Assembly: GCF_001956045.1 (NCBI RefSeq) | Contig: NZ_MRTH01000020.1 | Location: 87,149-151,148 of the forward strand | Source of the DNA: Paenibacillus sp. FSL H7-0331 | GTDB lineage: Bacteria > Bacillota > Bacilli > Paenibacillales > NBRC-103111 | DNA length: 64,000 nt | Direction: 5' to 3' | Notes under the pieces: model-generated | Told to the model about the DNA's origin: nothing | What the model saw: the letters and a program-made list of their open reading frames with translations, nothing else | Database searches by the model: none | In this document: one piece after another, positions 1 to 64,000 of the stretch | Numbering within the stretch: the stretch's first letter is position 1 | Layout: each line of letters starts with the position of its first letter | Position numbers and translations under genes: made by a program

Positions 1-1355
<1,355 letters not shown>

Positions 1356-1416
1356 TGGTTGAATACGTCAAAAGAGCCTCTGTCATAATGGACGGCATTA
1401 CATGCAACCTGTCATG

Positions 1417-1451
1417 GATAAAAGGGCGGTTACTCTGTTCGTCCTTTTATC
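1417..1451 (+). terminator. Hairpin after the rph-like gene
   Basis: A perfect 9-bp stem (GATAAAAGG at 1417-1425 with CCTTTTATC at 1443-1451) lies 60 bases after the stop of the upstream gene. There is no clean U-run, so termination is only likely. The remainder of 1356-1670 is AT-rich. It has a TATAAT at 1645-1650 that could be the -10 box for the next gene, but no convincing -35 was found. Confidence 0.4.
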
Positions 1452-1670
1452 TATCCATCTTTCCCCCCAAATCAAAATCATAAGAAGAAAAGCAGTACGT
1501 TTTAAAATTTTGGATTTATTGTAGCATATTCGAAATAATTCGTTACATTGATGATTTAAGTTCAATTATTATAGGCAAGTATTTAGTAGGATCGATGAGT
1601 TGGTTATTGTATTATGGATAATAGAATGAGCCTCAATAGGTATTTATAATATAGAACGTAGGAGGATTAC

Positions 1671-2240
1671 ATGGCCTGGAGCAAATTGAAGCAACAGTTG
1701 GAGAGTTTTCTCTGTCCGGCGTTATATGGAAGGGTTGAATACCGTGCAACCGGCTATCGTTATTTACCTGATAAAGCAGGACTTTGTTATATTGCAGTAG
1801 ATAAAAAGAACGTACTCAATATGGGTGATAAAACTACCTTAATCAGATGGTATCAGACGGAGTTGGAAATTAAGAATGATTCAGATATCCAAATTCCTAT
1901 CAACAATGAAGAAATTGAAACTGTCAGAAAAGATACCAAGGGAATAGTTCCGGAGGATCGTCTAAAAATAATTGCAAAAAGTAGAAAAATAGCAGAATAT
2001 GCAAAGGAGCTTGTTGCAGCACAGTCAGCATTAAGTAAATCAAATTTTACCGTTGTAGCTAATAAGTTTTTATCCATTTCAATTGAGGAAAGTATAGAGA
2101 GCAATGATATCTTATTGAATATTTTAGCTTTGGTGGACAGAAGAGTTGGAAAAAAGCGAATATTAAATATAAGCGAGAAGATAAAGTTAAAGCATCCAAT
2201 TGTGAAGTATTTTTATGAACTACGACTTAGTACGTTATGA
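1671..2240 (+). CDS. Small uncharacterised cytosolic protein (SF0329-like)
   Basis: A 189-residue protein with an ATG start and a strong AGGAGG site at 1660-1665. No signal peptide or membrane segment is visible. The N-terminal ~60 residues (SKLKQQLESFL, then Gly/Tyr-rich RATGYRYLPDKAG and an aromatic RWYQTE) are the recognisable part. They resemble a conserved bacillar family that I recall as the SF0329 family, of unknown function. The middle is Lys/Glu-rich and helical. It stands alone between a hairpin and a strong terminator and is therefore monocistronic. No function is proposed. Confidence 0.7.
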   Translation: MAWSKLKQQLESFLCPALYGRVEYRATGYRYLPDKAGLCYIAVDKKNVLNMGDKTTLIRWYQTELEIKNDSDIQIPINNEEIETVRKDTKGIVPEDRLKIIAKSRKIAEYAKELVAAQSALSKSNFTVVANKFLSISIEESIESNDILLNILALVDRRVGKKRILNISEKIKLKHPIVKYFYELRLSTL

Positions 2241-2314
2241 AAATAAATAACTCATTCACCTCACCATTCCGCTAATTTTTACTGACTCTAAATATCGAGG
2301 AGTTCTTTCTAATT

Positions 2315-2349
2315 CAACACAACTGTATCGGTACAGTTGTGTTGTTTTT
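2315..2349 (+). terminator. Rho-independent terminator
   Basis: A perfect 13-bp stem (2315-2327 with 2332-2344) around a TCGG tetraloop is followed by a T-run. It closes the single-gene unit of the preceding unknown protein. Confidence 0.9.
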
Positions 2350-2442
2350 GCATTGAGGAATGAAACATACATCTCTACAATGGGATTATGCAGCCGAAGC
2401 ATAATCTTGGTGACGGCGATTACAAATCAGAGGTGATTCACA

Positions 2443-3321
2443 TTGTATACGATGACGAAAGAAGAAATAAAAGCATACCTTCGCAGGATCGGTATTTCAG
2501 AGGTGCAACCGCCGACCAAGGAATATTTATTTTCTCTGCATCAAGCTCATGTACGGACTCTTACGTGGCAAACCGTAGACATTTTTGCCCGCAAACCGGC
2601 TAGCATCGGGTTCGAACAATCGGTTCAACTTGTTCTCCATGGCAGGAGCGGCTACTGCTTTCATTTGAATGGGGCATTCAGTGCGTTGCTCCATTCATTG
2701 GGTTATCACGTAAATTTGCACCGGGCGGGCGTTCAGCCACTGGGAGCCGAACCGCGCGTGAATTCGTTCCATCTGGGTTTGAGTGTTAACTTTAGGGATG
2801 ATCTTTATGCTGAGGAACGATGGATTGTCGATGTGGGATTGGGAGATATGCCTTATGAGCCTATTCCGCTTCGTCATGGCCTATATGATCAGGGGCCTTT
2901 GAGCTATAAGGTGACGGCATCCAGCGTGGTGACCAATGGCTGGCGCTTGGAGCATGATCCAAACGCTTCCTTTGTCGGGGTCGATATCGATGCTGAGGTA
3001 CTCGAAGGCTTGGAGGAGTTTATCCCGAAGCACGACTTCTACAGCCGTTCGCCGGAGTCGCTATGGTTTCATATTTTTCTCATTAGACAAAGAGACGCGG
3101 ATGAAAGCAACGAGCTCCGGGGATGCGTATGGAGCAAGCACGATAAGAACGGCCTGACGAAGATTGAAGTGGAGAGCAAGTCACAATGGTTTGACATTCT
3201 GGGGGACGTATTCGGGGAACATCTCGTCAATTACAGCAGACTGGAACGCGATGACCTGTGGAAAAGGGTAGAAGCCGCGCATCTCGAATGGAAGGCTGCC
3301 AAGCTTGCAACGGGAAAATAG
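2443..3321 (+). CDS. Arylamine N-acetyltransferase
   Basis: This cytosolic 292-residue enzyme belongs to the NAT family, which moves acetyl (or other acyl) groups from CoA to arylamines, hydrazines or related amines. The catalytic triad is visible and in order: Cys72 in RSGYCFHLNGAF, His110 in NSFHLGL and Asp130 in VDVGLGD. The length is slightly above the usual 260-280. The TTG at 2443 is preferred as start because AGGTGA (2431-2436) lies 6 bases before it; the ATG at 2452 would be 15 bases away. The gene appears monocistronic. It is probably used for xenobiotic detoxification; a role as an amide synthase in a biosynthetic cluster is unlikely because no such cluster surrounds it. Confidence 0.9.
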   Translation: MYTMTKEEIKAYLRRIGISEVQPPTKEYLFSLHQAHVRTLTWQTVDIFARKPASIGFEQSVQLVLHGRSGYCFHLNGAFSALLHSLGYHVNLHRAGVQPLGAEPRVNSFHLGLSVNFRDDLYAEERWIVDVGLGDMPYEPIPLRHGLYDQGPLSYKVTASSVVTNGWRLEHDPNASFVGVDIDAEVLEGLEEFIPKHDFYSRSPESLWFHIFLIRQRDADESNELRGCVWSKHDKNGLTKIEVESKSQWFDILGDVFGEHLVNYSRLERDDLWKRVEAAHLEWKAAKLATGK

Positions 3322-3422
3322 TTGTCTGTTTTATCACGTTTTATCAGGCTTACCCTATAACTAGTTGCTATAACATTAGTGTCATACTTTACAATTAACT
3401 AAGCGGATGGGTTTGTCAGGCA

Positions 3423-3607
3423 ATGGGCCATCGGCAAGCCAGAGGCGTCTATTTTGTACATCGGGTCGGAGAACGTATTGCATTTGCTGTTGAAGATATT
3501 GATGCCGTTGTTGCCAAATTGAAAAGAAAGGTACGGAAATCTTTAGTGAGATGCAAAACTATGAAGATAGTTATAAGTTATGCTACTGTCGCGGGAAATT
3601 AATTTGA
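3423..3607 (+). pseudogene. VOC (glyoxalase/bleomycin-resistance) family relic, frameshifted
   Basis: From the ATG at 3423 the frame reads a beta-alpha piece typical of VOC-domain C-termini (RIAFAVEDIDAVVAKLK). After about 3525 the homologous reading continues in another frame as KGTEIFSEMQNYEDSYKLC followed by CRGKLI and a stop at 3605-3607. A one-base deletion near 3525 explains this. The usual last strand with the metal-binding Glu (PEGxxxEL) is missing. It is a dead fragment; the N-terminal half is not recognisable upstream. Confidence 0.7.
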
Positions 3608-4059
3608 TTCCCCCAGTTAACTCAGTAACATCTGATAAAGGGAACGCATGTTCGATAAAATTCATTGCGTGAGGAGAGCGGTTTATTGAATGGGATGAGA
3701 TGATGAATTTTGTGAAGGTCATTCCTGGATGGCATCATTACGTAAACATATGGTTGTGTAACAGCTACAAAATAACGAACCGTTCCCTGAAAAAAGGAAC
3801 GGTTTTTCGTGATGTTCTCTCTTCGGGATTGGTCTTCAATAGTAAATTTGTCATAATATTTTGCTAGAGGACTCCTATCAGTACCGTTTTAAGTAGAAAA
3901 TTAAACTTAATGAATTAAACTTTTCTTGTAGATCTTGCACGATCTATTTATAATTACGATGTGGTTTGTCTTTCCAATCAACATACACAAGCCCATCCAT
4001 CCCGTAGGTAAATCTATCCCGCATTATGAATTTGACTACAACAAGGAGGAATATCTTTA
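3608..4059. other. Intergenic region before the AraC regulator
   Basis: I see no credible gene here. It holds one terminator (3778-3807), AT-rich sequence from 3840 to 3960 that could carry the promoter of the next gene, and an AAGGAGG site just before the ATG at 4060. No clear -35/-10 pair could be assigned. Confidence 0.5.
3778..3807 (+). terminator. Rho-independent terminator
   Basis: The 9-bp stem AACCGTTCC (3778-3786) with GGAACGGTT (3796-3804) is followed by a short T-run. It separates the VOC relic from the regulator gene at 4060. Confidence 0.85.
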
Positions 4060-6357
4060 ATGAATAAAGGACGGCATATTCGAATGGAGTCCTTGCTTAT
4101 TGTTCGTTTTGTACTCCCGTTATTCATCATCCTCACTTTGTCACTGATTGTTGGGTTTTTAATATACCAACAAACTTCTTCTGTGCTGGAAGATGAGGTT
4201 AAGGCGTCCAACCGCCTATTGCTGGAACAGGGCATGAATGTGCTGGACAAAAGATGGGAAGACATCGATACGCAAATCAGGCGAATTACCAACGATTTGA
4301 AGGTGACCAGGCTGCAGCAAATCGATGATCCTTTTGGCGTTAATCTGTATCGAACCATCGAAGCAAGAGGACGGCTTCTTGAATATTATATTTCCAATGA
4401 ATTGATTATGAATTATTTTATTGTATTTAAAAACAACCAGCTCGTACTGAACAACGATTATACATCCAGATTAGACGATTTTTCTTCTGTACTCCAGTAT
4501 CCGAATCAATCGGAGAATTTTTTGCAATCGTTAGTAGAGACCTATCATAATCGGGATGTTATCCCGGCAGGAAACGTCTCGCTTCAAGGTACTCAGTATG
4601 AGTTGCTGACCTACCTTCGTTCTTTTGGTTTCTCCAACTACTCCAATGGGATTATCATCATGCTTATTAAAAACAACGAAATTACCAAGCTGTTTAAAAG
4701 ATTCGACACAGACGGCAGCTGGGTGTATATAGCAGATGAGAAGGGTGAAATTATTACGAGTGTCGAAGGGCCAAGTGCCAAGCTGCCGCAGGAACGGCTT
4801 GTTTTGCCTTATAGCAGCGGGGTAATGAGCAGCAGTATCAATGGGGATGATATGATGGTCACGTATGTGACCTCCGCCTATAACGGCTGGACCTATGTAG
4901 CAGCCCAACCCTCCAAGGTTGTGCTGAAAAAAATTACCTATATTAAAAATACGACGATTACCATCTTCCTTTTATTTTTATTCAGTGGCAGCCTTATTGG
5001 CATCTATATGACTTATAGGAGCAGCATGCCGATTCGCAAGATCATACATACTCTGGCTAACTACAGGATAACGCCTGACGATCCAAAGAGCGGTGCTTTC
5101 GGGATGATCAGCCAAAGCATATCTATGCTCATGACGAGCAACCAGGAGCTGCAATCAAAAATGGAGCGTCAGCTGCCATTTCTGCGAGCGGCGTTCTTCG
5201 AGAGGGTGCTTAGAGGGCAATTTCAATCGGATGCAGATATGGAAGCCGTTCGTACGCATGTTCGAGTGGATTGGATGGGGGAAGCTTATTTGGTTGCAAT
5301 CCTGACCTTCCCTGACAGGGCGACGACAGCTGTTAATGCCGATGAAATCGAATATCTGAATCAGAAAAAACTGATTGCCAGTGAGATCCTAATAGAGATG
5401 ATCCCGGATGTTATTTTGCATGATGTGGATGTAGACAAAATTGCTTTGATCATGCAGTTTACTGAGGACGAGCCTGCTAGCATATACGGGAAAGCAGCAG
5501 GGTACCTAGAGTCGGTACAGCTTCAAATCCAGCAGCAATGCGGTATTGCGTCCATTATATCGATAGGTAATTATTATCCACAAAGAATGGATATCACAAG
5601 ATCTTTTTTTGAGGCCCAGCAAGCCCTTATCCGCAGCAAGGATAACCGCATCATCTGGTTCAAAGAAATTTTGCCGAATCCAAGCAGCTATTATTACCCG
5701 GAAAATATGGAAACCCGGCTGATAAACCTGGTGCGTACGGGGAATGAGGAAACGTTAACAAAGCTGCTTAGCGAGCTGCACTGGCATAATTTTGTGGACA
5801 GGAATTTGCCTGTTCTTGTGCTTAAAGTCTTTTTATTCGATTTTGCCGCAAGCGTATATAAGACTTCAGGTGAAATCGGCGAAGTGACAGGTGTGGAGAA
5901 AGCAGTAGCAGTGGCCAGTATCTTGGATAAAGTGGAAAGTATTGAGGCTCACTATATCCAACTCAAAAATAAACTAGAAGAAATGAGCAGATCAGTACGA
6001 CATAAGCAGAATGATCGGCAGCAGCAATGGTTTCAAGATGTTATAGCGTTTGTTGATAATCAGTATTCCGATCTGCAAATGTCTCTTGCCTTGTTGGCAG
6101 AACGCTTTAATGTGACAGAAACTTATTTGTCCAGATTGTTCAAAGAAAAAACCGGGATCAATTTCTTCGACTACCTGGAAAGCCTGCGGATCGAACAATC
6201 CAAACAGCTGCTGATTACGACAGCGCTTACGGTTGGGGAAATCGCACTCCGTGTAGGCTACAGCTCCTCCAATACGTTCGGACGTGCCTTCAAGCGGACT
6301 GTGGGTATAAGCGCACTGGCTTTTAGAAACGGAAATAGTGGGGAAATGCAAGAATAG
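4060..6357 (+). CDS. Membrane-anchored AraC-family regulator with extracellular sensor
   Basis: The 765-residue protein has one membrane segment at about 13-35, an extracytoplasmic Cache-like sensor up to about 290, and a second membrane segment at about 296-320. A cytosolic middle region follows, and a C-terminal double helix-turn-helix of the AraC/XylS type spans about 660-760. The latter includes LALLAERFNVTETYLSRLFKE and the second helix VGYSSSNTFGRAFKR. This single-chain architecture is common in Paenibacillus and fuses sensor and DNA-binding parts without a phosphorelay. The start at 4060 has AAGGAGG before it. The gene lies directly upstream of the sulfatase/importer operon, so it probably activates that operon in response to an extracellular glycan fragment. 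Confidence 0.9.
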   Translation: MNKGRHIRMESLLIVRFVLPLFIILTLSLIVGFLIYQQTSSVLEDEVKASNRLLLEQGMNVLDKRWEDIDTQIRRITNDLKVTRLQQIDDPFGVNLYRTIEARGRLLEYYISNELIMNYFIVFKNNQLVLNNDYTSRLDDFSSVLQYPNQSENFLQSLVETYHNRDVIPAGNVSLQGTQYELLTYLRSFGFSNYSNGIIIMLIKNNEITKLFKRFDTDGSWVYIADEKGEIITSVEGPSAKLPQERLVLPYSSGVMSSSINGDDMMVTYVTSAYNGWTYVAAQPSKVVLKKITYIKNTTITIFLLFLFSGSLIGIYMTYRSSMPIRKIIHTLANYRITPDDPKSGAFGMISQSISMLMTSNQELQSKMERQLPFLRAAFFERVLRGQFQSDADMEAVRTHVRVDWMGEAYLVAILTFPDRATTAVNADEIEYLNQKKLIASEILIEMIPDVILHDVDVDKIALIMQFTEDEPASIYGKAAGYLESVQLQIQQQCGIASIISIGNYYPQRMDITRSFFEAQQALIRSKDNRIIWFKEILPNPSSYYYPENMETRLINLVRTGNEETLTKLLSELHWHNFVDRNLPVLVLKVFLFDFAASVYKTSGEIGEVTGVEKAVAVASILDKVESIEAHYIQLKNKLEEMSRSVRHKQNDRQQQWFQDVIAFVDNQYSDLQMSLALLAERFNVTETYLSRLFKEKTGINFFDYLESLRIEQSKQLLITTALTVGEIALRVGYSSSNTFGRAFKRTVGISALAFRNGNSGEMQE

Positions 6358-6410
6358 CAGGGTCTGCAGTAATTGCACATAAGCAAAAAGCAAGTATTGC
6401 AGAGTCTGCA
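6357..6410 (+). promoter_or_regulatory. Two paired dyad elements upstream of the sulfatase promoter
   Basis: GCAGGGTCTGCA (6357-6368) and GCAGAGTCTGCA (6399-6410) are near-identical and start 42 bases apart, close to four helical turns. The second extends to the symmetric TTGCAGAgTCTGCAA. They end 11 bases before the -35 box, the usual place for an activator. The upstream AraC protein is the obvious candidate to bind them. The symmetry is unusual for AraC sites, which are often direct repeats. Confidence 0.5.
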
Positions 6411-6421
6411 AATCCTTCATG

Positions 6422-6450
6422 TTTACACTAGTTTCCAGGCTCTGTATATT
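6422..6450 (+). promoter_or_regulatory. Promoter of the sulfatase operon
   Basis: TTTACA (6422-6427), a 17-base spacer and TATATT (6445-6450) fit a sigma-A promoter. Transcription would begin around 6457, about 65 bases before the sulfatase ATG. Confidence 0.6.
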
Positions 6451-6475
6451 ATAGATGTCCCGGGATGGATGAAAA

Positions 6476-6489
6476 TGTTATCGCTTTCA
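6476..6489 (+). promoter_or_regulatory. Catabolite-responsive element (cre)
   Basis: TGTTATCGCTTTCA matches the CcpA consensus TGWNANCGNTNWCA at every fixed position. It sits about 20 bases downstream of the inferred transcription start, where bound CcpA would block elongation. Glucose repression of the sulfatase operon is therefore expected. Confidence 0.7.
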
Positions 6490-6520
6490 TTTCGAATTAA
6501 AACTAAACGGAGGGCTTAAG

Positions 6521-7969
6521 ATGAGCGAACCTAATATTTTATGGATTTGCACAGATCAGCAGCGTTATGACACCTTGGGCTGTTACGGAAATTCATTTGT
6601 TAAGACGCCAAACATTGATCGCCTCGCACAAAACGGCGTATTATTCGAAAATGCCTTCTGCCAGGCAACGGTGTGTACGCCTAGCCGAGCGAGTTTTTTG
6701 ACCGGTCGTTATCCACGCACGACCCGTTGTCGGCAAAATGGACAAAACATTCCGGAGGACGAAATGCTTGTCACACGGCTGCTTGCAGACGCAGGTTATG
6801 TAGGCGGTCTGTCAGGCAAGCTCCACTTGTCCGCTTGTAATCCAAGCGTCATGCATGGAACAGAGCGCAGAATAGCAGATGGCTACTCGCAATTTCACTG
6901 GTCCCATCATCCGGACAATCACTGGCCAACCAATGAATATATCCAATGGCTGCGCGTCAAAGGTAAGACCTACCAACCGCTGCAAACAGAAGGAAGCCGT
7001 TATGTCGAGATCGGTCCCGATGCAGAAGACCATCAAACGACCTGGTGCGCGGAGAAGGCGGTCCATTTTATCGAAGCGAATCAATCCTACGAGCAGCCTT
7101 GGTTTTTTTCTGTCAATATGTTTGACCCGCATCACCCGTTTAATCCTCCTCGGGCCTATCTTGAGCGATATATGCAAAAGCTGGATGAAATTCCGCTGCC
7201 TAATTATAAAGAAGGTGAGCTGGAGGAAAAGACATACTTCCAACAGTTTGACCACAACGGGGCTTATGGGAATGAAAGATTGCTACCCTTCTCCCAGATG
7301 AATGAGCAGGACCACCGCATGCTAAAGGCTGCCTATTGGGCGATGATCGATTTGATCGATGAGCAGGTTGGCCGAATGCTGGAGGCGTTGGAACGCACTG
7401 GACAGCTAGAGAACACGATAGTCATCTTTATGTCGGACCATGGCGAGTTACTGGGAGACCATGGTATTTACTTGAAGGGGCCATTTTTCTATGAGCCGTC
7501 GATTCACGTTCCATTGATCGTATCTTGGCCCGGCCATTTTCAATCGGGAGTACGCAGTCCTGAGCTTGTTGAGCTTGTCGATGTGGCTCCTACTCTTTTG
7601 GAAGCTGCAGGCTTGCACATTCATCCCGGTATGCAGGGGAAGTCACTTATGCAGCTGCTTACTGCAGAAGCAGTAGATTCCAAATTATCGCATCGCAGTG
7701 ATATTTACTGTGAGCATTATAATGCTAGTGCGAAACAGAATGGTATCGGAGGCTTTGCTACTATGGTGCGAACCGACCGGTATAAGCTGGTATCTTATCA
7801 CCGCCGTCATGAAGAGGAGCTGTATGACCTCCAGGAAGATCCGAATGAAAGGCGTAATTTATGGATGGATGAGAGCTACTCGGCAGTTAAGCTGGACATG
7901 ATGAAACGATTATGTGACCGAATGGCTGAAACCGTGGATCCGCTACCGGAACGATTGGCTGTATGGTAG
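6521..7969 (+). CDS. Arylsulfatase-type sulfatase (Cys-type)
   Basis: The 482-residue protein is a type I sulfatase of the alkaline-phosphatase superfamily, hydrolysing sulfate esters. The active-site motif is C52-T-P-S-R, where the Cys must be converted to formylglycine by a maturation enzyme. The start of the fold (ILWICTDQQRYDTLGCYGN) and the metal-binding SDHGELLGDHG segment are present. There is no signal peptide, so it acts in the cytosol on an imported sulfated sugar. No formylglycine-generating enzyme or anSME is seen in the window, so it must be elsewhere. It is the first gene of an operon with two permeases and a binding protein, which points to a sulfated oligosaccharide as substrate; phosphonate monoesterase activity is a less likely alternative. 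Confidence 0.92.
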   Translation: MSEPNILWICTDQQRYDTLGCYGNSFVKTPNIDRLAQNGVLFENAFCQATVCTPSRASFLTGRYPRTTRCRQNGQNIPEDEMLVTRLLADAGYVGGLSGKLHLSACNPSVMHGTERRIADGYSQFHWSHHPDNHWPTNEYIQWLRVKGKTYQPLQTEGSRYVEIGPDAEDHQTTWCAEKAVHFIEANQSYEQPWFFSVNMFDPHHPFNPPRAYLERYMQKLDEIPLPNYKEGELEEKTYFQQFDHNGAYGNERLLPFSQMNEQDHRMLKAAYWAMIDLIDEQVGRMLEALERTGQLENTIVIFMSDHGELLGDHGIYLKGPFFYEPSIHVPLIVSWPGHFQSGVRSPELVELVDVAPTLLEAAGLHIHPGMQGKSLMQLLTAEAVDSKLSHRSDIYCEHYNASAKQNGIGGFATMVRTDRYKLVSYHRRHEEELYDLQEDPNERRNLWMDESYSAVKLDMMKRLCDRMAETVDPLPERLAVW

Positions 7970-8009
7970 CAATGGCGCAAGAATTCAGGTCAGTATTAAC
8001 AATAAACGG

Positions 8010-8954
8010 ATGACATCTGCTCAGGAGGTGGTCACTACGAATAAAAATCGAATTTCACGCCAGCTACTGAAGGGATGGCAGTTATACTTATTACTGATAC
8101 TTCCACTCCTTTATCTGGCTTTGTTTCGCTATGCACCGATGTATGGAGCTCAAATTGCTTTTAAGAACTATTCGATAACCAAGGGCATTATGGAAAGTCC
8201 ATGGGTAGGCATTGCTAATTTTTCTCGTTTTTTTCACTCGTATGATTTTTGGCGGATTTTAACCAACACGCTGCTGCTAAGCTTGTATCATTTGCTGGCG
8301 ACCTTTCCTTTTCCAATTTTACTAGCGCTGGGCCTCAATTATATCCATCATGTCCGGTTTCGCAAAACCTTACAACTCATCACGTATGCACCGCATTTTA
8401 TTTCAGTTGTTGTCATGGTGGGACTCATTCTACAGTTTCTTTCTCCACGAATCGGGCCGCTCGCTTCGTTAAGCGAGTGGTTAGGCTTCACAATGCCCAA
8501 TGTAATGGGTGACCCGGACTGGTTCAAATCGGTCTACGTATGGTCGGATGTTTGGCAGCATACGGGCTTTTCCTGCATTATCTTCCTTGCCGCTTTGGCT
8601 GGCATCGACCCGGCTCTGCATGAGGCTGCGCTGATGGATGGGGCGTCCAAGGTAAGAAGGATGTGGCACATCGATCTCCCGGGCATTATGCCGATTGCGA
8701 TTATTATGCTGATCCTGAATGTGGGCCATATATTTGATCTGGGGTTTGAAAAGGTTTTGCTTATGCAAAATCCGCTGAATACAAGAACCTCGGAAATTAT
8801 CGACACCTATGTATATAACGTCGGGCTGAAGTCGGCGGTACCTAATTTTTCCTATGCTTCGGCCATCGGGTTATTTAAAAATGTGATCGCGTTTATTCTG
8901 GTCATGTCCGTTAACCAGCTATCCAAAAAATTTGGCCAGTCTAGCCTTTGGTAA
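8010..8954 (+). CDS. CUT1 sugar ABC permease, LplB type
   Basis: A roughly 300-residue inner-membrane permease with six membrane segments and the EAA loop that docks the ATPase (HEAALMDGASKVRRMWHIDLPG). It ends ...NQLSKKFGQSSLW, typical of the LplB half of Lpl-type importers. The start is uncertain. The ATG at 8010 is used here but has no good ribosome site. A perfect AGGAGGTG (8023-8030) sits 8 bases before an ACG codon at 8037, after which the natural N-terminus NKNRISRQLLKGWQ would follow. The ATG-to-ACG change may be real. It is followed after 15 bases by its partner permease. Confidence 0.9.
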   Translation: MTSAQEVVTTNKNRISRQLLKGWQLYLLLILPLLYLALFRYAPMYGAQIAFKNYSITKGIMESPWVGIANFSRFFHSYDFWRILTNTLLLSLYHLLATFPFPILLALGLNYIHHVRFRKTLQLITYAPHFISVVVMVGLILQFLSPRIGPLASLSEWLGFTMPNVMGDPDWFKSVYVWSDVWQHTGFSCIIFLAALAGIDPALHEAALMDGASKVRRMWHIDLPGIMPIAIIMLILNVGHIFDLGFEKVLLMQNPLNTRTSEIIDTYVYNVGLKSAVPNFSYASAIGLFKNVIAFILVMSVNQLSKKFGQSSLW

Positions 8955-8969
8955 CAGGAGGAATGGAAC

Positions 8970-9866
8970 ATGGAATCGTCGTTTTTAAGAGAATCAAGGG
9001 GTGATCGTTGGTTTAATATCATTAACTATACGTTTATGGCCTTGCTCCTGATTATCGTGTTATACCCTGTAATATTTGTGGTAAGCTCTTCATTCAGTAA
9101 TAAAGATGCCGTCTCTGCAGGGCAGGTGCTGCTGTGGCCGGTTGGATTTAGTCTTGAAGGCTATCAAGCCGTATTTCGCGATCCAGCAGTGCTGAGATCC
9201 ATAACGGTTTCAATCGGCTATACGGTTGCCGGTACGTTAATTAACGTGACTCTGACGATTATGGCAGCATATCCGTTATCACGTCGGGATTTATGGGGGC
9301 GAAATTGGCTGATGGGTGTGTTTGCCTTCACGATGTTTTTCAGCGGAGGGCTTATTCCAACGTACTTACTCGTCAAAAATCTGGATTTGCTCAATACACC
9401 TTGGGCGCTTCTGCTGCCGACTGCTCTGAGCATTTGGAATATGGTGATTACCCGGACTTATTTTATGGCGACCATTCCCGATGAGCATCTGGAAGCGGGA
9501 CAAATCGATGGTTGTAACGATCTCATTTTCCTATGGAAGGTCGTGCTTCCACTTTCCGGTCCGATTACCGCAGTGATTGCTTTATATTATGGGGTGGAGC
9601 ATTGGAATCAATACTTCAATGCGTTGCTTTACTTAAAGGAGCCGAAGCTTTATCCGCTCCAACTGGTGCTTCGGGAAATTCTTATCCGGAGCCAGATGAG
9701 CTCTGAAATGATGGGTGATTCGGCCCAAATGGCAGAACAGGCCGGTCTTGCAAATTTGCTTAAATATTCATTAATTGTAGTAGCTACTGCGCCCTTAATG
9801 CTGGTTTACCCTTATGTGCAGAGGTTTTTCGTGAGAGGTGTAATGATTGGGGCTTTAAAAGGATAA
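8970..9866 (+). CDS. CUT1 sugar ABC permease, YtcP/LplC type
   Basis: This 298-residue partner permease has about six membrane segments and an EAA motif (LEAGQIDGCNDLIFLWKVVLPL). It ends in the family-typical FFVRGVMIGALKG. The ATG follows AGGAGG (8957-8962). Together with the preceding permease and the following lipoprotein it forms an ABC importer for an oligosaccharide; no ATPase gene is present in this operon. Confidence 0.93.
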   Translation: MESSFLRESRGDRWFNIINYTFMALLLIIVLYPVIFVVSSSFSNKDAVSAGQVLLWPVGFSLEGYQAVFRDPAVLRSITVSIGYTVAGTLINVTLTIMAAYPLSRRDLWGRNWLMGVFAFTMFFSGGLIPTYLLVKNLDLLNTPWALLLPTALSIWNMVITRTYFMATIPDEHLEAGQIDGCNDLIFLWKVVLPLSGPITAVIALYYGVEHWNQYFNALLYLKEPKLYPLQLVLREILIRSQMSSEMMGDSAQMAEQAGLANLLKYSLIVVATAPLMLVYPYVQRFFVRGVMIGALKG

Positions 9867-9891
9867 TGAACTTAACAAGGAGGGTCTTAAT

Positions 9892-11532
9892 ATGAATAAA
9901 TGGACAACAATAACAATCGCAACGTTGTTGCTGGCAGCAGGCTGCAGTGATGGCAAAGAGCAAGGGGTCACGAAGAAGGATCTGCCAGCAGTAGCCGAGG
10001 GACCAAGCACAGAGGCAGGCACTTTTCCATTGGTCAAGGATAAAATAACGCTTAAAGTACTTGCTGTAAAAAATCCGAGTGTGCAGGATTATAGTACCAA
10101 TGAGTTTACGAAATGGTATGAGGAGAAGACGAACGTCAAGATCGAATGGCAATTTGCCACTCCACAGGATCGTCAGGAAAAGCTGAATCTGGTGCTGGCC
10201 ACCAATGATTTGCCGGATATGATCATTGGCTTCGGCGTTTCTCCCGCCCAACAAATGGTTTATGGGCAGCAAGGTTTGTTCATCGCACTGAACAATTTGA
10301 TCGATAAGTACGGTGTGGAAACGAAAAAAACTCTGGAAAAATACCCGGAAATCAAGCAAGCGACGACTGCTCCCAATGGCAATATATATTCACTCAGCAG
10401 TATCGACCGTAACCCACATACGATGCTTCAACAAAAAATGTGGATTAATACCGAGTGGTTAAAGAAGCTGAATCTGGACATGCCAACAACGACAGATGAG
10501 TTCGAAAAGGTGCTAAAAGCATTTAAGGAAAAAGATCCGAACGGTAATGGAAAAGCGGACGAAATTCCAATGATTGGGGGGATCCAGGAGAAGCTGACTG
10601 GATTGGACAGCTTTTTAATGAACTCGTTTATTTTGAATGATTTGAATGCAGACCAGCTAATTTTCGATGATAAAGGCAGCATAGAAGTTAATTTCAATAA
10701 GCCGGGCTTTAAGAAAGGTTTGCAATATTTAAATAAGTTATACGCCCAAGGATTGATAGCCCCGGAATCTTTTACGCAAAATAACGATCAAATGAAATCG
10801 CTCGTGGAAAATGGTGATGCGAGGGTCGGTGTCATATCTTCCTTCATCCCACAGGTATTCTCTAATATTACCGGCAAGCGGTGGCTGGATTATAAAACCG
10901 TTCCCCCGCTTAAGGGCCCGGACGGCTTGCAGCAGACCCCTTATCGTTATTATTCTGTCAATGGGGGTAATCTGTTAATTACAAATGCGTCAAAAAATCC
11001 CGAGGTTGCGTTTCGTTGGGCAGATGCGCTGTATAACTATGATATCAGTATGAGTGGAAATATCGGAACGGAGGGAATTGGCTGGCGGAAGCCAACAACG
11101 GATGAGCTCGGTCTGAATGGTAAACCGGCCAATTGGGTGCGGCTGCTGCCTTCCGGTACGCTGCAGAATAACAACTGGGCGCAAACGACATCTTACCATT
11201 TCTCGCGGGAAATGTTTGAAGGGCTTGCTGCTGGGCCGAATGAGGTGCCCCGTGTTTTGTACGAGGAGACACAAAAGAACTACGAGCCTTACAAAACGAA
11301 GCAGGAGCAGAGTGTACCTCCGGTGTTCTTCGATGACGCACAATCCTCAGAGCTCAGTGATTTGCAAAAAACGATCAAGGATTACGTGAAGGAAATGACT
11401 ACCCGCTTCATCATTGGAGATGCATCCATTGATAAGGAGTGGGATAAGTATATACAGACGTTGGATGGCATGAATTTGAAACGCTATCTTCAAATTTATA
11501 ACGAGGGCTACAAAGCGCAGTATAAAAAGTAA
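9892..11532 (+). CDS. Extracellular solute-binding lipoprotein (LplA-like)
   Basis: A 546-residue lipoprotein: the signal peptide ends in LAAGC with Cys18 as lipid anchor. The mature part is a large two-lobe binding protein of the LplA/family-1 cluster with the ...DPNGNGKADEIP acidic loop found in this group. It captures the substrate outside the membrane and delivers it to the two preceding permeases. AAGGAGGG precedes the ATG. The operon ends with the terminator right after this gene. Confidence 0.92.
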   Translation: MNKWTTITIATLLLAAGCSDGKEQGVTKKDLPAVAEGPSTEAGTFPLVKDKITLKVLAVKNPSVQDYSTNEFTKWYEEKTNVKIEWQFATPQDRQEKLNLVLATNDLPDMIIGFGVSPAQQMVYGQQGLFIALNNLIDKYGVETKKTLEKYPEIKQATTAPNGNIYSLSSIDRNPHTMLQQKMWINTEWLKKLNLDMPTTTDEFEKVLKAFKEKDPNGNGKADEIPMIGGIQEKLTGLDSFLMNSFILNDLNADQLIFDDKGSIEVNFNKPGFKKGLQYLNKLYAQGLIAPESFTQNNDQMKSLVENGDARVGVISSFIPQVFSNITGKRWLDYKTVPPLKGPDGLQQTPYRYYSVNGGNLLITNASKNPEVAFRWADALYNYDISMSGNIGTEGIGWRKPTTDELGLNGKPANWVRLLPSGTLQNNNWAQTTSYHFSREMFEGLAAGPNEVPRVLYEETQKNYEPYKTKQEQSVPPVFFDDAQSSELSDLQKTIKDYVKEMTTRFIIGDASIDKEWDKYIQTLDGMNLKRYLQIYNEGYKAQYKK

Positions 11533-11566
11533 TGCATGAAGCTCGTAAAATCCGAAGAAAATCGCA

Positions 11567-11608
11567 AACGGCTCTTTCGCAAATAATGCGAACAGAGTCG
11601 TTTTTTTT
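11567..11608 (+). terminator. Rho-independent terminator of the sulfatase operon
   Basis: A long stem (AACGGCTCTTTCGC, 11567-11580, with 11588-11602) around AAATAAT is followed by eight T. It has a small internal bulge. It isolates the sulfatase operon from the next cassette. Confidence 0.9.
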
Positions 11609-11762
11609 CACTGTTTCACGGAAGAGAGACTCCCCCAATCAACGAAATAAAATGAAGAAGTCTAGTTTTATATACTAAATTTAATATATAAATTTGAAAA
11701 TAACCTAAGTATAATAAACACAAATATATAAGCATGGTATAAAGAAAAGGAGGCATTATACA

Positions 11763-12665
11763 ATGATTACCACCAAAAAAGTACGAAGTCTTTCTGCGGT
11801 AACAGCTCCCTACGTATTTATCGGCCCATCCATGTTGTTTATCATTGTTTTATCTATATTCCCAATTCTTTACTCATTGTATTTAAGTTTTTTGAGCTAC
11901 AACTTATCCATGCCGGCTACTACAATCAAATTTAATGGTCTTAACAACTACGTGTATATGTTGACCAATAAAACGTTCTTAGGGTCAATTGCATGGACAT
12001 TAAGTTTTTCGATCATTGTTGTAGCTTTGAATGTCATCCTTGGAATGTCCTTGGCACTTCTATTGAACAGTTCGTTGATGGAACGCGCTGCGAACTTATT
12101 TAAAACCGCTTTCATTTTACCTATGATGTTGGCACACGTCGTCTCTGCAACGATATGGAAGCTGATGTTCTCACCGGTTTATGGTATTCTAAATAACATA
12201 TTAATGATGTTGGGTTATGACAAAGTAAATTGGACAGCGGATACAAATAATGCGAGATTCGCGATTATTCTTGTGGAGCTATGGGGCTCTACGCCATTTT
12301 GTATGCTTATCTTTTTAGCTGCTTTGAAAACGGTACCAAAAGAATTGTATGAATCTGCACTCATTGACGGAGCAAACCGGATCAGGACTTTCTATGGCAT
12401 AACACTCCCATTGATTAGAAACTTTCTGGCTTTGGTGGTTTCGATTCGGATAATGGATTCCCTAAGAATGTTCGATATTGTCTACACCTTAACTAATGGG
12501 GGGCCAGGAGATGATACCGAAACCATAGGAACAACGATTTACAAAACGGCATTCCGATATTCGGATATTGGGGTAGGTTCAGCAGGGGCTTTCTTATTTT
12601 TCATTTTGATCGTGATCGTGACGTTAGTCTTTCTCAAACTCATTCGCAGGGATTCAAAGGATTAG
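11763..12665 (+). CDS. CUT1 sugar ABC permease, MalF/UgpA type
   Basis: This 300-residue permease has six membrane segments and the EAA loop YESALIDGANRIRTFYGITLPL. The conserved TNGGPGDDTET segment is characteristic of the first permease of CUT1 sugar importers. AAGGAGG (11746-11752) lies before the ATG at 11763. The upstream region 11609-11762 is very AT-rich, with a TATAAT at 11710-11715 but no well-spaced -35. It pairs with the permease at 13842, from which it is separated by a regulator gene. Confidence 0.92.
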   Translation: MITTKKVRSLSAVTAPYVFIGPSMLFIIVLSIFPILYSLYLSFLSYNLSMPATTIKFNGLNNYVYMLTNKTFLGSIAWTLSFSIIVVALNVILGMSLALLLNSSLMERAANLFKTAFILPMMLAHVVSATIWKLMFSPVYGILNNILMMLGYDKVNWTADTNNARFAIILVELWGSTPFCMLIFLAALKTVPKELYESALIDGANRIRTFYGITLPLIRNFLALVVSIRIMDSLRMFDIVYTLTNGGPGDDTETIGTTIYKTAFRYSDIGVGSAGAFLFFILIVIVTLVFLKLIRRDSKD

Positions 12666-12718
12666 CGGCAAAGTTAAGTTATTCACAATTTTTATTTATA
12701 CAACAGGAGAAATAATAT

Positions 12719-13792
12719 ATGGCAGGATATCCGCTGTACAAACATATCCAAGATTTGATCGTTAATCAGATTCGCGAAGGAGCTTTGCGACCGGGTGATC
12801 GGGTCTCGTCTGAAAGTGAATTGATGAATCAGTATCATGTGAGCAGTATTACGGCAAAGAATGCCTTGATCAGCTTAGCAGACCAGGGGATTGTGGTCAG
12901 AGTCCAGGGCAAGGGAACCTTTGTATCGGATAATGATATTACGAATCAAATCGTAGATAAAAACAACAAGTGTGCTGTTTCTAATGAAGATAATAAATTT
13001 GTCGGAATGATCATGCCGACCATGAAAACAAATGTAGAACAGAGATTGTTATATTATGTTGAAAAATATTTATATGAAAATGGCTATCAACTGATTTTAC
13101 GCATAACGGATGAATTTCTTACGGCGGAGACAGGAGCGATTGAAAAATTCAAGGGAATGGGTGTCTATGGTATGATCATTTTTCCCACTCTCGATGAAAA
13201 GTATAATGAAGCGATTCTAAGACTTAAGCTCGATAACTTTCCATTTGTATTGATTGACAGGTTTTTGAAAAGCATTGATACCTATAATGTCACTTCGGAT
13301 AATGTACAAGGAACATATCAAGCAATTTTTATGCTCTTGAATAAAGGTCATCGTCATATCGCATTTATTTCCCCTACGATAACGAACTCGGCAACAGAAG
13401 AGCGGGCATATGGTTTTGAAAAAGTTTTCTCTGATTCAAATTTACCGATTAATAAAAACCTGTGGTGTTTGCTTGACCTGGAAATAATTGCTTCTAATCG
13501 TGCTTATTCATATATTTTGAACTTTTTGAAGAAGCATCCCGAGATCACCGCAATCTTTACTGTGAATGTTGAAATGGCTTCATTAACCTACAACGCTTTG
13601 AAAGAGTTATCTTTATTGAGCAAAATAGAAATGATAACCTTTGACGAAATTGGCCTGCCAGATGTTCATTTTATTAAACAAAATTACAAGGAAATGGGTA
13701 GACATGCCGTACATTCTTTAATTTCCCAAATCAATGGAAAAAGCTTTGTCAAACATATTGTGGTTCCCACTCAATTTCATCTCAAACCTTGA
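12719..13792 (+). CDS. GntR/LacI hybrid transcription regulator (AraR-like)
   Basis: This 357-residue protein has an N-terminal GntR-type winged helix (about 1-75: YPLYKHIQDLIVNQIREG, then SSESELMNQYHVS and VVRVQGKGTF). A LacI-like sugar-binding domain follows (about 95-350), with the typical NVQGTYQAIFMLLNKGHRHIA region. This domain order is that of AraR of Bacillus, which binds L-arabinose. The gene sits inside the importer operon between the two permease genes, an unusual position, and would give autoregulation together with its targets. The ATG follows AGGAG. Its effector is likely a sugar released by the GH43 enzyme downstream. Confidence 0.9.
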   Translation: MAGYPLYKHIQDLIVNQIREGALRPGDRVSSESELMNQYHVSSITAKNALISLADQGIVVRVQGKGTFVSDNDITNQIVDKNNKCAVSNEDNKFVGMIMPTMKTNVEQRLLYYVEKYLYENGYQLILRITDEFLTAETGAIEKFKGMGVYGMIIFPTLDEKYNEAILRLKLDNFPFVLIDRFLKSIDTYNVTSDNVQGTYQAIFMLLNKGHRHIAFISPTITNSATEERAYGFEKVFSDSNLPINKNLWCLLDLEIIASNRAYSYILNFLKKHPEITAIFTVNVEMASLTYNALKELSLLSKIEMITFDEIGLPDVHFIKQNYKEMGRHAVHSLISQINGKSFVKHIVVPTQFHLKP

Positions 13793-13841
13793 TGAACAGG
13801 GTGGGAAGTAGGGCTATACTTTTTTTGGGGGTGTTGATCTA

Positions 13842-14672
13842 GTGAAGCATATTTTCGAAAAATATATGATTTATTTGTTGATGATCATATTTACAATTTT
13901 CTTTTTATTCCCTATATATTGGGCCATTACCATGTCTTTTAAAACACCGGGACAAATTTTCGTAACCCCTCCAGAGTTTTTTCCCTCAAGCTTTCATTTG
14001 GACAATTATGTGGATATATTTTCAAAAGGAGGGGCTGGCATCTATTTCTTGAATAGTTTGATTGTCTCCATCATAACCACAGTCGTGGCGGTATTGTTTG
14101 CAACGATGGCGGGTTACGGGTTTTCAAGGTATAAGTTCAAAGGAAAGTATACTGCATTATACACAGTCATCATTGTTCGAATGATTCCCGGTCTTGTATA
14201 TACGATTCCTTTCTATATTATTTACCAGAATTTGGGTCTTCTAAATTCTTTGACTGGTTTAGTAATCAGTTACATTACATTTTCGTTGCCGTTGGCAATT
14301 TGGTTGTTCATGGGATTTTATGACCAAATTCCAACTGAAGTATTTGAGTCTGCGATCATTGACGGGTGTAACGATTACGGTGTATTTAGGCATATTGCGA
14401 TCAAACTCGTTTTACCAGGGATTGTGGTAGCCTCAATCTTGATTTTCCTTGGTGCTTGGAATGAATTCGGTCTTGCTCTGGTTTTATTGTTTACTGATGC
14501 TAAGAAAACATTGCCTATCGGAATCAATGGTCTCATCGTCTATCAAGAGGATACACCCTTTGGCTCACTTGCCGCAGCTGGAACGATTGCTATGCTTCCT
14601 GCTATCATTTTGTCATTAACGACTCAGAAATTTATCGTTCGCGGGTTAACGGACGGTGCGGTTAAAGGTTGA
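13842..14672 (+). CDS. CUT1 sugar ABC permease, MalG/UgpE type
   Basis: A 276-residue permease with six membrane segments and the EAA loop FESAIIDGCNDYGVFRHIAIKLVL. It ends QKFIVRGLTDGAVKG as most second permeases of CUT1 importers do. The GTG start follows GGGGGTG. It is the partner of the permease at 11763 and lies 88 bases upstream of the binding-protein gene. Confidence 0.92.
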   Translation: MKHIFEKYMIYLLMIIFTIFFLFPIYWAITMSFKTPGQIFVTPPEFFPSSFHLDNYVDIFSKGGAGIYFLNSLIVSIITTVVAVLFATMAGYGFSRYKFKGKYTALYTVIIVRMIPGLVYTIPFYIIYQNLGLLNSLTGLVISYITFSLPLAIWLFMGFYDQIPTEVFESAIIDGCNDYGVFRHIAIKLVLPGIVVASILIFLGAWNEFGLALVLLFTDAKKTLPIGINGLIVYQEDTPFGSLAAAGTIAMLPAIILSLTTQKFIVRGLTDGAVKG

Positions 14673-14759
14673 TGACCATTTGTACTTTTCCACAACCAAC
14701 GTTTGTCAAGTTTCTGGAGCTCATTCACCAGAATTTACAAAATAAAGGGAGGAATTTAA

Positions 14760-16199
14760 ATGTCAAAAGGTATCAAATGCTCGTTAATTTTCATTTTGGC
14801 TATCGCTTTATTGATCTCCGGATGCAGCGGAAATACTCAACAGGTCATGGACAGCAAAGCGAATCAAGGGGCTGCTCCTGCTGCTGCTTTGAAAGAGCTT
14901 CCCCAGCCGTACGGTATCCAGTTGAAGGATATGGATGGTGGCAGCACCTTGAAAGGACAGTATAAAGGCAGAAAAATTACTTTGGCGGTTTCAAGCGGAA
15001 GTTTTGAAAACGCAATCAAGGCTGTTGCCCCATATTTTGAACAGGTTTCCGGCGCAAAAGTAGAAGTGCAAAGTATTCCGGGAGATAACTTGATGGATAA
15101 AGTTCAATTGGATCTAAACTCCAGTCATATTTACGATGTTGTCATTACGCCGATCGCCTTTATCCATGGCTTCGCCGAAGGGAATCAATTGAAAAACCTC
15201 CAGCCGTTCGTTGATAATCACAGTATCGCAAGTCCTAATTTGGATATGGCTGATTTCATTCCAAGCCTATTGGATATCTATGGAAAGTATAAAGGGAAAC
15301 TCGTCGCGTTTCCGTACAAACCGGATGTTCAATTATTCTTCTATCGAAAGGATTTGTTTGAAGATCCCAAAATTAAGGCCGCCTACAAAGAAAAAACCGG
15401 GAACGAGCTAAAAGTTCCCGAAACTCCGGAAGAGTTTGTACAAACAGCAAAATTTTTTACCAAAAGCCTGAATCCCGATTCTCCAGTGACCTATGGATAC
15501 AGCACTATGGCATCCAAAGGAAGAAGTCGTTGGTTGTGGGTAAACCGTCTAGCCTATTACGGTGGCAATAATGTAGATGGGAACTTCAAACCTGCCTTTA
15601 ACAATAAAGCCGGTTTGGAAGCTATGAACATTATGTTGGAGCTTCAGAAAACTGCACCGAAAGAATTGCTGCAATTTGGATGGGATGAGGCCAATAACTT
15701 CTTTGCCACGGGTGAAGTTGCCATGATGGAACAGTGGCCTGGATTGTTTTCCGTTATCCAAGGCGATAAATCCAAAGTTAAGGATAAAGTTGGATTTGCC
15801 GTAACTCCCGGTCAAGCACCTACTCTTGGCGGTTGGGCGATATCGATGGCGGAAACATCAAAGGAGGCAGAATTAGCTTACAAATTTATCGAATATGTGA
15901 CATCCAAAGATGCGGAACTGTTGAAAATGAAAGATACGATGGATCCGACACGAAAATCAAATTATGAAAGACAAGAAGTAAGGGACTCCCAACCATTCTA
16001 CCCAGCATTATTGAATTCATTAAAAGCGGCAAAAATACTTGCCGATACGGACGTTCCCTTTATTTCTGCCAAGTTAAATGATATTCAGGAAGTGGCAACT
16101 CAGAGTGTTTTGAACGGTCAAACGACGCGGGAAGAAGCATTACAATCCATGGCTAAAAGTTTCGAAACCGAAATCGGTAAATTGAAATTGGCAAAGTAA
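14760..16199 (+). CDS. Sugar ABC transporter substrate-binding lipoprotein
   Basis: A 479-residue family-1 solute-binding lipoprotein with lipobox LISGC (Cys22). A short low-complexity Ala/Gln linker is followed by the binding fold (KITLAVSSGSFE...). The segment LGGWAISMAETSKEAELAYKFIEYV is typical of family-1 sugar binders. GGGAGG precedes the ATG. It completes the importer formed with the permeases at 11763 and 13842. Confidence 0.92.
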   Translation: MSKGIKCSLIFILAIALLISGCSGNTQQVMDSKANQGAAPAAALKELPQPYGIQLKDMDGGSTLKGQYKGRKITLAVSSGSFENAIKAVAPYFEQVSGAKVEVQSIPGDNLMDKVQLDLNSSHIYDVVITPIAFIHGFAEGNQLKNLQPFVDNHSIASPNLDMADFIPSLLDIYGKYKGKLVAFPYKPDVQLFFYRKDLFEDPKIKAAYKEKTGNELKVPETPEEFVQTAKFFTKSLNPDSPVTYGYSTMASKGRSRWLWVNRLAYYGGNNVDGNFKPAFNNKAGLEAMNIMLELQKTAPKELLQFGWDEANNFFATGEVAMMEQWPGLFSVIQGDKSKVKDKVGFAVTPGQAPTLGGWAISMAETSKEAELAYKFIEYVTSKDAELLKMKDTMDPTRKSNYERQEVRDSQPFYPALLNSLKAAKILADTDVPFISAKLNDIQEVATQSVLNGQTTREEALQSMAKSFETEIGKLKLAK

Positions 16200-16217
16200 C
16201 AGCGGATTTATGGATCG

Positions 16218-16258
16218 ACAGGCAAAGACTTCTACAGCACGCAGTGATCTTTGCCTGT
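16218..16258 (+). terminator. Intra-operon hairpin without U-run
   Basis: A perfect 11-bp stem ACAGGCAAAGA (16218-16228) with TCTTTGCCTGT (16248-16258) lies between the binding-protein gene and GH43. Lacking a U-run, it more likely protects the 3' end of the binding-protein mRNA, raising its level over the downstream enzymes, than it terminates. Confidence 0.55.
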
Positions 16259-16299
16259 AGACTAAATGAACTTCAAATATTATAGAGGAGTGGTAGGGT

Positions 16300-17247
16300 A
16301 TGGGCAAAACTTTTATGAATCCATTACTCGAGAACGGCGCGGACCCTTGGATGTATAAACACGAAGACGGAACCTATTATTTGATGGTTACAAGACAAGG
16401 TCGACTGGATCTATGGAAATCTGACAATATGACGAATATCGCCAGCGGTAACCAAAAGACAATCTGGACCCCGGAGGAAACAGGCAGCAATAGCAAGAAT
16501 CTTTGGGCTCCTGAAATTCATTATATTAACAAAAAGTGGTATATTTACTATACAGCGAATGATGGAGGAGGGGACAGTACTCGAAAAATATTCGTCCTTG
16601 AAAATGAAGAAGAAGACCCTTTTGAAGGAACATGGATGGATAAAGGCTCAATTATTACAGAGTATGCAGGCTTGGATGGTACGGTATTTGAACATAGGGG
16701 AGAGCTTTATTTCCTGTATGCGGGCTACGGTCATTTCCCGGAATATGGGTCTGCGATTTATATTGCAAAAATGGCCAATCCTTGGACAATAGAAGGAGAA
16801 AACGTCCTGCTCAGTAAACCGACGGACCCATGGGAAATGCAGGGTGGTATGGCGATTAATGAAGGACCAGCAATTTTGAGAGGCTATGGGAAGATTTTTC
16901 TTGTGTTCTCGGCAAGCACTTGTTGGTCTGATGACTATTCACTAGGTATGCTGACGTGCTCCGAACAGGATGATGTGATGAATCCGAAATCCTGGATAAA
17001 GACTCCAAATCCAGTATTCCACAAGAGCTTGGAAAACCAGGTGTTCGGTCCCGGGCATAATAGTTTTGTTAAATCACCTGATGATAAGGAATATTGGATA
17101 GTCTACCACGCGATTCCAGTTTCGGGTGCAGGAAGTGCACATCGCAGTACTAGAGCACAAAAATTCGGATGGGATGATCAAGGTAATCCTGATTTCGGAA
17201 TTCCGGTCCCGATCCATGTGCAAATTGATGTGCCTTCCGGCGAGTAA
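16300..17247 (+). CDS. Glycoside hydrolase family 43
   Basis: This 315-residue five-bladed beta-propeller enzyme has the GH43 catalytic set in order: base Asp15 in NGADPW, the pKa-modulating Asp at about 126 in GLDGTVF, and acid Glu188 in NEGPAI. WAPEIHYINKKWYIYY is the family hallmark. There is no signal peptide, so it is cytosolic and works on sugars brought in by the preceding importer. Members are alpha-L-arabinofuranosidases or beta-xylosidases; the AraR-like regulator in the operon favours arabinose-containing oligosaccharides. A short GAGGAG site precedes the ATG. Confidence 0.9.
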   Translation: MGKTFMNPLLENGADPWMYKHEDGTYYLMVTRQGRLDLWKSDNMTNIASGNQKTIWTPEETGSNSKNLWAPEIHYINKKWYIYYTANDGGGDSTRKIFVLENEEEDPFEGTWMDKGSIITEYAGLDGTVFEHRGELYFLYAGYGHFPEYGSAIYIAKMANPWTIEGENVLLSKPTDPWEMQGGMAINEGPAILRGYGKIFLVFSASTCWSDDYSLGMLTCSEQDDVMNPKSWIKTPNPVFHKSLENQVFGPGHNSFVKSPDDKEYWIVYHAIPVSGAGSAHRSTRAQKFGWDDQGNPDFGIPVPIHVQIDVPSGE

Positions 17248-17354
17248 CGTAACAGGACCAACACCATTTTGGAGCAATTTGTCTGGGACCAAGCCTTGTT
17301 TTGGTTCCGATCAATCGACTAGAAATCGTTAAATTGAGATGGGAGAGAGATAAA

Positions 17355-18185
17355 ATGATGCGTTTGGCGATAATTGGTGATTTGCATTTTTTTGATAATA
17401 AATTTGTACAAGGAAATGAAGAACTGTTATTGGCTAAAGAAAGTTTCTATGAGAGATATTTGCAAAAGTTCTTCGAAATTGAAGCCGACTTGCACATCTC
17501 CCTTGGTGATTTGACCCACATGGGATGGGAGGAAGAATTTGAAAGCGTTTATCAACATATTCGTAACTCCGGTATATCTTTTCGCCATATATTAGGAAAC
17601 CACGATGCTTATGAATTACCTAAAACTAAAATTCAATCATTGATTGCTAATCCATTGAATGATGTATTTGAAACCGAAGAGGCCCTATTCGTGTTTGTTG
17701 ATTCGACTAGAGAAATGGACCCGAAAGATTATAGCGGTCATCTTAATGCGGACCAATTGGAATGGTTGGAGGCACAAATGCTCGTTTCTCCATCAAAGCC
17801 AATTTTAGTTTTTGCCCATCATCCCCTATATAACACGACAACCGGGTCAACGGATGAAAAAATGCATATTGATCCGACCATTGATATGCGTGCAATATTA
17901 CGAAAAAGACAAGGAAACTGTTTTTACTTCAACGGCCACAATCACATACACTCCATTGTAAGAGAAGAACAATGGAACTTTATTCAAACTGCAGCAGGCA
18001 TGTGTCATCCTTCCATACGCATCGTGGAAATCGATAAGTCTGAAGTTCGAACCCGCATAGTAGCCATCGAGGATAAAGAATTATTAGAAGCTGCGCAGAT
18101 TCTATATGATAAGTTACCTCAATATCATCGGCCATTACATGCATATGGGCAAAATGCGGATCGGGATCAAATCATATTGTTGTAA
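17355..18185 (+). CDS. Calcineurin-like metallophosphoesterase
   Basis: This 276-residue enzyme has the full two-metal set in order: GDLHF near the N-terminus, GDLTHMG, GNHD, FAHHPLY and NGHNH. It is cytosolic and most like the CpdA/class III phosphodiesterase branch. The ATG at 17355 is chosen because GGGAGAGAG lies 7 bases before it; a longer frame begins at 17301 without a site. It is the last gene of the GH43 cassette, before a strong terminator. The link between a phosphoesterase and glycan use is not explained by the sequence. Confidence 0.88.
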   Translation: MMRLAIIGDLHFFDNKFVQGNEELLLAKESFYERYLQKFFEIEADLHISLGDLTHMGWEEEFESVYQHIRNSGISFRHILGNHDAYELPKTKIQSLIANPLNDVFETEEALFVFVDSTREMDPKDYSGHLNADQLEWLEAQMLVSPSKPILVFAHHPLYNTTTGSTDEKMHIDPTIDMRAILRKRQGNCFYFNGHNHIHSIVREEQWNFIQTAAGMCHPSIRIVEIDKSEVRTRIVAIEDKELLEAAQILYDKLPQYHRPLHAYGQNADRDQIILL

Positions 18186-18223
18186 AACCGTTAAGTCATC
18201 TTGATTTACCGTAGAGAGTGTTG

Positions 18224-18264
18224 CCACTCTTATTTCCTTACAGGGAAAAGGGGTGGTTTTTTTT
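18224..18264 (+). terminator. Rho-independent terminator of the GH43 operon
   Basis: The stem CCACTC..TTTCC (18224-18237) with GGGAAA..GGGGTGG is followed by eight T (18257-18264). Confidence 0.85.
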
Positions 18265-18731
18265 CCTGCGGAAAGTTAACAGTTCATTTTGTTAATGATT
18301 AATGATTAATGATTTATTTTGTTGTTTGTTGGTTTTTATCAATTGTTAATAAAGTGAAAATATGCAGTGAATGATCGGATTTTGATTTCAGTACACGAAA
18401 AACTTATTTTAGAAAGATAAAAACCAAGTAACATCAATTTACAACAAATATCGAAGATATATGATCATAAACGACAAATAAACGTTGACAAACGAAAGTT
18501 ATAGTGCGAAAATAATAACTATAATCTTAGCTTTAACTAATGATTGCAGCATGAGAAGGCATCCATAGTCTGGTTAGAGTCTTTATTGTATACGCATTCA
18601 ATAATGCGGTTAGCCGGTATCTTAGTTTCGTGTATATCAGGAGGTGTGCTTGATTATAAGAGTGTTGAAGCTTGGCGATTGAAAAAGGGAGCTGTTTTGA
18701 ATTGTTGTAAAGAAAAGGAGAGGGATTTCTC
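18265..18731 (+). promoter_or_regulatory. Long regulatory region and leader of the first DeoR-linked operon
   Basis: No gene is visible in this stretch. The first part has ATGATTAATGATTAATGATT (18295-18314), direct repeats of ATGATTA, in AT-rich DNA. The promoter lies at 18485-18513. About 210 bases of untranslated leader would follow, ending in AAGGAGAGGG before the TTG start at 18732. The leader could hold control elements, but I could not identify a known riboswitch. Confidence 0.5.
18485..18513 (+). promoter_or_regulatory. Promoter shared in sequence with the second operon
   Basis: TTGACA (18485-18490), 17 bases, then GAAAAT (18508-18513) preceded by TGC. The block AAACGTTGACAAA ... TGCGAAAATAA is the same as at 24977-25011 upstream of the dehydrogenase operon. 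AACGTTGACA overlapping the -35 box also fits the 3' half of a cre site (the TG at its 5' end is missing). Confidence 0.6.
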
Positions 18732-19784
18732 TTGGCATCCATAGAGTTCGTGAAGGTAACCAAATCGTTTGATAAGCAGGATGTTATAAAAGATTTGGAT
18801 TTAAAGATTGAAGACGGGAAGTTTACGGTTCTGGTTGGTCCGTCAGGCTGCGGGAAGACGACACTTCTTCGTATGATTGCCGGTATTGATCCTCAGACCT
18901 CTGGTTCGGTGCTTATAAACGGAAAGGATGTCACACGAATTGCACCCGGTCAAAGAGGAGTAGCTATGGTATTCCAAAACTATGCCATTTACCCCACGAT
19001 GTCTGTAAGGGAGAATATTGAGTTTGGACTAAAAAACAATAAGGTGGGTAAAGAGGAAAGAACCCAACTCGTGGAGAGTATCAGTACTACAGTTGGTTTG
19101 AATAACTACCTTGACCGTAAACCGTCCACCTTATCCGGCGGACAACGCCAGCGCGTCGCATTGGCACGTGCCATGGTTAAGAAGCCTTCCGTGTTTCTGA
19201 TGGATGAGCCGTTGTCCAATCTGGATGCCAAGCTCAGAGGGCAGATGCGTATCGAATTGATCGAGCTGCACAAGAAATTAGGTACCACCTTCGTATATGT
19301 AACGCACGATCAAGTGGAAGCGATGTCTATGGCTGACACGATTGTTTTAATGAACCAGGGACTGATACAACAAGAGGCTCCACCGGATATTATTTATCGT
19401 CAGCCCAACAATTTGTTCGCAGCACAGTTTATCGGCGTCCCGCCAATGAATGTGGGTAACTTGAATGTGGACGGAGTGAAGTTTGGTTTCCGACCGGAGA
19501 GTACGGAAGTATCCAATGAGCCTCTCGACCATCATTATTCTCTCCGTGGAGTAATTGCTACAAGGGAGATGCTTGGATCCGAAACGCTGTATCAAATAAA
19601 AACCAAAGAGCATTCCTTCATGGTCAAGTGCGTCGAAGACCGCTTTAGCGTCGATCAAGAGGTATACTTGGGAGTTCAGGCATCCAAGTTGTTTTTTTTC
19701 GGAGCCGATGAAAACCGTATTCTTGAGAAGCATAGCCGTTTTCCTGACTACTTGGAGGCGCTGAAAGGGCAGCGGCATGGATAA
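18732..19784 (+). CDS. Sugar ABC transporter ATPase (UgpC/MsmX type)
   Basis: A 350-residue ATPase with Walker A GPSGCGKTT, signature LSGGQRQR, Walker B FLMDEPLSNLDAKLR and switch His in THDQVEA. An OB-like regulatory domain after about 240 is typical of CUT1 ATPases. The TTG start follows AAGGAGAGGG. It overlaps the next permease gene by 8 bases. It is the only ATPase of the sugar-import type in the window, so it may also energise the three other CUT1 importers, as MsmX does in Bacillus. Confidence 0.94.
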   Translation: MASIEFVKVTKSFDKQDVIKDLDLKIEDGKFTVLVGPSGCGKTTLLRMIAGIDPQTSGSVLINGKDVTRIAPGQRGVAMVFQNYAIYPTMSVRENIEFGLKNNKVGKEERTQLVESISTTVGLNNYLDRKPSTLSGGQRQRVALARAMVKKPSVFLMDEPLSNLDAKLRGQMRIELIELHKKLGTTFVYVTHDQVEAMSMADTIVLMNQGLIQQEAPPDIIYRQPNNLFAAQFIGVPPMNVGNLNVDGVKFGFRPESTEVSNEPLDHHYSLRGVIATREMLGSETLYQIKTKEHSFMVKCVEDRFSVDQEVYLGVQASKLFFFGADENRILEKHSRFPDYLEALKGQRHG

Positions 19785-20655
19785 TAGAACATTATGGGAA
19801 AGGCTTCGTCCGTATCTATTGGTTACTCCTGCTATGATAGGTATTTGTCTTTTTATTATGTATCCTGTTGTTTATTTAGTTTATTTAAGCTTTTATAAAT
19901 ACAACCTGTTGAACAAAGCGAAAAGTAAATACATCGGATTTGATAACTTTAAACAAATTTTTACTCGGGAAGATTTTTACCAGGCGCTGATGAATACGGT
20001 ATTTTACACAGTCGGTGTAGTCGTATTCACCTTGCTGTTATCCCTGCTCATTGCTTTATGGTTGAATAAAAAGAAACGGTTCAATGCTATTGTTCAAGCA
20101 GGTATATTCACACCGCACATCATTTCTATTGTATCCATTGCGCTGGTGTGGCTGTGGATTATGGAACCAAGTCAAGGTTTACTGAATTTTGTGTTCAAAG
20201 CGATAGGGCTGCCACCTTCCCAATGGCTGCAGAGCTCGAGTACAGCACTTATTTCGGTCATTATCGTATCTGTGTGGCATGGCATAGGCTACTACACGTT
20301 GATCATTATTGCTGCGCTGCAAAGCATACCTCCAACTATCTATGAAGCGGCAGCGCTAGATAATGCCAGCCGGTTCAAAGTGTTCTACAAGATAACGATA
20401 CCACTTATATCACCACAGCTGTTTTTCATCCTGCTCATTATGACAATCGGCTCCTTTAAAGTGTTTGATACCGTTCAAGTTATGACGGGCGGAGGTCCAA
20501 ATAACGCAACAAGTACTCTCGTTTACTACATTTATGAATATCGAACAACGAATATTGGTTACTCAGCTGCTACAGGTGTAGTTCTTATGGCTATCATCGG
20601 GATTTTAACCGTTATCTACTTCCGGGTGCTTTCCAAAAAGGTGCATTACCAATAA
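19777..20655 (+). CDS. CUT1 ABC permease, UgpA type
   Basis: A 292-residue permease with six membrane segments, EAA loop YEAAALDNASRFKVFYKITIPL and the TGGGPNNATSTL segment. Start codon ATG overlaps the end of the ATPase gene, which indicates translational coupling. Partner of the next permease. Confidence 0.93.
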   Translation: MDNRTLWERLRPYLLVTPAMIGICLFIMYPVVYLVYLSFYKYNLLNKAKSKYIGFDNFKQIFTREDFYQALMNTVFYTVGVVVFTLLLSLLIALWLNKKKRFNAIVQAGIFTPHIISIVSIALVWLWIMEPSQGLLNFVFKAIGLPPSQWLQSSSTALISVIIVSVWHGIGYYTLIIIAALQSIPPTIYEAAALDNASRFKVFYKITIPLISPQLFFILLIMTIGSFKVFDTVQVMTGGGPNNATSTLVYYIYEYRTTNIGYSAATGVVLMAIIGILTVIYFRVLSKKVHYQ

Positions 20656-20691
20656 GCCGCTTACATAACCAAGAAAAAGGGGAATTCGTAC

Positions 20692-21522
20692 TTGAAGACA
20701 TATGAATTCAAATATTGGACGATATTGGAAATTATATTGAAAGCGGCCGTGTTAATGGTGTTTATTGTCCCATTTCTATGGATGATTTCAACGTCGCTGC
20801 AAACGTTTGAGGAGACCATGACTTTCCCGCCTACGATTATTCCGGTGATGCCTCAATGGGTCAATTTTGTAGACGCCATGAAAGCAGGGCCATTTCTGAC
20901 GTATGGAATCAATTCTGTCATCATTACGGTCTCGATTATTGTGATTCAATTAGCCGTAATGATCCCGGCAGCCTACTCATTTGCCAAATATAAATTTGCA
21001 GGGAAAAATATACTGTTCGGCATGGTTTTACTGGCTTTCATGGTTCCTGGACAGGTTACTTTTATTCCTATCTATTTAATGATGGCGGATTGGGGAATCG
21101 GCAAGACGCTGCTGCCACAAATTATTCCTTTTATGTCCAGCGCCTTCGGAATCTTCCTCATGCGTCAATATTTTATGCAAATACCGCAAGAAATTATCGA
21201 AGCAGCGAAGCTGGATAATGCAAGTGAGTTTAAGATTGTATGGAACATTATGATTCCGATGTCAAAGTCGGCGTTGGCAACCATCGCGCTGTTCAGTTTT
21301 GTCAGTCATTGGAACGATTATTTCTGGCCGTTGATTATGACAGATTCGGCTTCAATCCGCCCTCTGACTATAGGTATTGCCATGCTCCGAATGACCGAAG
21401 GGATCAGTAACTGGAATATTATCATGGCTGGAAACGTTGTTTTGGTTGTTCCTATTCTTATTGTGTATCTGTTCTGCTACAAGCAAATTGTTAAAGCTTT
21501 TGTTTACTCTGGCATTAAGTAG
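20692..21522 (+). CDS. CUT1 ABC permease, UgpE type
   Basis: A 276-residue permease with EAA loop IEAAKLDNASEFKIVWNIMIPM, six membrane segments and the C-terminal FVYSGIK. The TTG start follows AAGGGGAA. The paired LDNAS in both EAA loops of this importer is consistent with the two permeases having evolved together. Confidence 0.93.
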   Translation: MKTYEFKYWTILEIILKAAVLMVFIVPFLWMISTSLQTFEETMTFPPTIIPVMPQWVNFVDAMKAGPFLTYGINSVIITVSIIVIQLAVMIPAAYSFAKYKFAGKNILFGMVLLAFMVPGQVTFIPIYLMMADWGIGKTLLPQIIPFMSSAFGIFLMRQYFMQIPQEIIEAAKLDNASEFKIVWNIMIPMSKSALATIALFSFVSHWNDYFWPLIMTDSASIRPLTIGIAMLRMTEGISNWNIIMAGNVVLVVPILIVYLFCYKQIVKAFVYSGIK

Positions 21523-21577
21523 CAGGTTGGTTTCTATTAGATCAAATATGAGACAAAGAAACTGGAGGAATTTCAAA

Positions 21578-22921
21578 ATGAGGAATAAGTTAAGTGTAAT
21601 GATGACAGTACCGGTAGTACTGAGTCTGTTAGCAGGCTGCTCCGGAGGTACACCGCAAGTGAATGAAACCAAGCCGGCTTCCACGCCAGCAGGTACTCAA
21701 AAACCAGCTGAAACCGCTAAGGTACCAGAGCCTGCCAAGACTGGAAAGACGACCGTTCAGTTCTGGCACTCCCTAGGCGGGAAAAATTTGGAGTATATGG
21801 ATGGCTTAATCAAACGCTTCAATGAGAGTCATAAAGATATTGAGGTTGTGGGTACATACCAAGGTAGTTATGATGAAACCGTAACCAAGCTTCAGCAAGC
21901 CATTGCTGCTAAGAAAGGACCGGATATTACCATGCTGGAGCGTGCATATGTAGAGTTTTTTGCAGATGCAGATGTGCTCGAAGACCTTAACCCGTATCTC
22001 AAGAGCTCCAATTTGAGCGAAGATATTTTTGTGCCTGGATTTATGGGACATTCGACCTTTAATAAAAAGCTGGTTTCACTTCCGTTAAATCGTTCGACTC
22101 CGATCATGCATATTAATAAAACATTGCTGGATGAGAAAGGGCTCGCCATTCCGACTACTTGGGATGAATTGCAGAAAGTATCCGAAGCATTGGTCGTCAA
22201 AGAAAATGGGCAGTACAAACGGTATGGTATGACGATGCCGTATGATACTTGGTATCCTATAGCCATGATTTCTCAAGCCGGAGGAAAGTTCTTCAGTGAC
22301 GATAAGAAAACGGTTGGTTTTGTAGATAACGGGGTTGGACTGAGAATGTTCAAATTCTTGAAGGATCTTCAAAGCACAGGTGCGTTATACTATCCTCCTG
22401 CCAAAGATTCCGGTGAAATTACAAATCAAATGTTCATTGACGGTAAAGTGGGTGTTTTCTATCAATCAACAGGCAACATCGGCAGCTTCAGTGGTATCGT
22501 TAAGTTTAACTATGTAACCGCATTCTTGCCTAAGGACAAAGTATTCGCTAACCCGACCGGCGGAGCAAACGTAGCTATGCTGTCATCTGCTGCCGATAAA
22601 AAAGCGGCTTGGGAGTTTATGCGCTGGATGGAAACGGATCCGCAGGGAGGCTTGCAGTTCATTTTGCAATCCGGGTACCTACCGTTTACAAAAGCTATGG
22701 TTGAGTCTAAAGAAATTAAAGAATTGTGGGCAAAGGAGCCCAATCGTAAAACTGCTTACGACCAGCTTCAATATGCGGTTGATACGAACAAGAGTGTTGC
22801 TTGGCCTGAGGTAAATAAGGAATTCTTATCAGCAAGTGAAGCGATAATGTATGACAGTAAAGATATACAAACAACATTGTCGTCCTTTAAGAAAGAAACC
22901 GATAGAATTCTGTCGAAATAA
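21578..22921 (+). CDS. ABC transporter substrate-binding lipoprotein (UgpB-like)
   Basis: A 448-residue lipoprotein with lipobox LLAGC (Cys21). A Pro/Thr/Ala/Lys linker is followed by a family-1 binding fold that starts TTVQFWHSLGGKNLEYMDGL, close in style to UgpB, the binding protein for glycerol 3-phosphate and glycerophosphodiesters. The ATG at 21578 is chosen because of GGAGGAA before it and the signal peptide that follows; the frame is open further upstream. It completes the importer begun at 18732. Confidence 0.9.
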   Translation: MRNKLSVMMTVPVVLSLLAGCSGGTPQVNETKPASTPAGTQKPAETAKVPEPAKTGKTTVQFWHSLGGKNLEYMDGLIKRFNESHKDIEVVGTYQGSYDETVTKLQQAIAAKKGPDITMLERAYVEFFADADVLEDLNPYLKSSNLSEDIFVPGFMGHSTFNKKLVSLPLNRSTPIMHINKTLLDEKGLAIPTTWDELQKVSEALVVKENGQYKRYGMTMPYDTWYPIAMISQAGGKFFSDDKKTVGFVDNGVGLRMFKFLKDLQSTGALYYPPAKDSGEITNQMFIDGKVGVFYQSTGNIGSFSGIVKFNYVTAFLPKDKVFANPTGGANVAMLSSAADKKAAWEFMRWMETDPQGGLQFILQSGYLPFTKAMVESKEIKELWAKEPNRKTAYDQLQYAVDTNKSVAWPEVNKEFLSASEAIMYDSKDIQTTLSSFKKETDRILSK

Positions 22922-22940
22922 ACGTGGGGAGCGGACTTTC

Positions 22941-23777
22941 ATGATGGTTACAGATCGTAAAGATGCAAATCAAAAGGTTCATTGGCAAGCCCATCAAAGC
23001 ACGAATGCCGAGATGCCTGAGAACACATTGGCGGCCATGCGATATGCTTGGGAGCTTGGCGGCATTCCGGAACTCGATATTAGGCAAACTGCTGATGGTG
23101 TTATTATCGGTATGCATGATACAACGCCGAAGCGAACAACAAACGCACCTGAATCGGATCAGGATCGACTGATTTCGGAATGCGCGTTTGCTGAGGTTCA
23201 AGAATGGGATGCAGGGATCAAATTCAGTGAACAGTATAGGGGAGAGAAGGTCCCCGCACTTGCTCAAATATTGTCCGTGTTAGCTCAGTACCCTGAGCGT
23301 GAGCTCTACCTGGATTTCAAAGAGGTCGACTTGAAAAAAATGGCTTTGCTCATTAAGGAATATGGAGTTGGGCGACAAATTATTTTTTGCCACTCCAATC
23401 ATGAGAACTGCAAGACGGTTAAACGGTTAGTGCCAGAGGTGCGTACTATGCAATGGATTCCCGATAATGAGGTTGACTTCAGATTTCAAGAGACGCTTGA
23501 AACCGGATTCGACTCCCTTGACATCGTTCAAATTCATTTGGTCGATGCCAAGGCAAATGAAGGATGGAGATACAGGCTGCAGCGTGAGTTTTTGCAGGAG
23601 GCGCTTAAGCATTTGAACGAAGCCGGATTAGAACTGGAAGTATTGCCATTTCACTTCGACCAGGATTCTATGTTCGAGCTTATGGATATGGGGATCCGAC
23701 GGTTTGCCGTCGACGAACCGAAAGTGTTTGTACAAACGATTCACCGTTATTTCAATGATAGGCAGAATGGTGGCTAG
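22941..23777 (+). CDS. Glycerophosphodiester phosphodiesterase family protein
   Basis: A 278-residue cytosolic enzyme of the GDPD TIM-barrel family. It keeps the catalytic pair His18 (WQAH) and His59 (GMHD), the PENT motif and the metal ligands Glu44 and Asp46 (ELDIRQTADG). The Arg that normally follows the first His (HR motif) is Gln19 here, and an insertion separates it from PENT. It probably hydrolyses the imported phosphodiester, but substrate choice may differ from standard enzymes. GGGGAG precedes the ATG; the same frame is open farther upstream. It is the last gene of the importer operon. Confidence 0.85.
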   Translation: MMVTDRKDANQKVHWQAHQSTNAEMPENTLAAMRYAWELGGIPELDIRQTADGVIIGMHDTTPKRTTNAPESDQDRLISECAFAEVQEWDAGIKFSEQYRGEKVPALAQILSVLAQYPERELYLDFKEVDLKKMALLIKEYGVGRQIIFCHSNHENCKTVKRLVPEVRTMQWIPDNEVDFRFQETLETGFDSLDIVQIHLVDAKANEGWRYRLQREFLQEALKHLNEAGLELEVLPFHFDQDSMFELMDMGIRRFAVDEPKVFVQTIHRYFNDRQNGG

Positions 23778-23807
23778 TCATTCCTATAAATGGATTGGGT
23801 AGATACA

Positions 23808-23828
23808 AGGGGCAAGAAAGCTGCCCCT
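23808..23828 (+). terminator. Terminator of the importer operon
   Basis: AGGGGCA (23808-23814) pairs with TGCCCCT (23822-23828), followed by GTTTGTTATTT. It stops the operon before the convergent DeoR gene. Confidence 0.7.
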
Positions 23829-23954
23829 GTTTGTTATTTCGGCAAAGCAAGCAGATCGTCCATATATGGTGGACAAAATGCTCCAGAAAATGGAAAATTT
23901 ATTTAGTAGTATTGGAAAGCAGGAGGGGCCTGAATATAGGGGGGATTGCTTAGA

Positions 23955-24713
23955 TTAATCGGCAATGACGATCTCTATACCATCGAGGGTATTCAGGAAG
24001 TCCCTGTCGGCGCTTTGATCCGTAATTAGGGTACTTATTTGATTAACCTCTGCAAAGGTTGCGATGGATCTGCGGTTCAGCTTGGAATGATCCAGCAAGG
24101 CAACCACTTTATTTACATTGTTCACCATCAGTTTTTTCAGCTCGGCTTCATAGATGCTGAAATCGGCTAGACCGGAAGTGGTGGTAAAGCCATGCGCAGA
24201 GGTGAAGAACACGTCGGCATGAATTTGCGAGAGCAGTCCTTTGCCAAGCAAGCCTTCCAATGAGCTCGAGCCTGGTCTAAGCACGCCTCCGATAACGATG
24301 ACGTTAATATGAGGATTGCGAGTTAATTCTTGCGCTGTGGCCAACCCGTTAGTCACAACGGTTAAATAATCGTAGTTAATCAAAAGCTTGGCAAGTTCAA
24401 GGGAGGTTGAACTGGCGTCGAGAATGATACATTGGCCATTTTGAACAAAGGGAAGAGCAGCTTTACCTATCATCTTCTTCTCCGCTTGATTAGCTAAGCT
24501 GCGTGAGTGAAAGGTATTCTCGGAGGTTGTTGGTTTTGGTAAAACAGCACCACCATGTGTTCTTTCCAGTAAACCGTCCTCTTCCAGAATTTTGAGATCA
24601 TTGCGAAGCGTTCCTTCGGAAACGTTTAATTCTATGGATATATCTTTAACTAACAATTGTTTATTTTCGTTTAATATTTGCATAATCTGATTACGTCGTT
24701 CGGGTGCCAACAT
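23955..24713 (-). CDS. DeoR-family transcription regulator
   Basis: A 252-residue repressor with an N-terminal helix-turn-helix (ERRNQIMQILNENKQLLVKDISIELNVSEGTLRNDLKILEE, then RTHGGA). The DeoR sensor domain follows, with the phosphosugar-binding ILDASST and VVTNGL segments and a C-terminal GxxADF region. Such proteins respond to phosphorylated sugars or polyols. The start at 24713 is fixed by AGGAGATG just before it and by the promoter lying further upstream. It sits between two operons that share a promoter block and is read away from the dehydrogenase operon, so it most likely represses both. Confidence 0.92.
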   Translation of the reverse strand: MLAPERRNQIMQILNENKQLLVKDISIELNVSEGTLRNDLKILEEDGLLERTHGGAVLPKPTTSENTFHSRSLANQAEKKMIGKAALPFVQNGQCIILDASSTSLELAKLLINYDYLTVVTNGLATAQELTRNPHINVIVIGGVLRPGSSSLEGLLGKGLLSQIHADVFFTSAHGFTTTSGLADFSIYEAELKKLMVNNVNKVVALLDHSKLNRRSIATFAEVNQISTLITDQSADRDFLNTLDGIEIVIAD

Positions 24714-24744
24714 GTTCGCATCTCCTAGAGTACATTTTTTTAGT

Positions 24745-24773
24745 ATTATAACAAAATAAAAATAATCATTCAA
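24745..24773 (-). promoter_or_regulatory. Promoter of the DeoR gene
   Basis: On the minus strand TTGAAT, 17 bases, TATAAT. It lies about 30 bases before the ATG at 24713. Confidence 0.65.
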
Positions 24774-24980
24774 TAATTGATGTCAAATACGTATGGAAAT
24801 ATAATTAAAATTAATAAAGCAACCACAAACACATAAATATGAAGCATAAGCGTTAGTATCGTCTTACAGCAATCAAATTCATTTGCGCTATCTTCACTAT
24901 TATATCACAAATTTAAATTGTTGGATTTCGTTTAAATGAAAACAAATGATAACAAACAACAGTATAAATCAAATTAAACG

Positions 24981-25009
24981 TTGACAAAGTTTGGCTTAGA
25001 TGCGAAAAT
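24981..25009 (+). promoter_or_regulatory. Promoter of the dehydrogenase/kinase operon
   Basis: TTGACA (24981-24986), 17 bases, GAAAAT (25004-25009) with TGC before it: the same arrangement and flanks as at 18485. The stretch AACAAATGATAACAAACAACAG (within 24940-24961) just upstream has AACAAA repeats that could be DeoR sites. Region 24774-24940 holds nothing else that I recognise. Confidence 0.6.
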
Positions 25010-25068
25010 AAATATGTAAAATAGGAATTGTTATATTTATCTAATATATATACTAGGGAGGTTATTTA

Positions 25069-26148
25069 GTGAATATCAGTATGATTCCTGGAAATATGAA
25101 AGCCATTGTAGCCTATGCCCCGGGCGATTATCGGCTGGAAACAGTTGATGTACCGACAGCAGGTTTTGGCGAGATGGTCATTAAAGTTGAAGCTTGTGGT
25201 ATTTGTGCAGGTGATATAAAAGCGTTCCAAGGAGCGCCAAGCTTCTGGGGGGATGACAAACAAGCTTCTTACATTAAAGCCCCCATGATTCCCGGACATG
25301 AATTTATCGGCTTTGTGGTCCAGATCGGAGAAGGTGTTGAAGGGTATTCGATTGGTGATCGGGTCATATCCGAACAGATTGTGCCTTGCTGGAATTGCCG
25401 GTTCTGCAAGCGTGGACAGTATTGGATGTGCGAAAAGCACGACCTGTACGGTTTTCAGAATAATGTAAACGGTGCCATGGCGGAATATATGAAGTTCACG
25501 AAGGAAGCCATTAATTTCAAAGTTCCGCTTGATCTCCCGATTGAGAAAGCTATTCTGATTGAGCCTTATGCTTGCTCTCTCCATGCCGTCCAGCGTGCAC
25601 AAATCGAGCTTGGTGATGTAGTCGTCATTTCGGGAGCAGGAACATTAGGTTTAGGAATGGTAGGCGCCGCGAAAAGATCCGGAGCCGGAAAGCTAATCGT
25701 GCTGGATTTGTTCGAAGAGAGATTGCAATTAGCCAGAGAATTTGGTGCGGACCTGGTATTGAACCCGAAAGAGGTTGATGTGGTTGCTGAGATTAAAAAG
25801 CTGACGGAAGGTTACGGTTGCGATATTTATATCGAGGCTACCGGACACCCCAAATCCGTTGAGCAGGGACTTAACATGATCCGTAAACTGGGCAGGTTCG
25901 TTGAATTCAGTGTGTTCAAGGATCCCGTCACGGTAGATTGGAGCATTATAAGCGATAGAAAAGAATTGGATGTGCTTGGCTCCCATCTTGGACCTTATTG
26001 TTACCCGCTTGTTATAGAGGGCATTGCTAATGGAGATTTCCCGACAGAGGGGGTAGTCACTCATATGCTTCCATTGGAGCAATATTTGGAAGGCTTTGAT
26101 TTGGTGAAAAAAGGTATTAACTCATTGAAGGTCGTTCTTATTCCCTAA
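25069..26148 (+). CDS. Zinc-dependent medium-chain dehydrogenase (polyol type)
   Basis: A 359-residue MDR oxidoreductase. Catalytic zinc ligands lie in CGICAGD and GHEFIG. The structural-zinc cluster is complete (CWNCRFCKRGQYWMC). The Rossmann motif is GAGTLGLG, followed by an acidic VLDLFEE that favours NAD over NADP. Family members oxidise polyols (sorbitol, threitol, ribitol) or threonine. With an isomerase and a ketose kinase downstream, oxidation of a polyol to a ketose is the most reasonable role. GGGAGG precedes the GTG start. It is the first gene of its operon, and the next gene is separated by a structured repeat. Confidence 0.9.
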   Translation: MNISMIPGNMKAIVAYAPGDYRLETVDVPTAGFGEMVIKVEACGICAGDIKAFQGAPSFWGDDKQASYIKAPMIPGHEFIGFVVQIGEGVEGYSIGDRVISEQIVPCWNCRFCKRGQYWMCEKHDLYGFQNNVNGAMAEYMKFTKEAINFKVPLDLPIEKAILIEPYACSLHAVQRAQIELGDVVVISGAGTLGLGMVGAAKRSGAGKLIVLDLFEERLQLAREFGADLVLNPKEVDVVAEIKKLTEGYGCDIYIEATGHPKSVEQGLNMIRKLGRFVEFSVFKDPVTVDWSIISDRKELDVLGSHLGPYCYPLVIEGIANGDFPTEGVVTHMLPLEQYLEGFDLVKKGINSLKVVLIP

Positions 26149-26165
26149 CTTGTCTTAAAGTACGA

Positions 26166-26333
26166 GTTCAAAAAGTTCGCACTTCAGCACCGAGAAGGTT
26201 GCAAGAACCTGAAGAAGGAGGAGCGGAGCTTAGGCAAAACCTAAGTGAGCACCGGACTTCGAAGGTGAATGCAAGTTTCGATGTCGAATACGCTTCCTGT
26301 GTTACCTCGTGATCAAGTGGGGACTTTTTGAAC
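26166..26333 (+). repeat. Structured intergenic repeat with inverted ends
   Basis: A 168-base element lies between the first two genes of the operon. Its ends are inverted copies: GTTCAAAAAGTTC (26166-26178) and GGACTTTTTGAAC (26321-26333), 12 of 13 matching. Inside are perfect hairpins AGGTT-gcaag-AACCT (26196-26210) and CTTAGG-caaaa-CCTAAG (26229-26245). It encodes nothing. From memory it resembles a repeat seen many times between genes in Paenibacillus genomes, but this was not checked. It could be a MITE-like unit or an RNA-level insulator. Confidence 0.7.
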
Positions 26334-26375
26334 AACCTCTCATACACGTATTTCTATAATAAAGGAGCCTTACAC

Positions 26376-26873
26376 ATGAGAATAGCCATTGGAGCCGATG
26401 AGGCGGGTTTCACCTTGAAGGAAATTATTAAAAGCTATCTCGGAGAACGAGGTGTTGAGCATGTTGATTTTGGTCCGGCAGACAGTACCCAGTCCATCGA
26501 TTATCCTGATGTTGGCTTTGCTGTTGCAGAAGAAGTTGTTCGAGGCCATTATGACCGTGCCATCCTGATCTGTGGTACTGGTATAGGAATGACGATTACG
26601 GCGGATAAGGTTCCGGGAATCCGTGCAGCACTTTGCCATGACACTTATTCGGCAGAACGTGCTATGAAGAGTAACAATGCCCAGGTGCTGACGATGGGAG
26701 CGAGAGTGATCGGTTCGGAATTGGCTAAACATATTGTCCGTGCATGGCTGGAATCGGAATTTGACGGGGGCAACTCGGAGCGCAAGGTTCAGAAGATTAT
26801 GGAAGGCGAGCAAAGGCTCGCAGGTACGGGTGTATATGCAAAAGAAATCAGTTCATGTTCTACACATGAATAA
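26376..26873 (+). CDS. RpiB/LacAB-family sugar-phosphate isomerase
   Basis: A 165-residue isomerase of the RpiB fold with Cys66 in the ICGTGIGM active-site loop and the NNAQVLTMGARVIG segment. The N-terminal motif is GADEAG (Asp8-Glu9), where ribose-5-phosphate isomerase B has Asp-His. This suggests a different substrate, such as a tetrulose or other ketose phosphate. AAAGGAG (26361-26367) fixes the ATG at 26376. It sits between the dehydrogenase and the DhaK/DhaL genes, the order known from erythritol and threitol pathways. Confidence 0.88.
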   Translation: MRIAIGADEAGFTLKEIIKSYLGERGVEHVDFGPADSTQSIDYPDVGFAVAEEVVRGHYDRAILICGTGIGMTITADKVPGIRAALCHDTYSAERAMKSNNAQVLTMGARVIGSELAKHIVRAWLESEFDGGNSERKVQKIMEGEQRLAGTGVYAKEISSCSTHE

Positions 26874-26906
26874 AGCAAAGGGATAGAAGGAAGGAGCGGT
26901 TAGGTC

Positions 26907-27908
26907 TTGAAAAAACTGATTAATGTGCCCAATGCGGTAGTCGATGAAATGATTGAAGGGTATGTGGCGGCGTATCCGAAATATGTGAAGGTGCTGCCTG
27001 AGAATAAACGGTCCGTAGTAAGTGTGGAAACGGCAAGAGCAGGTAAGGTGGGTGTAGTGATAGGCGGCGGCAGTGGTCATGAGCCAGCCTTCATGGGTTT
27101 GATAGGACGTGGATTTGCTGACGGCGTACCGGTAGGTAACGTGTTCGCTTCACCACCGCCGGATCCGATCCTCGAAGTGACCCGAGCGGTCAACGGGGGT
27201 GCTGGTGTTGTATATATATACGGCAATTATGCAGGAGATTGCATGAACTTCGATATGGCAGCCGAGCTTGCGGAGATGGAGGATATACAGGTTCAGACGG
27301 TGCTGGTAACCGATGATGCAGCTTCAGCTCCGCTATCGCAAGCAGATCGCCGTCGTGGGATTGCCGGGGGCTTTCTTGTTTTTAAAACGGCGGGAGCGGC
27401 AGCCGATCAAGGCTATACCCTGGATGAAGTAGTCCTCGCTGCCCGTAAAGCCAATGCTAATCTCCGGACAATGGGCGTGGCCCTGAGCCCGTGCGCCGTG
27501 CCTCAGACGGGTAAGCCAAGCTTTGTGCTGGGCGAGGATGAGATGGAGATTGGCTTGGGCATTCACGGAGAGCCGGGCATTGAGCGGGGAACACTCAAGA
27601 CAGCGGACGAAGTGACGGATGCACTGCTGGAGCGAATCCTCGAGGATATGCCGATCACTGCAGGGGAACGGGTAGTGGTTTTGGTCAACGGGCTCGGATC
27701 GACACCGCATATGGAGTTGTTCGTTGTGTACCGTCGAGTGGCGAAGCGCCTGAAAGACTTGGGTGTGAGCATTCATCGTTCCTTTGTGGGGGAATATGTG
27801 ACCTCGCTGGAAATGGGAGGCTGCTCTGTGTCGGTTATGAAGCTGGACGATGAGTTGATCCGGCTGATCGATCATCCGACAGATACACCGATGTATGTGC
27901 AGCAGTAA
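26907..27908 (+). CDS. Dihydroxyacetone-kinase-like protein, DhaK domain
   Basis: A 333-residue DhaK subunit, which binds a short-chain ketose through a covalent hemiaminal bond to His. The expected His220 lies in GLGIHGEPG, and the substrate loops GGGSGHEPAF and VTDDAAS are present. With the DhaL gene next to it, it forms a two-part kinase. No DhaM-type phosphotransferase subunit is seen, so ATP is the probable donor. The start is TTG with AAGGAGCGG upstream. Related kinases act on dihydroxyacetone, erythrulose or similar ketoses. Confidence 0.92.
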   Translation: MKKLINVPNAVVDEMIEGYVAAYPKYVKVLPENKRSVVSVETARAGKVGVVIGGGSGHEPAFMGLIGRGFADGVPVGNVFASPPPDPILEVTRAVNGGAGVVYIYGNYAGDCMNFDMAAELAEMEDIQVQTVLVTDDAASAPLSQADRRRGIAGGFLVFKTAGAAADQGYTLDEVVLAARKANANLRTMGVALSPCAVPQTGKPSFVLGEDEMEIGLGIHGEPGIERGTLKTADEVTDALLERILEDMPITAGERVVVLVNGLGSTPHMELFVVYRRVAKRLKDLGVSIHRSFVGEYVTSLEMGGCSVSVMKLDDELIRLIDHPTDTPMYVQQ

Positions 27909-27966
27909 GAGCTCATCTAATGCTACCGATGTCTTGCTAATGCAAAGCATTGAGGAGGGAAAGTTA

Positions 27967-28605
27967 ATGAAAGTAAACATGGAGCAATGGAAAAGTCTCT
28001 TCGGTCATATTGCCTTACGAATCGAGGAGGAGAAAGAAGGGTTGTCCGAGCTGGACAGGGCAGTGGGCGATGGTGATCATGGGGTCACGATGTCGCTAGG
28101 CTGGGAAGCTATCGTTGAAGCAACAGCTGCATTCGAAGGGGGAGATTGCGGAGCCTTGTGCAAAAAAATCGCAATGACCTTCCTGAATGCGGTCGGATCG
28201 TCGGTAGGACCGCTGTATGCCACGGCCTTTCTGCGTGGAGCAGCGGTGCTTCAAGGAAAAGAGGAGCTGGAGGAGGAGGATATCGTTCAGTTTTGGTTGG
28301 CTGCGGTAAAGGGGATTCAAGAACGTGGCAAAGCCCAGATCGGCGATAAAACCATGATGGATGCCTGGCTTCCTGCGATGGACGCTCTCCAGCAAGCCAG
28401 AGCAGAGGGTCAAGGACTATTGGAGAGCTTGGAAGCGGCTGTGAAGGCTGCTGAGGAAGGCAAACGCTCAACCGCTTTATTAATATCCCGAATAGGACGA
28501 TCCAGCCGGTTGGGGGAGCGTTCTTCCGGTCATATCGACCCGGGAGCGGCTTCTGCTCATATCATTCTCTCGGCATTTACCGAGGCACTGACCATTCGTA
28601 AATGA
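27967..28605 (+). CDS. Dihydroxyacetone-kinase-like protein, DhaL domain
   Basis: A 212-residue DhaL subunit, the nucleotide-binding part of the kinase. The N-terminal metal/nucleotide motif GDGDHG and the C-terminal RSSRLGERSSGHIDPGAAS are characteristic. GAGGAGGGA lies before the ATG at 27967; the frame is open further upstream. It works with the DhaK protein encoded directly before it. Confidence 0.93.
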   Translation: MKVNMEQWKSLFGHIALRIEEEKEGLSELDRAVGDGDHGVTMSLGWEAIVEATAAFEGGDCGALCKKIAMTFLNAVGSSVGPLYATAFLRGAAVLQGKEELEEEDIVQFWLAAVKGIQERGKAQIGDKTMMDAWLPAMDALQQARAEGQGLLESLEAAVKAAEEGKRSTALLISRIGRSSRLGERSSGHIDPGAASAHIILSAFTEALTIRK

Positions 28606-28663
28606 AAGCTGGGATAGCTATGAAAAATATAGGTTCAGGCTTAAAAGAAAGGGTAGTTAATCT

Positions 28664-29485
28664 ATGAGTGGAATTCGCATGATAGTCAGTGATTTGGATG
28701 GAACGCTGCTGTCTGAGGACAACAGAGTAACTGACACGGTTAAAGATGCCATCGATCGATTTCGATTAGCCGGTGGGCTGTTTACAATCGCTACTGGCCG
28801 TTTCGGTCCAAGTACCGAAAGTATAATTAAACAGCTGAATATTGATATTCCTTTTATTTTATGCAATGGAGGCGTGCTGGCGAATCAGGATCGTGTATTA
28901 GAGATGGAGATGATTACCCTGGAAGAGACTTCATCTTTTTTATTGGAATGTGACCGGCTCGGGGTGACCGTCATGCTGTTTCGAGAGGATGGACTTCATG
29001 CGATCCGGCGTTCGCCGCAATTGGAGTTATTTGAACAAAAAGAGGGAATTCGCAGTTCTTTCATACATGCGCTTGCTGACGATTGGCTTACCACTCCTGT
29101 CCAGAAGGTCGTTATGGTCGGAGATGTGAAGCAGATAAAGGAAATCTGGCAAAAGCAACAAAGCAGCTTTCGCAAGCAATACGCTATTACACAGTCTGAG
29201 GATGACTTATTTGAAATTCTACCGCCCTTTCAAAGCAAGGGTACGACTCTGAAAAAACTGATGACCTTGATGAATTTAGAGTCGCGGGAAGTCATGAGCA
29301 TCGGAAACCAAATGAATGATCTGGATATGCTAGAAAACTCCGGAATTGGCGTAGCCGTAGCCAACAGTCACCCCGAGCTTAAAAAGAAGGCTTCCTATGT
29401 GTGCAGCAAAAGCTATGGTGAAGGCGTAGTGGAAGCAATGGAACGATTTGTATTCAATTCAACGATTGTACGGAGGGATGCATGA
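28664..29485 (+). CDS. HAD-superfamily Cof-type phosphatase
   Basis: A 273-residue hydrolase with the nucleophile motif SDLDGTLL (Asp10, Asp12), a C2-type cap and the C-terminal GNQMNDLDML. Members remove phosphate from sugar phosphates and related compounds. It overlaps the next gene by 4 bases (ATGA), so both are co-translated. In this operon it may remove a dead-end phosphate or prepare a polyol phosphate for oxidation. Confidence 0.9.
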   Translation: MSGIRMIVSDLDGTLLSEDNRVTDTVKDAIDRFRLAGGLFTIATGRFGPSTESIIKQLNIDIPFILCNGGVLANQDRVLEMEMITLEETSSFLLECDRLGVTVMLFREDGLHAIRRSPQLELFEQKEGIRSSFIHALADDWLTTPVQKVVMVGDVKQIKEIWQKQQSSFRKQYAITQSEDDLFEILPPFQSKGTTLKKLMTLMNLESREVMSIGNQMNDLDMLENSGIGVAVANSHPELKKKASYVCSKSYGEGVVEAMERFVFNSTIVRRDA

Positions 29486-30189
29486 TGAAAGTAAAAGGTA
29501 TCGCGCACAGAGGCTGCCCTAGCCGTTATCCTGAAAATACGCTGATTTCATTTAAGGAGACAGTGAAGCTCTCTTATTCATATCTGGAACTGGATGTTCA
29601 GCTTAGTAAGGATGGCGTACCCGTGATTATCCACGATACATCAGTGGACCGCATGACGAACGGACAAGGGCGGGTAAAGGATTTGACCTTGGCTGAGCTC
29701 AAGGAACTGCGGATAGGGGGAACCGAGCAAATTCCTACTCTGGAAGAGGCATTGACTTTGTTGAGGGATCAACTAATCATTGACATTGAACTCAAGCAGA
29801 TGGGGAATCTGTATCCTGGATTAGAAGAAAAGGCATTGACTATGGTACAAGAGATGGGGATGCTGGATCAAGTGTTTTTTTCCTCCTTCGATCATTATTC
29901 TATGGTAAAGCTAAGACAGTTGGAGCCTAAAGCTGAAATTGGGTTGATCAATCATAGTGCCAGCCCGGCCTTATTCCCATTCCTAAAAGAGCTGAATGCC
30001 CGATATTTGTCGATTAGTTTGGACTATGTCACCCCGGAACTGATTCAACGTTGTGAACAGGAAAATATAATCTTTATCCCTTATACGGTGGACCGGGAGG
30101 AGGATATGCAGGATATGCTCCGCTATCCGTCCGTACTCATTTGCACGAATGAGCTGGAAAGATGGGCTTCTATATCGTCAATTGGATAA
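29482..30189 (+). CDS. Glycerophosphodiester phosphodiesterase
   Basis: A 235-residue GDPD with the canonical motifs: His9-Arg10 (AHRG), PENT, metal ligands Glu36 and Asp38 (ELDVQLSKDG), and His51 (IIHD). It is cytosolic like UgpQ and splits glycerophosphodiesters into glycerol 3-phosphate and an alcohol. It is the second GDPD of the regulon and, unlike the first, keeps the HR motif. It ends the operon; no strong terminator is evident after it. Confidence 0.92.
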   Translation: MMKVKGIAHRGCPSRYPENTLISFKETVKLSYSYLELDVQLSKDGVPVIIHDTSVDRMTNGQGRVKDLTLAELKELRIGGTEQIPTLEEALTLLRDQLIIDIELKQMGNLYPGLEEKALTMVQEMGMLDQVFFSSFDHYSMVKLRQLEPKAEIGLINHSASPALFPFLKELNARYLSISLDYVTPELIQRCEQENIIFIPYTVDREEDMQDMLRYPSVLICTNELERWASISSIG

Positions 30190-30237
30190 TAGCAGTTATA
30201 TGCTCGGTTCGGGGAATAACACAGTTCTATAGCTCGT

Positions 30238-30420
30238 GGCGCAAAGGCCAGCGCTGCTATTTACAGCGTGATCGAGACGGAAAATGGTCTGCATCCTTTT
30301 TGGTACCTCGTGTACGTATTTGAACAGTTGCCCCAGCTTACCACTCACCAGGCTCCTAAGGCACTGGAACCCTTGATGCCGTGGTCACCGTTGCTGCCGG
30401 ACTCTTGCCGCCTTACGTAA
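30238..30420 (+). mobile_element. IS66-family transposase C-terminal relic
   Basis: The frame from GGC at 30238 to TAA at 30418-30420 encodes GAKASAAIYSVIET, then LHPFWYLVYVFEQLP and a PWSPLLPDSCRL ending. This is the C-terminus of IS66 transposases. Upstream the frame is broken (stop at about 30217). The sequence just after, with TAGGTGGGGGCTATTTGAC near 30457-30475, looks like the IS right end. The rest of the element is absent. Confidence 0.8.
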
Positions 30421-30509
30421 TCTTCATCCATCATATACGTGCTCCCATCTAAATAATAGGTGGGGGCTATTTGACATTCTCCTTAAGCATAGTTCTCTGC
30501 ACCTATATT

Positions 30510-30518
30510 TGGTATAAT
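30510..30518 (+). promoter_or_regulatory. Extended -10 promoter element
   Basis: TGGTATAAT is an extended -10 box about 36 bases before the ATG of the following membrane protein. No good -35 is seen, as expected for extended -10 promoters. Confidence 0.5.
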
Positions 30519-30553
30519 CAGAAAAGACAGATCTCGAGCAAATTCTTCAGCCG

Positions 30554-31372
30554 ATGAAGCAAATTTGGGGTTGCTTATTCATGTGGACTTTTATTAGTTT
30601 TATGAGCTTTATGGCATTTCTAGCTTGCTTAATAGGGGGTATCGTCTCAACTTTCCAAAAGAATGGTTTACATACAAAATACTTTATTCTTACGGGATCC
30701 TTGTTAGTATTGTTCATCCTATTAGTAATCGCATCTCCCAAAACCAGTACAGACTCTAACATTGTTGCTTCTGTCGCCCCAGTTCCTGCTCCAGGCAAAG
30801 CTGAATTGGATGCCGCCACCAAGAGTGCTAGTGCCGAGAAATCCCAAGCTAAGCTGAAATCAGAAACTGAAGCCAAGAAAAAAGTGGAGCAAAAGAACAA
30901 TAACCTACCAGTATCACTGGGAATGTATCCTGAACAATTTCAAGTCGTCTTTAATGATATCGCTGGTAAGTTTCAGCCCGTCTTTAATATTGACTCCATA
31001 AATGTTGAAGAAGGCAACGCCGTGAATGCATTCTCTTACATGCTTAAAGATGAACTGGGTATTATAGGCTTGGTAAACAAGCATGACGGCAACTTGCAAA
31101 GCCTGGCAATAGCAGGTAAGGAAGACGGAAGCATAGATACAACTAAAGCGTTGACAACAGCCATTCACGTACTCATCAAAGTTACGAATGTAACCATGTC
31201 TTCTAAAGAAATAAGTGCTTTAATGGATGATCTGGGCATATTTGATGGTAATGCCAAGAACTTGAATAAATCAATAATCCTGAATGGAGTAAGATATTCT
31301 ACAGGTTATACTGAGAAATTCGGCGTGTCTCTTATGATTAGTAATGCGAATGATGCTAATTATGCAAGATGA
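30554..31372 (+). CDS. Membrane-anchored protein of unknown function
   Basis: A 272-residue protein with two membrane helices at about 8-30 and 42-60. A Lys/Glu/Ala-rich coiled-coil-like linker (about 75-115) is followed by a globular domain of about 150 residues (PVSLGMYPEQFQVVFNDIAG...). I do not recognise the domain. The linker and anchored layout suggest a surface-exposed domain on a stalk. The start could also be ATG 30581; neither has a strong ribosome site. It stands alone between the IS66 relic and a hairpin-rich spacer. Confidence 0.75.
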   Translation: MKQIWGCLFMWTFISFMSFMAFLACLIGGIVSTFQKNGLHTKYFILTGSLLVLFILLVIASPKTSTDSNIVASVAPVPAPGKAELDAATKSASAEKSQAKLKSETEAKKKVEQKNNNLPVSLGMYPEQFQVVFNDIAGKFQPVFNIDSINVEEGNAVNAFSYMLKDELGIIGLVNKHDGNLQSLAIAGKEDGSIDTTKALTTAIHVLIKVTNVTMSSKEISALMDDLGIFDGNAKNLNKSIILNGVRYSTGYTEKFGVSLMISNANDANYAR

Positions 31373-31586
31373 AGCTTTTAAAGACCAAGATCCTCGAAGC
31401 GGCATTTGTCCATATTCGGACGATTAAGGTTATTCAATGTAACGGAAATGAGTAGCGTGTAACTGATACCTGACTGATGACCCTATGTTTAAAATGGCAC
31501 TTCACTTATATTAATGAAGTTAAAATTATTGAATCGTACAGGAAAAATGTGGAATGACCGTAACGCATAGGTTTTCTCTGCATAAT

Positions 31587-31618
31587 AAGAGCTGGCCAGA
31601 TCGATCTGGCCAGCTCTT
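31587..31618. repeat. Perfect 32-bp palindrome
   Basis: AAGAGCTGGCCAGATC (31587-31602) is followed directly by its exact reverse complement. It contains the restriction-like core CAGATCGATCTG. Followed by TGCCTTTT, it could act as a terminator for the unknown membrane protein upstream (about 215 bases after its stop). Confidence 0.75.
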
Positions 31619-31710
31619 TGCCTTTTCTTACTTCAAGCCGTTGATCCGCTCCTGATCGTGCCAAGAGCTGCGTCAATTGTAAGAAAAGGCCGCCATGAGT
31701 TCTAAAATAG

Positions 31711-31768
31711 AAGTAAGCGTCAAGAAGTCCCACCTGCGCATGTCATGAGGACTTTTTGACGTTTACTT
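31711..31768. repeat. 20-bp-stem hairpin
   Basis: Left arm 31711-31730 and right arm 31749-31768 pair over 20 bases; the two mismatches are G-U pairs when transcribed on the plus strand. The loop is 18 bases. The inner ends AAGTCC/GGACTT resemble the ends of the repeat at 26166-26333. Nothing coding is seen in the surrounding 31373-31835. Confidence 0.65.
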
Positions 31769-31780
31769 TTTAGTTGAGTT

Positions 31781-31820
31781 AAAGAGATCCCTTGCTTTTT
31801 CGCGAGGGATCTCTTTATTT
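31781..31820. terminator. Bidirectional terminator
   Basis: AAAGAGATCCCT (31781-31792) pairs with AGGGATCTCTTT (31805-31816). A-runs and T-runs flank both sides, so it can end transcription of the minus-strand regulator and of anything arriving from the left. Confidence 0.8.
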
Positions 31821-31835
31821 ATATAAATTATGGGG

Positions 31836-32687
31836 CTAAGGAGCGGCAGGCGAATTAATTTCATTCGATGACAAATATTTTTCTAATTTTAACCTTGTTT
31901 CTGCACGAGCCGTGTATATCATCACCCTCATATCAGGATCATTGGGGATTTGGAGGGTAATATGATCAAACTCCAGGTGGCCCATGGCAGGATGCTCCAC
32001 TTCTTTATATCCTTCAAGAGAACCAGGGGCTTGATGCAGCAGCCATAGCTGGTTAAACTCAGGGCTTACCCGTTTAAGATCTTCAATTAATCCGTTAAAT
32101 GACGAATCTTCAACGTAACGGGCTGATGCAGTGTGGAATTCCGCAATGATTCCTCGGGCGGTTTGTTCCCAATTACTGAAGCGTTTCTTCCATCCCGGGT
32201 TAGTAAAAAGTCGCCAGATTAAGTTGAAATCATGAGGCGGTGACGCTTCGGAAATAGAAAAAATCTCATCTGCAGCATCATTCCAGGCCACAAAATCCCA
32301 GCGTCTGCCCAAAACATATGCAGGATTCGGATTAAGGTCATCCAGCATCCTTTGGTAGGCTAATCCGATACCTTCTACTTGAGGAGACAAGTTAGGTGGC
32401 AATGATTCGCCCGCAAGAAAAAAAAGATGACGGCGTTCATTGGGACTAAGCCTTAGAGCCGTAGCAAGACTTTCCAGTACTTGTACTGATGGGTGGACAT
32501 CACGTCCCTGCTCCAGCCATATGTACCAGGATGTGCCGATATTCGCCAGTTGTGCGACCTCTTCCCGACGTAATCCGGCTGTTCGGCGGCGAGTGCCAAC
32601 CGGTAATCCTACATCATCCGGAGAAAGGCTGGACCTCCGTTTACGCAAAAAATCACCTAGAGCTGAGCGGCGCTCGCTATCGTTCAT
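31836..32687 (-). CDS. MmyB-like XRE-family transcription regulator
   Basis: A 283-residue regulator. An N-terminal Xre helix-turn-helix (LGDFLRKRRSSLSPDDVGLP, then RTAGLRREEVAQLANIGTSWY) is followed by the MmyB-type ligand-binding domain (from about 105, PAYVLGRRWDFVAWNDAADEIF). This family controls adjacent oxidoreductase genes in many actinobacteria and bacilli. AGGAGGGG lies before the ATG. It is read divergently from the SDR gene at 32822 and very likely controls it. Confidence 0.93.
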   Translation of the reverse strand: MNDSERRSALGDFLRKRRSSLSPDDVGLPVGTRRRTAGLRREEVAQLANIGTSWYIWLEQGRDVHPSVQVLESLATALRLSPNERRHLFFLAGESLPPNLSPQVEGIGLAYQRMLDDLNPNPAYVLGRRWDFVAWNDAADEIFSISEASPPHDFNLIWRLFTNPGWKKRFSNWEQTARGIIAEFHTASARYVEDSSFNGLIEDLKRVSPEFNQLWLLHQAPGSLEGYKEVEHPAMGHLEFDHITLQIPNDPDMRVMIYTARAETRLKLEKYLSSNEINSPAAP

Positions 32688-32821
32688 TTCAACCCCTCCT
32701 TAATCCTAGTACTAATAAACCTATGATCAAGCAGCATCTCGTCACAAGTGTATTATGAAATTATACTCAAGAATAGAAATTGCTTCAATCAATACCAATA
32801 CCAATTTAAAGGAGATAGGTC

Positions 32822-33616
32822 ATGCAAACAACAACTCGTCAAAAAAACAATAATTGTGAGGGAATGCTTAGCAATAAGGTAGCTCTGGTTACAGGTGCCA
32901 GCCGAGGCATCGGAGCAGCCGCAGCCAAACTCTTCGCCGAAGAAGGCGCGTTGATTACGCTCATCGCAAGAACTGAAGAAGCACTACGCTCTGTAGTAGA
33001 GGATATTACCGCGAAAGGAGGGAGAGCCGATTACATTGTCGCCGATCTGGCCAATTCCGCGAGCATCGAACGGGCGGTTCAAATGACAGTAGAACGTCAC
33101 GGCCGCCTCGATATAGCGTTCAATAACGTCGGTATCTTGATCCCCGTATCGCCCCTAGCAGAGGTCAAAGAAGAAGATTTCGACCTTCTTAATGCTGTAA
33201 ATTACAAAGGTATCTGGGTAGCAATGAAAGCTGAAATCAAAGCTATGCTCAGTACCGCTGGCGCCGGTGCCATTCTCAATAACAGCAGCGTGGGCAGCTT
33301 TATAGGAAATCCGGGGTTGTCTGCATACGCAGCCTCCAAACGGGCTGTTAATAGTCTAACCGAAACGGCCGCCATTGAATACGGGCCTGCTGGCATTCGG
33401 GTGAACGCAATTGCACCTGGCACCACCATGACGGAGATGATCGAGCAATGGGTTGCTCAAGATCCGGCAATTATCGAAAAAAACAACTCATTGACGCCTC
33501 TTAGACGTGCTGCCGATCCTAATGAGATTGCGCAAGCGGCTGCCTGGCTTCTGAGCGATCATGCCTCTTATATAACCGGCGTCGTGCTCCCGGTGGACGG
33601 CGGCAGAAGAGCCTGA
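32822..33616 (+). CDS. SDR-family oxidoreductase
   Basis: A 264-residue classical short-chain dehydrogenase. It has the cofactor motif TGASRGIG, the NNVG strand, catalytic Ser in NNSSVGSF, Tyr/Lys in YAASK, and the C-terminal ITGVVLPVDGG. The Arg in IARTEEA after the second strand suggests NADP. It has a ~15-residue N-terminal extension. AAAGGAG precedes the ATG. It is divergent from the MmyB-like regulator; substrate unknown. Confidence 0.93.
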   Translation: MQTTTRQKNNNCEGMLSNKVALVTGASRGIGAAAAKLFAEEGALITLIARTEEALRSVVEDITAKGGRADYIVADLANSASIERAVQMTVERHGRLDIAFNNVGILIPVSPLAEVKEEDFDLLNAVNYKGIWVAMKAEIKAMLSTAGAGAILNNSSVGSFIGNPGLSAYAASKRAVNSLTETAAIEYGPAGIRVNAIAPGTTMTEMIEQWVAQDPAIIEKNNSLTPLRRAADPNEIAQAAAWLLSDHASYITGVVLPVDGGRRA

Positions 33617-33628
33617 TCCCGGCAAAGC

Positions 33629-33667
33629 GGGTGCCCCAAAAGGTCCCTTGACCTGGGGCACCCTTTT
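33629..33667 (+). terminator. Terminator of the SDR gene
   Basis: GGGTGCCCC (33629-33637) pairs with GGGGCACCC (33655-33663), followed by TTTT. It begins 13 bases after the SDR stop. Confidence 0.9.
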
Positions 33668-34556
33668 GTATGCTATGAGATACACGTGAACGAACCCTTC
33701 CTTCAAACGCTGCTACACCAATTACAAATCTGGCAAAAGATGCAGCTTCCACTTCTCCTCAGAGCTGCAGGATAACCATGAGTTTGTACAGATGATGAAT
33801 CATTTGTACGTTATCAGAATAAATGACGAACACGGGATACTTCATGATTCCATGCGGGTTTAGGCGGGACAGTACCATGATAAAAATGTTGAAAACACGC
33901 ATATCAAGATGCGAAGAATCTTTGCGTTAAAACGTTGCGTTACCAAGCTTTAAAGATGTTTGCAGGAGTTACAAGGAAATCAAAAAAAACGCAATTTCAA
34001 AGGGTTTTGGGTGTAGTGAATCCGAAAAGTTTAATAACATATCTTTACGAAAATAGAACGAGTGGATAGCTAATCAAAAAGGCCGGAGTAATTGCCCCCG
34101 GCCTTTTTGTTATGCCTTGCCTTAATAATCGACCGAAAGGTGTTTGCCTAACTTCACGACAAAGAAAAGAGCCTAACAGAATAAGCTTGAAAAGAGGCTA
34201 TCCCAAAAGTCACGGGGACATCCCTATTTTCAAAAGTCAAACAAAAGAAATCAACATCGCCGGTGGCCGACAAACAACTTTGTCTTCTTTGTCATTCGGA
34301 GAATAGCAACAGCTGTTCTTGTCATACTCATATTAACAGAACCTAAACAGCAGGAGCAAAATTAAGCTGATGTTAATCTATTCGTTTAGGCTCCGTTTCG
34401 ATGAGGCTGGTAGGATAGGAAATGAGCATCCTATTGGAACCGCGACGAATCTGTTGGCTTATCGTACAAGGTGTTCCGTGATATCGCCTGGGGCTTGCCC
34501 AGCAAGAGATCCCAAGAGCGAGATGAGCTAAGTGTTATTTTTTATGGGTAATTACC
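33668..34556. other. Gene-poor region with probable mobile-element debris
   Basis: No convincing gene is present. A terminator (34076-34108) implies that a gene once preceded it. GAGGCTATCCCAAAAG near 34194-34209 looks like an insertion-sequence end. An open frame at 34112-34306 has no recognisable protein. Confidence 0.4.
34076..34108. terminator. Bidirectional terminator
   Basis: AAAAAGGCCGG (34076-34086) pairs with CCGGCCTTTTT (34098-34108). There is no intact gene directly upstream. Confidence 0.85.
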
Positions 34557-34803
34557 AGAAGGAGCTTATACGCAGATGAAAAAAATTAGCGCTTTATTTA
34601 TTTTCCTATTCTTGCTTACTTCTATATTCTCCTCCGTTCATGCAGCAGAGAAAGCCTTGTTCATGTGGCTAAATATCATTTCACTAGAAGGAGCTTATAT
34701 GCAGATGAAAAAAATTAGCGCTTTATTTCTTTCCCTATTCTTGTTTACTTCTGTATTCTCTTCCATTCATGCAGCAGAGGAAACCTTGTCTATATGGCTA
34801 AAT
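34557..34803 (+). repeat. Tandem duplication of a gene start (period 129 bp)
   Basis: Two copies start at 34557 and 34686. Each has the ribosome site AGAAGGAGCTTATA, the start region and a full signal peptide (MKKISALF...HAAE) up to WLN. The period is 129 bases, 43 codons, so both copies stay in one frame. In the first copy the upstream ATG of the second copy is ACG. Confidence 0.85.
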
Positions 34804-34899
34804 GGCGAGCAAATCCAGTTCAGCAAGTTCGAACCCATAATAGATAATGATGTGACACTCCAGATCCATTTGTGGGAAAAAATTGGTCCGCTTCTATGA
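34576..34899 (+). pseudogene. Truncated exported protein with doubled signal peptide
   Basis: The frame holds two signal peptides in tandem. They are followed by a short mature piece (IWLNGEQIQFSKFEPIIDND) like the start of the copper-amine-oxidase N-terminal (stalk) domain common in Paenibacillus surface proteins. It then loses similarity and stops at 34899. A normal protein would run for hundreds of residues. The second copy alone (ATG 34699 or 34705) may be the original gene start. Confidence 0.6.
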
Positions 34900-34976
34900 A
34901 AGACGCGATTCTTTTGTCATGGGGGCGCCCAACAAACGACAGTGTTTACGACTCCCATCTATTTTTTTGCAAGACG

Positions 34977-35099
34977 CTCCTAAACCTATTTGGTCAATCC
35001 GAGGAGAGCGTGGAAATCGCGACCTTCCTTGCTTCAGACCGGGCGGTATACATCACAAGCTCCAATTACGTGGTCGACGACGGCGCGTCCGCCTGGTAG
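34977..35099 (+). pseudogene. SDR-family C-terminal relic
   Basis: About 40 codons read LLNLFGQSEESVEIATFLASD, then AVYITSSNYVVDDGASAW and a stop. This is the C-terminus of a classical SDR (usual form: GRFGxPEE..FLASD..YITG..xVDGG). The enzyme body with the catalytic residues is missing. It is joined to the truncated exported gene by a rearrangement. Confidence 0.75.
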
Positions 35100-35156
35100 C
35101 ACGCTGGGGGCTCGGGCAATTAAAATTTAAATAAAATAACGATTAAACTGCACCTA

Positions 35157-35183
35157 AACATTGCCCATAAAGCAATGTTTTTT
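35157..35183 (+). terminator. Terminator
   Basis: AACATTGC (35157-35164) pairs with GCAATGTT (35172-35179), then a T-run. It once served the truncated SDR. Confidence 0.85.
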
Positions 35184-35839
35184 TATTTTGAATCATTCGT
35201 GCGCGGGAATGGAATAAAGTTTTGCTCCTTTATGACATCAAGTTCTTGTCAAAGGGGATCTTCTGGAATAATGAGCCTTTCTTGGTACCCCAAGTGCCGG
35301 TTAGGGCTAGAAAGGATAGGTTTGTCTTGCATTTTGCCGGTTGTGTGAGGGGGCCATTCGATAGTTTTTATCTATAGTAATAATAGAAACAACGATATTG
35401 ATTACTTTTCGGGACAAGGTTAAGATAAGGAAACCCTTTGAGGAGGGTGGAAGCATAGACATTTGGCATCTATCGTTTATGGAGCTATCCATACGTATAG
35501 TTTTACCCGCTACTAGCCGCAATATGCAGGAGATTAATTGGTTTTGAGCGGGAATGGAGCCATCAAGCTGACAAAGGATAATAAGGGTATTCCGCTTATA
35601 CTCTTCAATTTCCGCTTCGTATGGGATTCATGTCCCACGGGTCTTTTGTATAATCAGAAACCTTCGTTCTTCAATTGTGAGTATACCCAATGAATCATGT
35701 TTCTATTTATATAGAGGGTGATCGGCTAACTGGTTCATCGAAGGTATATTATCACCAGTAGAGAGGACCTGCTTGCCAATAAGCATTTTAATTTGCTAGT
35801 TAATTGGATAATACAATACAAAGAAAGTGGTGACTTTTT
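35184..35839. other. Gene-free stretch
   Basis: No credible gene or RNA is seen. It has a TATAAT near 35650 and AT-rich DNA before the channel gene, but no promoter could be fixed. Confidence 0.4.
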
Positions 35840-36823
35840 ATGCAAACATTAGCTGCCGTACAGAAACAAAGAAGCATCGGATCCGTGCAATTCCTGCCAG
35901 TTAATTTATTCGGGGCAGTTATGGGTATTTCTGGTTTGTCTTTGGCATGGCGACAAGCGAGCAAGCTATTTGGCACTTCCCCCGTCATCGCTGATATTAT
36001 TGGAATTGTTGCGGTTCTTATGTTTATCGTGTTAAGCATAGGTTATATTTCTAAATGGGTTTTGTACCCTCAGAAAGTGGTAGGCGAATTTACGCATCCT
36101 ATCTCAGGAAACTTTTTTGGTACGATCACGATTGCGATTCTATTGCTTTCTTCCGTGTTAGGTACCTACAGCCAATTATTAGGCCAAGCTTTTTGGATTT
36201 TCGGTACAGCGACCACTTTAGTGCTTAGTTTTGTCTTCGTTTCACGATTGTTAAAGGGGAATCAAGAACCAGGAAATGCGGTTCCTCCATGGCTTATTCC
36301 TGGGGTGGCTACAATCGACGTGTCCGTCGCTGGCGGAACGATGCCGTTTCCTTGGGCGCATGAAATTAATCTGTTGTCCTTAGCGATCGGCGGAATTGTT
36401 GCTTTAGTTTTCTTTACTTTGATCGTATCCAGATTGATCCATCAGGCTCCACTGCCAGCTGGATTAACGCCTTCCTTGATCATTATGATTGCACCGTTTG
36501 AGGTTGGCTTTCTTGGCTATACGAATATCATGCAACGAATTGATCAGTTCGCATCTATCTTGTTTTACTTTGGCTTGTTTTTATTCATGGTCCTGTTTTT
36601 TAAAGTCTTCAAAAAGTCTGTACCGTTCGGTGCTTCTTGGTGGGCTGTAAGCTTTCCGATGGCTGCGCTTAGCAATGCCGCTTTGAAGTATGCGATGTTC
36701 GTGCAGTCCTGGCTGTTAATCGCTATCGCCGCGGTCATTCTGGCATTGGTTAGTTTTGTTCTGATCGTTCTGTTTATTCGAACGCTTAACATTTTGTTCA
36801 ATGGCAAATTGCTTAATGGATAA
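35840..36823 (+). CDS. TehA/SLAC1-type anion channel or transporter (TDT family)
   Basis: A 327-residue membrane protein with about ten hydrophobic segments. It has the family features: an N-terminal LPVNLFGAVMGISGLSLAWR, conserved Gly/Pro-rich segments (TMPFPWAHEINLL) and the late SFPMAALSNAAL. Relatives include tellurite-resistance TehA, malate/sulfite carriers and plant SLAC1. The ion moved here is not determined. AAGTGGTG lies before the ATG. It is monocistronic, ended by a hairpin at 36883. Confidence 0.88.
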   Translation: MQTLAAVQKQRSIGSVQFLPVNLFGAVMGISGLSLAWRQASKLFGTSPVIADIIGIVAVLMFIVLSIGYISKWVLYPQKVVGEFTHPISGNFFGTITIAILLLSSVLGTYSQLLGQAFWIFGTATTLVLSFVFVSRLLKGNQEPGNAVPPWLIPGVATIDVSVAGGTMPFPWAHEINLLSLAIGGIVALVFFTLIVSRLIHQAPLPAGLTPSLIIMIAPFEVGFLGYTNIMQRIDQFASILFYFGLFLFMVLFFKVFKKSVPFGASWWAVSFPMAALSNAALKYAMFVQSWLLIAIAAVILALVSFVLIVLFIRTLNILFNGKLLNG

Positions 36824-36882
36824 GATAAGTTCATGTTTCCAATAAAGGCGTAGGTAATCGTATACAGATTAGTTCGTCATGA

Positions 36883-36910
36883 GTCCCTTTTCGAAATCTC
36901 GGAAAGGGAC
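36883..36910 (+). terminator. Terminator of the channel gene
   Basis: GTCCCTTT (36883-36890) pairs with AAAGGGAC (36903-36910), with a further CGA/TCG pairing inside; an AT-rich stretch follows. Confidence 0.75.
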
Positions 36911-37016
36911 ATTTATATTTGGTTTTACTAAGAATTGCTTCGGATCGGCTACAGTAAGTTGGACAGATAAATTGAGGGCTAGTAGAATAGGCCATTAGAC
37001 AAGGAGCGAAACTACT

Positions 37017-37215
37017 ATGCCCAAAGAAAGACGTAAATTCACAGACGAATTCAAAAGCCAGATGGTATAATTTGAGCGCATCAGCCTTAGATCGGTGGAT
37101 TAAACAAAGTCAAAACTCAGGAACGTTCACGGAGAAGGCCAATCGTACTCCTGAGGAAAAAGAGCTCATCACCCTTCGTAAAGAAAATCAACGGCTGACG
37201 CTCTTGGAGGACCCG
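37017..37215 (+). mobile_element. IS3-family OrfA relic
   Basis: The ATG at 37017 begins MPKERRKFTDEFKSQMV, the N-terminus of IS3-group OrfA (IS150-like), then a stop. The protein resumes at about 37072 as SASALDRWIKQSQNSG, then NRTPEEKELITLRKENQRL, so the helix-turn-helix between has been deleted. AGTAAGTTGGACAGATAA at 36953-36970 resembles the IS left end. OrfB is not found. Confidence 0.85.
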
Positions 37216-37602
37216 GATTATGCGGAATGTCTATTGATGAATCGAGAGCAAGTCAGTAACCGTGGATAAATGATCAAGACAAAGGTAATGGAATTGATCT
37301 GAATAACAGAAGGGGGTATCCCAAACTACCATGGCCTGACAGCCACCACTATGAATGAAAATGTCTATGCTTGTGAATCTATTTAATCCGTAATGGAACT
37401 GTCACAATAACATAGAGAAACATGAAATGGTTTCTGCAAGAGGTTCTTCAGAGTGTCACCGTTCGCCCCATGAGCTTGGCGTTCAGAAGAATAAGGGTTT
37501 GCTCGGCATCGTGATTTTGGTAATATTCCATTAGGCAGGAAAACGGACAGTCCTTCTTCCTGCCAAGATGGCCAAATGAACGGGACGAGGTGGACCGAAC
37601 TT
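37216..37602. other. Unassigned spacer after the IS relic
   Basis: I see no recognisable gene. The frame continues as LEDPDYAECLLMNREQVSNRG after the IS3 part, joining unrelated sequence. CCTTAG-type hairpins or IS right ends were not found. Confidence 0.35.
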
Positions 37603-37962
37603 ATGAATCATGAACAATTAATTGAGCTAGGGCTCAGCTACTACGGCACCAGCCTAAGGTATCCGTTCGACCCGCATATGCCGGTCCTGTATGTCCGCAA
37701 TAAAATGTTCGCTTTGCTCGGCAATCAGCAGGGCGTGGAGAGCATCAATCTGAAAACATCACCAGACGAAGCTTGGCTGCAGCGCGAGAGCTATCCCGGG
37801 GTTGTCATTCCCGGGTACCACATGAACAAGACTCACTGGAATACCGTTATTCTTAACGGTACGGTGCCTGAAGACGTCATTGTAACGATGCTTTGGGAAT
37901 CCTACCAGCTCGTCGTCGCCAAGCTCCCGAAATCGGAGCGGCAAGGACTTATAGGATTGTAG
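37603..37962 (+). CDS. MmcQ/YjbR-family protein
   Basis: A 120-residue protein of the MmcQ/YjbR family (double-wing fold related to DNA-binding domains, function unknown). It has the standard order: SLRYPFDPHMPVLYVRNKMFALL, an SPDEAWLQRESYPGVVIPGYHMNK core with HWNTV, and a C-terminal SYQLVVAKLPK. The start at 37603 (MNHEQLIELGL) matches the family and has GAGGTGG upstream; the frame is open from 37576. It stands alone before a strong terminator. Confidence 0.9.
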   Translation: MNHEQLIELGLSYYGTSLRYPFDPHMPVLYVRNKMFALLGNQQGVESINLKTSPDEAWLQRESYPGVVIPGYHMNKTHWNTVILNGTVPEDVIVTMLWESYQLVVAKLPKSERQGLIGL

Positions 37963-37992
37963 GCGAGAGGTACGATCCGAAGTCCGACCCGA

Positions 37993-38040
37993 AAGAACAA
38001 GATGACGCGCGCTGGTAAAGCGTCTGCATCTTGTTCTTGT
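37993..38040. terminator. Terminator after the YjbR gene
   Basis: AAGAACAAGATG (37993-38004) pairs with CATCTTGTTCTT (38027-38038), with GACGC/GCGTC pairing inside the loop. The U-run is short. Confidence 0.75.
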
Positions 38041-38106
38041 TAACCGAGCCAAAATCTCCTTAGCGTTTATTTCTGTTAAATCGTTAGCTGAATGGGAAAA
38101 AACTTG

Positions 38107-38278
38107 TGTTATACTAAAAGATGGAAAATGACAAAAGTAGAACAGGCAAAAGGAGAAGTTCTGTCCAAGACACCTGGAAGAGACAGCGGGGAGTGGTGCA
38201 TCGAAGCACACCCAGGCAAACGGAATGTTAAGCTTTTCATGAAGAACGAACGCTCCTGCCACCGGGGGGCGTTTTTTT
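38107..38278 (+). promoter_or_regulatory. Structured leader or small RNA ending in a terminator
   Basis: An extended -10 box TGTTATACT (38107-38115) is followed by about 130 bases with several helices, for example AGAAC/GTTCT (about 38148-38162), CCTGG/CCAGG and GTGC-atcgaa-GCAC. It ends in a terminator AACGCTCC (38249-38256) with GGGGCGTT (38266-38273) and seven T. The AGAGACAGCGGGGAGTGGTGC portion recalls T-box stem I sequences, but the T-box motif itself is not in place. No reading frame is convincing. It lies 160 bases before the metalloprotease gene and could attenuate it, or be a free small RNA. Confidence 0.5.
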
Positions 38279-38434
38279 GTGCGACTGGCCATGAGGCTGC
38301 TTTTCCCGATTGTCAATGCCTGGCACGGGTGCTAGACTGAATGGGACAACAAGGATAGATCGACAAGTAGAGATCGGGTGGGATCGCGCGGCAGGTAACC
38401 AAATTCAGACTTTTTTAATGAAAAGAGGGAACTT

Positions 38435-40195
38435 ATGGAACGGACACGCAATCGGACGGAGGGACAAGGCAAGCGAAATAGCCCGGTCCGCCCCACGGAA
38501 ACGAATCGGGATATCCCGGCTACGATGTGGTCGCATGTGCTGCAATTGCAGGAGACGGTGGGAAATCGAGCGGTCGGTCAATGGCTAACCCGTTCCCAAA
38601 CCCCTTCGACGACGATTCAAATGATGAGAGACAGAGATACGTTTCTCACTCAACGTACTCCTCGGGAAGGGCAAAACGAACTGCTAGAGCAGATTGCCGG
38701 GCAACTGGAGCAATACCGGTCGCTCAGCAGTGAAAACGACGCAAATGGTCAAATGCGACTGCATGCCTTGAAGCAATTAGATACGCATATCCACAGTTGG
38801 ATGAATACATTCGTTGAAAGGAAGATCAATGAAGTTCCGAACGGCACCTTGCTGATGTCGTTGCTGAGGGAAAGCGAGGACGAGCACCGCGAACTTGTTA
38901 AGGAAATCGCGCGGCAAGAAGCGCTTGTTCCGATCGACACGGCCGGCATGGGGGACGAGGCCATCGAAACCGTCCATACGATTTGGCGGGAAATCGTGGC
39001 GGGAGCAGGCAACATTAAAATTTTGGAAAAAACGGAAGGCTTTCGTGACCGGATGTTGGCCGCTATCGCTAAGCTGCTGCAGGGGCCGAACGGCCGGAAG
39101 TTGATTGCCGAGCTGAATGCAGCGCAGGACAGCGATAAAAAACAGGTCATTTTGTCTTCCAATTTTGCCACAGAGTTGACTAACACCGGCATCGCTGATA
39201 CGACTTCAAACGAGGCAATCCCGCGGAGCGATCTGGAATCGAAAGATAAACGCTACAATTTCAAACCCGCTAAAGATGACGAACTGACGGGAGTGGATAT
39301 GGCTGCAATTCCCGAGTATGGGGGAGAGGTGGGAGACGCCTCCGCAATCAATCGGTTTTTACATGAGAACCGCGGGCAGCCCTATTTCAAATTCAATGGC
39401 AAAGTATATAAGACCGGCCAATCAACGGGCAGCCTGGTACGCATTAACAACGAAGGGATGAAAAAAATGGTCGGCCAAGAGAACCAGGAAATTGCCACGC
39501 CGGAATTTGTCACGGTCGGCCATGAATTGGGGCACGCGTCCCGTTTCATGAAAGGGATGGTGCCTGATTCCTTTGTCGGCGTCGACCAGTTTGGCGTGGG
39601 AGGCAAGGCAGACAAGAAGCTGTGGCATAACTCCGAGGAATACCTGAATATTAATTCGGTGGAAAATGAGGTTCGCGACGATCATGGCATCGGCAAAAGA
39701 AAGTATCATGTTGGGTCGGTCGACGATGTGAATAAGCAGGTATTGCACGAGCGGTATGACCTGCGTCGTACGGCTTTGTTTAACCGGTTTGAATGGGCTG
39801 TAAGCCAATTATTCAATCATAGAGAGGCGAACAGGGTGCTCAGAGCCGAATTCGTGGAGCCGCAAGCTGATTTCGGCGACCCCGATGCCATAGCATTGCT
39901 GATGCGGCAGCTCGATGAGCTCGAACCGATTCTGTCCGCCTTGGAACCGTTGAAGGGCAAAACGCCGGACGCTCTGTACGCTAAAGCGAATAAAGCCGTC
40001 AAAGCGCGGCTGGGCGACGACGAGCCATTTCAGGAGTATAAATCTTTATTCGAGCAGGCGATCGAAAAGGCGCCACTCAACGGACTTGCCGCAGAGCTGG
40101 GCCGATTGTACGAATTGGCGAAAGGACGGAGCATGAGCATGGAGTTCAAGGTGGCCTCATTACTGGAGGATGTCGATTTCGACTTCACCTTTTAG
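38435..40195 (+). CDS. Putative injected metalloprotease effector (HExxH, M91-like)
   Basis: This 586-residue protein has no signal peptide. The N-terminal ~55 residues are polar, with the segment VLQLQETVGNRAVGQWL. That LQxxxGNxAV motif is typical of proteins carried by extracellular contractile injection systems (often with DUF4157). A helical, Glu/Gln-rich region fills about 80-260. The zinc motif HELGH is at 363-367. About 30-45 residues on comes WHNSEEYLNINSVENEVRDD and GIGKRKYH, which fits M91-type effector proteases (NleD relatives). The ATG follows GAGGGA. No injection-system genes are in the window. The substrate is unknown. Confidence 0.65.
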   Translation: MERTRNRTEGQGKRNSPVRPTETNRDIPATMWSHVLQLQETVGNRAVGQWLTRSQTPSTTIQMMRDRDTFLTQRTPREGQNELLEQIAGQLEQYRSLSSENDANGQMRLHALKQLDTHIHSWMNTFVERKINEVPNGTLLMSLLRESEDEHRELVKEIARQEALVPIDTAGMGDEAIETVHTIWREIVAGAGNIKILEKTEGFRDRMLAAIAKLLQGPNGRKLIAELNAAQDSDKKQVILSSNFATELTNTGIADTTSNEAIPRSDLESKDKRYNFKPAKDDELTGVDMAAIPEYGGEVGDASAINRFLHENRGQPYFKFNGKVYKTGQSTGSLVRINNEGMKKMVGQENQEIATPEFVTVGHELGHASRFMKGMVPDSFVGVDQFGVGGKADKKLWHNSEEYLNINSVENEVRDDHGIGKRKYHVGSVDDVNKQVLHERYDLRRTALFNRFEWAVSQLFNHREANRVLRAEFVEPQADFGDPDAIALLMRQLDELEPILSALEPLKGKTPDALYAKANKAVKARLGDDEPFQEYKSLFEQAIEKAPLNGLAAELGRLYELAKGRSMSMEFKVASLLEDVDFDFTF

Positions 40196-40380
40196 GAAGA
40201 AGGAGGCAAAGCCCAGCGAATAAGTAGCTCCTGACTCTTCGCACATTTGTCCGCCGGACTATTCAACCTGATTCCGGGATCTTTTCACCCAAACTTTCCA
40301 AAATGCCGGGAATTGGATCGAGTAAGGCAAATAGCGGGAAGAGCAAATCTGATCCAGACTCGACCGACTGGTGAAGCGGT

Positions 40381-40915
40381 GCTTTAAACATCGCCCATTT
40401 CATCTTGTCCAATGTATTTGATGAGCTGCTGCGTAAGAACCATGCGGGATACATGGTGGATATCGACGAGATGTTGGCCTGTATTGTGAATATGAATGGC
40501 AATCATCCTCAGCCAATGGCTGCTGAGCTGCAGAATATTATTTCCGAAACGCAAACGTTCCTTCACGACCGGATGACCATTGAATTTACCGCAGCGGTTA
40601 GCGGCTTCCATGACCAACTCAATGCTATTCCAGCGGCCTATACGGAGGCTATGGACTATGGCATTATCATTGGAAATGACGGTACGGTTTTTTTTCAACA
40701 AGTCGTTGGGGATTTTAATGTTCGATTTGGTGGGGACGATCGTCAAAACCATTAACGACTTTGGAAGCCTTCGCCAAGAATGGGTCCTGAATGATATTCA
40801 GCCTATTGAGAGAGTCATGCAATGCCGATCCATCAAGGAAATGCAGATGGAAATGATATTGGTGCTGCAGGAGACATGCGCTCTGATTGTGAAACACAAA
40901 GCTAATTATTTCTAA
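40381..40915 (+). pseudogene. AraC-type sensor-regulator relic, middle part only
   Basis: One frame (40381-40750) encodes HFILSNVFDELLRKNHAGYMV, then FTAAVSGFHDQLNAIPAAYTEAMDYGIIIGN. These match the cytosolic middle region of membrane AraC regulators such as the one at 4060. The similarity then continues in another frame (to 40915) as LVGTIVKTINDFG ... MQMEMILVLQETC. Both the N-terminal sensor and the C-terminal helix-turn-helix are absent. The stretch 40196-40380 before it shows nothing recognisable. Confidence 0.65.
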
Positions 40916-41014
40916 CAGCTGGGAGATGAAGTGAAAACTCGAAACGAATTATTCATTCCAATGCATTTTATGTTATGATTTCAGTGACACGAAGGAATGA
41001 ATGGAGAGTGCGAT

Positions 41015-41902
41015 ATGGAACTACTTCAACTACGATATTTTCTTACATTAGCTCGATTGGAGCATGTGACCGAAGCTGCGCAAAGTCTGCACGTTACGCA
41101 ATCGTCACTAAGCAAAACGATACAACGCTTGGAGGAGGATTTAGGGGTCCCCCTATTCAATCGAATAGGGAGGAAGCTGCGATTGAATGAGTACGGAAAA
41201 AGATTCCTTCACCGTGCAGAAAGAGCTTTGTTTGAATTGGAGCAGGGGAAGCAGGAGCTTAGTGATTTATCCAGCCCGGAATATGGCACACTCGAATTGG
41301 CGGTGACCGCCGCAAGCAAGCTGCCAAATATCCTTCGAGAGTTTCGGAAAAATCGCCCCAATGTTCAATTTCATGTACAAATGCTGACCACACAGGAAAT
41401 GGTTACGCTTCTTCATAGAGGTGAGGTCGATTTTTGCTTGTCTTCACCTTCAATACAAGGGGATGACATTGAATGCCAAATCGTGTACTTAGATCCGATT
41501 CTAGTAGCCGTTCCCAAAGGGCATCGTCTGGCAGAACAAAGCAGCGTATCCTTGGCAGAATTAAAGGATGAATGGTTTGTCGGTGTAAAGAGAGGCTACG
41601 GTACTCGCGATCTAGTGGACTCTATGTGCAAATCAGTTGGATTTGCACCTAAATACGTATATGAGGGAGATGAACCTGCTAGGCTAACCGCTCTTGTGGA
41701 AGCAGAAATTGGCATAGCTTTTATACCAAGTACAGCAAGGAATCCACAGGAACATATCTGTTATCTCAAATTAGAGGACCACGAGTTGGTACGTGAGATT
41801 GCCTTGTTATGGCACAAAAGTAGGTACATTTCGCGGATTGCTCAGGAATTCCGTCATGTAGTATTAGAATATTTTGTGTCGATATCCAAAGAGACAATGT
41901 AA
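41015..41902 (+). CDS. LysR-family transcription regulator
   Basis: A 295-residue regulator: winged helix at 1-60 (MELLQLRYFLTLARLEHVTEAAQSLHVTQSSLSKTIQRLEEDLG), then a two-lobe effector domain. The ATG at 41015 matches the family N-terminus and has GGAGAG at 41002-41007; an in-frame ATG lies at 40997. No obvious target gene sits divergent to it, since upstream is only the AraC relic. It is close to the CynR/CysL-like bulk of the family, and the effector cannot be told. Confidence 0.92.
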   Translation: MELLQLRYFLTLARLEHVTEAAQSLHVTQSSLSKTIQRLEEDLGVPLFNRIGRKLRLNEYGKRFLHRAERALFELEQGKQELSDLSSPEYGTLELAVTAASKLPNILREFRKNRPNVQFHVQMLTTQEMVTLLHRGEVDFCLSSPSIQGDDIECQIVYLDPILVAVPKGHRLAEQSSVSLAELKDEWFVGVKRGYGTRDLVDSMCKSVGFAPKYVYEGDEPARLTALVEAEIGIAFIPSTARNPQEHICYLKLEDHELVREIALLWHKSRYISRIAQEFRHVVLEYFVSISKETM

Positions 41903-41956
41903 TCATGATATACCACTAATCCATAACAAATACTGTCGAGGGGTCTCGACATTCTG

Positions 41957-41987
41957 AGTATGCGGCGAATTTGCCGCATGCTTTTTT
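41957..41987 (+). terminator. Terminator of the LysR gene
   Basis: AGTATGCGGC (41957-41966) pairs with GCCGCATGCT (41973-41982) with one G-U pair, followed by a T-run. Confidence 0.88.
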
Positions 41988-42076
41988 ACGTACCCACGAC
42001 CCCCTAATAGAACTCCGATACATGTCGCATCCACCGCTCATTCCTTTAAATCAATGATATTATTACATAAAATGCA

Positions 42077-42106
42077 TTGGATCATAGATATGTTTTCAAG
42101 TAAGAT
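42077..42106 (+). promoter_or_regulatory. Promoter of the metal-importer operon
   Basis: TTGGAT (42077-42082), 18 bases, TAAGAT (42101-42106). The Fur-like site lies directly downstream, covering the expected transcription start. Confidence 0.5.
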
Positions 42107-42117
42107 ACCAATAGGAA

Positions 42118-42132
42118 TGATAATCATTTTCA
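42118..42132 (+). promoter_or_regulatory. Fur-family operator
   Basis: TGATAATCATTTTCA matches the 7-1-7 Fur/PerR/Zur-type consensus TGATAATnATTATCA at 13 of 14 fixed positions. Placed over the start of transcription it would repress the operon when metal is plentiful. The sequence does not say whether the sensor is Fur, Zur or PerR. A 20-codon frame at 42155-42217 in the leader is of doubtful meaning. Confidence 0.65.
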
Positions 42133-42275
42133 ATTAGGGGAGTTACAAAACTACATGCCAATCGTCAGAAAAAAAGGAGGAATTCAGCTCGCAGTTACCT
42201 TGGTTGTAGAAGTTTGATAGATTTCGTGAATATAGTTTCGAAAATGCTAGTTAATATAATAATGAGGTGAGTGCT

Positions 42276-43115
42276 ATGATAAATGTCAATATTAAGGATT
42301 GCTCCTCGTGGGATCAAGTCTGGCAGCACACGCAAAAACAACACGGGGATCTAGCGATCACTATGTGGAACACCCGAGCGCAATCTTTTGCCGGGAACGT
42401 CCTTGGAGATGCGGGGAAAAAACGGACAGAGCCAGTCATTCAATGGCTGGAGCAGCTTGGCGTAAGTTTCGAAGGCACCACGGTACTGGATATCGGTTCC
42501 GGCCCTGGAGCTTTTGCCGTCCCTTTTGCCCTGCGTTCGGCTCAGGTGACGGCGCTTGATCCTTCTTCGGCCATGCTCGAACTGCTGCAGCAAAATGCCC
42601 ACAGCCACGGCGTCGTCATCGACGGAAAGGAGGCATTATGGGAAGACATTCATGTCGATCGTGAAGGCTGGAACCAGGCCTTTGATCTCGTATTCGCCTC
42701 CATGTGCCCGGCCATCAGCAGTTGGCAATATCTCGAAAAGGCGTTGCAATGCGCCCGAAAGTATTGCTTTCTAAGCATGTATGCTGGAAAAAGGGAGCAT
42801 AACCTCATACGTGAGTTATGGCCGTTGCTGATGGGAGGAGAACAGCCAGACATGCGTTTGGATATCGTCTACATGCTGAATATACTCTATGCCCGTCAAT
42901 ATCAATTCGAGTTTCGCGTGTTCGAAGAAAAACGTGACGTTCTGATGTCGCCTGAGGAGGCGTTGGAATCCATCATGAAATTACTGCCCGTTCATCGTAT
43001 CCCGATTGTTGCCGACACGAAACAGAGGGTACAAAGCTACATAGCAGAGAAATATCCGAATTCGGTGCCGATTCAGACCGCAACACGCTTTGGCCATATT
43101 CTTGTGGCTTTATAG
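42276..43115 (+). CDS. Class I SAM-dependent methyltransferase
   Basis: A 279-residue methyltransferase with the SAM-binding motif VLDIGSGPGAFAVPFA, acidic end of strand 2 (TALDPSS) and FDLVFASMCPAI. GAGGTGAG (42264-42271) supports the ATG at 42276; the frame is open slightly upstream. It is the first gene of a Fur-box operon with a nickel/peptide-type importer. It may modify a small metal-binding molecule or otherwise act in metal handling. The substrate cannot be inferred from the sequence. Confidence 0.88.
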   Translation: MINVNIKDCSSWDQVWQHTQKQHGDLAITMWNTRAQSFAGNVLGDAGKKRTEPVIQWLEQLGVSFEGTTVLDIGSGPGAFAVPFALRSAQVTALDPSSAMLELLQQNAHSHGVVIDGKEALWEDIHVDREGWNQAFDLVFASMCPAISSWQYLEKALQCARKYCFLSMYAGKREHNLIRELWPLLMGGEQPDMRLDIVYMLNILYARQYQFEFRVFEEKRDVLMSPEEALESIMKLLPVHRIPIVADTKQRVQSYIAEKYPNSVPIQTATRFGHILVAL

Positions 43116-43131
43116 AATGGAGGGATTCAAA

Positions 43132-44688
43132 TTGAAATCCGTTAAGATCATCGTTCTCTCTTTCTTCGCTATTGTACTGACAGCATGCTCCCAAAATGTG
43201 CCTGCCTCGGACGTGCATACGGTAAACCAAGCTGCCCCGCTTGTCATCCGGTTGGCGGGCGGCGACTACGGTCTCCCGTCTCCGTTTACCCATTCCACAC
43301 GCGGGCCGGGTTTGTACAATATGTATTTGCTGTTTGACGGACTTCTGGAAAAGGACGAGAAGGGTCTGATTCCGTGGCTGGCCACCGATTGGAAAATCGA
43401 AAAAGGTGGAAAATCCTATTTGTTTATGATCCGTGACAATGTACACTGGCATGATGGCACCCTATTAACGGCAGAAGATGTCAAGTTTTCCTATGACTAT
43501 TATTTGAAACACCCCCCTGTCCGCAATATGCTTGTCGAAGGAAAAGAAACGTTTGTAGAAAAAGTAGAAGTCGTCGGAAAAAACCAGATGCGAATTACCG
43601 TCAAACAACCCAACGCCTCATACTTGGAGAAAATTGGATATTCCATGAAAATTATCCCGAAGCATATTTGGGAAGGTGTTGAAAATCCAGTATCGTTGAC
43701 GGATCCAAAAGCGCTTGTAGGATCAGGCCCTTACACGCTTGATGATTACAATGGCGGACAAGGGACATATCGTTTCAAGGCGTTTGACGCTTATTGGGGG
43801 CCAAAACCTCGTGTGAATGTCATCGAACAAGTTCCGGTCAGCGAACCGGTATTGGCTTTTGAAAAAGGAGAACTTGACATCGCAGAAATTACTCCGGATG
43901 TGTTGTCCCGCTTTCAAAATAACCCGGAATATCGCGTGATCCAAAACCCGCCATTTCATGGAGTGCGTCTTAACTTTAATATGGAAAAGCGGCCTGAATT
44001 GAAAGACAAAGCCGTCCGCCAGGCATTTGTCTATGCGATTGATCAGGCGGACTTGGTGGAGAAAGTGCTTCGGGGTGCGGGAATACCGGGAAGCGCCGGA
44101 TACTTGCCTCAAGAACATCCTTACTACAACAACAAGATCAAATCCTATCCGTTTGATCCGGCCAAAGCGAAGCAGCTGCTTAACGGCAAGGAGCTTACGT
44201 TTAAACTGAACATCCCGAATACGGAACAAACTGTGCGGACCGCCGAACTGATCAAAATCAGTCTGAAAAAAGCCGGGATTGTGCTCAACGTTCAAACGTA
44301 TGATACGAAAACAAACGATGAAATGGCTCGTAGCGGAAACTATGAGTTAACCTTGAGTGTGACAGGCGGCTGGGGAGGGGACCCGGATCTACTGCGCATG
44401 ACCTTTGCTACGAATCCAAACAGTCAAGGCTCTTCAGAAACGATCGGTTATAAGAATGACGCAATCAATCAACTGGCGGCCAAGCAAATGGTGGAACCGG
44501 ATGAGAACAAGCGTCATGAAATCATCAACCAACTGCAAGAACAGATTGCGGAAGAAGTCCCTGCACTCACGTTGTTTAACCAGAAATCGTATTTTGTGTT
44601 TCGTCCGAACAAATTTGACGGCTGGATATACATGTATGATCACCATTACGCCCAACACAGCAAGCTGACTTATTTAACCAGAAAGTAG
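43132..44688 (+). CDS. Nickel/peptide-type ABC binding lipoprotein (SBP_bac_5)
   Basis: This 518-residue family-5 binding protein has a lipoprotein signal ending in LTAC (Cys19). The TTG at 43132 is preferred as start since GGAGGG lies 8 bases before it; ATG 43117 is in frame. The fold shows the family pattern: an early FTHSTRGPGLYNMYLLFDGL, WHDGTPLTAEDVKFS-like WHDGTLLTAEDVKFSYDYY, and the AYAID-like FVYAIDQADL. These proteins bind peptides, nickel chelates or metallophores; the Fur-like operator favours a metal complex. Confidence 0.92.
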   Translation: MKSVKIIVLSFFAIVLTACSQNVPASDVHTVNQAAPLVIRLAGGDYGLPSPFTHSTRGPGLYNMYLLFDGLLEKDEKGLIPWLATDWKIEKGGKSYLFMIRDNVHWHDGTLLTAEDVKFSYDYYLKHPPVRNMLVEGKETFVEKVEVVGKNQMRITVKQPNASYLEKIGYSMKIIPKHIWEGVENPVSLTDPKALVGSGPYTLDDYNGGQGTYRFKAFDAYWGPKPRVNVIEQVPVSEPVLAFEKGELDIAEITPDVLSRFQNNPEYRVIQNPPFHGVRLNFNMEKRPELKDKAVRQAFVYAIDQADLVEKVLRGAGIPGSAGYLPQEHPYYNNKIKSYPFDPAKAKQLLNGKELTFKLNIPNTEQTVRTAELIKISLKKAGIVLNVQTYDTKTNDEMARSGNYELTLSVTGGWGGDPDLLRMTFATNPNSQGSSETIGYKNDAINQLAAKQMVEPDENKRHEIINQLQEQIAEEVPALTLFNQKSYFVFRPNKFDGWIYMYDHHYAQHSKLTYLTRK

Positions 44689-44695
44689 TGGAGCG

Positions 44696-45685
44696 ATGTT
44701 CGTATCTTCGCGATTTATCAAAAAAGTGCTGCATTTTTTATTGGCCTTGCTGCTTCTCTTGATTATCAATTTTGCGATCCCACGGTTAATGCCAGGGGAT
44801 CCGTTTCTAATGCTCAATACGGAGGACGGTTCCACCTCGGTTTCCTATACGGAAGAACAATTGTTACTCTACTATGCGTTCTACGGGCTTGACAAGCCGC
44901 TTCCAATCCAATTTATGAGCTACATCGGCGGCCTTTTTCATGGTGATTGGGGATACAGTCTATTTTATAAGAAAGCCGTGCTGCCGATGATCATGGATCG
45001 AATCGGCTGGACGCTATCGATGGTAGCTGCAGCGCTTGTGATCAGTACGGTTATCGGTTCCATCTTGGGCTGTCTGTCGGCCTGGCAGCATAGAAAAGCA
45101 ATGGATCAATCCATGTATGTCGTGTTTGTCCTGTTAGCCGAAATTCCCGGTTTTATATTCGGCATCCTCCTCCTCTTCTGGTTGTCTGCCACCTTGGACT
45201 GGTTTCCGCTTTCAGGCGGAAAAAGCCATTACCAATCATTTTCGAGTTGGGTGGAGCTTGCGGCGGACCGGGTACATCATGCAGTGCTTCCAGTTTTGAC
45301 GTTGTCTTTCTCGAGCGTCGGCGCATCCTATCTATATTCGCGTAGCAGCATGCTGTCAGTGCTGGATAAAGTTTACTTAACAACCGCAAGAGCAAAGGGG
45401 TTAAACCCGTCGACCCTTATCTTCCGCCATGCCTTTCGCAACGCGCTTCCGCCTATCGTAACCCGAGTTTTTCTCAGCTTGGGTACCGCGTTAGGCGGTG
45501 CTATTTTGGTTGAGAATGTTTTTCGCTATCCCGGTATTGGCCTGTTTATGCAAGAAGCGGTCATGCTGCGTGACTATCCGGTTATTCAAGGAATTTTTCT
45601 GATGTTTTCGTTAATGGTGCTGTCGATGAATGCGTTCGCAGATTTTGTTCTAAGAAAACTGGATCCGAGAGTGAGCGCCCCATGA
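44696..45685 (+). CDS. ABC permease, NikB/DppB type
   Basis: A 329-residue permease with six membrane segments. It has the family motif LTTARAKGLNPSTLIFRHAFRNALPPIV, which contacts the ATPase, and the FRYPGIG segment near the end. GGAGCG lies before the ATG. It overlaps the next gene by 4 bases (ATGA). Confidence 0.94.
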   Translation: MFVSSRFIKKVLHFLLALLLLLIINFAIPRLMPGDPFLMLNTEDGSTSVSYTEEQLLLYYAFYGLDKPLPIQFMSYIGGLFHGDWGYSLFYKKAVLPMIMDRIGWTLSMVAAALVISTVIGSILGCLSAWQHRKAMDQSMYVVFVLLAEIPGFIFGILLLFWLSATLDWFPLSGGKSHYQSFSSWVELAADRVHHAVLPVLTLSFSSVGASYLYSRSSMLSVLDKVYLTTARAKGLNPSTLIFRHAFRNALPPIVTRVFLSLGTALGGAILVENVFRYPGIGLFMQEAVMLRDYPVIQGIFLMFSLMVLSMNAFADFVLRKLDPRVSAP

Positions 45686-46518
45686 GCATCCTCAGGTTTT
45701 TAAGCCGCCTATCGATGAGCGGTAAGCTGGCGTTGGTTGTTTTCCTCTTGTATATTTTCGTAGCCGTTTTCGCCAACCTATTGTCCCTGCATTCCACATA
45801 TGAGCCCTCCACCAAAGCCCTCCAGCCGCCTGACAGAACGCATTGGCTGGGCAGCGACGATTTAGGGATTGATTTGTGGGCCCAATTGGTTCAAGGAACA
45901 CGAACCAGTCTGCTTATCGGGCTAGGCACAGCATGCTTGGCCGGTCTTGGTGGAGCACTGCTTGGCATGCTGTCAGGGTATAAAGGCGGCTGGCTGGATC
46001 GGCTTATAATGCGATTGGCTGATGCGGCGCTGGCATTGCCTTCCTTGCCGATTATGATTGTATGCGGCGCTTTTTTCGGTCCCAGCCTGTTCAATATTTT
46101 ATTGATTCTATCTCTCTTTACGTGGATGACACCGGCTCGTCTGATTCGAGCTAAAGCTCTCGCACTCAAGGAAGAGCCTTATGTGTGGTTGTCCCGCAGT
46201 TATGGAGCTTCATTATGGCATATCATTACGCATCATTTTCTATCGTCACTGACGCCTTTAATGTTGGTAAGCTGCATTCGCTTGGTGAATCACGCTGTGA
46301 TTGCTGAAGCCAGCTTGTCCTATCTCGGCTTGGGCGATCCGCTATCCAGAAGCTGGGGATTGATTTTGCATCATGCAGTGCAATTTAAAAGCATCTATTA
46401 TACGCCGTTTTGGAAGTGGTGGGTGATTTCACCTTTGGCTGCTCTGCTATTGTTTGTACTCTCTCTTGCTCTCCTGACACGGGAGCTGGAGAAAAAGTCG
46501 GACTTTGTCCGCGAATAA
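45682..46518 (+). CDS. ABC permease, NikC/DppC type
   Basis: A 278-residue permease partner with a conserved HWLGSDDLGIDLWAQLVQGTR N-terminal segment, the RAKALALKEEPYVWLSRSYGAS coupling loop and EASLSYLGLGDPLSRSWG. Translation is coupled to the preceding permease by the ATGA overlap. Confidence 0.94.
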   Translation: MSILRFLSRLSMSGKLALVVFLLYIFVAVFANLLSLHSTYEPSTKALQPPDRTHWLGSDDLGIDLWAQLVQGTRTSLLIGLGTACLAGLGGALLGMLSGYKGGWLDRLIMRLADAALALPSLPIMIVCGAFFGPSLFNILLILSLFTWMTPARLIRAKALALKEEPYVWLSRSYGASLWHIITHHFLSSLTPLMLVSCIRLVNHAVIAEASLSYLGLGDPLSRSWGLILHHAVQFKSIYYTPFWKWWVISPLAALLLFVLSLALLTRELEKKSDFVRE

Positions 46519-46528
46519 GGAGGCCCCG

Positions 46529-48199
46529 ATGTTTTCAGTCGCCGTTCAACATTTGAAAATCACTTACCCGTCTCAAGCTAATCGGCAAAGGGCGATTTAC
46601 GATCTGTCTTTCACGCTTCGCGCCGGTGAGCGACTTGGTCTAATCGGTGAATCCGGCAGTGGAAAAACGACAGTAGCCCGAGCATTGATGGGCTTGATCC
46701 GAGATGAACATATTCACAGCGGTGACATTTGCTATGATGGGGTTTCTTTTTTGACGCTAAAAGAATCCGAGCGCAATCGCATTCGCTGGAATCAGGTTGC
46801 ACTCATGTTTCAAAACGGATTGCACGTTTTAAATCCTGTTTTAACACTATCGCAACAAATCGTAGAACCGTTGATCAAGCACAAGAGCATGGATAAGAAA
46901 GCAGCGTATGCCGTAGCGGCCGATTACATACGGTTGGTCCAACTAGAAGAGGATATTATGGGCATGTATCCACACCAGCTTTCCGGTGGCATGCGGCAGC
47001 GGTTTTTGCTCGCTATGGCGCTGGCTTGCGAACCGCAGTTGGTGATTCTCGATGAACCTACAACCGCTATGGATACAGAGCTTAAGCAAGAGATCATAAC
47101 CTTGATCGATACGCTGCAGCGACAATTCAGATTTGCACTTTTGGTCATTTCGCATGAATTCCCCGTCATTCAAAGCCTGACAGACAAGTTAATCGTGCTT
47201 GATCAGGGTCAGGTGATGGAAGAGGGGCATACAAGCAACTTGTTGCATGAACCACAACATCCTTATACCCTGGGGCTAATTCAGTCTTCTCCGGAACTGA
47301 ATCCCTATCTTGACTTATGGGGCATTCCATCGCTGCGCCTGCCCTCTGTCCATGGTGGCTGTACGTTTTACAATCGCTGCACGCAAGCGATCGAACGATG
47401 TGCAACAGAACGACCTGAACTGCAAGATTGCGATGAGGATAATCAACGTGTCTCCTGTTTACGCGGTGGTATTGTAACGTTACTGCAGGCAAACAAAGTG
47501 AGCAAAAGGTTTGGGAAGCGCACTGCTTGCCACAACTGCTCGATTTCAATCCGTGCGGGTGAAGCTGTGGCGCTAATCGGTCAGTCCGGTTCCGGCAAAT
47601 CGACTCTTGGCCTGATGTTGGCAGGATTATTACCCCCGGATTGCGGCGAAATTCTTTTTGAAAATGAACCCGTAAAAATGCAGCAGGTTTCAGCAAAAAT
47701 GCACGGTATCCAGATGGTGTTGCAGGATCCCTATTCAGCAATCAGTCCTTACTTTAGAGTCAAGCAGGCCATTCAGGAACCGCTGGATGTGCTCAAACAA
47801 GGATCTCAGGCAAACCGTTTAGAGCAAGTGAAGCATTTGCTGCAACAGGTGCAGTTGCCGAACCATGATGGCTTTCTTGACCAAAAATGCAGCGAATTGA
47901 GCGGAGGGCAGCTCCAGCGCGTCGCCATAGCGAGATCCCTGATTTTGCAACCAAAGCTGTTAATTGCCGATGAAATTCACACGATGCTTGATCCTTCGAC
48001 ACAGGCCAATGTGATGCGTTTATTGAAGCGATTGCAGAACGAAAAAGGCTTTTCACTTATTTTTATTACGCATAACTTGAGCCTGGCTAGAAAAGTCGCC
48101 GGTCGTTTCATTAAGATGGAGCAGGGAACGATTATAGAAAATCAATCTGCACTCGAGTTTATTCATAAGAGAAAGGCTGTTGAAACGAAAAGTCCATAA
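46529..48199 (+). CDS. Fused double ATPase of a nickel/peptide-type importer
   Basis: A 556-residue protein made of two ABC ATPase halves in the order DppD-like then DppF-like. Half one has Walker A GESGSGKTT, signature LSGGMRQR and Walker B LVILDEPTTAMD. Its C-terminal extension has the Cys-rich segment CTFYNRC...CATERP...C that in this family binds an iron-sulfur cluster. Half two has GQSGSGKST, LSGGQLQR and an unusual Walker B LLIADEIHTMLD, with Ile where Pro is normal. AAGGAGG fixes the ATG at 46529. It completes the importer. Confidence 0.93.
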   Translation: MFSVAVQHLKITYPSQANRQRAIYDLSFTLRAGERLGLIGESGSGKTTVARALMGLIRDEHIHSGDICYDGVSFLTLKESERNRIRWNQVALMFQNGLHVLNPVLTLSQQIVEPLIKHKSMDKKAAYAVAADYIRLVQLEEDIMGMYPHQLSGGMRQRFLLAMALACEPQLVILDEPTTAMDTELKQEIITLIDTLQRQFRFALLVISHEFPVIQSLTDKLIVLDQGQVMEEGHTSNLLHEPQHPYTLGLIQSSPELNPYLDLWGIPSLRLPSVHGGCTFYNRCTQAIERCATERPELQDCDEDNQRVSCLRGGIVTLLQANKVSKRFGKRTACHNCSISIRAGEAVALIGQSGSGKSTLGLMLAGLLPPDCGEILFENEPVKMQQVSAKMHGIQMVLQDPYSAISPYFRVKQAIQEPLDVLKQGSQANRLEQVKHLLQQVQLPNHDGFLDQKCSELSGGQLQRVAIARSLILQPKLLIADEIHTMLDPSTQANVMRLLKRLQNEKGFSLIFITHNLSLARKVAGRFIKMEQGTIIENQSALEFIHKRKAVETKSP

Positions 48200-48317
48200 T
48201 TTTGAGTGATAGAGCGTCCTCCTACAGCGAAAAACCACCGATTAAGGGGCCACCTATACTGAAAGCTCTGCTAGCCGGTTGACGGGCTCAATTAAGTAAT
48301 CACAGAGCTTATAAGTA

Positions 48318-48515
48318 TCATTTGCAAAACGATGAAAATAAAGGATTATCCAACTGATGAGAAGCGGTAACGGAGACTAAAAGTAGAGTAGAGGACTCGA
48401 CAATAACCTTTTTAGTAGGTTTTACAACGCCGCCATCATTAATAAAAACAATGAAAGCCGGCTGTGTGCTCGGCTTTTCTTTTGTATATTTACGAATGAC
48501 ATCCTCCATAACCAA
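48318..48515 (-). pseudogene. VWA-domain (TerF-like) relic
   Basis: On the minus strand the frame reads MEDVIRKYTKEKPSTQPAFIVFINDGGVVKPTKKVIVESS in two pieces. It resembles the strand-helix region around the metal site of VWA domains in tellurite/stress proteins (usual form PxYVMFITDGxN). Similarity ends after ESS, and both flanks are missing. The fragment is separated from its neighbour gene by a hairpin AAAGCCG/CGGCTTTT near 48452. Confidence 0.4.
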
Positions 48516-48629
48516 CGGTTCATTATTACATTGAATCTCCTTTCATTTTTATATAAATAAAGTTCGGCTACGACGATGGCCGTCTCTCTCGAAAGATCGG
48601 AGCCAAATTCGTATCGTAGTAATTCCTGG

Positions 48630-48904
48630 TTATGGATACGAATCAGACAGTTTTTTAGTCTCGGGTGTATCGACCAGAATCATTCGAACCGTTTCTTTTT
48701 TCCATTGGTGCTGATCTCCAATGTGTCATCATCAATGGCTCGAGCCACATGCGCATCGACCAGCTTTTTGTCAGTGGGGGGGGCCGTGGACTGTGGTGAT
48801 GCCGGTTGAATGGCTGCAGATGCAGACGCAACTGTTGCAGAGGGTGATGTTATAGTAGCCACAGAATTCACGAATGGAAGTTTAGGAAAGGTTGGGAGAA
48901 CCAT
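48630..48904 (-). pseudogene. Staphylococcal-nuclease-like (thermonuclease) relic
   Basis: Minus-strand frame from 48904: a Pro/Ala/Thr/Ser-rich linker, then VDAHVARAIDDDTLEISTNGKKKR. That is the first strands of an SNase domain. After a one-base slip the next conserved piece RMILVDTPETKK appears, then a stop at 48630. The rest of the barrel is lost. The 48200-49024 region holds only this and the VWA relic. Confidence 0.65.
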
Positions 48905-49024
48905 AAAAAATCATATCGATTTACCAAAAAAGAGCATCGTTCTCACCTATAAGTGTCATTCATCCTGCTTTATCATAAATATGTAGCAGATAAACAACTT
49001 ACCCAAAGGATGAGGTGACCTTTT

Positions 49025-50059
49025 ATGAAAATGAGATCGACGCAGAAAGCGCAAAAAGAGTTTATTTTCGAGGAAAAACGTTCCTTTGCAAGCTGCCATG
49101 CTTCCACACTTGTTGCCTTGGACAATAACGAGGTGTTGGTTTCTTGGTTCGGAGGTACGGCAGAGAAAAATAGCGATGTGGCTATTTGGCTATCCAGACG
49201 GCTGACAGATGGCTGGACAAATCCAGTCTGCATTGCCGATGAGGAAGGAATTGCCCATTGGAATCCCGTTTTATTCCAGGGCATCGATAACCGTATATTC
49301 CTGTTTTACAAAGTAGGCCACGAAATATCGGATTGGTTCACTCGTGTCAGAGTGTCAACGGATGACGGGCATACGTGGAGCGAAGCCCGGGAACTGGTTC
49401 CTGGGGACAATCGCGGAGGGCGAGGACCCGTCAAGAATAAACCGGTCTTGTTAAATAACGGAGTGATAGCCGCACCTGCATCTGTCGAGGGACCTGATCC
49501 TGAGAACGACGGGAAAGATATTTGGGAAGCATTCGTAGATTTATCCTCAGACAACGGAGACACCTGGCAGGCCAGTGCCCGCGTGCCTATGGATTACGAG
49601 ACCTTGGTAGGGCATCAGCATTCCCGGGCTAAAGGGGTGATACAACCCACGCTGTGGGAGAGTGGGCATCAGCTTCATATGCTTCTGCGGAGCACGGAAG
49701 GGTGGATATATCGCAGCGATTCCAATGATGGCGGAGCCACATGGCAGCCTGCATACCCGATAGGATTACCTAACAACAATAGTGGTATTGATCTTGTCGC
49801 GATGGACAGTGGTACACTGGCTCTGGTGTATAACCCTGTTCAAGGCTATAGCACACGAACGGCGCGTTCTCCCTTATCCGTGATTTTTTCCAGGGATAAC
49901 GGAATCAATTGGGGGGATGAATTCATTCTGGAGCAAGAGGCAGGTGAATATTCATACCCAGCAATTGTTGACCAGGGTGATAAGCTGCATATTACGTACA
50001 CTTGGAAAAGGGAACGAATCGTTTACTGGAAATTGGACATGGGGGAATGGCATGGCTAA
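49025..50059 (+). CDS. BNR-repeat (sialidase-like) hydrolase
   Basis: This 344-residue six-bladed propeller protein has at least four Asp-box motifs: STDDGHTW, SSDNGDTW, SNDGGATW and SRDNGINW. The start FASCHASTLVALDNNEVLVSWFGG is typical of the Sialidase_2 group. There is no signal peptide, so it is cytosolic. Enzymes in this group include exo-sialidases and lyases or hydrolases of other uronic-acid-containing glycans; I cannot show a sialidase Arg triad. GAGGTGA precedes the ATG. It overlaps the next permease gene by 8 bases. Confidence 0.85.
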   Translation: MKMRSTQKAQKEFIFEEKRSFASCHASTLVALDNNEVLVSWFGGTAEKNSDVAIWLSRRLTDGWTNPVCIADEEGIAHWNPVLFQGIDNRIFLFYKVGHEISDWFTRVRVSTDDGHTWSEARELVPGDNRGGRGPVKNKPVLLNNGVIAAPASVEGPDPENDGKDIWEAFVDLSSDNGDTWQASARVPMDYETLVGHQHSRAKGVIQPTLWESGHQLHMLLRSTEGWIYRSDSNDGGATWQPAYPIGLPNNNSGIDLVAMDSGTLALVYNPVQGYSTRTARSPLSVIFSRDNGINWGDEFILEQEAGEYSYPAIVDQGDKLHITYTWKRERIVYWKLDMGEWHG

Positions 50060-51011
50060 ATCAGAAAGGTTAAACGCTGGGCGAACAGTTGGCCATACGT
50101 TAATAAAGCGGCATCGAGGCACTGGAATCCTCACTTATTGGGACCTGTACTTGATTATGGTTCCGGGCGTTTTATATTTTATTGTGTTTAAATATTTGCC
50201 AATGTCAGGGATCATCATTGCTTTTCAGGATTACAGTGTATTTGCCGGAATTAGCGGAAGCGAATGGGTAGGGCTCCAGCATTTCAAAGCGATGGTCCAC
50301 GACTCTGAATTTTATATTATTTTCCGCAATACGCTGCTTATTAGTTTATATAAACTGGTCTGGGGGTTTCCTGGGCCGATTATCCTTGCCATCCTATTAA
50401 ATGAGATAAGACTGGTATTTTTCAAAAAGACCGTGCAAACGTTGGCTTATTTGCCTCATTTTCTTTCATGGGTTGTGTTGGGTGGCATTTTATTCAATGG
50501 ATTATCTCCAGCGACCGGCGTTGTCAACGGAATCCTTGTGTTTCTTGGCATTGAGCCCATCTTCTTCCTGGCGGATCCTAATTGGTTCCGAAGCGTGCTT
50601 GTCGTCAGCGATATTTGGAAAGAGGTCGGCTGGGGGGCTATTATTTATATGGCTGCCTTAGCGGGTATAGACCCGCAGCTGTATGAGGCTGCTGTGATAG
50701 ATGGAGCGAACAAATGGAAGCAAATCTGGCATATTACACTGCCTTCATTGGCAAGCACGATTATTATTCTTCTTGTTTTAAGATTGGGTCATGTGATGGA
50801 TGTGGGCTTTGAACAAATTTTTGTTTTGTATAATCCGCTTGTTTATAGCGTGGGGGATGTAATCGAAACCTATGTATATCGTGTGGGTATCACTCAGGCT
50901 GACTTCAGCTTTTCAACAGCGGTAGGTTTGTTCAAATCCTTTGTGGGTTTGATTCTCGTAATTATGGCTAACAAGCTGGCAAATAAAATGGGTCAAAACG
51001 GTGTTTGGTAG
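50052..51011 (+). CDS. CUT1 sugar ABC permease, LplB type
   Basis: A 320-residue permease with six membrane segments, the N-terminal pattern YWDLYLIMVPGVLYFIVFKYLPMSG, the EAA loop YEAAVIDGANKWKQIWHITLPS and the ending LANKMGQNGVW. The ATG at 50052 is chosen because of GGGGGAA before it and overlap with the hydrolase gene; the frame is open further upstream. Confidence 0.92.
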   Translation: MAKSERLNAGRTVGHTLIKRHRGTGILTYWDLYLIMVPGVLYFIVFKYLPMSGIIIAFQDYSVFAGISGSEWVGLQHFKAMVHDSEFYIIFRNTLLISLYKLVWGFPGPIILAILLNEIRLVFFKKTVQTLAYLPHFLSWVVLGGILFNGLSPATGVVNGILVFLGIEPIFFLADPNWFRSVLVVSDIWKEVGWGAIIYMAALAGIDPQLYEAAVIDGANKWKQIWHITLPSLASTIIILLVLRLGHVMDVGFEQIFVLYNPLVYSVGDVIETYVYRVGITQADFSFSTAVGLFKSFVGLILVIMANKLANKMGQNGVW

Positions 51012-51063
51012 AGCAAGCTTACGAAGTCAGTTTTCCTCTGGAAGACGCTGAGGGGATGAGAAA

Positions 51064-51933
51064 ATGAAGCTTAGTTATGGAGAAAGGCTGTTTACGGTAA
51101 CCAACTATCTGCTCTTAACAATATTTGGGCTGCTGGCGCTTACCCCATTTATTCATATTTTGGCGCAGTCGTTCAGCAGCTACAGGGCTATTATGTCAGG
51201 GGAGGTAGCATTGTGGCCGGTCAATTTTACAGGGTCTGCCTATCAGGAGGTTTTTCAGGATGCGGCTTTTCTGCAATCTTTTTTAGTTAGTGTGGTTCGG
51301 ACGGTAATAGGGACGGTGGTCAACGTTTCCTTATCCTGCCTGCTTGCTTACCCGCTGTCGAGAAGTTATATCCGAGGACGCAATCCTATCATTTTTATGA
51401 TGGTGTTTACGATGATATTTAGCGGCGGAATGATTCCGACGTACCTGCTTGTCAAGGAGCTGGGACTGCTTAACAGCTTCTGGGCATATATCCTGCCCGG
51501 TGCCTTAAGCGCTTTTAATGTGATCATTTTGAAAAATTTTTTTCAAAGCGTACCTCATGAATTAGAAGAATCGGCACGAATGGATGGCTGCGGCAATTTG
51601 GGAATTTTGTTCCGTATCTTTATTCCTCTTTCAATGCCCGCAATCGCTACGATAGCCTTATTTCATGGCGTGCAGCACTGGAATTCTTTTTTCGATGCTA
51701 TACTTTATATGAATAACAAAAGTCTGCTGCCGTTGCAAGTATATCTTCGCAATTTGATCCAGTTCAGTACGACCGATATCCATCTGAATGATGCTTTGGA
51801 GCAGCAAATGCTCGCATTGGAATCGATCAAAGGGGCGGCGATCATCGTCAGTATTATTCCTATGCTGCTGGTGTATCCTTGGCTGCAAAAGTATTTTGTC
51901 AAAGGTATTATGCTTGGTTCTGTGAAGGGATAA
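51064..51933 (+). CDS. CUT1 sugar ABC permease, YtcP/LplC type
   Basis: A 289-residue partner permease with the EAA loop LEESARMDGCGNLGILFRIFIPLS and C-terminal YFVKGIMLGSVKG. GAGGGGA lies before the ATG. It works with the LplB-type permease and the lipoprotein that follows. Confidence 0.92.
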   Translation: MKLSYGERLFTVTNYLLLTIFGLLALTPFIHILAQSFSSYRAIMSGEVALWPVNFTGSAYQEVFQDAAFLQSFLVSVVRTVIGTVVNVSLSCLLAYPLSRSYIRGRNPIIFMMVFTMIFSGGMIPTYLLVKELGLLNSFWAYILPGALSAFNVIILKNFFQSVPHELEESARMDGCGNLGILFRIFIPLSMPAIATIALFHGVQHWNSFFDAILYMNNKSLLPLQVYLRNLIQFSTTDIHLNDALEQQMLALESIKGAAIIVSIIPMLLVYPWLQKYFVKGIMLGSVKG

Positions 51934-52003
51934 TCGAACCAGAGGTTGAAGGTGCAAGTCGGTAAGCTTGTGCGACTACTATGATAATAAGGGGATTAGA
52001 ACC

Positions 52004-53602
52004 ATGGTGAAACCAACAAATCAACAAACTAACCAACTGATCAATCAACCCGAAAACTGGACAATATTCGGCTTGAATTTTACATATTCAAAAGCATTGG
52101 CGGCTGCCCTGACCGTATCTCTTATTGCCGGATGTTCTTCAGGTACGCCTCAATCGTTCCAGCCAAGCGGCTCGCAACCGGCCAACTCGCCGGGTAAGGA
52201 TAACGGAAAGCCGGTTCCGATCAGCATTGTATATTTCAATGATTACAAGTATCCGAATGGACTGGATGACAATAACAATCCGTACCTCGATTATATGAAG
52301 AAAGAGACGAACCTGGATATTAAAGTCATTACCGCACCCTCGTCAGGCTACAAGGAAAAGCTTAATGTGATTATGGCCTCCGGCGATTTGCCGGATATGA
52401 TGGCCGTCAACGATTCCAGCCTTTATGTCAATTATTTGAATCAGAAAGCGCTAAAACCATTGAACGCAGCGATTGATAAATTCGGACCCGAATTGAAGAA
52501 GCTGATCCCCAAAGAAGCCTGGGACAGTGTAACGGTGGATGGAAAGATTTATGCTATTCCAACGATCGCTGATATTCAATCCACGGAGCTGATGTGGGTA
52601 CGTAAGGATTGGCTGGATAAACTAAACCTTCCTATGCCTAAAACATTGGATGATTATGTGAAAACAGCGAAAGCTTTTGCCGAGCAGGATCCCGATGGGA
52701 ACGGAAAAAAGGACACCATTGGACTATTAATGGGTGAAAACTTAAGCGGTTCCGGTTCGTTCCTGGGAGCTTTTGGTGTGCAAAGAGGCCAATGGGTAGA
52801 ACGAGGAGGCCAGCTTGTTTATTCCAGTACACTACCAGAAATGAAGGAAGCTTTAAAATTTCTCAACGGCTTGTATATGGATAAAATCCTTGATCCGGAA
52901 TGGGCCTTGAACAAAGGGAAAACCGTTGAAGAGAAGGTGAGCAGCGGCAAGGCAGGATTATATTCCGGACCTTGGCATGCCCGTAGAGGAGCTGTATTGA
53001 CCAGCCAACAAAATGATCCCAAGGCAGTTTGGCTTGAAGGCGAATTTCCTGTTGGCAAGGATGGCAAGTTCGGCGTACAGGCGGATTCCTTGTTGAAAGG
53101 ATTTAACGTTGTACCGGCAACCAGCAAAAATGAAGATGCTGTTGTGAAAATGCTCAATTTTATGATCAGTAAAGGATTTTCGGATTTGGAGCTCGGCTTT
53201 GAGGGGCAGGTCTGGAATCGCAAGGATGGCAAGGTCGTGACGAACTTTGAAGAGCACAACAAGCATGTCTATCGGAATTCGCTTACCCGATTTATTCGAC
53301 CGAGCGATTCAAAGATCTATTTCGATAAACTGAGGTCACTTGGCGAGGAATTAAAGCTTGTGGAAAATATTGAGAAAATCAACAAGGTGCTGATGTACTC
53401 CAAATTTACAGGAACACCGGGACCGGTGATGGGTAAAAGCAATGCCAAGCTGCAAAAGCTCGAGGATGAATATTTCACAAAGATGGTGATGGGCAATATT
53501 CCTGTTGAGGATTTCGATAAATTCGTAGACAGCTGGAAAAAGGAAGGCGGAACCGAGGTTACGAAGGAAATTAACGATTGGTATGCGGGTCAAAAGAAAT
53601 AA
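52004..53602 (+). CDS. Extracellular solute-binding lipoprotein (LplA-like)
   Basis: This 532-residue lipoprotein has its lipobox LIAGC at Cys44, about twice as far from the start as usual, after an Asn/Gln-rich head TNQQTNQLINQPENW. The mature part has the large LplA-type fold with the DPDGNGKKDTIG acidic loop. AAGGGGA supports the ATG at 52004; no better start was seen closer to the lipobox. It serves the two permeases before it. Confidence 0.9.
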   Translation: MVKPTNQQTNQLINQPENWTIFGLNFTYSKALAAALTVSLIAGCSSGTPQSFQPSGSQPANSPGKDNGKPVPISIVYFNDYKYPNGLDDNNNPYLDYMKKETNLDIKVITAPSSGYKEKLNVIMASGDLPDMMAVNDSSLYVNYLNQKALKPLNAAIDKFGPELKKLIPKEAWDSVTVDGKIYAIPTIADIQSTELMWVRKDWLDKLNLPMPKTLDDYVKTAKAFAEQDPDGNGKKDTIGLLMGENLSGSGSFLGAFGVQRGQWVERGGQLVYSSTLPEMKEALKFLNGLYMDKILDPEWALNKGKTVEEKVSSGKAGLYSGPWHARRGAVLTSQQNDPKAVWLEGEFPVGKDGKFGVQADSLLKGFNVVPATSKNEDAVVKMLNFMISKGFSDLELGFEGQVWNRKDGKVVTNFEEHNKHVYRNSLTRFIRPSDSKIYFDKLRSLGEELKLVENIEKINKVLMYSKFTGTPGPVMGKSNAKLQKLEDEYFTKMVMGNIPVEDFDKFVDSWKKEGGTEVTKEINDWYAGQKK

Positions 53603-53628
53603 TTTGTTTATAAACGGGAGGTGTGAGT

Positions 53629-54915
53629 GTGGATAAGATGAATACAGATCCGATTGTATGGAAACGAAATATTCCTGTGCGTTACACAGCGGATGTGGCT
53701 GTGCTGGGTGGAGGCATGGCAGGTGTATCGGCAGCCTGCGCGGCCGCACGTGCGGGTGCGAAAGTAATCCTCATCGAAAAGTTCGCGGTGACCGGGGGCA
53801 ATGCAACCGCCGGAGGCGTTGCTGCGTTCTGCGGAGAAACGGCGGGGCAAGGGCAAATATTCGATCAAATCATCGCCGATTTGGGAGCATTTCAAGCAGT
53901 TGCGCCCTACATCGCTTATCCGCAATCCGATCACCGCTTGTTCGATCACGAGATCCTTGCGGTCGTGCTTCAGGAGCTGCTGCTTCGCCATCATGTGAAG
54001 CTGCTGCTGCATACCCAGTTTATCGATGTGGCTGTCAGCGATGACGGGCGCATAACGGAATGCATCGTCTGTGGAAAGTCGGGGCCGGAGGCCCTGAGAG
54101 CGAAGCAGTTCATCGATTGCACCGGGGAGGCCCAGGTCGCCCATATGGCGGGTTTTTCCACGGTCAAGGGAAGGCAGCATGACCAGATGCAGCTGCCGAT
54201 GTCTTTGATGTTTTTTGTCCGCCATGTACAGGAAGAGGCACGGGTCAATCAGGTACCGGGGGGTTGGTTCAAGGCGATCCGTGACAAAGAGGATATGCCG
54301 ATGACAACTAAATGGCCGAATGGGCCGGGTAGCAATGCGATGAAGCTAAAAATCCCCGGATTCGACTCCACAGATACTGAAGCTGCTACCGCGGCGGAGA
54401 TTCAGGCACGGCGGCGGATGATGGAGGTGCTCGATTATTATCAGCGGGTCGAGCAGCGCCCTTGGCTGTTAGATCATTGCTCTCCGCAAATCGGGATTAG
54501 AGAAGGAAGGCGGATTGTTGGGGATTACACATTAAGCGTCGAGGATTTAAGAGTCGGCCGACGGTTTGACGATGCTATTGCCAGAGGGGTGTACTATCTG
54601 GATGCCCACAAGCCTGATGACGACAAGCGAACCTATGTATTAAATAATAAGGAGCTAAAGGTTCCACCCTATCATATTCCGTTCAGGTCATTGATGGTTA
54701 AGGATGCGAGGAACCTGCTGGCAGCGGGGCGATGCCTGTCTGCTGATCAATTGGCGCTTTCCTCCTCACGTGTGATGACCACCTGCTCGATGATGGGGCA
54801 GGCTGCAGGAATAGCGGCTGCAGCAAGCGTCCAGAAGCAATGTGACCCCAGAGACTTGGATTCGTTGGACATTAGAAAAATGGTGGAAAAGCGGGGAGCG
54901 AACCTGGAAATCTAG
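53629..54915 (+). CDS. FAD-dependent oxidoreductase (FAD_oxidored type)
   Basis: A 428-residue flavoprotein with the dinucleotide motif VAVLGGGMAGVSAACAAARAG and acidic IEKF. A second conserved segment (TGGNATAGG) and a C-terminal FAD loop (AAGRCLSADQLALSSSRVMTTCSMMGQAAG) follow. It is cytosolic. GGGAGG 7 bases upstream makes GTG 53629 the best start. It directly follows the importer genes. Related proteins often occur in gene sets for breakdown of modified polysaccharides, where sugar oxidation is suspected, but the substrate is not known. Confidence 0.88.
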   Translation: MDKMNTDPIVWKRNIPVRYTADVAVLGGGMAGVSAACAAARAGAKVILIEKFAVTGGNATAGGVAAFCGETAGQGQIFDQIIADLGAFQAVAPYIAYPQSDHRLFDHEILAVVLQELLLRHHVKLLLHTQFIDVAVSDDGRITECIVCGKSGPEALRAKQFIDCTGEAQVAHMAGFSTVKGRQHDQMQLPMSLMFFVRHVQEEARVNQVPGGWFKAIRDKEDMPMTTKWPNGPGSNAMKLKIPGFDSTDTEAATAAEIQARRRMMEVLDYYQRVEQRPWLLDHCSPQIGIREGRRIVGDYTLSVEDLRVGRRFDDAIARGVYYLDAHKPDDDKRTYVLNNKELKVPPYHIPFRSLMVKDARNLLAAGRCLSADQLALSSSRVMTTCSMMGQAAGIAAAASVQKQCDPRDLDSLDIRKMVEKRGANLEI

Positions 54916-55037
54916 TATAATAACGTTAAGCTAAGGAGTTTGTACGATGACTGATGTTGGTGGATGCCTGTTCACTGTAGATGTTTCGTTGGCAAACTCC
55001 TGTGTCTTATACTATGGAAAGAAGATGAGGAACACCG

Positions 55038-56828
55038 ATGAACAGCCGGTTCCAATTTCTGCGAAAATTCAGTGAATCCGTGCAATGGAAGCTTACGGGT
55101 TTGTTTATTCTTGTCCTGATCCCGCTTGTATTTGTTAGCTTGTATACGATTAGCAGGTCGCAGCATATTTTGGAGCAGCAGGTTGGGGAACGTACCAAAG
55201 GAGCCATGGAGTCGGCGATCCAGTATATCGACTCAACTCCACAGGGACTGGAGGAGCAGTCCGTATTGCTGGCGACCGATGATAATCTGAATCGAATCCT
55301 ATACGGTGTCGGGACGGAGCTCGATAGCTATTCGATCAATGAATTCCGTAAAGCAATGAGTCAAATATCCAATGTGTCCAATATTAACCGCTTCATTTCC
55401 CCCATCTCCATCCTTCACGTCGACACTAATATGTTAATCAGCAGCGAGTTGGGCGGGGTACGGTTGGATAGCAGCTATGCAAGCAGTGACTGGTTTAATC
55501 ACGTGCGGGAATCATCCGGGCGCACTGTTTTGTATATACCCGATAGCAGCAAGCCTGCTGATTCGATTTTTTCCAAAGACAGTATCACCTTTATGAGAAC
55601 GATGGATCTGTATGGCAGGGAACGTGAGAAGCATGTACTCATGCTTTCCGTGCATAAAGATAAATTGTTGGATTTGGTCAAAAAAATTACCCCCTCCAAA
55701 AATACACAATGGTACATGCTTGCCGGTGATGACCGGATGGTTGCCAGCACTTCCAATTCCGTTTCCGCACCAGTTTGGGACGGGGAAACGGATGTGCAGC
55801 TCACCAGGATGCCGGGCTCCGAGGAGCAGGCCGTCATGTTTAGAATCAAATCGAATATATCTAAATGGTCTTTAATTATGGTCCAGCCTGAAGCGGAGAT
55901 TTATAAGGAAACGAAGCAGCTTCGGATATTCACCCTGTTCATTATCGTTGCAAGCGCATTGTTCGCGTTGTTTATTGCTGCAATCTTTTATACAAGTTTG
56001 TCACTCCCTTTGAAAAAATTGCTGCAGGGCATGATGCAGATTCAAATAGGCAATCTGAATGTCCGGTTCACGGAAACGCGTAGAGACGAATTCGGCTATT
56101 TAATGAACGCATTTAACCAAATGGCTGCAAAGCAGCAATATTTAATTGAAAATATTTACGAGCAAAACCTGCGGGTAGCCAAAACAGAGCTGAAATTTTT
56201 GCAATCCCAAATTAACCCGCATTTTTTATATAACACTTTAGATTCGATTTATTGGATGGCCAAAAATTATGATGCCAACGAAATTAGTGAAATGGTAATA
56301 AATCTGTCCAAATTTTTCCGTCTGAGCCTAGATAAAGGACTCGAAACCATAGCGCTTGCAGAAACCTTCGAGCATCTGCATTACTACATCCGGGTACAAC
56401 AGCTGCGCTTCATGGACAAGTTCGAGGTGCAATTTGCTTTGCCGGATACGTGCAGGGAGATCCGGATTCTTCGGCTTCTGGTCCAGCCATTGGTGGAAAA
56501 TGCGATTATCCATGGACTTGAAAAAAAGCAACGGGGTGGCATTTTGCGAATTTCCGCCTCGTTGGATAAGGCATCCTGCAGGATCGATATTTTTGATAAC
56601 GGTAAAGGGATTTCTGCAGAAAAACTGCGTGACATACAGACCAGGCTGGCAATGATAGAATGTGCTGATAGAAGCGATGAAAAGCGTGATTCCGAGGTAT
56701 TCGGCTTGCGTAATGTCCGTTCAAGGCTGAAATTATATTACATGGAGCAGGCGGAGCTGCGAATAGAAAGCAAGGAAAACGAATGGACAAGAGTAACAAT
56801 TCTGGTTCCGCTTAAACGCGATCTATAA
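55038..56828 (+). CDS. Sensor histidine kinase, YesM type
   Basis: This 596-residue kinase has a membrane helix at about 17-37, an extracytoplasmic sensor domain to about 290 and a second helix at about 300-325. A HAMP region follows, then the phosphoacceptor His395 in QINPHFLYNTLDSI and an ATP-binding domain with VENAIIHGLEKK and DNGKGI. The GAAGATGAGG region precedes the ATG. It pairs with the response regulator 19 bases downstream and probably senses the glycan used by this cassette. Confidence 0.94.
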   Translation: MNSRFQFLRKFSESVQWKLTGLFILVLIPLVFVSLYTISRSQHILEQQVGERTKGAMESAIQYIDSTPQGLEEQSVLLATDDNLNRILYGVGTELDSYSINEFRKAMSQISNVSNINRFISPISILHVDTNMLISSELGGVRLDSSYASSDWFNHVRESSGRTVLYIPDSSKPADSIFSKDSITFMRTMDLYGREREKHVLMLSVHKDKLLDLVKKITPSKNTQWYMLAGDDRMVASTSNSVSAPVWDGETDVQLTRMPGSEEQAVMFRIKSNISKWSLIMVQPEAEIYKETKQLRIFTLFIIVASALFALFIAAIFYTSLSLPLKKLLQGMMQIQIGNLNVRFTETRRDEFGYLMNAFNQMAAKQQYLIENIYEQNLRVAKTELKFLQSQINPHFLYNTLDSIYWMAKNYDANEISEMVINLSKFFRLSLDKGLETIALAETFEHLHYYIRVQQLRFMDKFEVQFALPDTCREIRILRLLVQPLVENAIIHGLEKKQRGGILRISASLDKASCRIDIFDNGKGISAEKLRDIQTRLAMIECADRSDEKRDSEVFGLRNVRSRLKLYYMEQAELRIESKENEWTRVTILVPLKRDL

Positions 56829-56847
56829 GAGATGGAAGGGTGACAAC

Positions 56848-58455
56848 ATGAAACTGATCATCGTAGAGGATGAAGTCAGACTGCGCAATAGTCTCACTTA
56901 TTTAATTCCGTGGGATGAGCATGGGATTGAAGTGATCGGGGTCTATGGTGATGGCTTGGAGGGCTTGCAAGGGATCCGGCATGCGAAGCCGGATATTCTG
57001 CTTCTTGACATCGAAATTCCCGGAATTAGCGGTTTGCAATTGGCTGAGCAAGCACTCTCATTTAATGCTTCTACTAAAGTTGTGATACTTAGCGGACACG
57101 ATGAATTTAAGTTCGCGCAAACCGCGATAGAGCTGGGAGTCTATAAATATTTGTTGAAGCCTGCGGGCGATATGGACATTTTATCAGCGGTGACTGAATC
57201 GGCTGATCAACTGAAAAGGGAAAGGGAATCCCAATACCGACGACTGATGCTGGAGCAGAAATGGGAGGAGCACATTCCCAGATTGCAAGAAGGTTTTCTC
57301 CAGAATTGGCTTTCGGGCAGATATGATGCATGGGAAATTGATAAAAAAAGCAAAGAGATGCAGCTTACGATTCATACCAATCATGCTTATGTGGTGGTTG
57401 CTTTGGAGATGGACCCACTATCCGAGGATGAGAAACGCTTCAGTAATAAGGATCAGCAGCTCCTGCAATTTTCATTGCTGTGCATTGTTCGGGAATTCGC
57501 CTCGGAATCCGGTACCTATTTGTCTTTCAATGACTACGCGGGTTTGACGATTCTTGTATTTACCCAAAAGAGCGATGAGCAAGAGCAGGATTTTATGAGT
57601 GGATTGAATATAGCTGTGTCCAAGCTTCAATCGATGGTGAAGGATTGCCTTAAGTTATCGGCAAGTGCCGGGATTGGCTGGCTGAGCAGCGGGCTCACGA
57701 TCCGAAACTCTTACCGGCAGGCCGTGCAGGCGCTGCATGATCGAATCCTGTACGGAAAGGATATTGTCATTCCGTTCAGGCAGGGGCAGGATGCGGCTCA
57801 ATCCGGTTTGGCCGGATCGGTTCAGCAGCTTGAACGCAAGCTTGAAGCTGCCCTGCAAACTGGCGACCTCGAGCTTACGATGTCTGTGATTGAGCAGCTT
57901 TTTCATGAGGGTATAGATAGCGCTGTAACGAAGGAACAAATCGAAGAATATGTGATTTGCTTGCAGGGCTTGTTGATTCGCAGTATCCAGTTAAAAGGGT
58001 GGTTGGTACGTGAAGTAGTCAATGAGGATTACATCTACTTCCGCAATTTGGACCTACTGCTGAACAAAGAGCAAATTCAGAGCTGGTTGATTCGTACGCT
58101 GCGTCATATTGTTGAATATGGCAAATTGAACCGCCGCGAAAATAATCATGAGTTTATACGAGAGGCCGTTAAAATGATAGACGGGCAGCTTGATCAGGAA
58201 ATATCGCTGTATGGGATGGCCGAAAGGCTATACGTCAGCTCCTCTTATTTCAGCCGTTTGTTCAAGCAGGAAATTGGGATTCCATTCTCCCAATACGTAA
58301 CTGGGAAGAAGATGGAGCGGGCCAAGGAACTGCTGCTGGAGGGTTATAAGGTTTACGATACCGTACTGATGACCGGGTATCAGGACATTAGTTATTTTAC
58401 AAAAGTGTTCCGCAAGTACTGGGGGATCACCCCGGGTGAATGCAAGAAAAAATAA
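56848..58455 (+). CDS. Response regulator, YesN type (AraC output)
   Basis: A 535-residue regulator: receiver domain at 1-120 with Asp54 (LLLDIEIPG) as phosphorylation site, a long middle region, and a C-terminal AraC-type double helix-turn-helix (about 430-530: LYGMAERLYVSSSYFSRLFKQEIG, VLMTGYQDISYFTKVFRKYWG). It is the partner of the preceding sensor kinase and would activate the hydrolase/importer operon upstream at 49025. GAAGGGTG precedes the ATG. Confidence 0.94.
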   Translation: MKLIIVEDEVRLRNSLTYLIPWDEHGIEVIGVYGDGLEGLQGIRHAKPDILLLDIEIPGISGLQLAEQALSFNASTKVVILSGHDEFKFAQTAIELGVYKYLLKPAGDMDILSAVTESADQLKRERESQYRRLMLEQKWEEHIPRLQEGFLQNWLSGRYDAWEIDKKSKEMQLTIHTNHAYVVVALEMDPLSEDEKRFSNKDQQLLQFSLLCIVREFASESGTYLSFNDYAGLTILVFTQKSDEQEQDFMSGLNIAVSKLQSMVKDCLKLSASAGIGWLSSGLTIRNSYRQAVQALHDRILYGKDIVIPFRQGQDAAQSGLAGSVQQLERKLEAALQTGDLELTMSVIEQLFHEGIDSAVTKEQIEEYVICLQGLLIRSIQLKGWLVREVVNEDYIYFRNLDLLLNKEQIQSWLIRTLRHIVEYGKLNRRENNHEFIREAVKMIDGQLDQEISLYGMAERLYVSSSYFSRLFKQEIGIPFSQYVTGKKMERAKELLLEGYKVYDTVLMTGYQDISYFTKVFRKYWGITPGECKKK

Positions 58456-58599
58456 GCAGACCGCAATTTGGGATAATTCATCGATTGGCGGTGTACCTTT
58501 GACTTTCGATGCAGTCCGCGGAGTGATCGGCAATGGCCGAACAACCGCATCGCATCATTAAAGAAGTCGCCTGGGTTCTTAAGCCCGGAGGCATAAGCA

Positions 58600-59000
58600 A
58601 TGACAAGTGTTCTTGTAGTAGAAGATGATGCACATATGTTGGAAATGATTTTAATTGTTTTAAGATGCGAAGGATATCGTGTCCGGGGAGCCGTCAACGG
58701 CAAAGAGGCACTTGTGGAAATGGAACGCTCGCCTGCGGATCTGGTCGTGCTCGAATGCCAATCATGAATGGGTGGGATTTGTGCCGCGAACTGCGGCTTT
58801 TGAACCCCGAACTGCCGATTATCATGATTACAGCCAAGCACGAGACGAGTCAGAAGGTGAAGGGATTGGGCTTAGGCGCAGACGATTACCTGGTCAAGCC
58901 TTTTGACCCGCAGGAGCTGGTGGTCCGAATTAAAGCGGTGCTGCGTCGGTACCGGATTGTGGCCGATAAGATGGTTAAATATGTAAAAGTGAGGATATAG
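58600..59000 (+). pseudogene. OmpR-type response regulator relic
   Basis: The ATG at 58600 (after CCCGGAGG) begins TSVLVVEDDAHMLEMI, a receiver domain. It breaks at LVVLEC, exactly where the phosphoacceptor Asp is expected. The rest (MPIMNGWDLCRELRLLNPELPIIMITAKHET, then GADDYLVKPFDPQELV) follows in another frame after a short deletion. The DNA-binding domain is missing. A small frame at 58533-58628 ending VAWVLKPGG looks like a methyltransferase scrap. Confidence 0.8.
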
Positions 59001-59049
59001 TGAGAATAACAGAACAAATGGAATGTGAATTCGTACAGGAGGTTAAAAA

Positions 59050-59976
59050 ATGATAGAACAAGTTACGGTTGCGGCAAACGCTTCCTATCCATTGGAAGGA
59101 ATTTTGACGTTGCCGGATTCTCACACTGAAAAAGTCCCGGCAGTTGTATTTGTACATGGCTCCGGTCCCTTGGATAAAGACGAAACAATTGGTGCAAATA
59201 AGCTGTTTCGAGACCTTGCGGACGGACTTTCCAAAGAAGGGATTGCATCGCTCCGGTACGATAAACGCACTTGTACCTATGGCAAGCAGATAATTCAAGA
59301 ACTCGGCGGCAAACTTACAGTAGAAGAAGAGATAATTCAGGATGCGATTATGGCTGTCCATATGCTAAAAAAAGACCCACGCGTGGATGCAAACCGCGTA
59401 TTCTTGATTGGACACAGTCAAGGCGGGACGCTTGCTCCCAGAATTGATGCCGAAGGCGGCGACTTGGCAGGATTATTTATCTTAGCCGGTACTTCTCGAA
59501 CGCTTGAGGAAGTCATCATAAACCAAAATGAAGATTCCATAAAACAGCTTGAAAAATCTCAACAAGAGATAGCCTTAAAGCAGGTAAAAGAACTGCAAGA
59601 CAAGTTTGATGCCATATCCGACATGACGGATGAGATGGCACAACAGACCATTTTGTTCGGTTCTGTTTATGCCTGGTATCTTAAAGAAATGAAGCAGCAT
59701 CCAATCAAAGATTATTTATTGCAAAGCAAAAAACCGATTTTCGTCATACAGGGTGATAAAGATGTACAGGTTTCCGTCGAAAAAGATTTTAACCGATACC
59801 GTGAAATGTTAAAAGACCACCCGGATGTCACATTCAAGCTCTATCCCGGTTTGAACCATTTGTTTATGGAAGCTGTGTATGGTACGTTGAAAGACATTTG
59901 GGATGAATATAATATCCCGCAAACCGTGGATAGGACTGTTCTAGAAGATATAGCACAGTGGATATTGTCGGTTTAG
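59050..59976 (+). CDS. Alpha/beta-hydrolase
   Basis: A 308-residue hydrolase with the oxyanion segment VFVHGSGP, nucleophile Ser in IGHSQGG and a late acid/His region (QGDKDVQVS..., GLNHLFM). It is cytosolic. It resembles the dienelactone-hydrolase/S9-like esterases of bacilli. ACAGGAGG lies before the ATG. The natural substrate is unknown. It is monocistronic and ended by a hairpin at 60034. Confidence 0.9.
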   Translation: MIEQVTVAANASYPLEGILTLPDSHTEKVPAVVFVHGSGPLDKDETIGANKLFRDLADGLSKEGIASLRYDKRTCTYGKQIIQELGGKLTVEEEIIQDAIMAVHMLKKDPRVDANRVFLIGHSQGGTLAPRIDAEGGDLAGLFILAGTSRTLEEVIINQNEDSIKQLEKSQQEIALKQVKELQDKFDAISDMTDEMAQQTILFGSVYAWYLKEMKQHPIKDYLLQSKKPIFVIQGDKDVQVSVEKDFNRYREMLKDHPDVTFKLYPGLNHLFMEAVYGTLKDIWDEYNIPQTVDRTVLEDIAQWILSV

Positions 59977-60033
59977 ACCGCGACAACCTTGTACAACTTA
60001 CTTTAAAATCGGCATTTAGTATGTCGAAAGCCT

Positions 60034-60063
60034 AAAGTGGATACTCAGTAAAGTATCCGCTTT
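60034..60063 (+). terminator. Hairpin after the hydrolase gene
   Basis: AAAGTGGATACT (60034-60045) pairs with AGTATCCGCTTT (60052-60063) with one mismatch. Only a weak T-run follows. Confidence 0.6.
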
Positions 60064-60188
60064 GTCATTATGGGTTTACTGCAAGTGGGTAAGTTAACAG
60101 TGTTTCCGGCTTTCCGGAGGCTTTAGCAACTTGCGCTTTCGCCTTTCGTTTCTCGTTAGAATTTTATAAAATGCTATTATTTATTTTA

Positions 60189-60686
60189 ATGGAGGGAGAG
60201 AGTTTCATAATTTCACTACGAAAAATCACACTGGAAAACAGACGCGAGGTATTCAAGTTAAAAGTTACAGATGAACAAAGCCGTTTTGTTGCATCCAATC
60301 TTTCAAGTGTTGCTTCGTGTTATGTTCTTGCTAGCAATGGAGGTAGCCCACTTCCTTTTGCAATTTATGCTGATGAGCAGATGGTAGGTTTCGTTATGAT
60401 TGTTTATGGCATAACTAGTTACGAGCTTCCGAAAATCGCTAATAACAATTATTGTATATTGCGTCTTATGATCGGTGAGCAATACCAAAAAATGGGCTAT
60501 GGTAGGGAAGCCATGGAAAAAATATTAGAGTACATACGTACATTTCCAGTAGGACGTGCTCAGTATTGTTGGATAACATATGTCTCCGATAACATTGTTG
60601 CTAAAAAACTATACGAAAGTTTCGGCTTCCGTGATAACGGTGAGAAGATAAATGGAAATGAATTAGTAACTGTTTTAAATCTCTAA
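60189..60686 (+). CDS. GNAT-family N-acetyltransferase
   Basis: About 160 residues with the GNAT fold: ISLRKITLENRREVFKLKV at the N-terminus, the acetyl-CoA loop QYQKMGYGREAMEKI, and the last helix AKKLYESFGF. It resembles spermidine/diamine-type acetyltransferases of bacilli. The start is not clear: ATG 60189 lacks a ribosome site, while GGAGGGAGAG (60191-60200) is placed perfectly for ATA at 60207, where homologs begin (MISLRK-like). An ATG-to-ATA change would weaken expression. Confidence 0.82.
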   Translation: MEGESFIISLRKITLENRREVFKLKVTDEQSRFVASNLSSVASCYVLASNGGSPLPFAIYADEQMVGFVMIVYGITSYELPKIANNNYCILRLMIGEQYQKMGYGREAMEKILEYIRTFPVGRAQYCWITYVSDNIVAKKLYESFGFRDNGEKINGNELVTVLNL

Positions 60687-60877
60687 CTTGAAGAAATTAC
60701 AAATTTTAACTAAATGCACAAAGCTAACGCGTAAATATAATTGAGGGGCTTGCTTCGCGGCAACTCCTCTTTTGTTTATTAAAGTAACGGGCAGGATAAC
60801 GTGGCTTTCAATGTTAAAAATTCCTATTTTACGGTATAATTTCAAAAATGTCACTGTGTTTGTGGGGTGGAAATTGT

Positions 60878-60952
60878 GTGATATATGTTGTGAGACATGG
60901 GCAAACAAAAAGTTTTGTTCCTTTGAAGAGCCGAGCAAAGAACTTAAGATGA
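60878..60952 (+). pseudogene. Histidine-phosphatase relic (RHG motif)
   Basis: From GTG 60878 the frame reads VIYVVRHGQTKSF and then unrelated residues to a stop at 60950-60952. The RHG motif is the N-terminal active site of phosphoglycerate-mutase-like phosphatases, whose bodies run 180 residues or more. Only about 12 codons survive. The surrounding 60687-61141 shows no other gene. Confidence 0.5.
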
Positions 60953-61017
60953 TTGTATAGCTAAGTTAGAAAACTGTTACTTGAGAAGATGCACTAAAAT
61001 TCTATCGATGATCACTC

Positions 61018-61047
61018 AATACCCATTCTCCTCGGGTATTTTTTATT
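61018..61047 (+). terminator. Rho-independent terminator
   Basis: AATACCC (61018-61024) pairs with GGGTATT (61034-61040), then TTTTTATTT. It lies just before the PadR promoter. Confidence 0.8.
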
Positions 61048-61093
61048 TCACATTATCCAAACTTAAAACGAGTATTTTGTTTGAAATAGTACC

Positions 61094-61122
61094 TTGACAG
61101 TCATAGTAATGTGTCGTATTAT
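61094..61122 (+). promoter_or_regulatory. Promoter of the PadR operon
   Basis: TTGACA (61094-61099), 17 bases, TATTAT (61117-61122): a near-consensus sigma-A promoter. Its strength, without an upstream activator site, fits control by the PadR repressor encoded directly behind it. Confidence 0.8.
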
Positions 61123-61141
61123 ACAGTTGCGGGGTGATTAA

Positions 61142-61471
61142 ATGAGTGAGAACAAAATTACATCCGACCTGCTGCGCGGACATACCGATACGATGATTTT
61201 GCGACTCCTATCCGAAGCTGACCGCTATGGGTACGAAATTGTCAAGTTGATTGCGGAGCGCTCTGGCGGTGAATATGAACTAAAGGAAGCAACCATGTAT
61301 TCCAGCGTTCGGCGTCTTGAGGTGGAAGGTGATATCGAATGGTATTGGGGTGACGAATCGCAAGGCGGCCGGCGCAAGTATTTTAGAATAACCGAGAAGG
61401 GCACGGAGTCTTACGCCCGCAACAAAAACAACTGGGAGTACGCAAAGCGCGTCCTTGAAAATTTATTATAA
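61142..61471 (+). CDS. PadR-family repressor
   Basis: A 109-residue regulator: winged helix with LLRGHTDTMILRLLSEADRYGYEIVKLI, the ELKEATMYSSVRRLEVEGDI recognition region and a GGRRKYFRITEKG wing, then a short C-terminal helix. GGGGTG precedes the ATG. It heads an operon with a pentapeptide-repeat protein and an ABC exporter and very likely represses it until an inducing drug or stress is present. Confidence 0.95.
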   Translation: MSENKITSDLLRGHTDTMILRLLSEADRYGYEIVKLIAERSGGEYELKEATMYSSVRRLEVEGDIEWYWGDESQGGRRKYFRITEKGTESYARNKNNWEYAKRVLENLL

Positions 61472-61485
61472 GGAGAGTGGATGTT

Positions 61486-62352
61486 TTGAATCAGAAATTG
61501 ACCAACTATCTGAACGGAGTTTTCGCACCATACGATGGGGTAAAAAGCGTCGAGGAATTGAAGACGGATCTGCACTCCGATCTGCAGGAACGGTTCCGTG
61601 AACTTATAGAAGAGGGAAAGGACGATGAAACAGCTTTCGAGATGACTATCGATAGCATTGGCGATATCGAGCAAACGGTACAGGAGGTTTCTAACCTCTC
61701 CCGATCGTTGGAACGTCAAGTGGTGACCAACTTTAGCGCAAGCAATCTGCTTAAGAGTGATTTTGCCGGCGTGATTGCGCATAAAGGGGAATTTTCAGGG
61801 AGCGCGCTGCGAGGATCCGACTTTTCGAACGCAGACTTGACCGGCAGCACGTTTGCGGGCAGCGATGTGCGTGAAGCCAATTTCGATGGCGCAAACCTCA
61901 CCGACTGCAACTTTTCTGCTCTGGACCTTTCGGATACGAGCTTCAATAAATCAATTCTAGTGCGCACCAACTACAGCTCGTCCGGTCTAGACCACGCAAA
62001 ATTTCTAGATGTTAAATTAACGGATGTAAAGCTGAACACGACAGACCTTAGAAAAACAATATTCGCTAATTGTATTTTTGAAGGCGTGGAATTCAAATAT
62101 TCCGATCTTACAGGTCAGTGTTTTGACGGGCAAACCTTTATCGGCGTCAAGTTTGAGAAGTCGGCATTGAACGAAGTTACGTTTAGAGGCTCGACACTAA
62201 AGAATGTGTCTTTCCATCCGGGGTTTACATTATTCAAAAAATATTATCGTGCCATCCAGACGATCTGCTTTGACGACGCAGTGATGGATAAGTTGACATA
62301 TGCAGCGCTCAAAGGCATGGAAGCCGATCTATCGAAAGTTATTGTTAGATAA
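61486..62352 (+). CDS. Pentapeptide-repeat protein with HAAS-like N-terminal domain
   Basis: The 288-residue protein has two parts. The first ~70 residues (LTNYLNGVFAPYDGVKSVEELK, ...RFRELIEEGKDDETAFEMTIDSIGDIEQTVQ) are like the HAAS/permease-prefix domain often paired with PadR regulators. From about 85 to 250 there is a right-handed quadrilateral helix of pentapeptide repeats (SGSALRGSDFSNADLTGSTF, ANFDGANLTDCNF). TTG 61486 has AGGAG 10 bases upstream; the GTG at 61477 is too close to that site. No membrane segment. This domain pairing within an exporter operon is unusual. Confidence 0.85.
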   Translation: MNQKLTNYLNGVFAPYDGVKSVEELKTDLHSDLQERFRELIEEGKDDETAFEMTIDSIGDIEQTVQEVSNLSRSLERQVVTNFSASNLLKSDFAGVIAHKGEFSGSALRGSDFSNADLTGSTFAGSDVREANFDGANLTDCNFSALDLSDTSFNKSILVRTNYSSSGLDHAKFLDVKLTDVKLNTTDLRKTIFANCIFEGVEFKYSDLTGQCFDGQTFIGVKFEKSALNEVTFRGSTLKNVSFHPGFTLFKKYYRAIQTICFDDAVMDKLTYAALKGMEADLSKVIVR

Positions 62353-62364
62353 GGAGGAGAGAGG

Positions 62365-63126
62365 ATGCAAAATAAGTCAATACAAGTGAAGGGATTGCAA
62401 AAGTCTTACAAAGAGCTTCAAGTCCTTAAGGGTGTAGATTTCGAGGTGGAGAGGGGCAGTATCTTTGCACTGCTAGGCTCTAATGGGGCGGGCAAGACCA
62501 CGGTTGTCAAAATTCTCACCACGCTGCTTAAACAAGACAGCGGGACCGCACTAATAAATGGTTTCGATGTTGCGTCCAAACCTGACCATGTTCGGCAGGC
62601 GATCAGTTTGACCGGGCAATATGCCGCCGTGGACGAATTACTGACCGGACGGGAGAACCTAATCATGATTGCCAAGTTACGATACCTCGACCACCCACGT
62701 CAGGTTGCGGATGATTTGCTGAAACGTTTCGGATTGATAGAAGCCGCCGATCGCAGGGTGTCTACCTATTCGGGTGGTATGCGCCGGAGGCTCGACATTG
62801 CCTTGAGCCTTGTTGGGAAACCGCAGATCATTTTCCTCGACGAGCCTACCACGGGCCTTGACCCCGAGGCGCGCATCGAGGTTTGGAAGATTGTGAAGGA
62901 TCTTGCAGGCAGCGGAACTACGGTATTCCTCACCACGCAGTATTTGGAAGAAGCAGAACAGCTCGCCGACCGAATTGCCATTCTACACAAGGGGAAGATC
63001 ATTGCCAGCGGCACGCTTTCGGAGCTGAAAAAGCTATTCCCGTCGACAAAGGTGGAGTACGTGGAGAAACAGCCGTCATTGGAGGAGATATTCCTCTCCA
63101 TTATCGGCAAGAAGGAGGGAGCATAA
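62365..63126 (+). CDS. ABC exporter ATPase (DrrA/CcmA type)
   Basis: A 253-residue ATPase with Walker A GSNGAGKTT, signature YSGGMRRR, Walker B IIFLDEPTTGLDPEAR and switch region TTQYLEEAEQLADR. The type matches daunorubicin-resistance-like exporters. AAGGAGGAGAGG precedes the ATG. The next gene encodes the membrane part, with no gap. Confidence 0.94.
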   Translation: MQNKSIQVKGLQKSYKELQVLKGVDFEVERGSIFALLGSNGAGKTTVVKILTTLLKQDSGTALINGFDVASKPDHVRQAISLTGQYAAVDELLTGRENLIMIAKLRYLDHPRQVADDLLKRFGLIEAADRRVSTYSGGMRRRLDIALSLVGKPQIIFLDEPTTGLDPEARIEVWKIVKDLAGSGTTVFLTTQYLEEAEQLADRIAILHKGKIIASGTLSELKKLFPSTKVEYVEKQPSLEEIFLSIIGKKEGA

Positions 63127-63894
63127 ATGGAGACAGTAAACAAACATTTTTTTAACGATTTGGGTGTTATGCTCGGACGTTCCATGCGCCATATTTCTCG
63201 CAGTATAGACACCATTATCACGGTTACCGTTATGCCCATTGCGTTTATGCTATTATTCGTTTACGTATTTGGCGGCGCCATTCAAACCGGAACGGATAAC
63301 TATGTGAATTACCTGTTGCCTGGCATACTGCTGATTGCTATTGCCACCGGGATTTCCTACACAGCTTTCCGTCTGTTTACCGACGTGCAACGAGGTATAT
63401 TCGAGAGATTCCACTCCATGCCGATTTCACGTTCTACCTTACTGTGGGGTCATGTACTGACCTCTCTGGTATCCAACGCCATATCGGTTGTCGTCATCAT
63501 TCTCGTAGCGTTGATTATGGGCTTTCGTTCCTCGGCCGGGATACTAGACTGGCTTTCGGTAATCGGCATACTCATGCTGTTTACGTTGGCATTAACCTGG
63601 GTTGCTGCTATTGCAGGATTGACAGCAAAATCGGTGGATGGCGCAAGCGCCTTCTCCTACCCGATCATCTTCCTGCCGTTTATTAGTTCGGCGTTTGTGC
63701 CGACCGAGTCGATGCCTTCGCTCGTTCGTGCCTTCGCTGAAAATCAGCCGGTGACCTCCATTGTCGAAGCCATCCGCGCATTGTTGTCAGGCCAGCCAGT
63801 GGGCAATGATTTATGGACCGCTCTTGCGTGGTGCGTAGCGATCTTGCTAGTAGCCTATTTCTTTGCAATGAAGGTGTATAAGAAGCGGTTTTGA
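63127..63894 (+). CDS. ABC-2 type exporter permease (DrrB type)
   Basis: A 255-residue permease with six membrane segments and the ABC-2 pattern (YVNYLLPGILLIAIATGISYTAF, FERFHSMPISRSTLLWGHVL). It starts one base after the ATPase stop. With the ATPase it forms an exporter for a drug, lipid or polymer. No terminator is clear in 63895-64000. Confidence 0.93.
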   Translation: METVNKHFFNDLGVMLGRSMRHISRSIDTIITVTVMPIAFMLLFVYVFGGAIQTGTDNYVNYLLPGILLIAIATGISYTAFRLFTDVQRGIFERFHSMPISRSTLLWGHVLTSLVSNAISVVVIILVALIMGFRSSAGILDWLSVIGILMLFTLALTWVAAIAGLTAKSVDGASAFSYPIIFLPFISSAFVPTESMPSLVRAFAENQPVTSIVEAIRALLSGQPVGNDLWTALAWCVAILLVAYFFAMKVYKKRF

Positions 63895-64000
63895 AAGATG
63901 AAACACAGAGGGTGCCCCTTGCCATTTTCATGGCTTTTTATACGAAAATGAATGTCTGAAAAAAGCGCAAAAAGACACTCCTCTATTAAAACAAGAATGT

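Follow-up and report, generated by a model that had tools for sequence, protein, structure and literature searches.

The locus described here has its closest counterparts in the pathways that degrade tetritols and in the proteins that take up and split phosphodiesters. A tetritol pathway consisting of EltD, LerK and DerI is known from Mycobacterium smegmatis (Huang 2015, cited via PMC10733421). EltD and LerK convert erythritol into D-erythrulose-4-phosphate, from which DerI makes erythrose-4-phosphate (PMC10733421). The Brucella erythritol pathway (EryABC, EryH and EryI) ends in erythrose-4-phosphate, and the entry of this product into central metabolism needs Fba and Tal (PMC11508834). GlpQ of Bacillus subtilis is a glycerophosphodiesterase that cleaves teichoic acid (PMC7086022). 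In substrate-binding proteins (SBPs), a quartet of phosphate-holding residues is reported to be strict in UgpB and in the proteins that bind glycerophosphocholine and dinucleotides, and not in those that bind glucose (PMC12718374).

Gene layout

The host is a soil Paenibacillus, in which two operons lie side by side within the window, the 64,000-nucleotide stretch of DNA that was analysed. A first-pass annotation had reported a UgpB-like importer with a glycerophosphodiester phosphodiesterase (GDPD), a DeoR regulator and a second, polyol-type operon. Every gene that it named was found in its place in the list of open reading frames. The families were confirmed by NCBIfam and Pfam profile searches of the window proteins, and five starts were amended by eye and from relatives.

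Operon 1 (18732-23777) encodes the importer and GDPD1. Its genes, all on the forward strand, are those of a UgpC-like CUT1 ABC ATPase (18732..19784), two ABC permeases assigned by profile match, one UgpA-like (19777..20655) and one UgpE-like (20692..21522), the UgpB-like lipoprotein SBP (21578..22921; likely start 21578, lipobox at Cys21) and GDPD1 (22941..23777; likely start 22941). The gene of the DeoR-family regulator lies on the reverse strand (23955..24713; likely start 24713). Operon 2 (25069-30189) comprises six genes on the forward strand: a zinc MDR dehydrogenase (25069..26148), an RpiB/DerI-type sugar-phosphate isomerase of the RpiB/LacAB family (26376..26873; likely start 26376), a DhaK-type kinase subunit (26907..27908; profile match), a DhaL-type subunit (27967..28605; likely start 27967), a Cof-type HAD-IIB phosphatase (28664..29485; profile match) and GDPD2 (29482..30189).

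A promoter-like motif common to both operons

A spaced, promoter- or operator-like motif of 24 positions, AAACGTTGACAAA-N12-TGCGAAAATAA, stands 5' of operon 1 (18480..18515, forward strand) and again 5' of operon 2 (24976..25011, forward strand); the strict form was derived from these two promoters and is present there by construction. A looser pattern matches 5' of the two operons in the window. Among eight relatives it precedes operon 2 in six, and the 2.43 Mb of loci searched contain no further match. It was fitted after inspection of five related promoters, of which those of L103, L104, L105 and L111 fit and that of L114 does not, and its shuffle control preserved base content only. The promoters of L112, L113 and, later, L203 had not been inspected before the pattern was set. 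L114 and L115 are the relatives that lack the motif 5' of operon 2. With a still looser pattern, the motif recurs in two genomes, 0.8-1.0 kb before a DhaK-DhaL pair that stands apart; the match in L203 satisfies the pattern of the 2.43-Mb search exactly, and the one in L204 does so with one mismatch. A shortened form of the motif, with three mismatches allowed, has four matches in the window, two of them the exact ones, versus 1.00 expected. The DeoR orthologues travel with operon 2.

The first-pass annotation had stated that its proposal would fall if the two operons were not co-regulated. The common motif, present otherwise only at this regulon, supports co-regulation and places the importer in the regulon of operon 2. 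Probably the same regulator switches both operons through this shared motif, to which it would bind.

Operon 2 and the tetritol route

The core of operon 2 looks, at the level of sequence, like the published tetritol route that ends in erythrose-4-phosphate. The dehydrogenase is 84%, 83% and 81% identical to three proteins named erythritol/L-threitol dehydrogenase (P0099, P0102 and P0116, respectively). Its best NCBIfam model is L-threonine 3-dehydrogenase, with 220 bits, below the cut-off of 458, and its best solved structures are also L-threonine 3-dehydrogenases. The name carried by the three relatives is a transferred annotation. The isomerase passes the RpiB subfamily cut-off (195/135); the DerI model, NF051858, is its second-best, at 182 bits and under the cut-off of 240. 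DhaK scores 403.7 bits with TIGR02363, just under the cut-off of 406.25, and DhaL 179 bits against a cut-off of 138.3. Operon 2 of L103, L113 and L114 contains a gene for GlpX, a sedoheptulose-1,7-bisphosphatase (PMC10733421), and that of L105 a transaldolase-family gene; such partners are expected if erythrose-4-phosphate is the product. DhaK-DhaL is absent locally in L104 and L112 and is found elsewhere in the same genomes. For this locus, erythritol and not ribitol is the most likely polyol; the TarJ-like, ribitol-type modules of the importer family sit at other loci. The first-pass statement that no described pathway joins these parts fails for the operon-2 core, as a route of this type, through EltD, LerK and DerI, had already been published (PMC10733421).

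The importer and its substrate-binding protein

Each of the four importer subunits has the corresponding Ugp model as its best NCBIfam match and scores below the curated cut-off (bits/cut-off: UgpA 168/335, UgpB 101/411, UgpC 385/432, UgpE 128/297). The layout is that of a Ugp system, a four-part CUT1 importer with an adjacent GDPD. The phosphate quartet, Tyr65, Ser144, Ser270 and Tyr346 in E. coli UgpB numbering (matched by us to the Phaeobacter numbers of PMC12718374), is kept in all 47 aligned rows of the SBP family, which represent 45 distinct loci because L008/L170 and L012/L186 are each counted twice. In a rough alignment, none of 12 other SBP-like proteins has the full quartet; L114 has three of the residues. 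The glycerol-contacting Arg397 is replaced in all 47 rows. The clamp residue Trp192 is likewise kept in none, the position being occupied by Tyr (31), Phe (13) or His (3), and the clamp residue Trp195 is kept in all. Opposite Glu89 of UgpB, one alignment has Arg, and others have an invariant Glu one column away. By fold comparison, the SBP is equally near to sugar-binding and to phosphodiester-binding proteins. The residues and the gene neighbourhoods suggest that the SBP grips its ligand by the phosphate and that the importer brings this ligand in. A Ugp-type site may have been altered from glycerol to other polyols with the phosphate grip retained.

The phosphodiesterases and the phosphatase

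GDPD1 and GDPD2 both pass the Pfam gathering score of PF03009 (73.5 and 154.9 bits) and have the catalytic His/Glu/Asp/His. The HRG motif is canonical in GDPD2 and changed to HQS, with Gln for Arg, in GDPD1. Inspection by eye revealed a signal peptide in neither, and, being encoded beside an importer, both would act inside the cell. In 40 of the 49 SBP-family loci examined, a GDPD gene lies no more than 6 kb away on the same strand (within 200 bp in 36 of these); the loci include near relatives and hence are not independent. This is more than chance would give: about 162 Mb from 20 genomes contain 209 GDPD matches, from which about 1.7% is expected per stretch of that size. At L111, neither a GDPD nor an ATPase gene adjoins the SBP and permeases. 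The HAD phosphatase and GDPD2 are present in seven of eight related operon-2 loci, L115 having neither a HAD nor a GDPD gene. A GDPD-type gene also adjoins the separate DhaK-DhaL pair in two genomes.

Proposed pathway

On balance, we consider it somewhat probable that the two operons form one regulon under the DeoR protein and serve the use of erythritol, or of a close tetritol, bound as a phosphate ester or diester. This compound would be imported, split, oxidised, phosphorylated and isomerised. The UgpB-like lipoprotein would capture the ligand by its phosphate for uptake by the ABC importer, GDPD1, GDPD2 or both would cleave the diester, and the HAD phosphatase would strip the phosphate remaining on the polyol. 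Judging from protein families and names, the dehydrogenase would convert the freed erythritol to D-erythrulose, DhaK-DhaL would convert this to D-erythrulose-4-phosphate, and the RpiB/DerI-type enzyme would yield erythrose-4-phosphate, one regulator presumably switching both operons at their common motif. A natural erythritol phosphodiester was not found in the literature searched. The scheme first proposed, in which a glycerophospho-polyol is imported, split by GDPD and channelled through DhaKL, gains from the phosphate quartet, the recurrence of HAD and GDPD2 and the ties to polyol modules; its polyol is here narrowed to erythritol as the likely one. No description of an importer combined with the tetritol route was found and, while each half resembles known systems, the combination appears to be a new arrangement of known parts.

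Operon 2 might instead degrade free erythritol or threitol, with the GDPDs and HAD scavenging phosphate or glycerol-3-phosphate and the importer taking up a free tetritol or a glycoside. The core enzymes indeed require the free polyol only (PMC10733421), the SBP fold is as near to sugar-binding proteins, and the L115 operon does without HAD and GDPD. This reading is nevertheless unlikely, as it sits poorly with a phosphate quartet kept in every SBP row, with the same-strand GDPD genes at most importer loci, with the HAD-GDPD2 pair in all related operons save one, and with the GDPD-type gene beside the separate DhaK-DhaL pair.

The importer family and its polyol modules

One of four polyol modules (TarJ-like, glycerol-1-phosphate dehydrogenase, hexitol-type or erythritol), and never two, lies within 8 kb in 41 of 50 importer-family loci; the module types were chosen among the neighbour clusters most frequent at these very loci, and "none" denotes no match at the chosen identity thresholds. 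A GDPD is nearby in 42 of the 50. Sixteen SBP candidates per genome were scored, so that some loci may be missed. The tie to polyol modules fits a phospho-polyol ligand. Operon 2 is absent from all 11 loci where this ABC adjoins GDPD1 (L002-L009 and L011-L013; up to 10 kb examined), and an orthologous isomerase (at least 77%) occurs in only 3 of 16 genomes searched, which indicates that the importer family does not serve erythritol alone. The neighbourhood survey that the first-pass annotation had suggested as a check ties the importer family to GDPD and polyol modules, and shows it next to operon 2 in some genomes only.

The importer could also have kept the ligand of its near SBP relatives, which adjoin a glycerol-1-phosphate dehydrogenase-type gene. 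It would then take up glycerophosphodiesters or glycerol-phosphate teichoic pieces (in B. subtilis, lipoteichoic acid is built of sn-glycerol-1-phosphate; PMC7086022), and the dehydrogenase and DhaK-DhaL would handle glycerol and dihydroxyacetone. We regard such glycerol use as quite unlikely: that dehydrogenase-type gene is absent within 8 kb of the SBP in the window and the L002 loci, a C4 polyol matches the isomerase, the names given to the dehydrogenase relatives and the GlpX and transaldolase partners, and the common motif draws the importer into the regulon of operon 2. That two unrelated operons simply happen to adjoin is highly improbable, for although operon 2 is missing from the surrounding 8 kb at 47 of the 50 importer-family loci, the 24-position motif joins the two promoters and close relatives of the importer adjoin operon 2 in three separate subclades of the SBP tree, the deep supports of which are weak.

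An erythritol-phosphate regulon would reveal how sugar alcohols linked by phosphate, which form a chemically diverse component of cell envelopes, are exploited by bacteria, and it yields a defined set of SBPs whose ligands are predictable from the neighbouring dehydrogenase. More tentatively, at somewhat less than an even chance, Paenibacillaceae may possess interchangeable polyol-phosphodiester loci, each with a core of Ugp-like importer and GDPD and one module, for eating the teichoic-acid-like polymers of their neighbours. The TarJ-like module would then serve ribitol phosphate, the glycerol-1-phosphate dehydrogenase lipoteichoic acid or archaeal-type glycerol phosphate, and the remaining two would be sets for hexitol phosphate and, as in the window, for erythritol. 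If true, soil bacteria would consume such polymers one polyol per locus.

Comparison with known systems

The locus shares with E. coli UgpBAEC and UgpQ (E. coli ugp gene order examined) a four-part CUT1 importer beside a GDPD, and its SBP has the same four phosphate-holding residues as UgpB of E. coli and Phaeobacter. In contrast to Ugp, all four subunits fall under the Ugp cut-offs and polyol modules accompany the importer family; the SBP family differs from UgpB in the replaced glycerol-contacting Arg and in the first clamp Trp, which has become Tyr, Phe or His. As in the EltD/LerK/DerI pathway, a dehydrogenase, a DhaK-type kinase and an RpiB-type isomerase would lead to erythrose-4-phosphate. 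In contrast to that pathway, a LerI-type gene was not seen in the window operon, DhaK and DhaL have a gene each, and GDPD, HAD and a Ugp-like importer are added, probably under one regulator. The Brucella pathway has the same end product but phosphorylates first (EryA kinase, then EryB), whereas the window pathway would oxidise the free polyol first; neither the EryA-type kinase nor the EryB dehydrogenase family occurs among the six operon-2 proteins, which include no kinase family besides DhaK-DhaL and no second dehydrogenase. Like GlpQ, a glycerophosphodiesterase acting on polyol phosphodiesters, the GDPDs are predicted to cleave such substrates. Unlike GlpQ, they show no signal peptide by eye, adjoin an importer and would act intracellularly.

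Genes of the two operons and their regulation

The gene set named by the first-pass annotation is present in full, as established by open reading frames and family searches. Operon 1 (18732-23777, forward strand) encodes an ABC importer, comprised of an ATPase, two permeases and a lipoprotein substrate-binding protein (SBP), followed by a GDPD (GDPD1). Operon 2 (25069-30189, forward strand) encodes, in this order, an MDR dehydrogenase, an RpiB-type isomerase, DhaK, DhaL, a Cof-type HAD phosphatase and a second GDPD (GDPD2), which is canonical. A DeoR regulator lies between them on the reverse strand. About 170 bases between the dehydrogenase and the isomerase (26163-26335) have matching inverted ends and resemble a small insertion element, of which the window and the related loci scanned contain no other copy. 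Upstream of operon 1, a calcineurin-type metallophosphoesterase (17301-18185) has as its best NCBIfam match the SpdA cyclic nucleotide phosphodiesterase model, at 49 bits far below the cut-off of 400. This protein may be a further phosphodiesterase of the system, or it may go with the preceding gene.

The motif AAACGTTGACAAA-N12-TGCGAAAATAA occurs at 18480 and 24976, at the promoters of the two operons; allowing up to three mismatches adds no further site in the window. A looser pattern, TTGACAAA-N11/12-TG[CT][GA]AAAAT, gave 17 matches in the window and 2.43 Mb of related loci: the two window promoters and 15 matches, in overlapping loci, at six related operon 2 promoters (L103, L104, L105, L111, L112 and L113). 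The operon 2 loci L114 and L115 lack it. Among the 49 surveyed importer loci outside the window, none has the pattern at an importer operon of its own, apart from L105, where the importer lies downstream of operon 2 on the same strand. The looser pattern also stands in front of DhaK in two further loci, about 0.8 kb away and exact in L203, and about 1.0 kb away with one mismatch and permease-like pieces between in L204. Close DeoR orthologues (73-82%) are found in the same eight genomes as operon 2. The shared motif and this distribution of the regulator, which we infer to bind the motif, support co-regulation of the two operons, the lack of which the first-pass annotation had named as a refutation.

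Operon 2 and its probable substrate

The window dehydrogenase shares 84% (P0099), 83% (P0102) and 81% (P0116) identity with three proteins that their sources name erythritol/L-threitol dehydrogenase; they are among the best 120 of 6485 matches, most of which bear different or less specific names. The erythritol name is not confirmed by curated models, the best being threonine dehydrogenase models, under their cut-off. The isomerase scores 195 bits with the RpiB model (cut-off 135) and, second-best, 182 bits with the DerI model (cut-off 240). In the published tetritol pathway (PMC10733421), EltD and LerK convert erythritol to D-erythrulose-4-phosphate, which DerI isomerises to erythrose-4-phosphate. 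Since operon 2 has no gene of the type of LerI, a further member of the published EltD/LerK/DerI scheme, its enzymes fit erythritol (or D-threitol) rather than L-threitol, and the reactions would run towards erythrose-4-phosphate.

The isomerase (E up to 1e-55) was found in 8 of 104 genomes of the family; 392 genomes drawn from the order gave the same eight and one more, and the conservation counts cover the eight family loci. Dehydrogenase and isomerase occur together in all eight, the HAD phosphatase and GDPD2 in seven (the exception is L115), and DhaK-DhaL in six (the exceptions are L104 and L112). The genomes of these two exceptions (G001 and G073) carry DhaK (78-79%) on a separate contig, with DhaL and a GDPD-type gene nearby. 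In two genomes, further frames accompany DhaK-DhaL and a GDPD-type gene (L203 3780-6895 and L204 5731-8773); from their motifs we take them to resemble an exonuclease/endonuclease/phosphatase-type hydrolase, a phosphoglycerate-mutase-type phosphatase and an FGGY-type kinase.

In three loci (L103, L113 and L114) operon 2 also encodes a GlpX-type bisphosphatase, and the L105 operon includes a member of the fructose-6-phosphate aldolase/transaldolase family. These extras fit erythrose-4-phosphate as the product, because GlpX is named sedoheptulose-1,7-bisphosphatase in a passage of PMC10733421, and erythritol-derived erythrose-4-phosphate enters via Tal and Fba in Brucella according to a passage of PMC11508834.

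The importer family and its polyol modules

When the 104 genomes were searched for the SBP and 16 candidates scored in each, 53 places were found, spread over 36 genomes. The survey comprised 49 of them; the other four are G008:C188, the second place of G098:C23 and two fragments from G018. A GDPD lies within 6 kb on the same strand in 40 of the 49, and within 200 bp in 36 of these 40; the GDPD background is 209 matches in about 162 Mb of 20 genomes. The GDPD match list also places one directly beside the SBP at G008:C188 and G098:C23.

GDPD1 itself is unusual. Its HRG motif has Gln in place of Arg, both in the window copy and in all 12 further rows of the cluster, which come from 10 distinct loci; the catalytic residues His, Glu, Asp and His are all present. 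More distant relatives have HRG. GDPD1 relatives were found at 77 loci, of which 11 (L002-L009 and L011-L013) have an adjoining SBP. None of the 77 has a close operon 2, or a DhaK or DhaL match, within up to 10 kb, some loci reaching the contig end earlier (L002 2.4 kb past GDPD1); isomerase matches reach at most 50% (in L014) and dehydrogenase matches at most 34%. The P. solanacearum GDPD1 (L001 9899-10837) is 89% identical and has no importer within 10 kb. There the start of the open frame resembles, by eye, the junction preceding the window GDPD1, which suggests a possible loss of the importer.

Three loci, namely the window, L105 and L111, have an importer of the SBP family adjoining operon 2, and each of these importers belongs to a different subclade of the SBP tree (local support for their own pairs 1.0, 0.995 and 0.959). 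In L114 and L204, parts of operon 2 adjoin Ugp-type transporters that are more distantly related (permeases 37-39%). The first-pass annotation knew of no pathway joining these parts; judged by title and abstract, none of the literature matches listed for the combination and its parts, which cover few subscription journals, describes the combination.

Among 50 importer loci (the 49 and the window), a TarJ-like dehydrogenase is present in 23, a glycerol-1-phosphate dehydrogenase-type gene in eight, a hexitol-type set (galactitol-phosphate-type dehydrogenase and pentulose-phosphate epimerase) in seven, five of them with mannitol-1-phosphate dehydrogenase, and the erythritol set in three; nine have no module and none has two. 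A GDPD lies within 8 kb in 42 of the 50. The module names each rest on single representatives. The TarJ-like one best matches the solved ribulose-5-phosphate reductase 6xh9 (173 bits vs 55 for the next) and, among curated models, only L-idonate dehydrogenase, weakly. The glycerol-1-phosphate dehydrogenase-type one matches 9h4x (292 bits) and falls under its curated cut-off (206 of 413). In the hexitol set, MtlD and Rpe exceed their cut-offs and galactitol-1-phosphate dehydrogenase does not (251 of 550).

The polyols predicted from these genes match known teichoic acid backbones: PMC6801904 describes ribitol, glycerol and mannitol phosphate polymers, and PMC7086022 gives sn-glycerol-1-phosphate as the B. 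subtilis lipoteichoic acid unit. The eight loci combining the glycerol-1-phosphate dehydrogenase-type gene with importer and GDPD (L003-L006, L155, L158, L162 and L170) possibly encode a catabolic route for sn-glycerol-1-phosphate in Paenibacillus. Teichoic acids with erythritol are also known; none was found among the literature matches listed. In 11 loci (L009 10833-11888 and ten others) a PF21311 five-bladed propeller protein lies near the importer; the domain, named from phage receptor binding, was found on the L009 member, which by eye has a signal-peptide-like start.

The binding site compared with UgpB

In Phaeobacter UgpB, phosphate is held by Tyr64, Ser143, Ser266 and Tyr342, and glycerol is contacted by Gly303, Arg393 and Glu88 together with a Trp188/Trp191 clamp; the passages of PMC12718374 that report this describe the phosphate quartet as strict in UgpB and in proteins that bind glycerophosphocholine or dinucleotides, and as missing from those that bind glucose. 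Residue type and spacing served to place these positions on E. coli UgpB (L195). The alignment comprised 47 family rows, the window included, from 45 distinct loci. The predicted SBP model (pLDDT 84.1) is about as close to phosphodiester-binding as to sugar-binding proteins, so the ligand class cannot be read from the fold. The other SBP of the window (14760) has none of the quartet residues, and none of 12 other SBP-like proteins has the whole quartet; an SBP-like protein adjoining operon 2 in another genome (L114) has three of the four, one Ser being replaced by Thr. All 47 family rows keep the quartet, the Gly and the second Trp, and none has the glycerol-contacting Arg or the first Trp. 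From these residues we read the site as one that would hold phosphate plus a polyol other than glycerol: the family is like UgpB in its phosphate quartet, but differs from it in the glycerol-contacting Arg and the first Trp.
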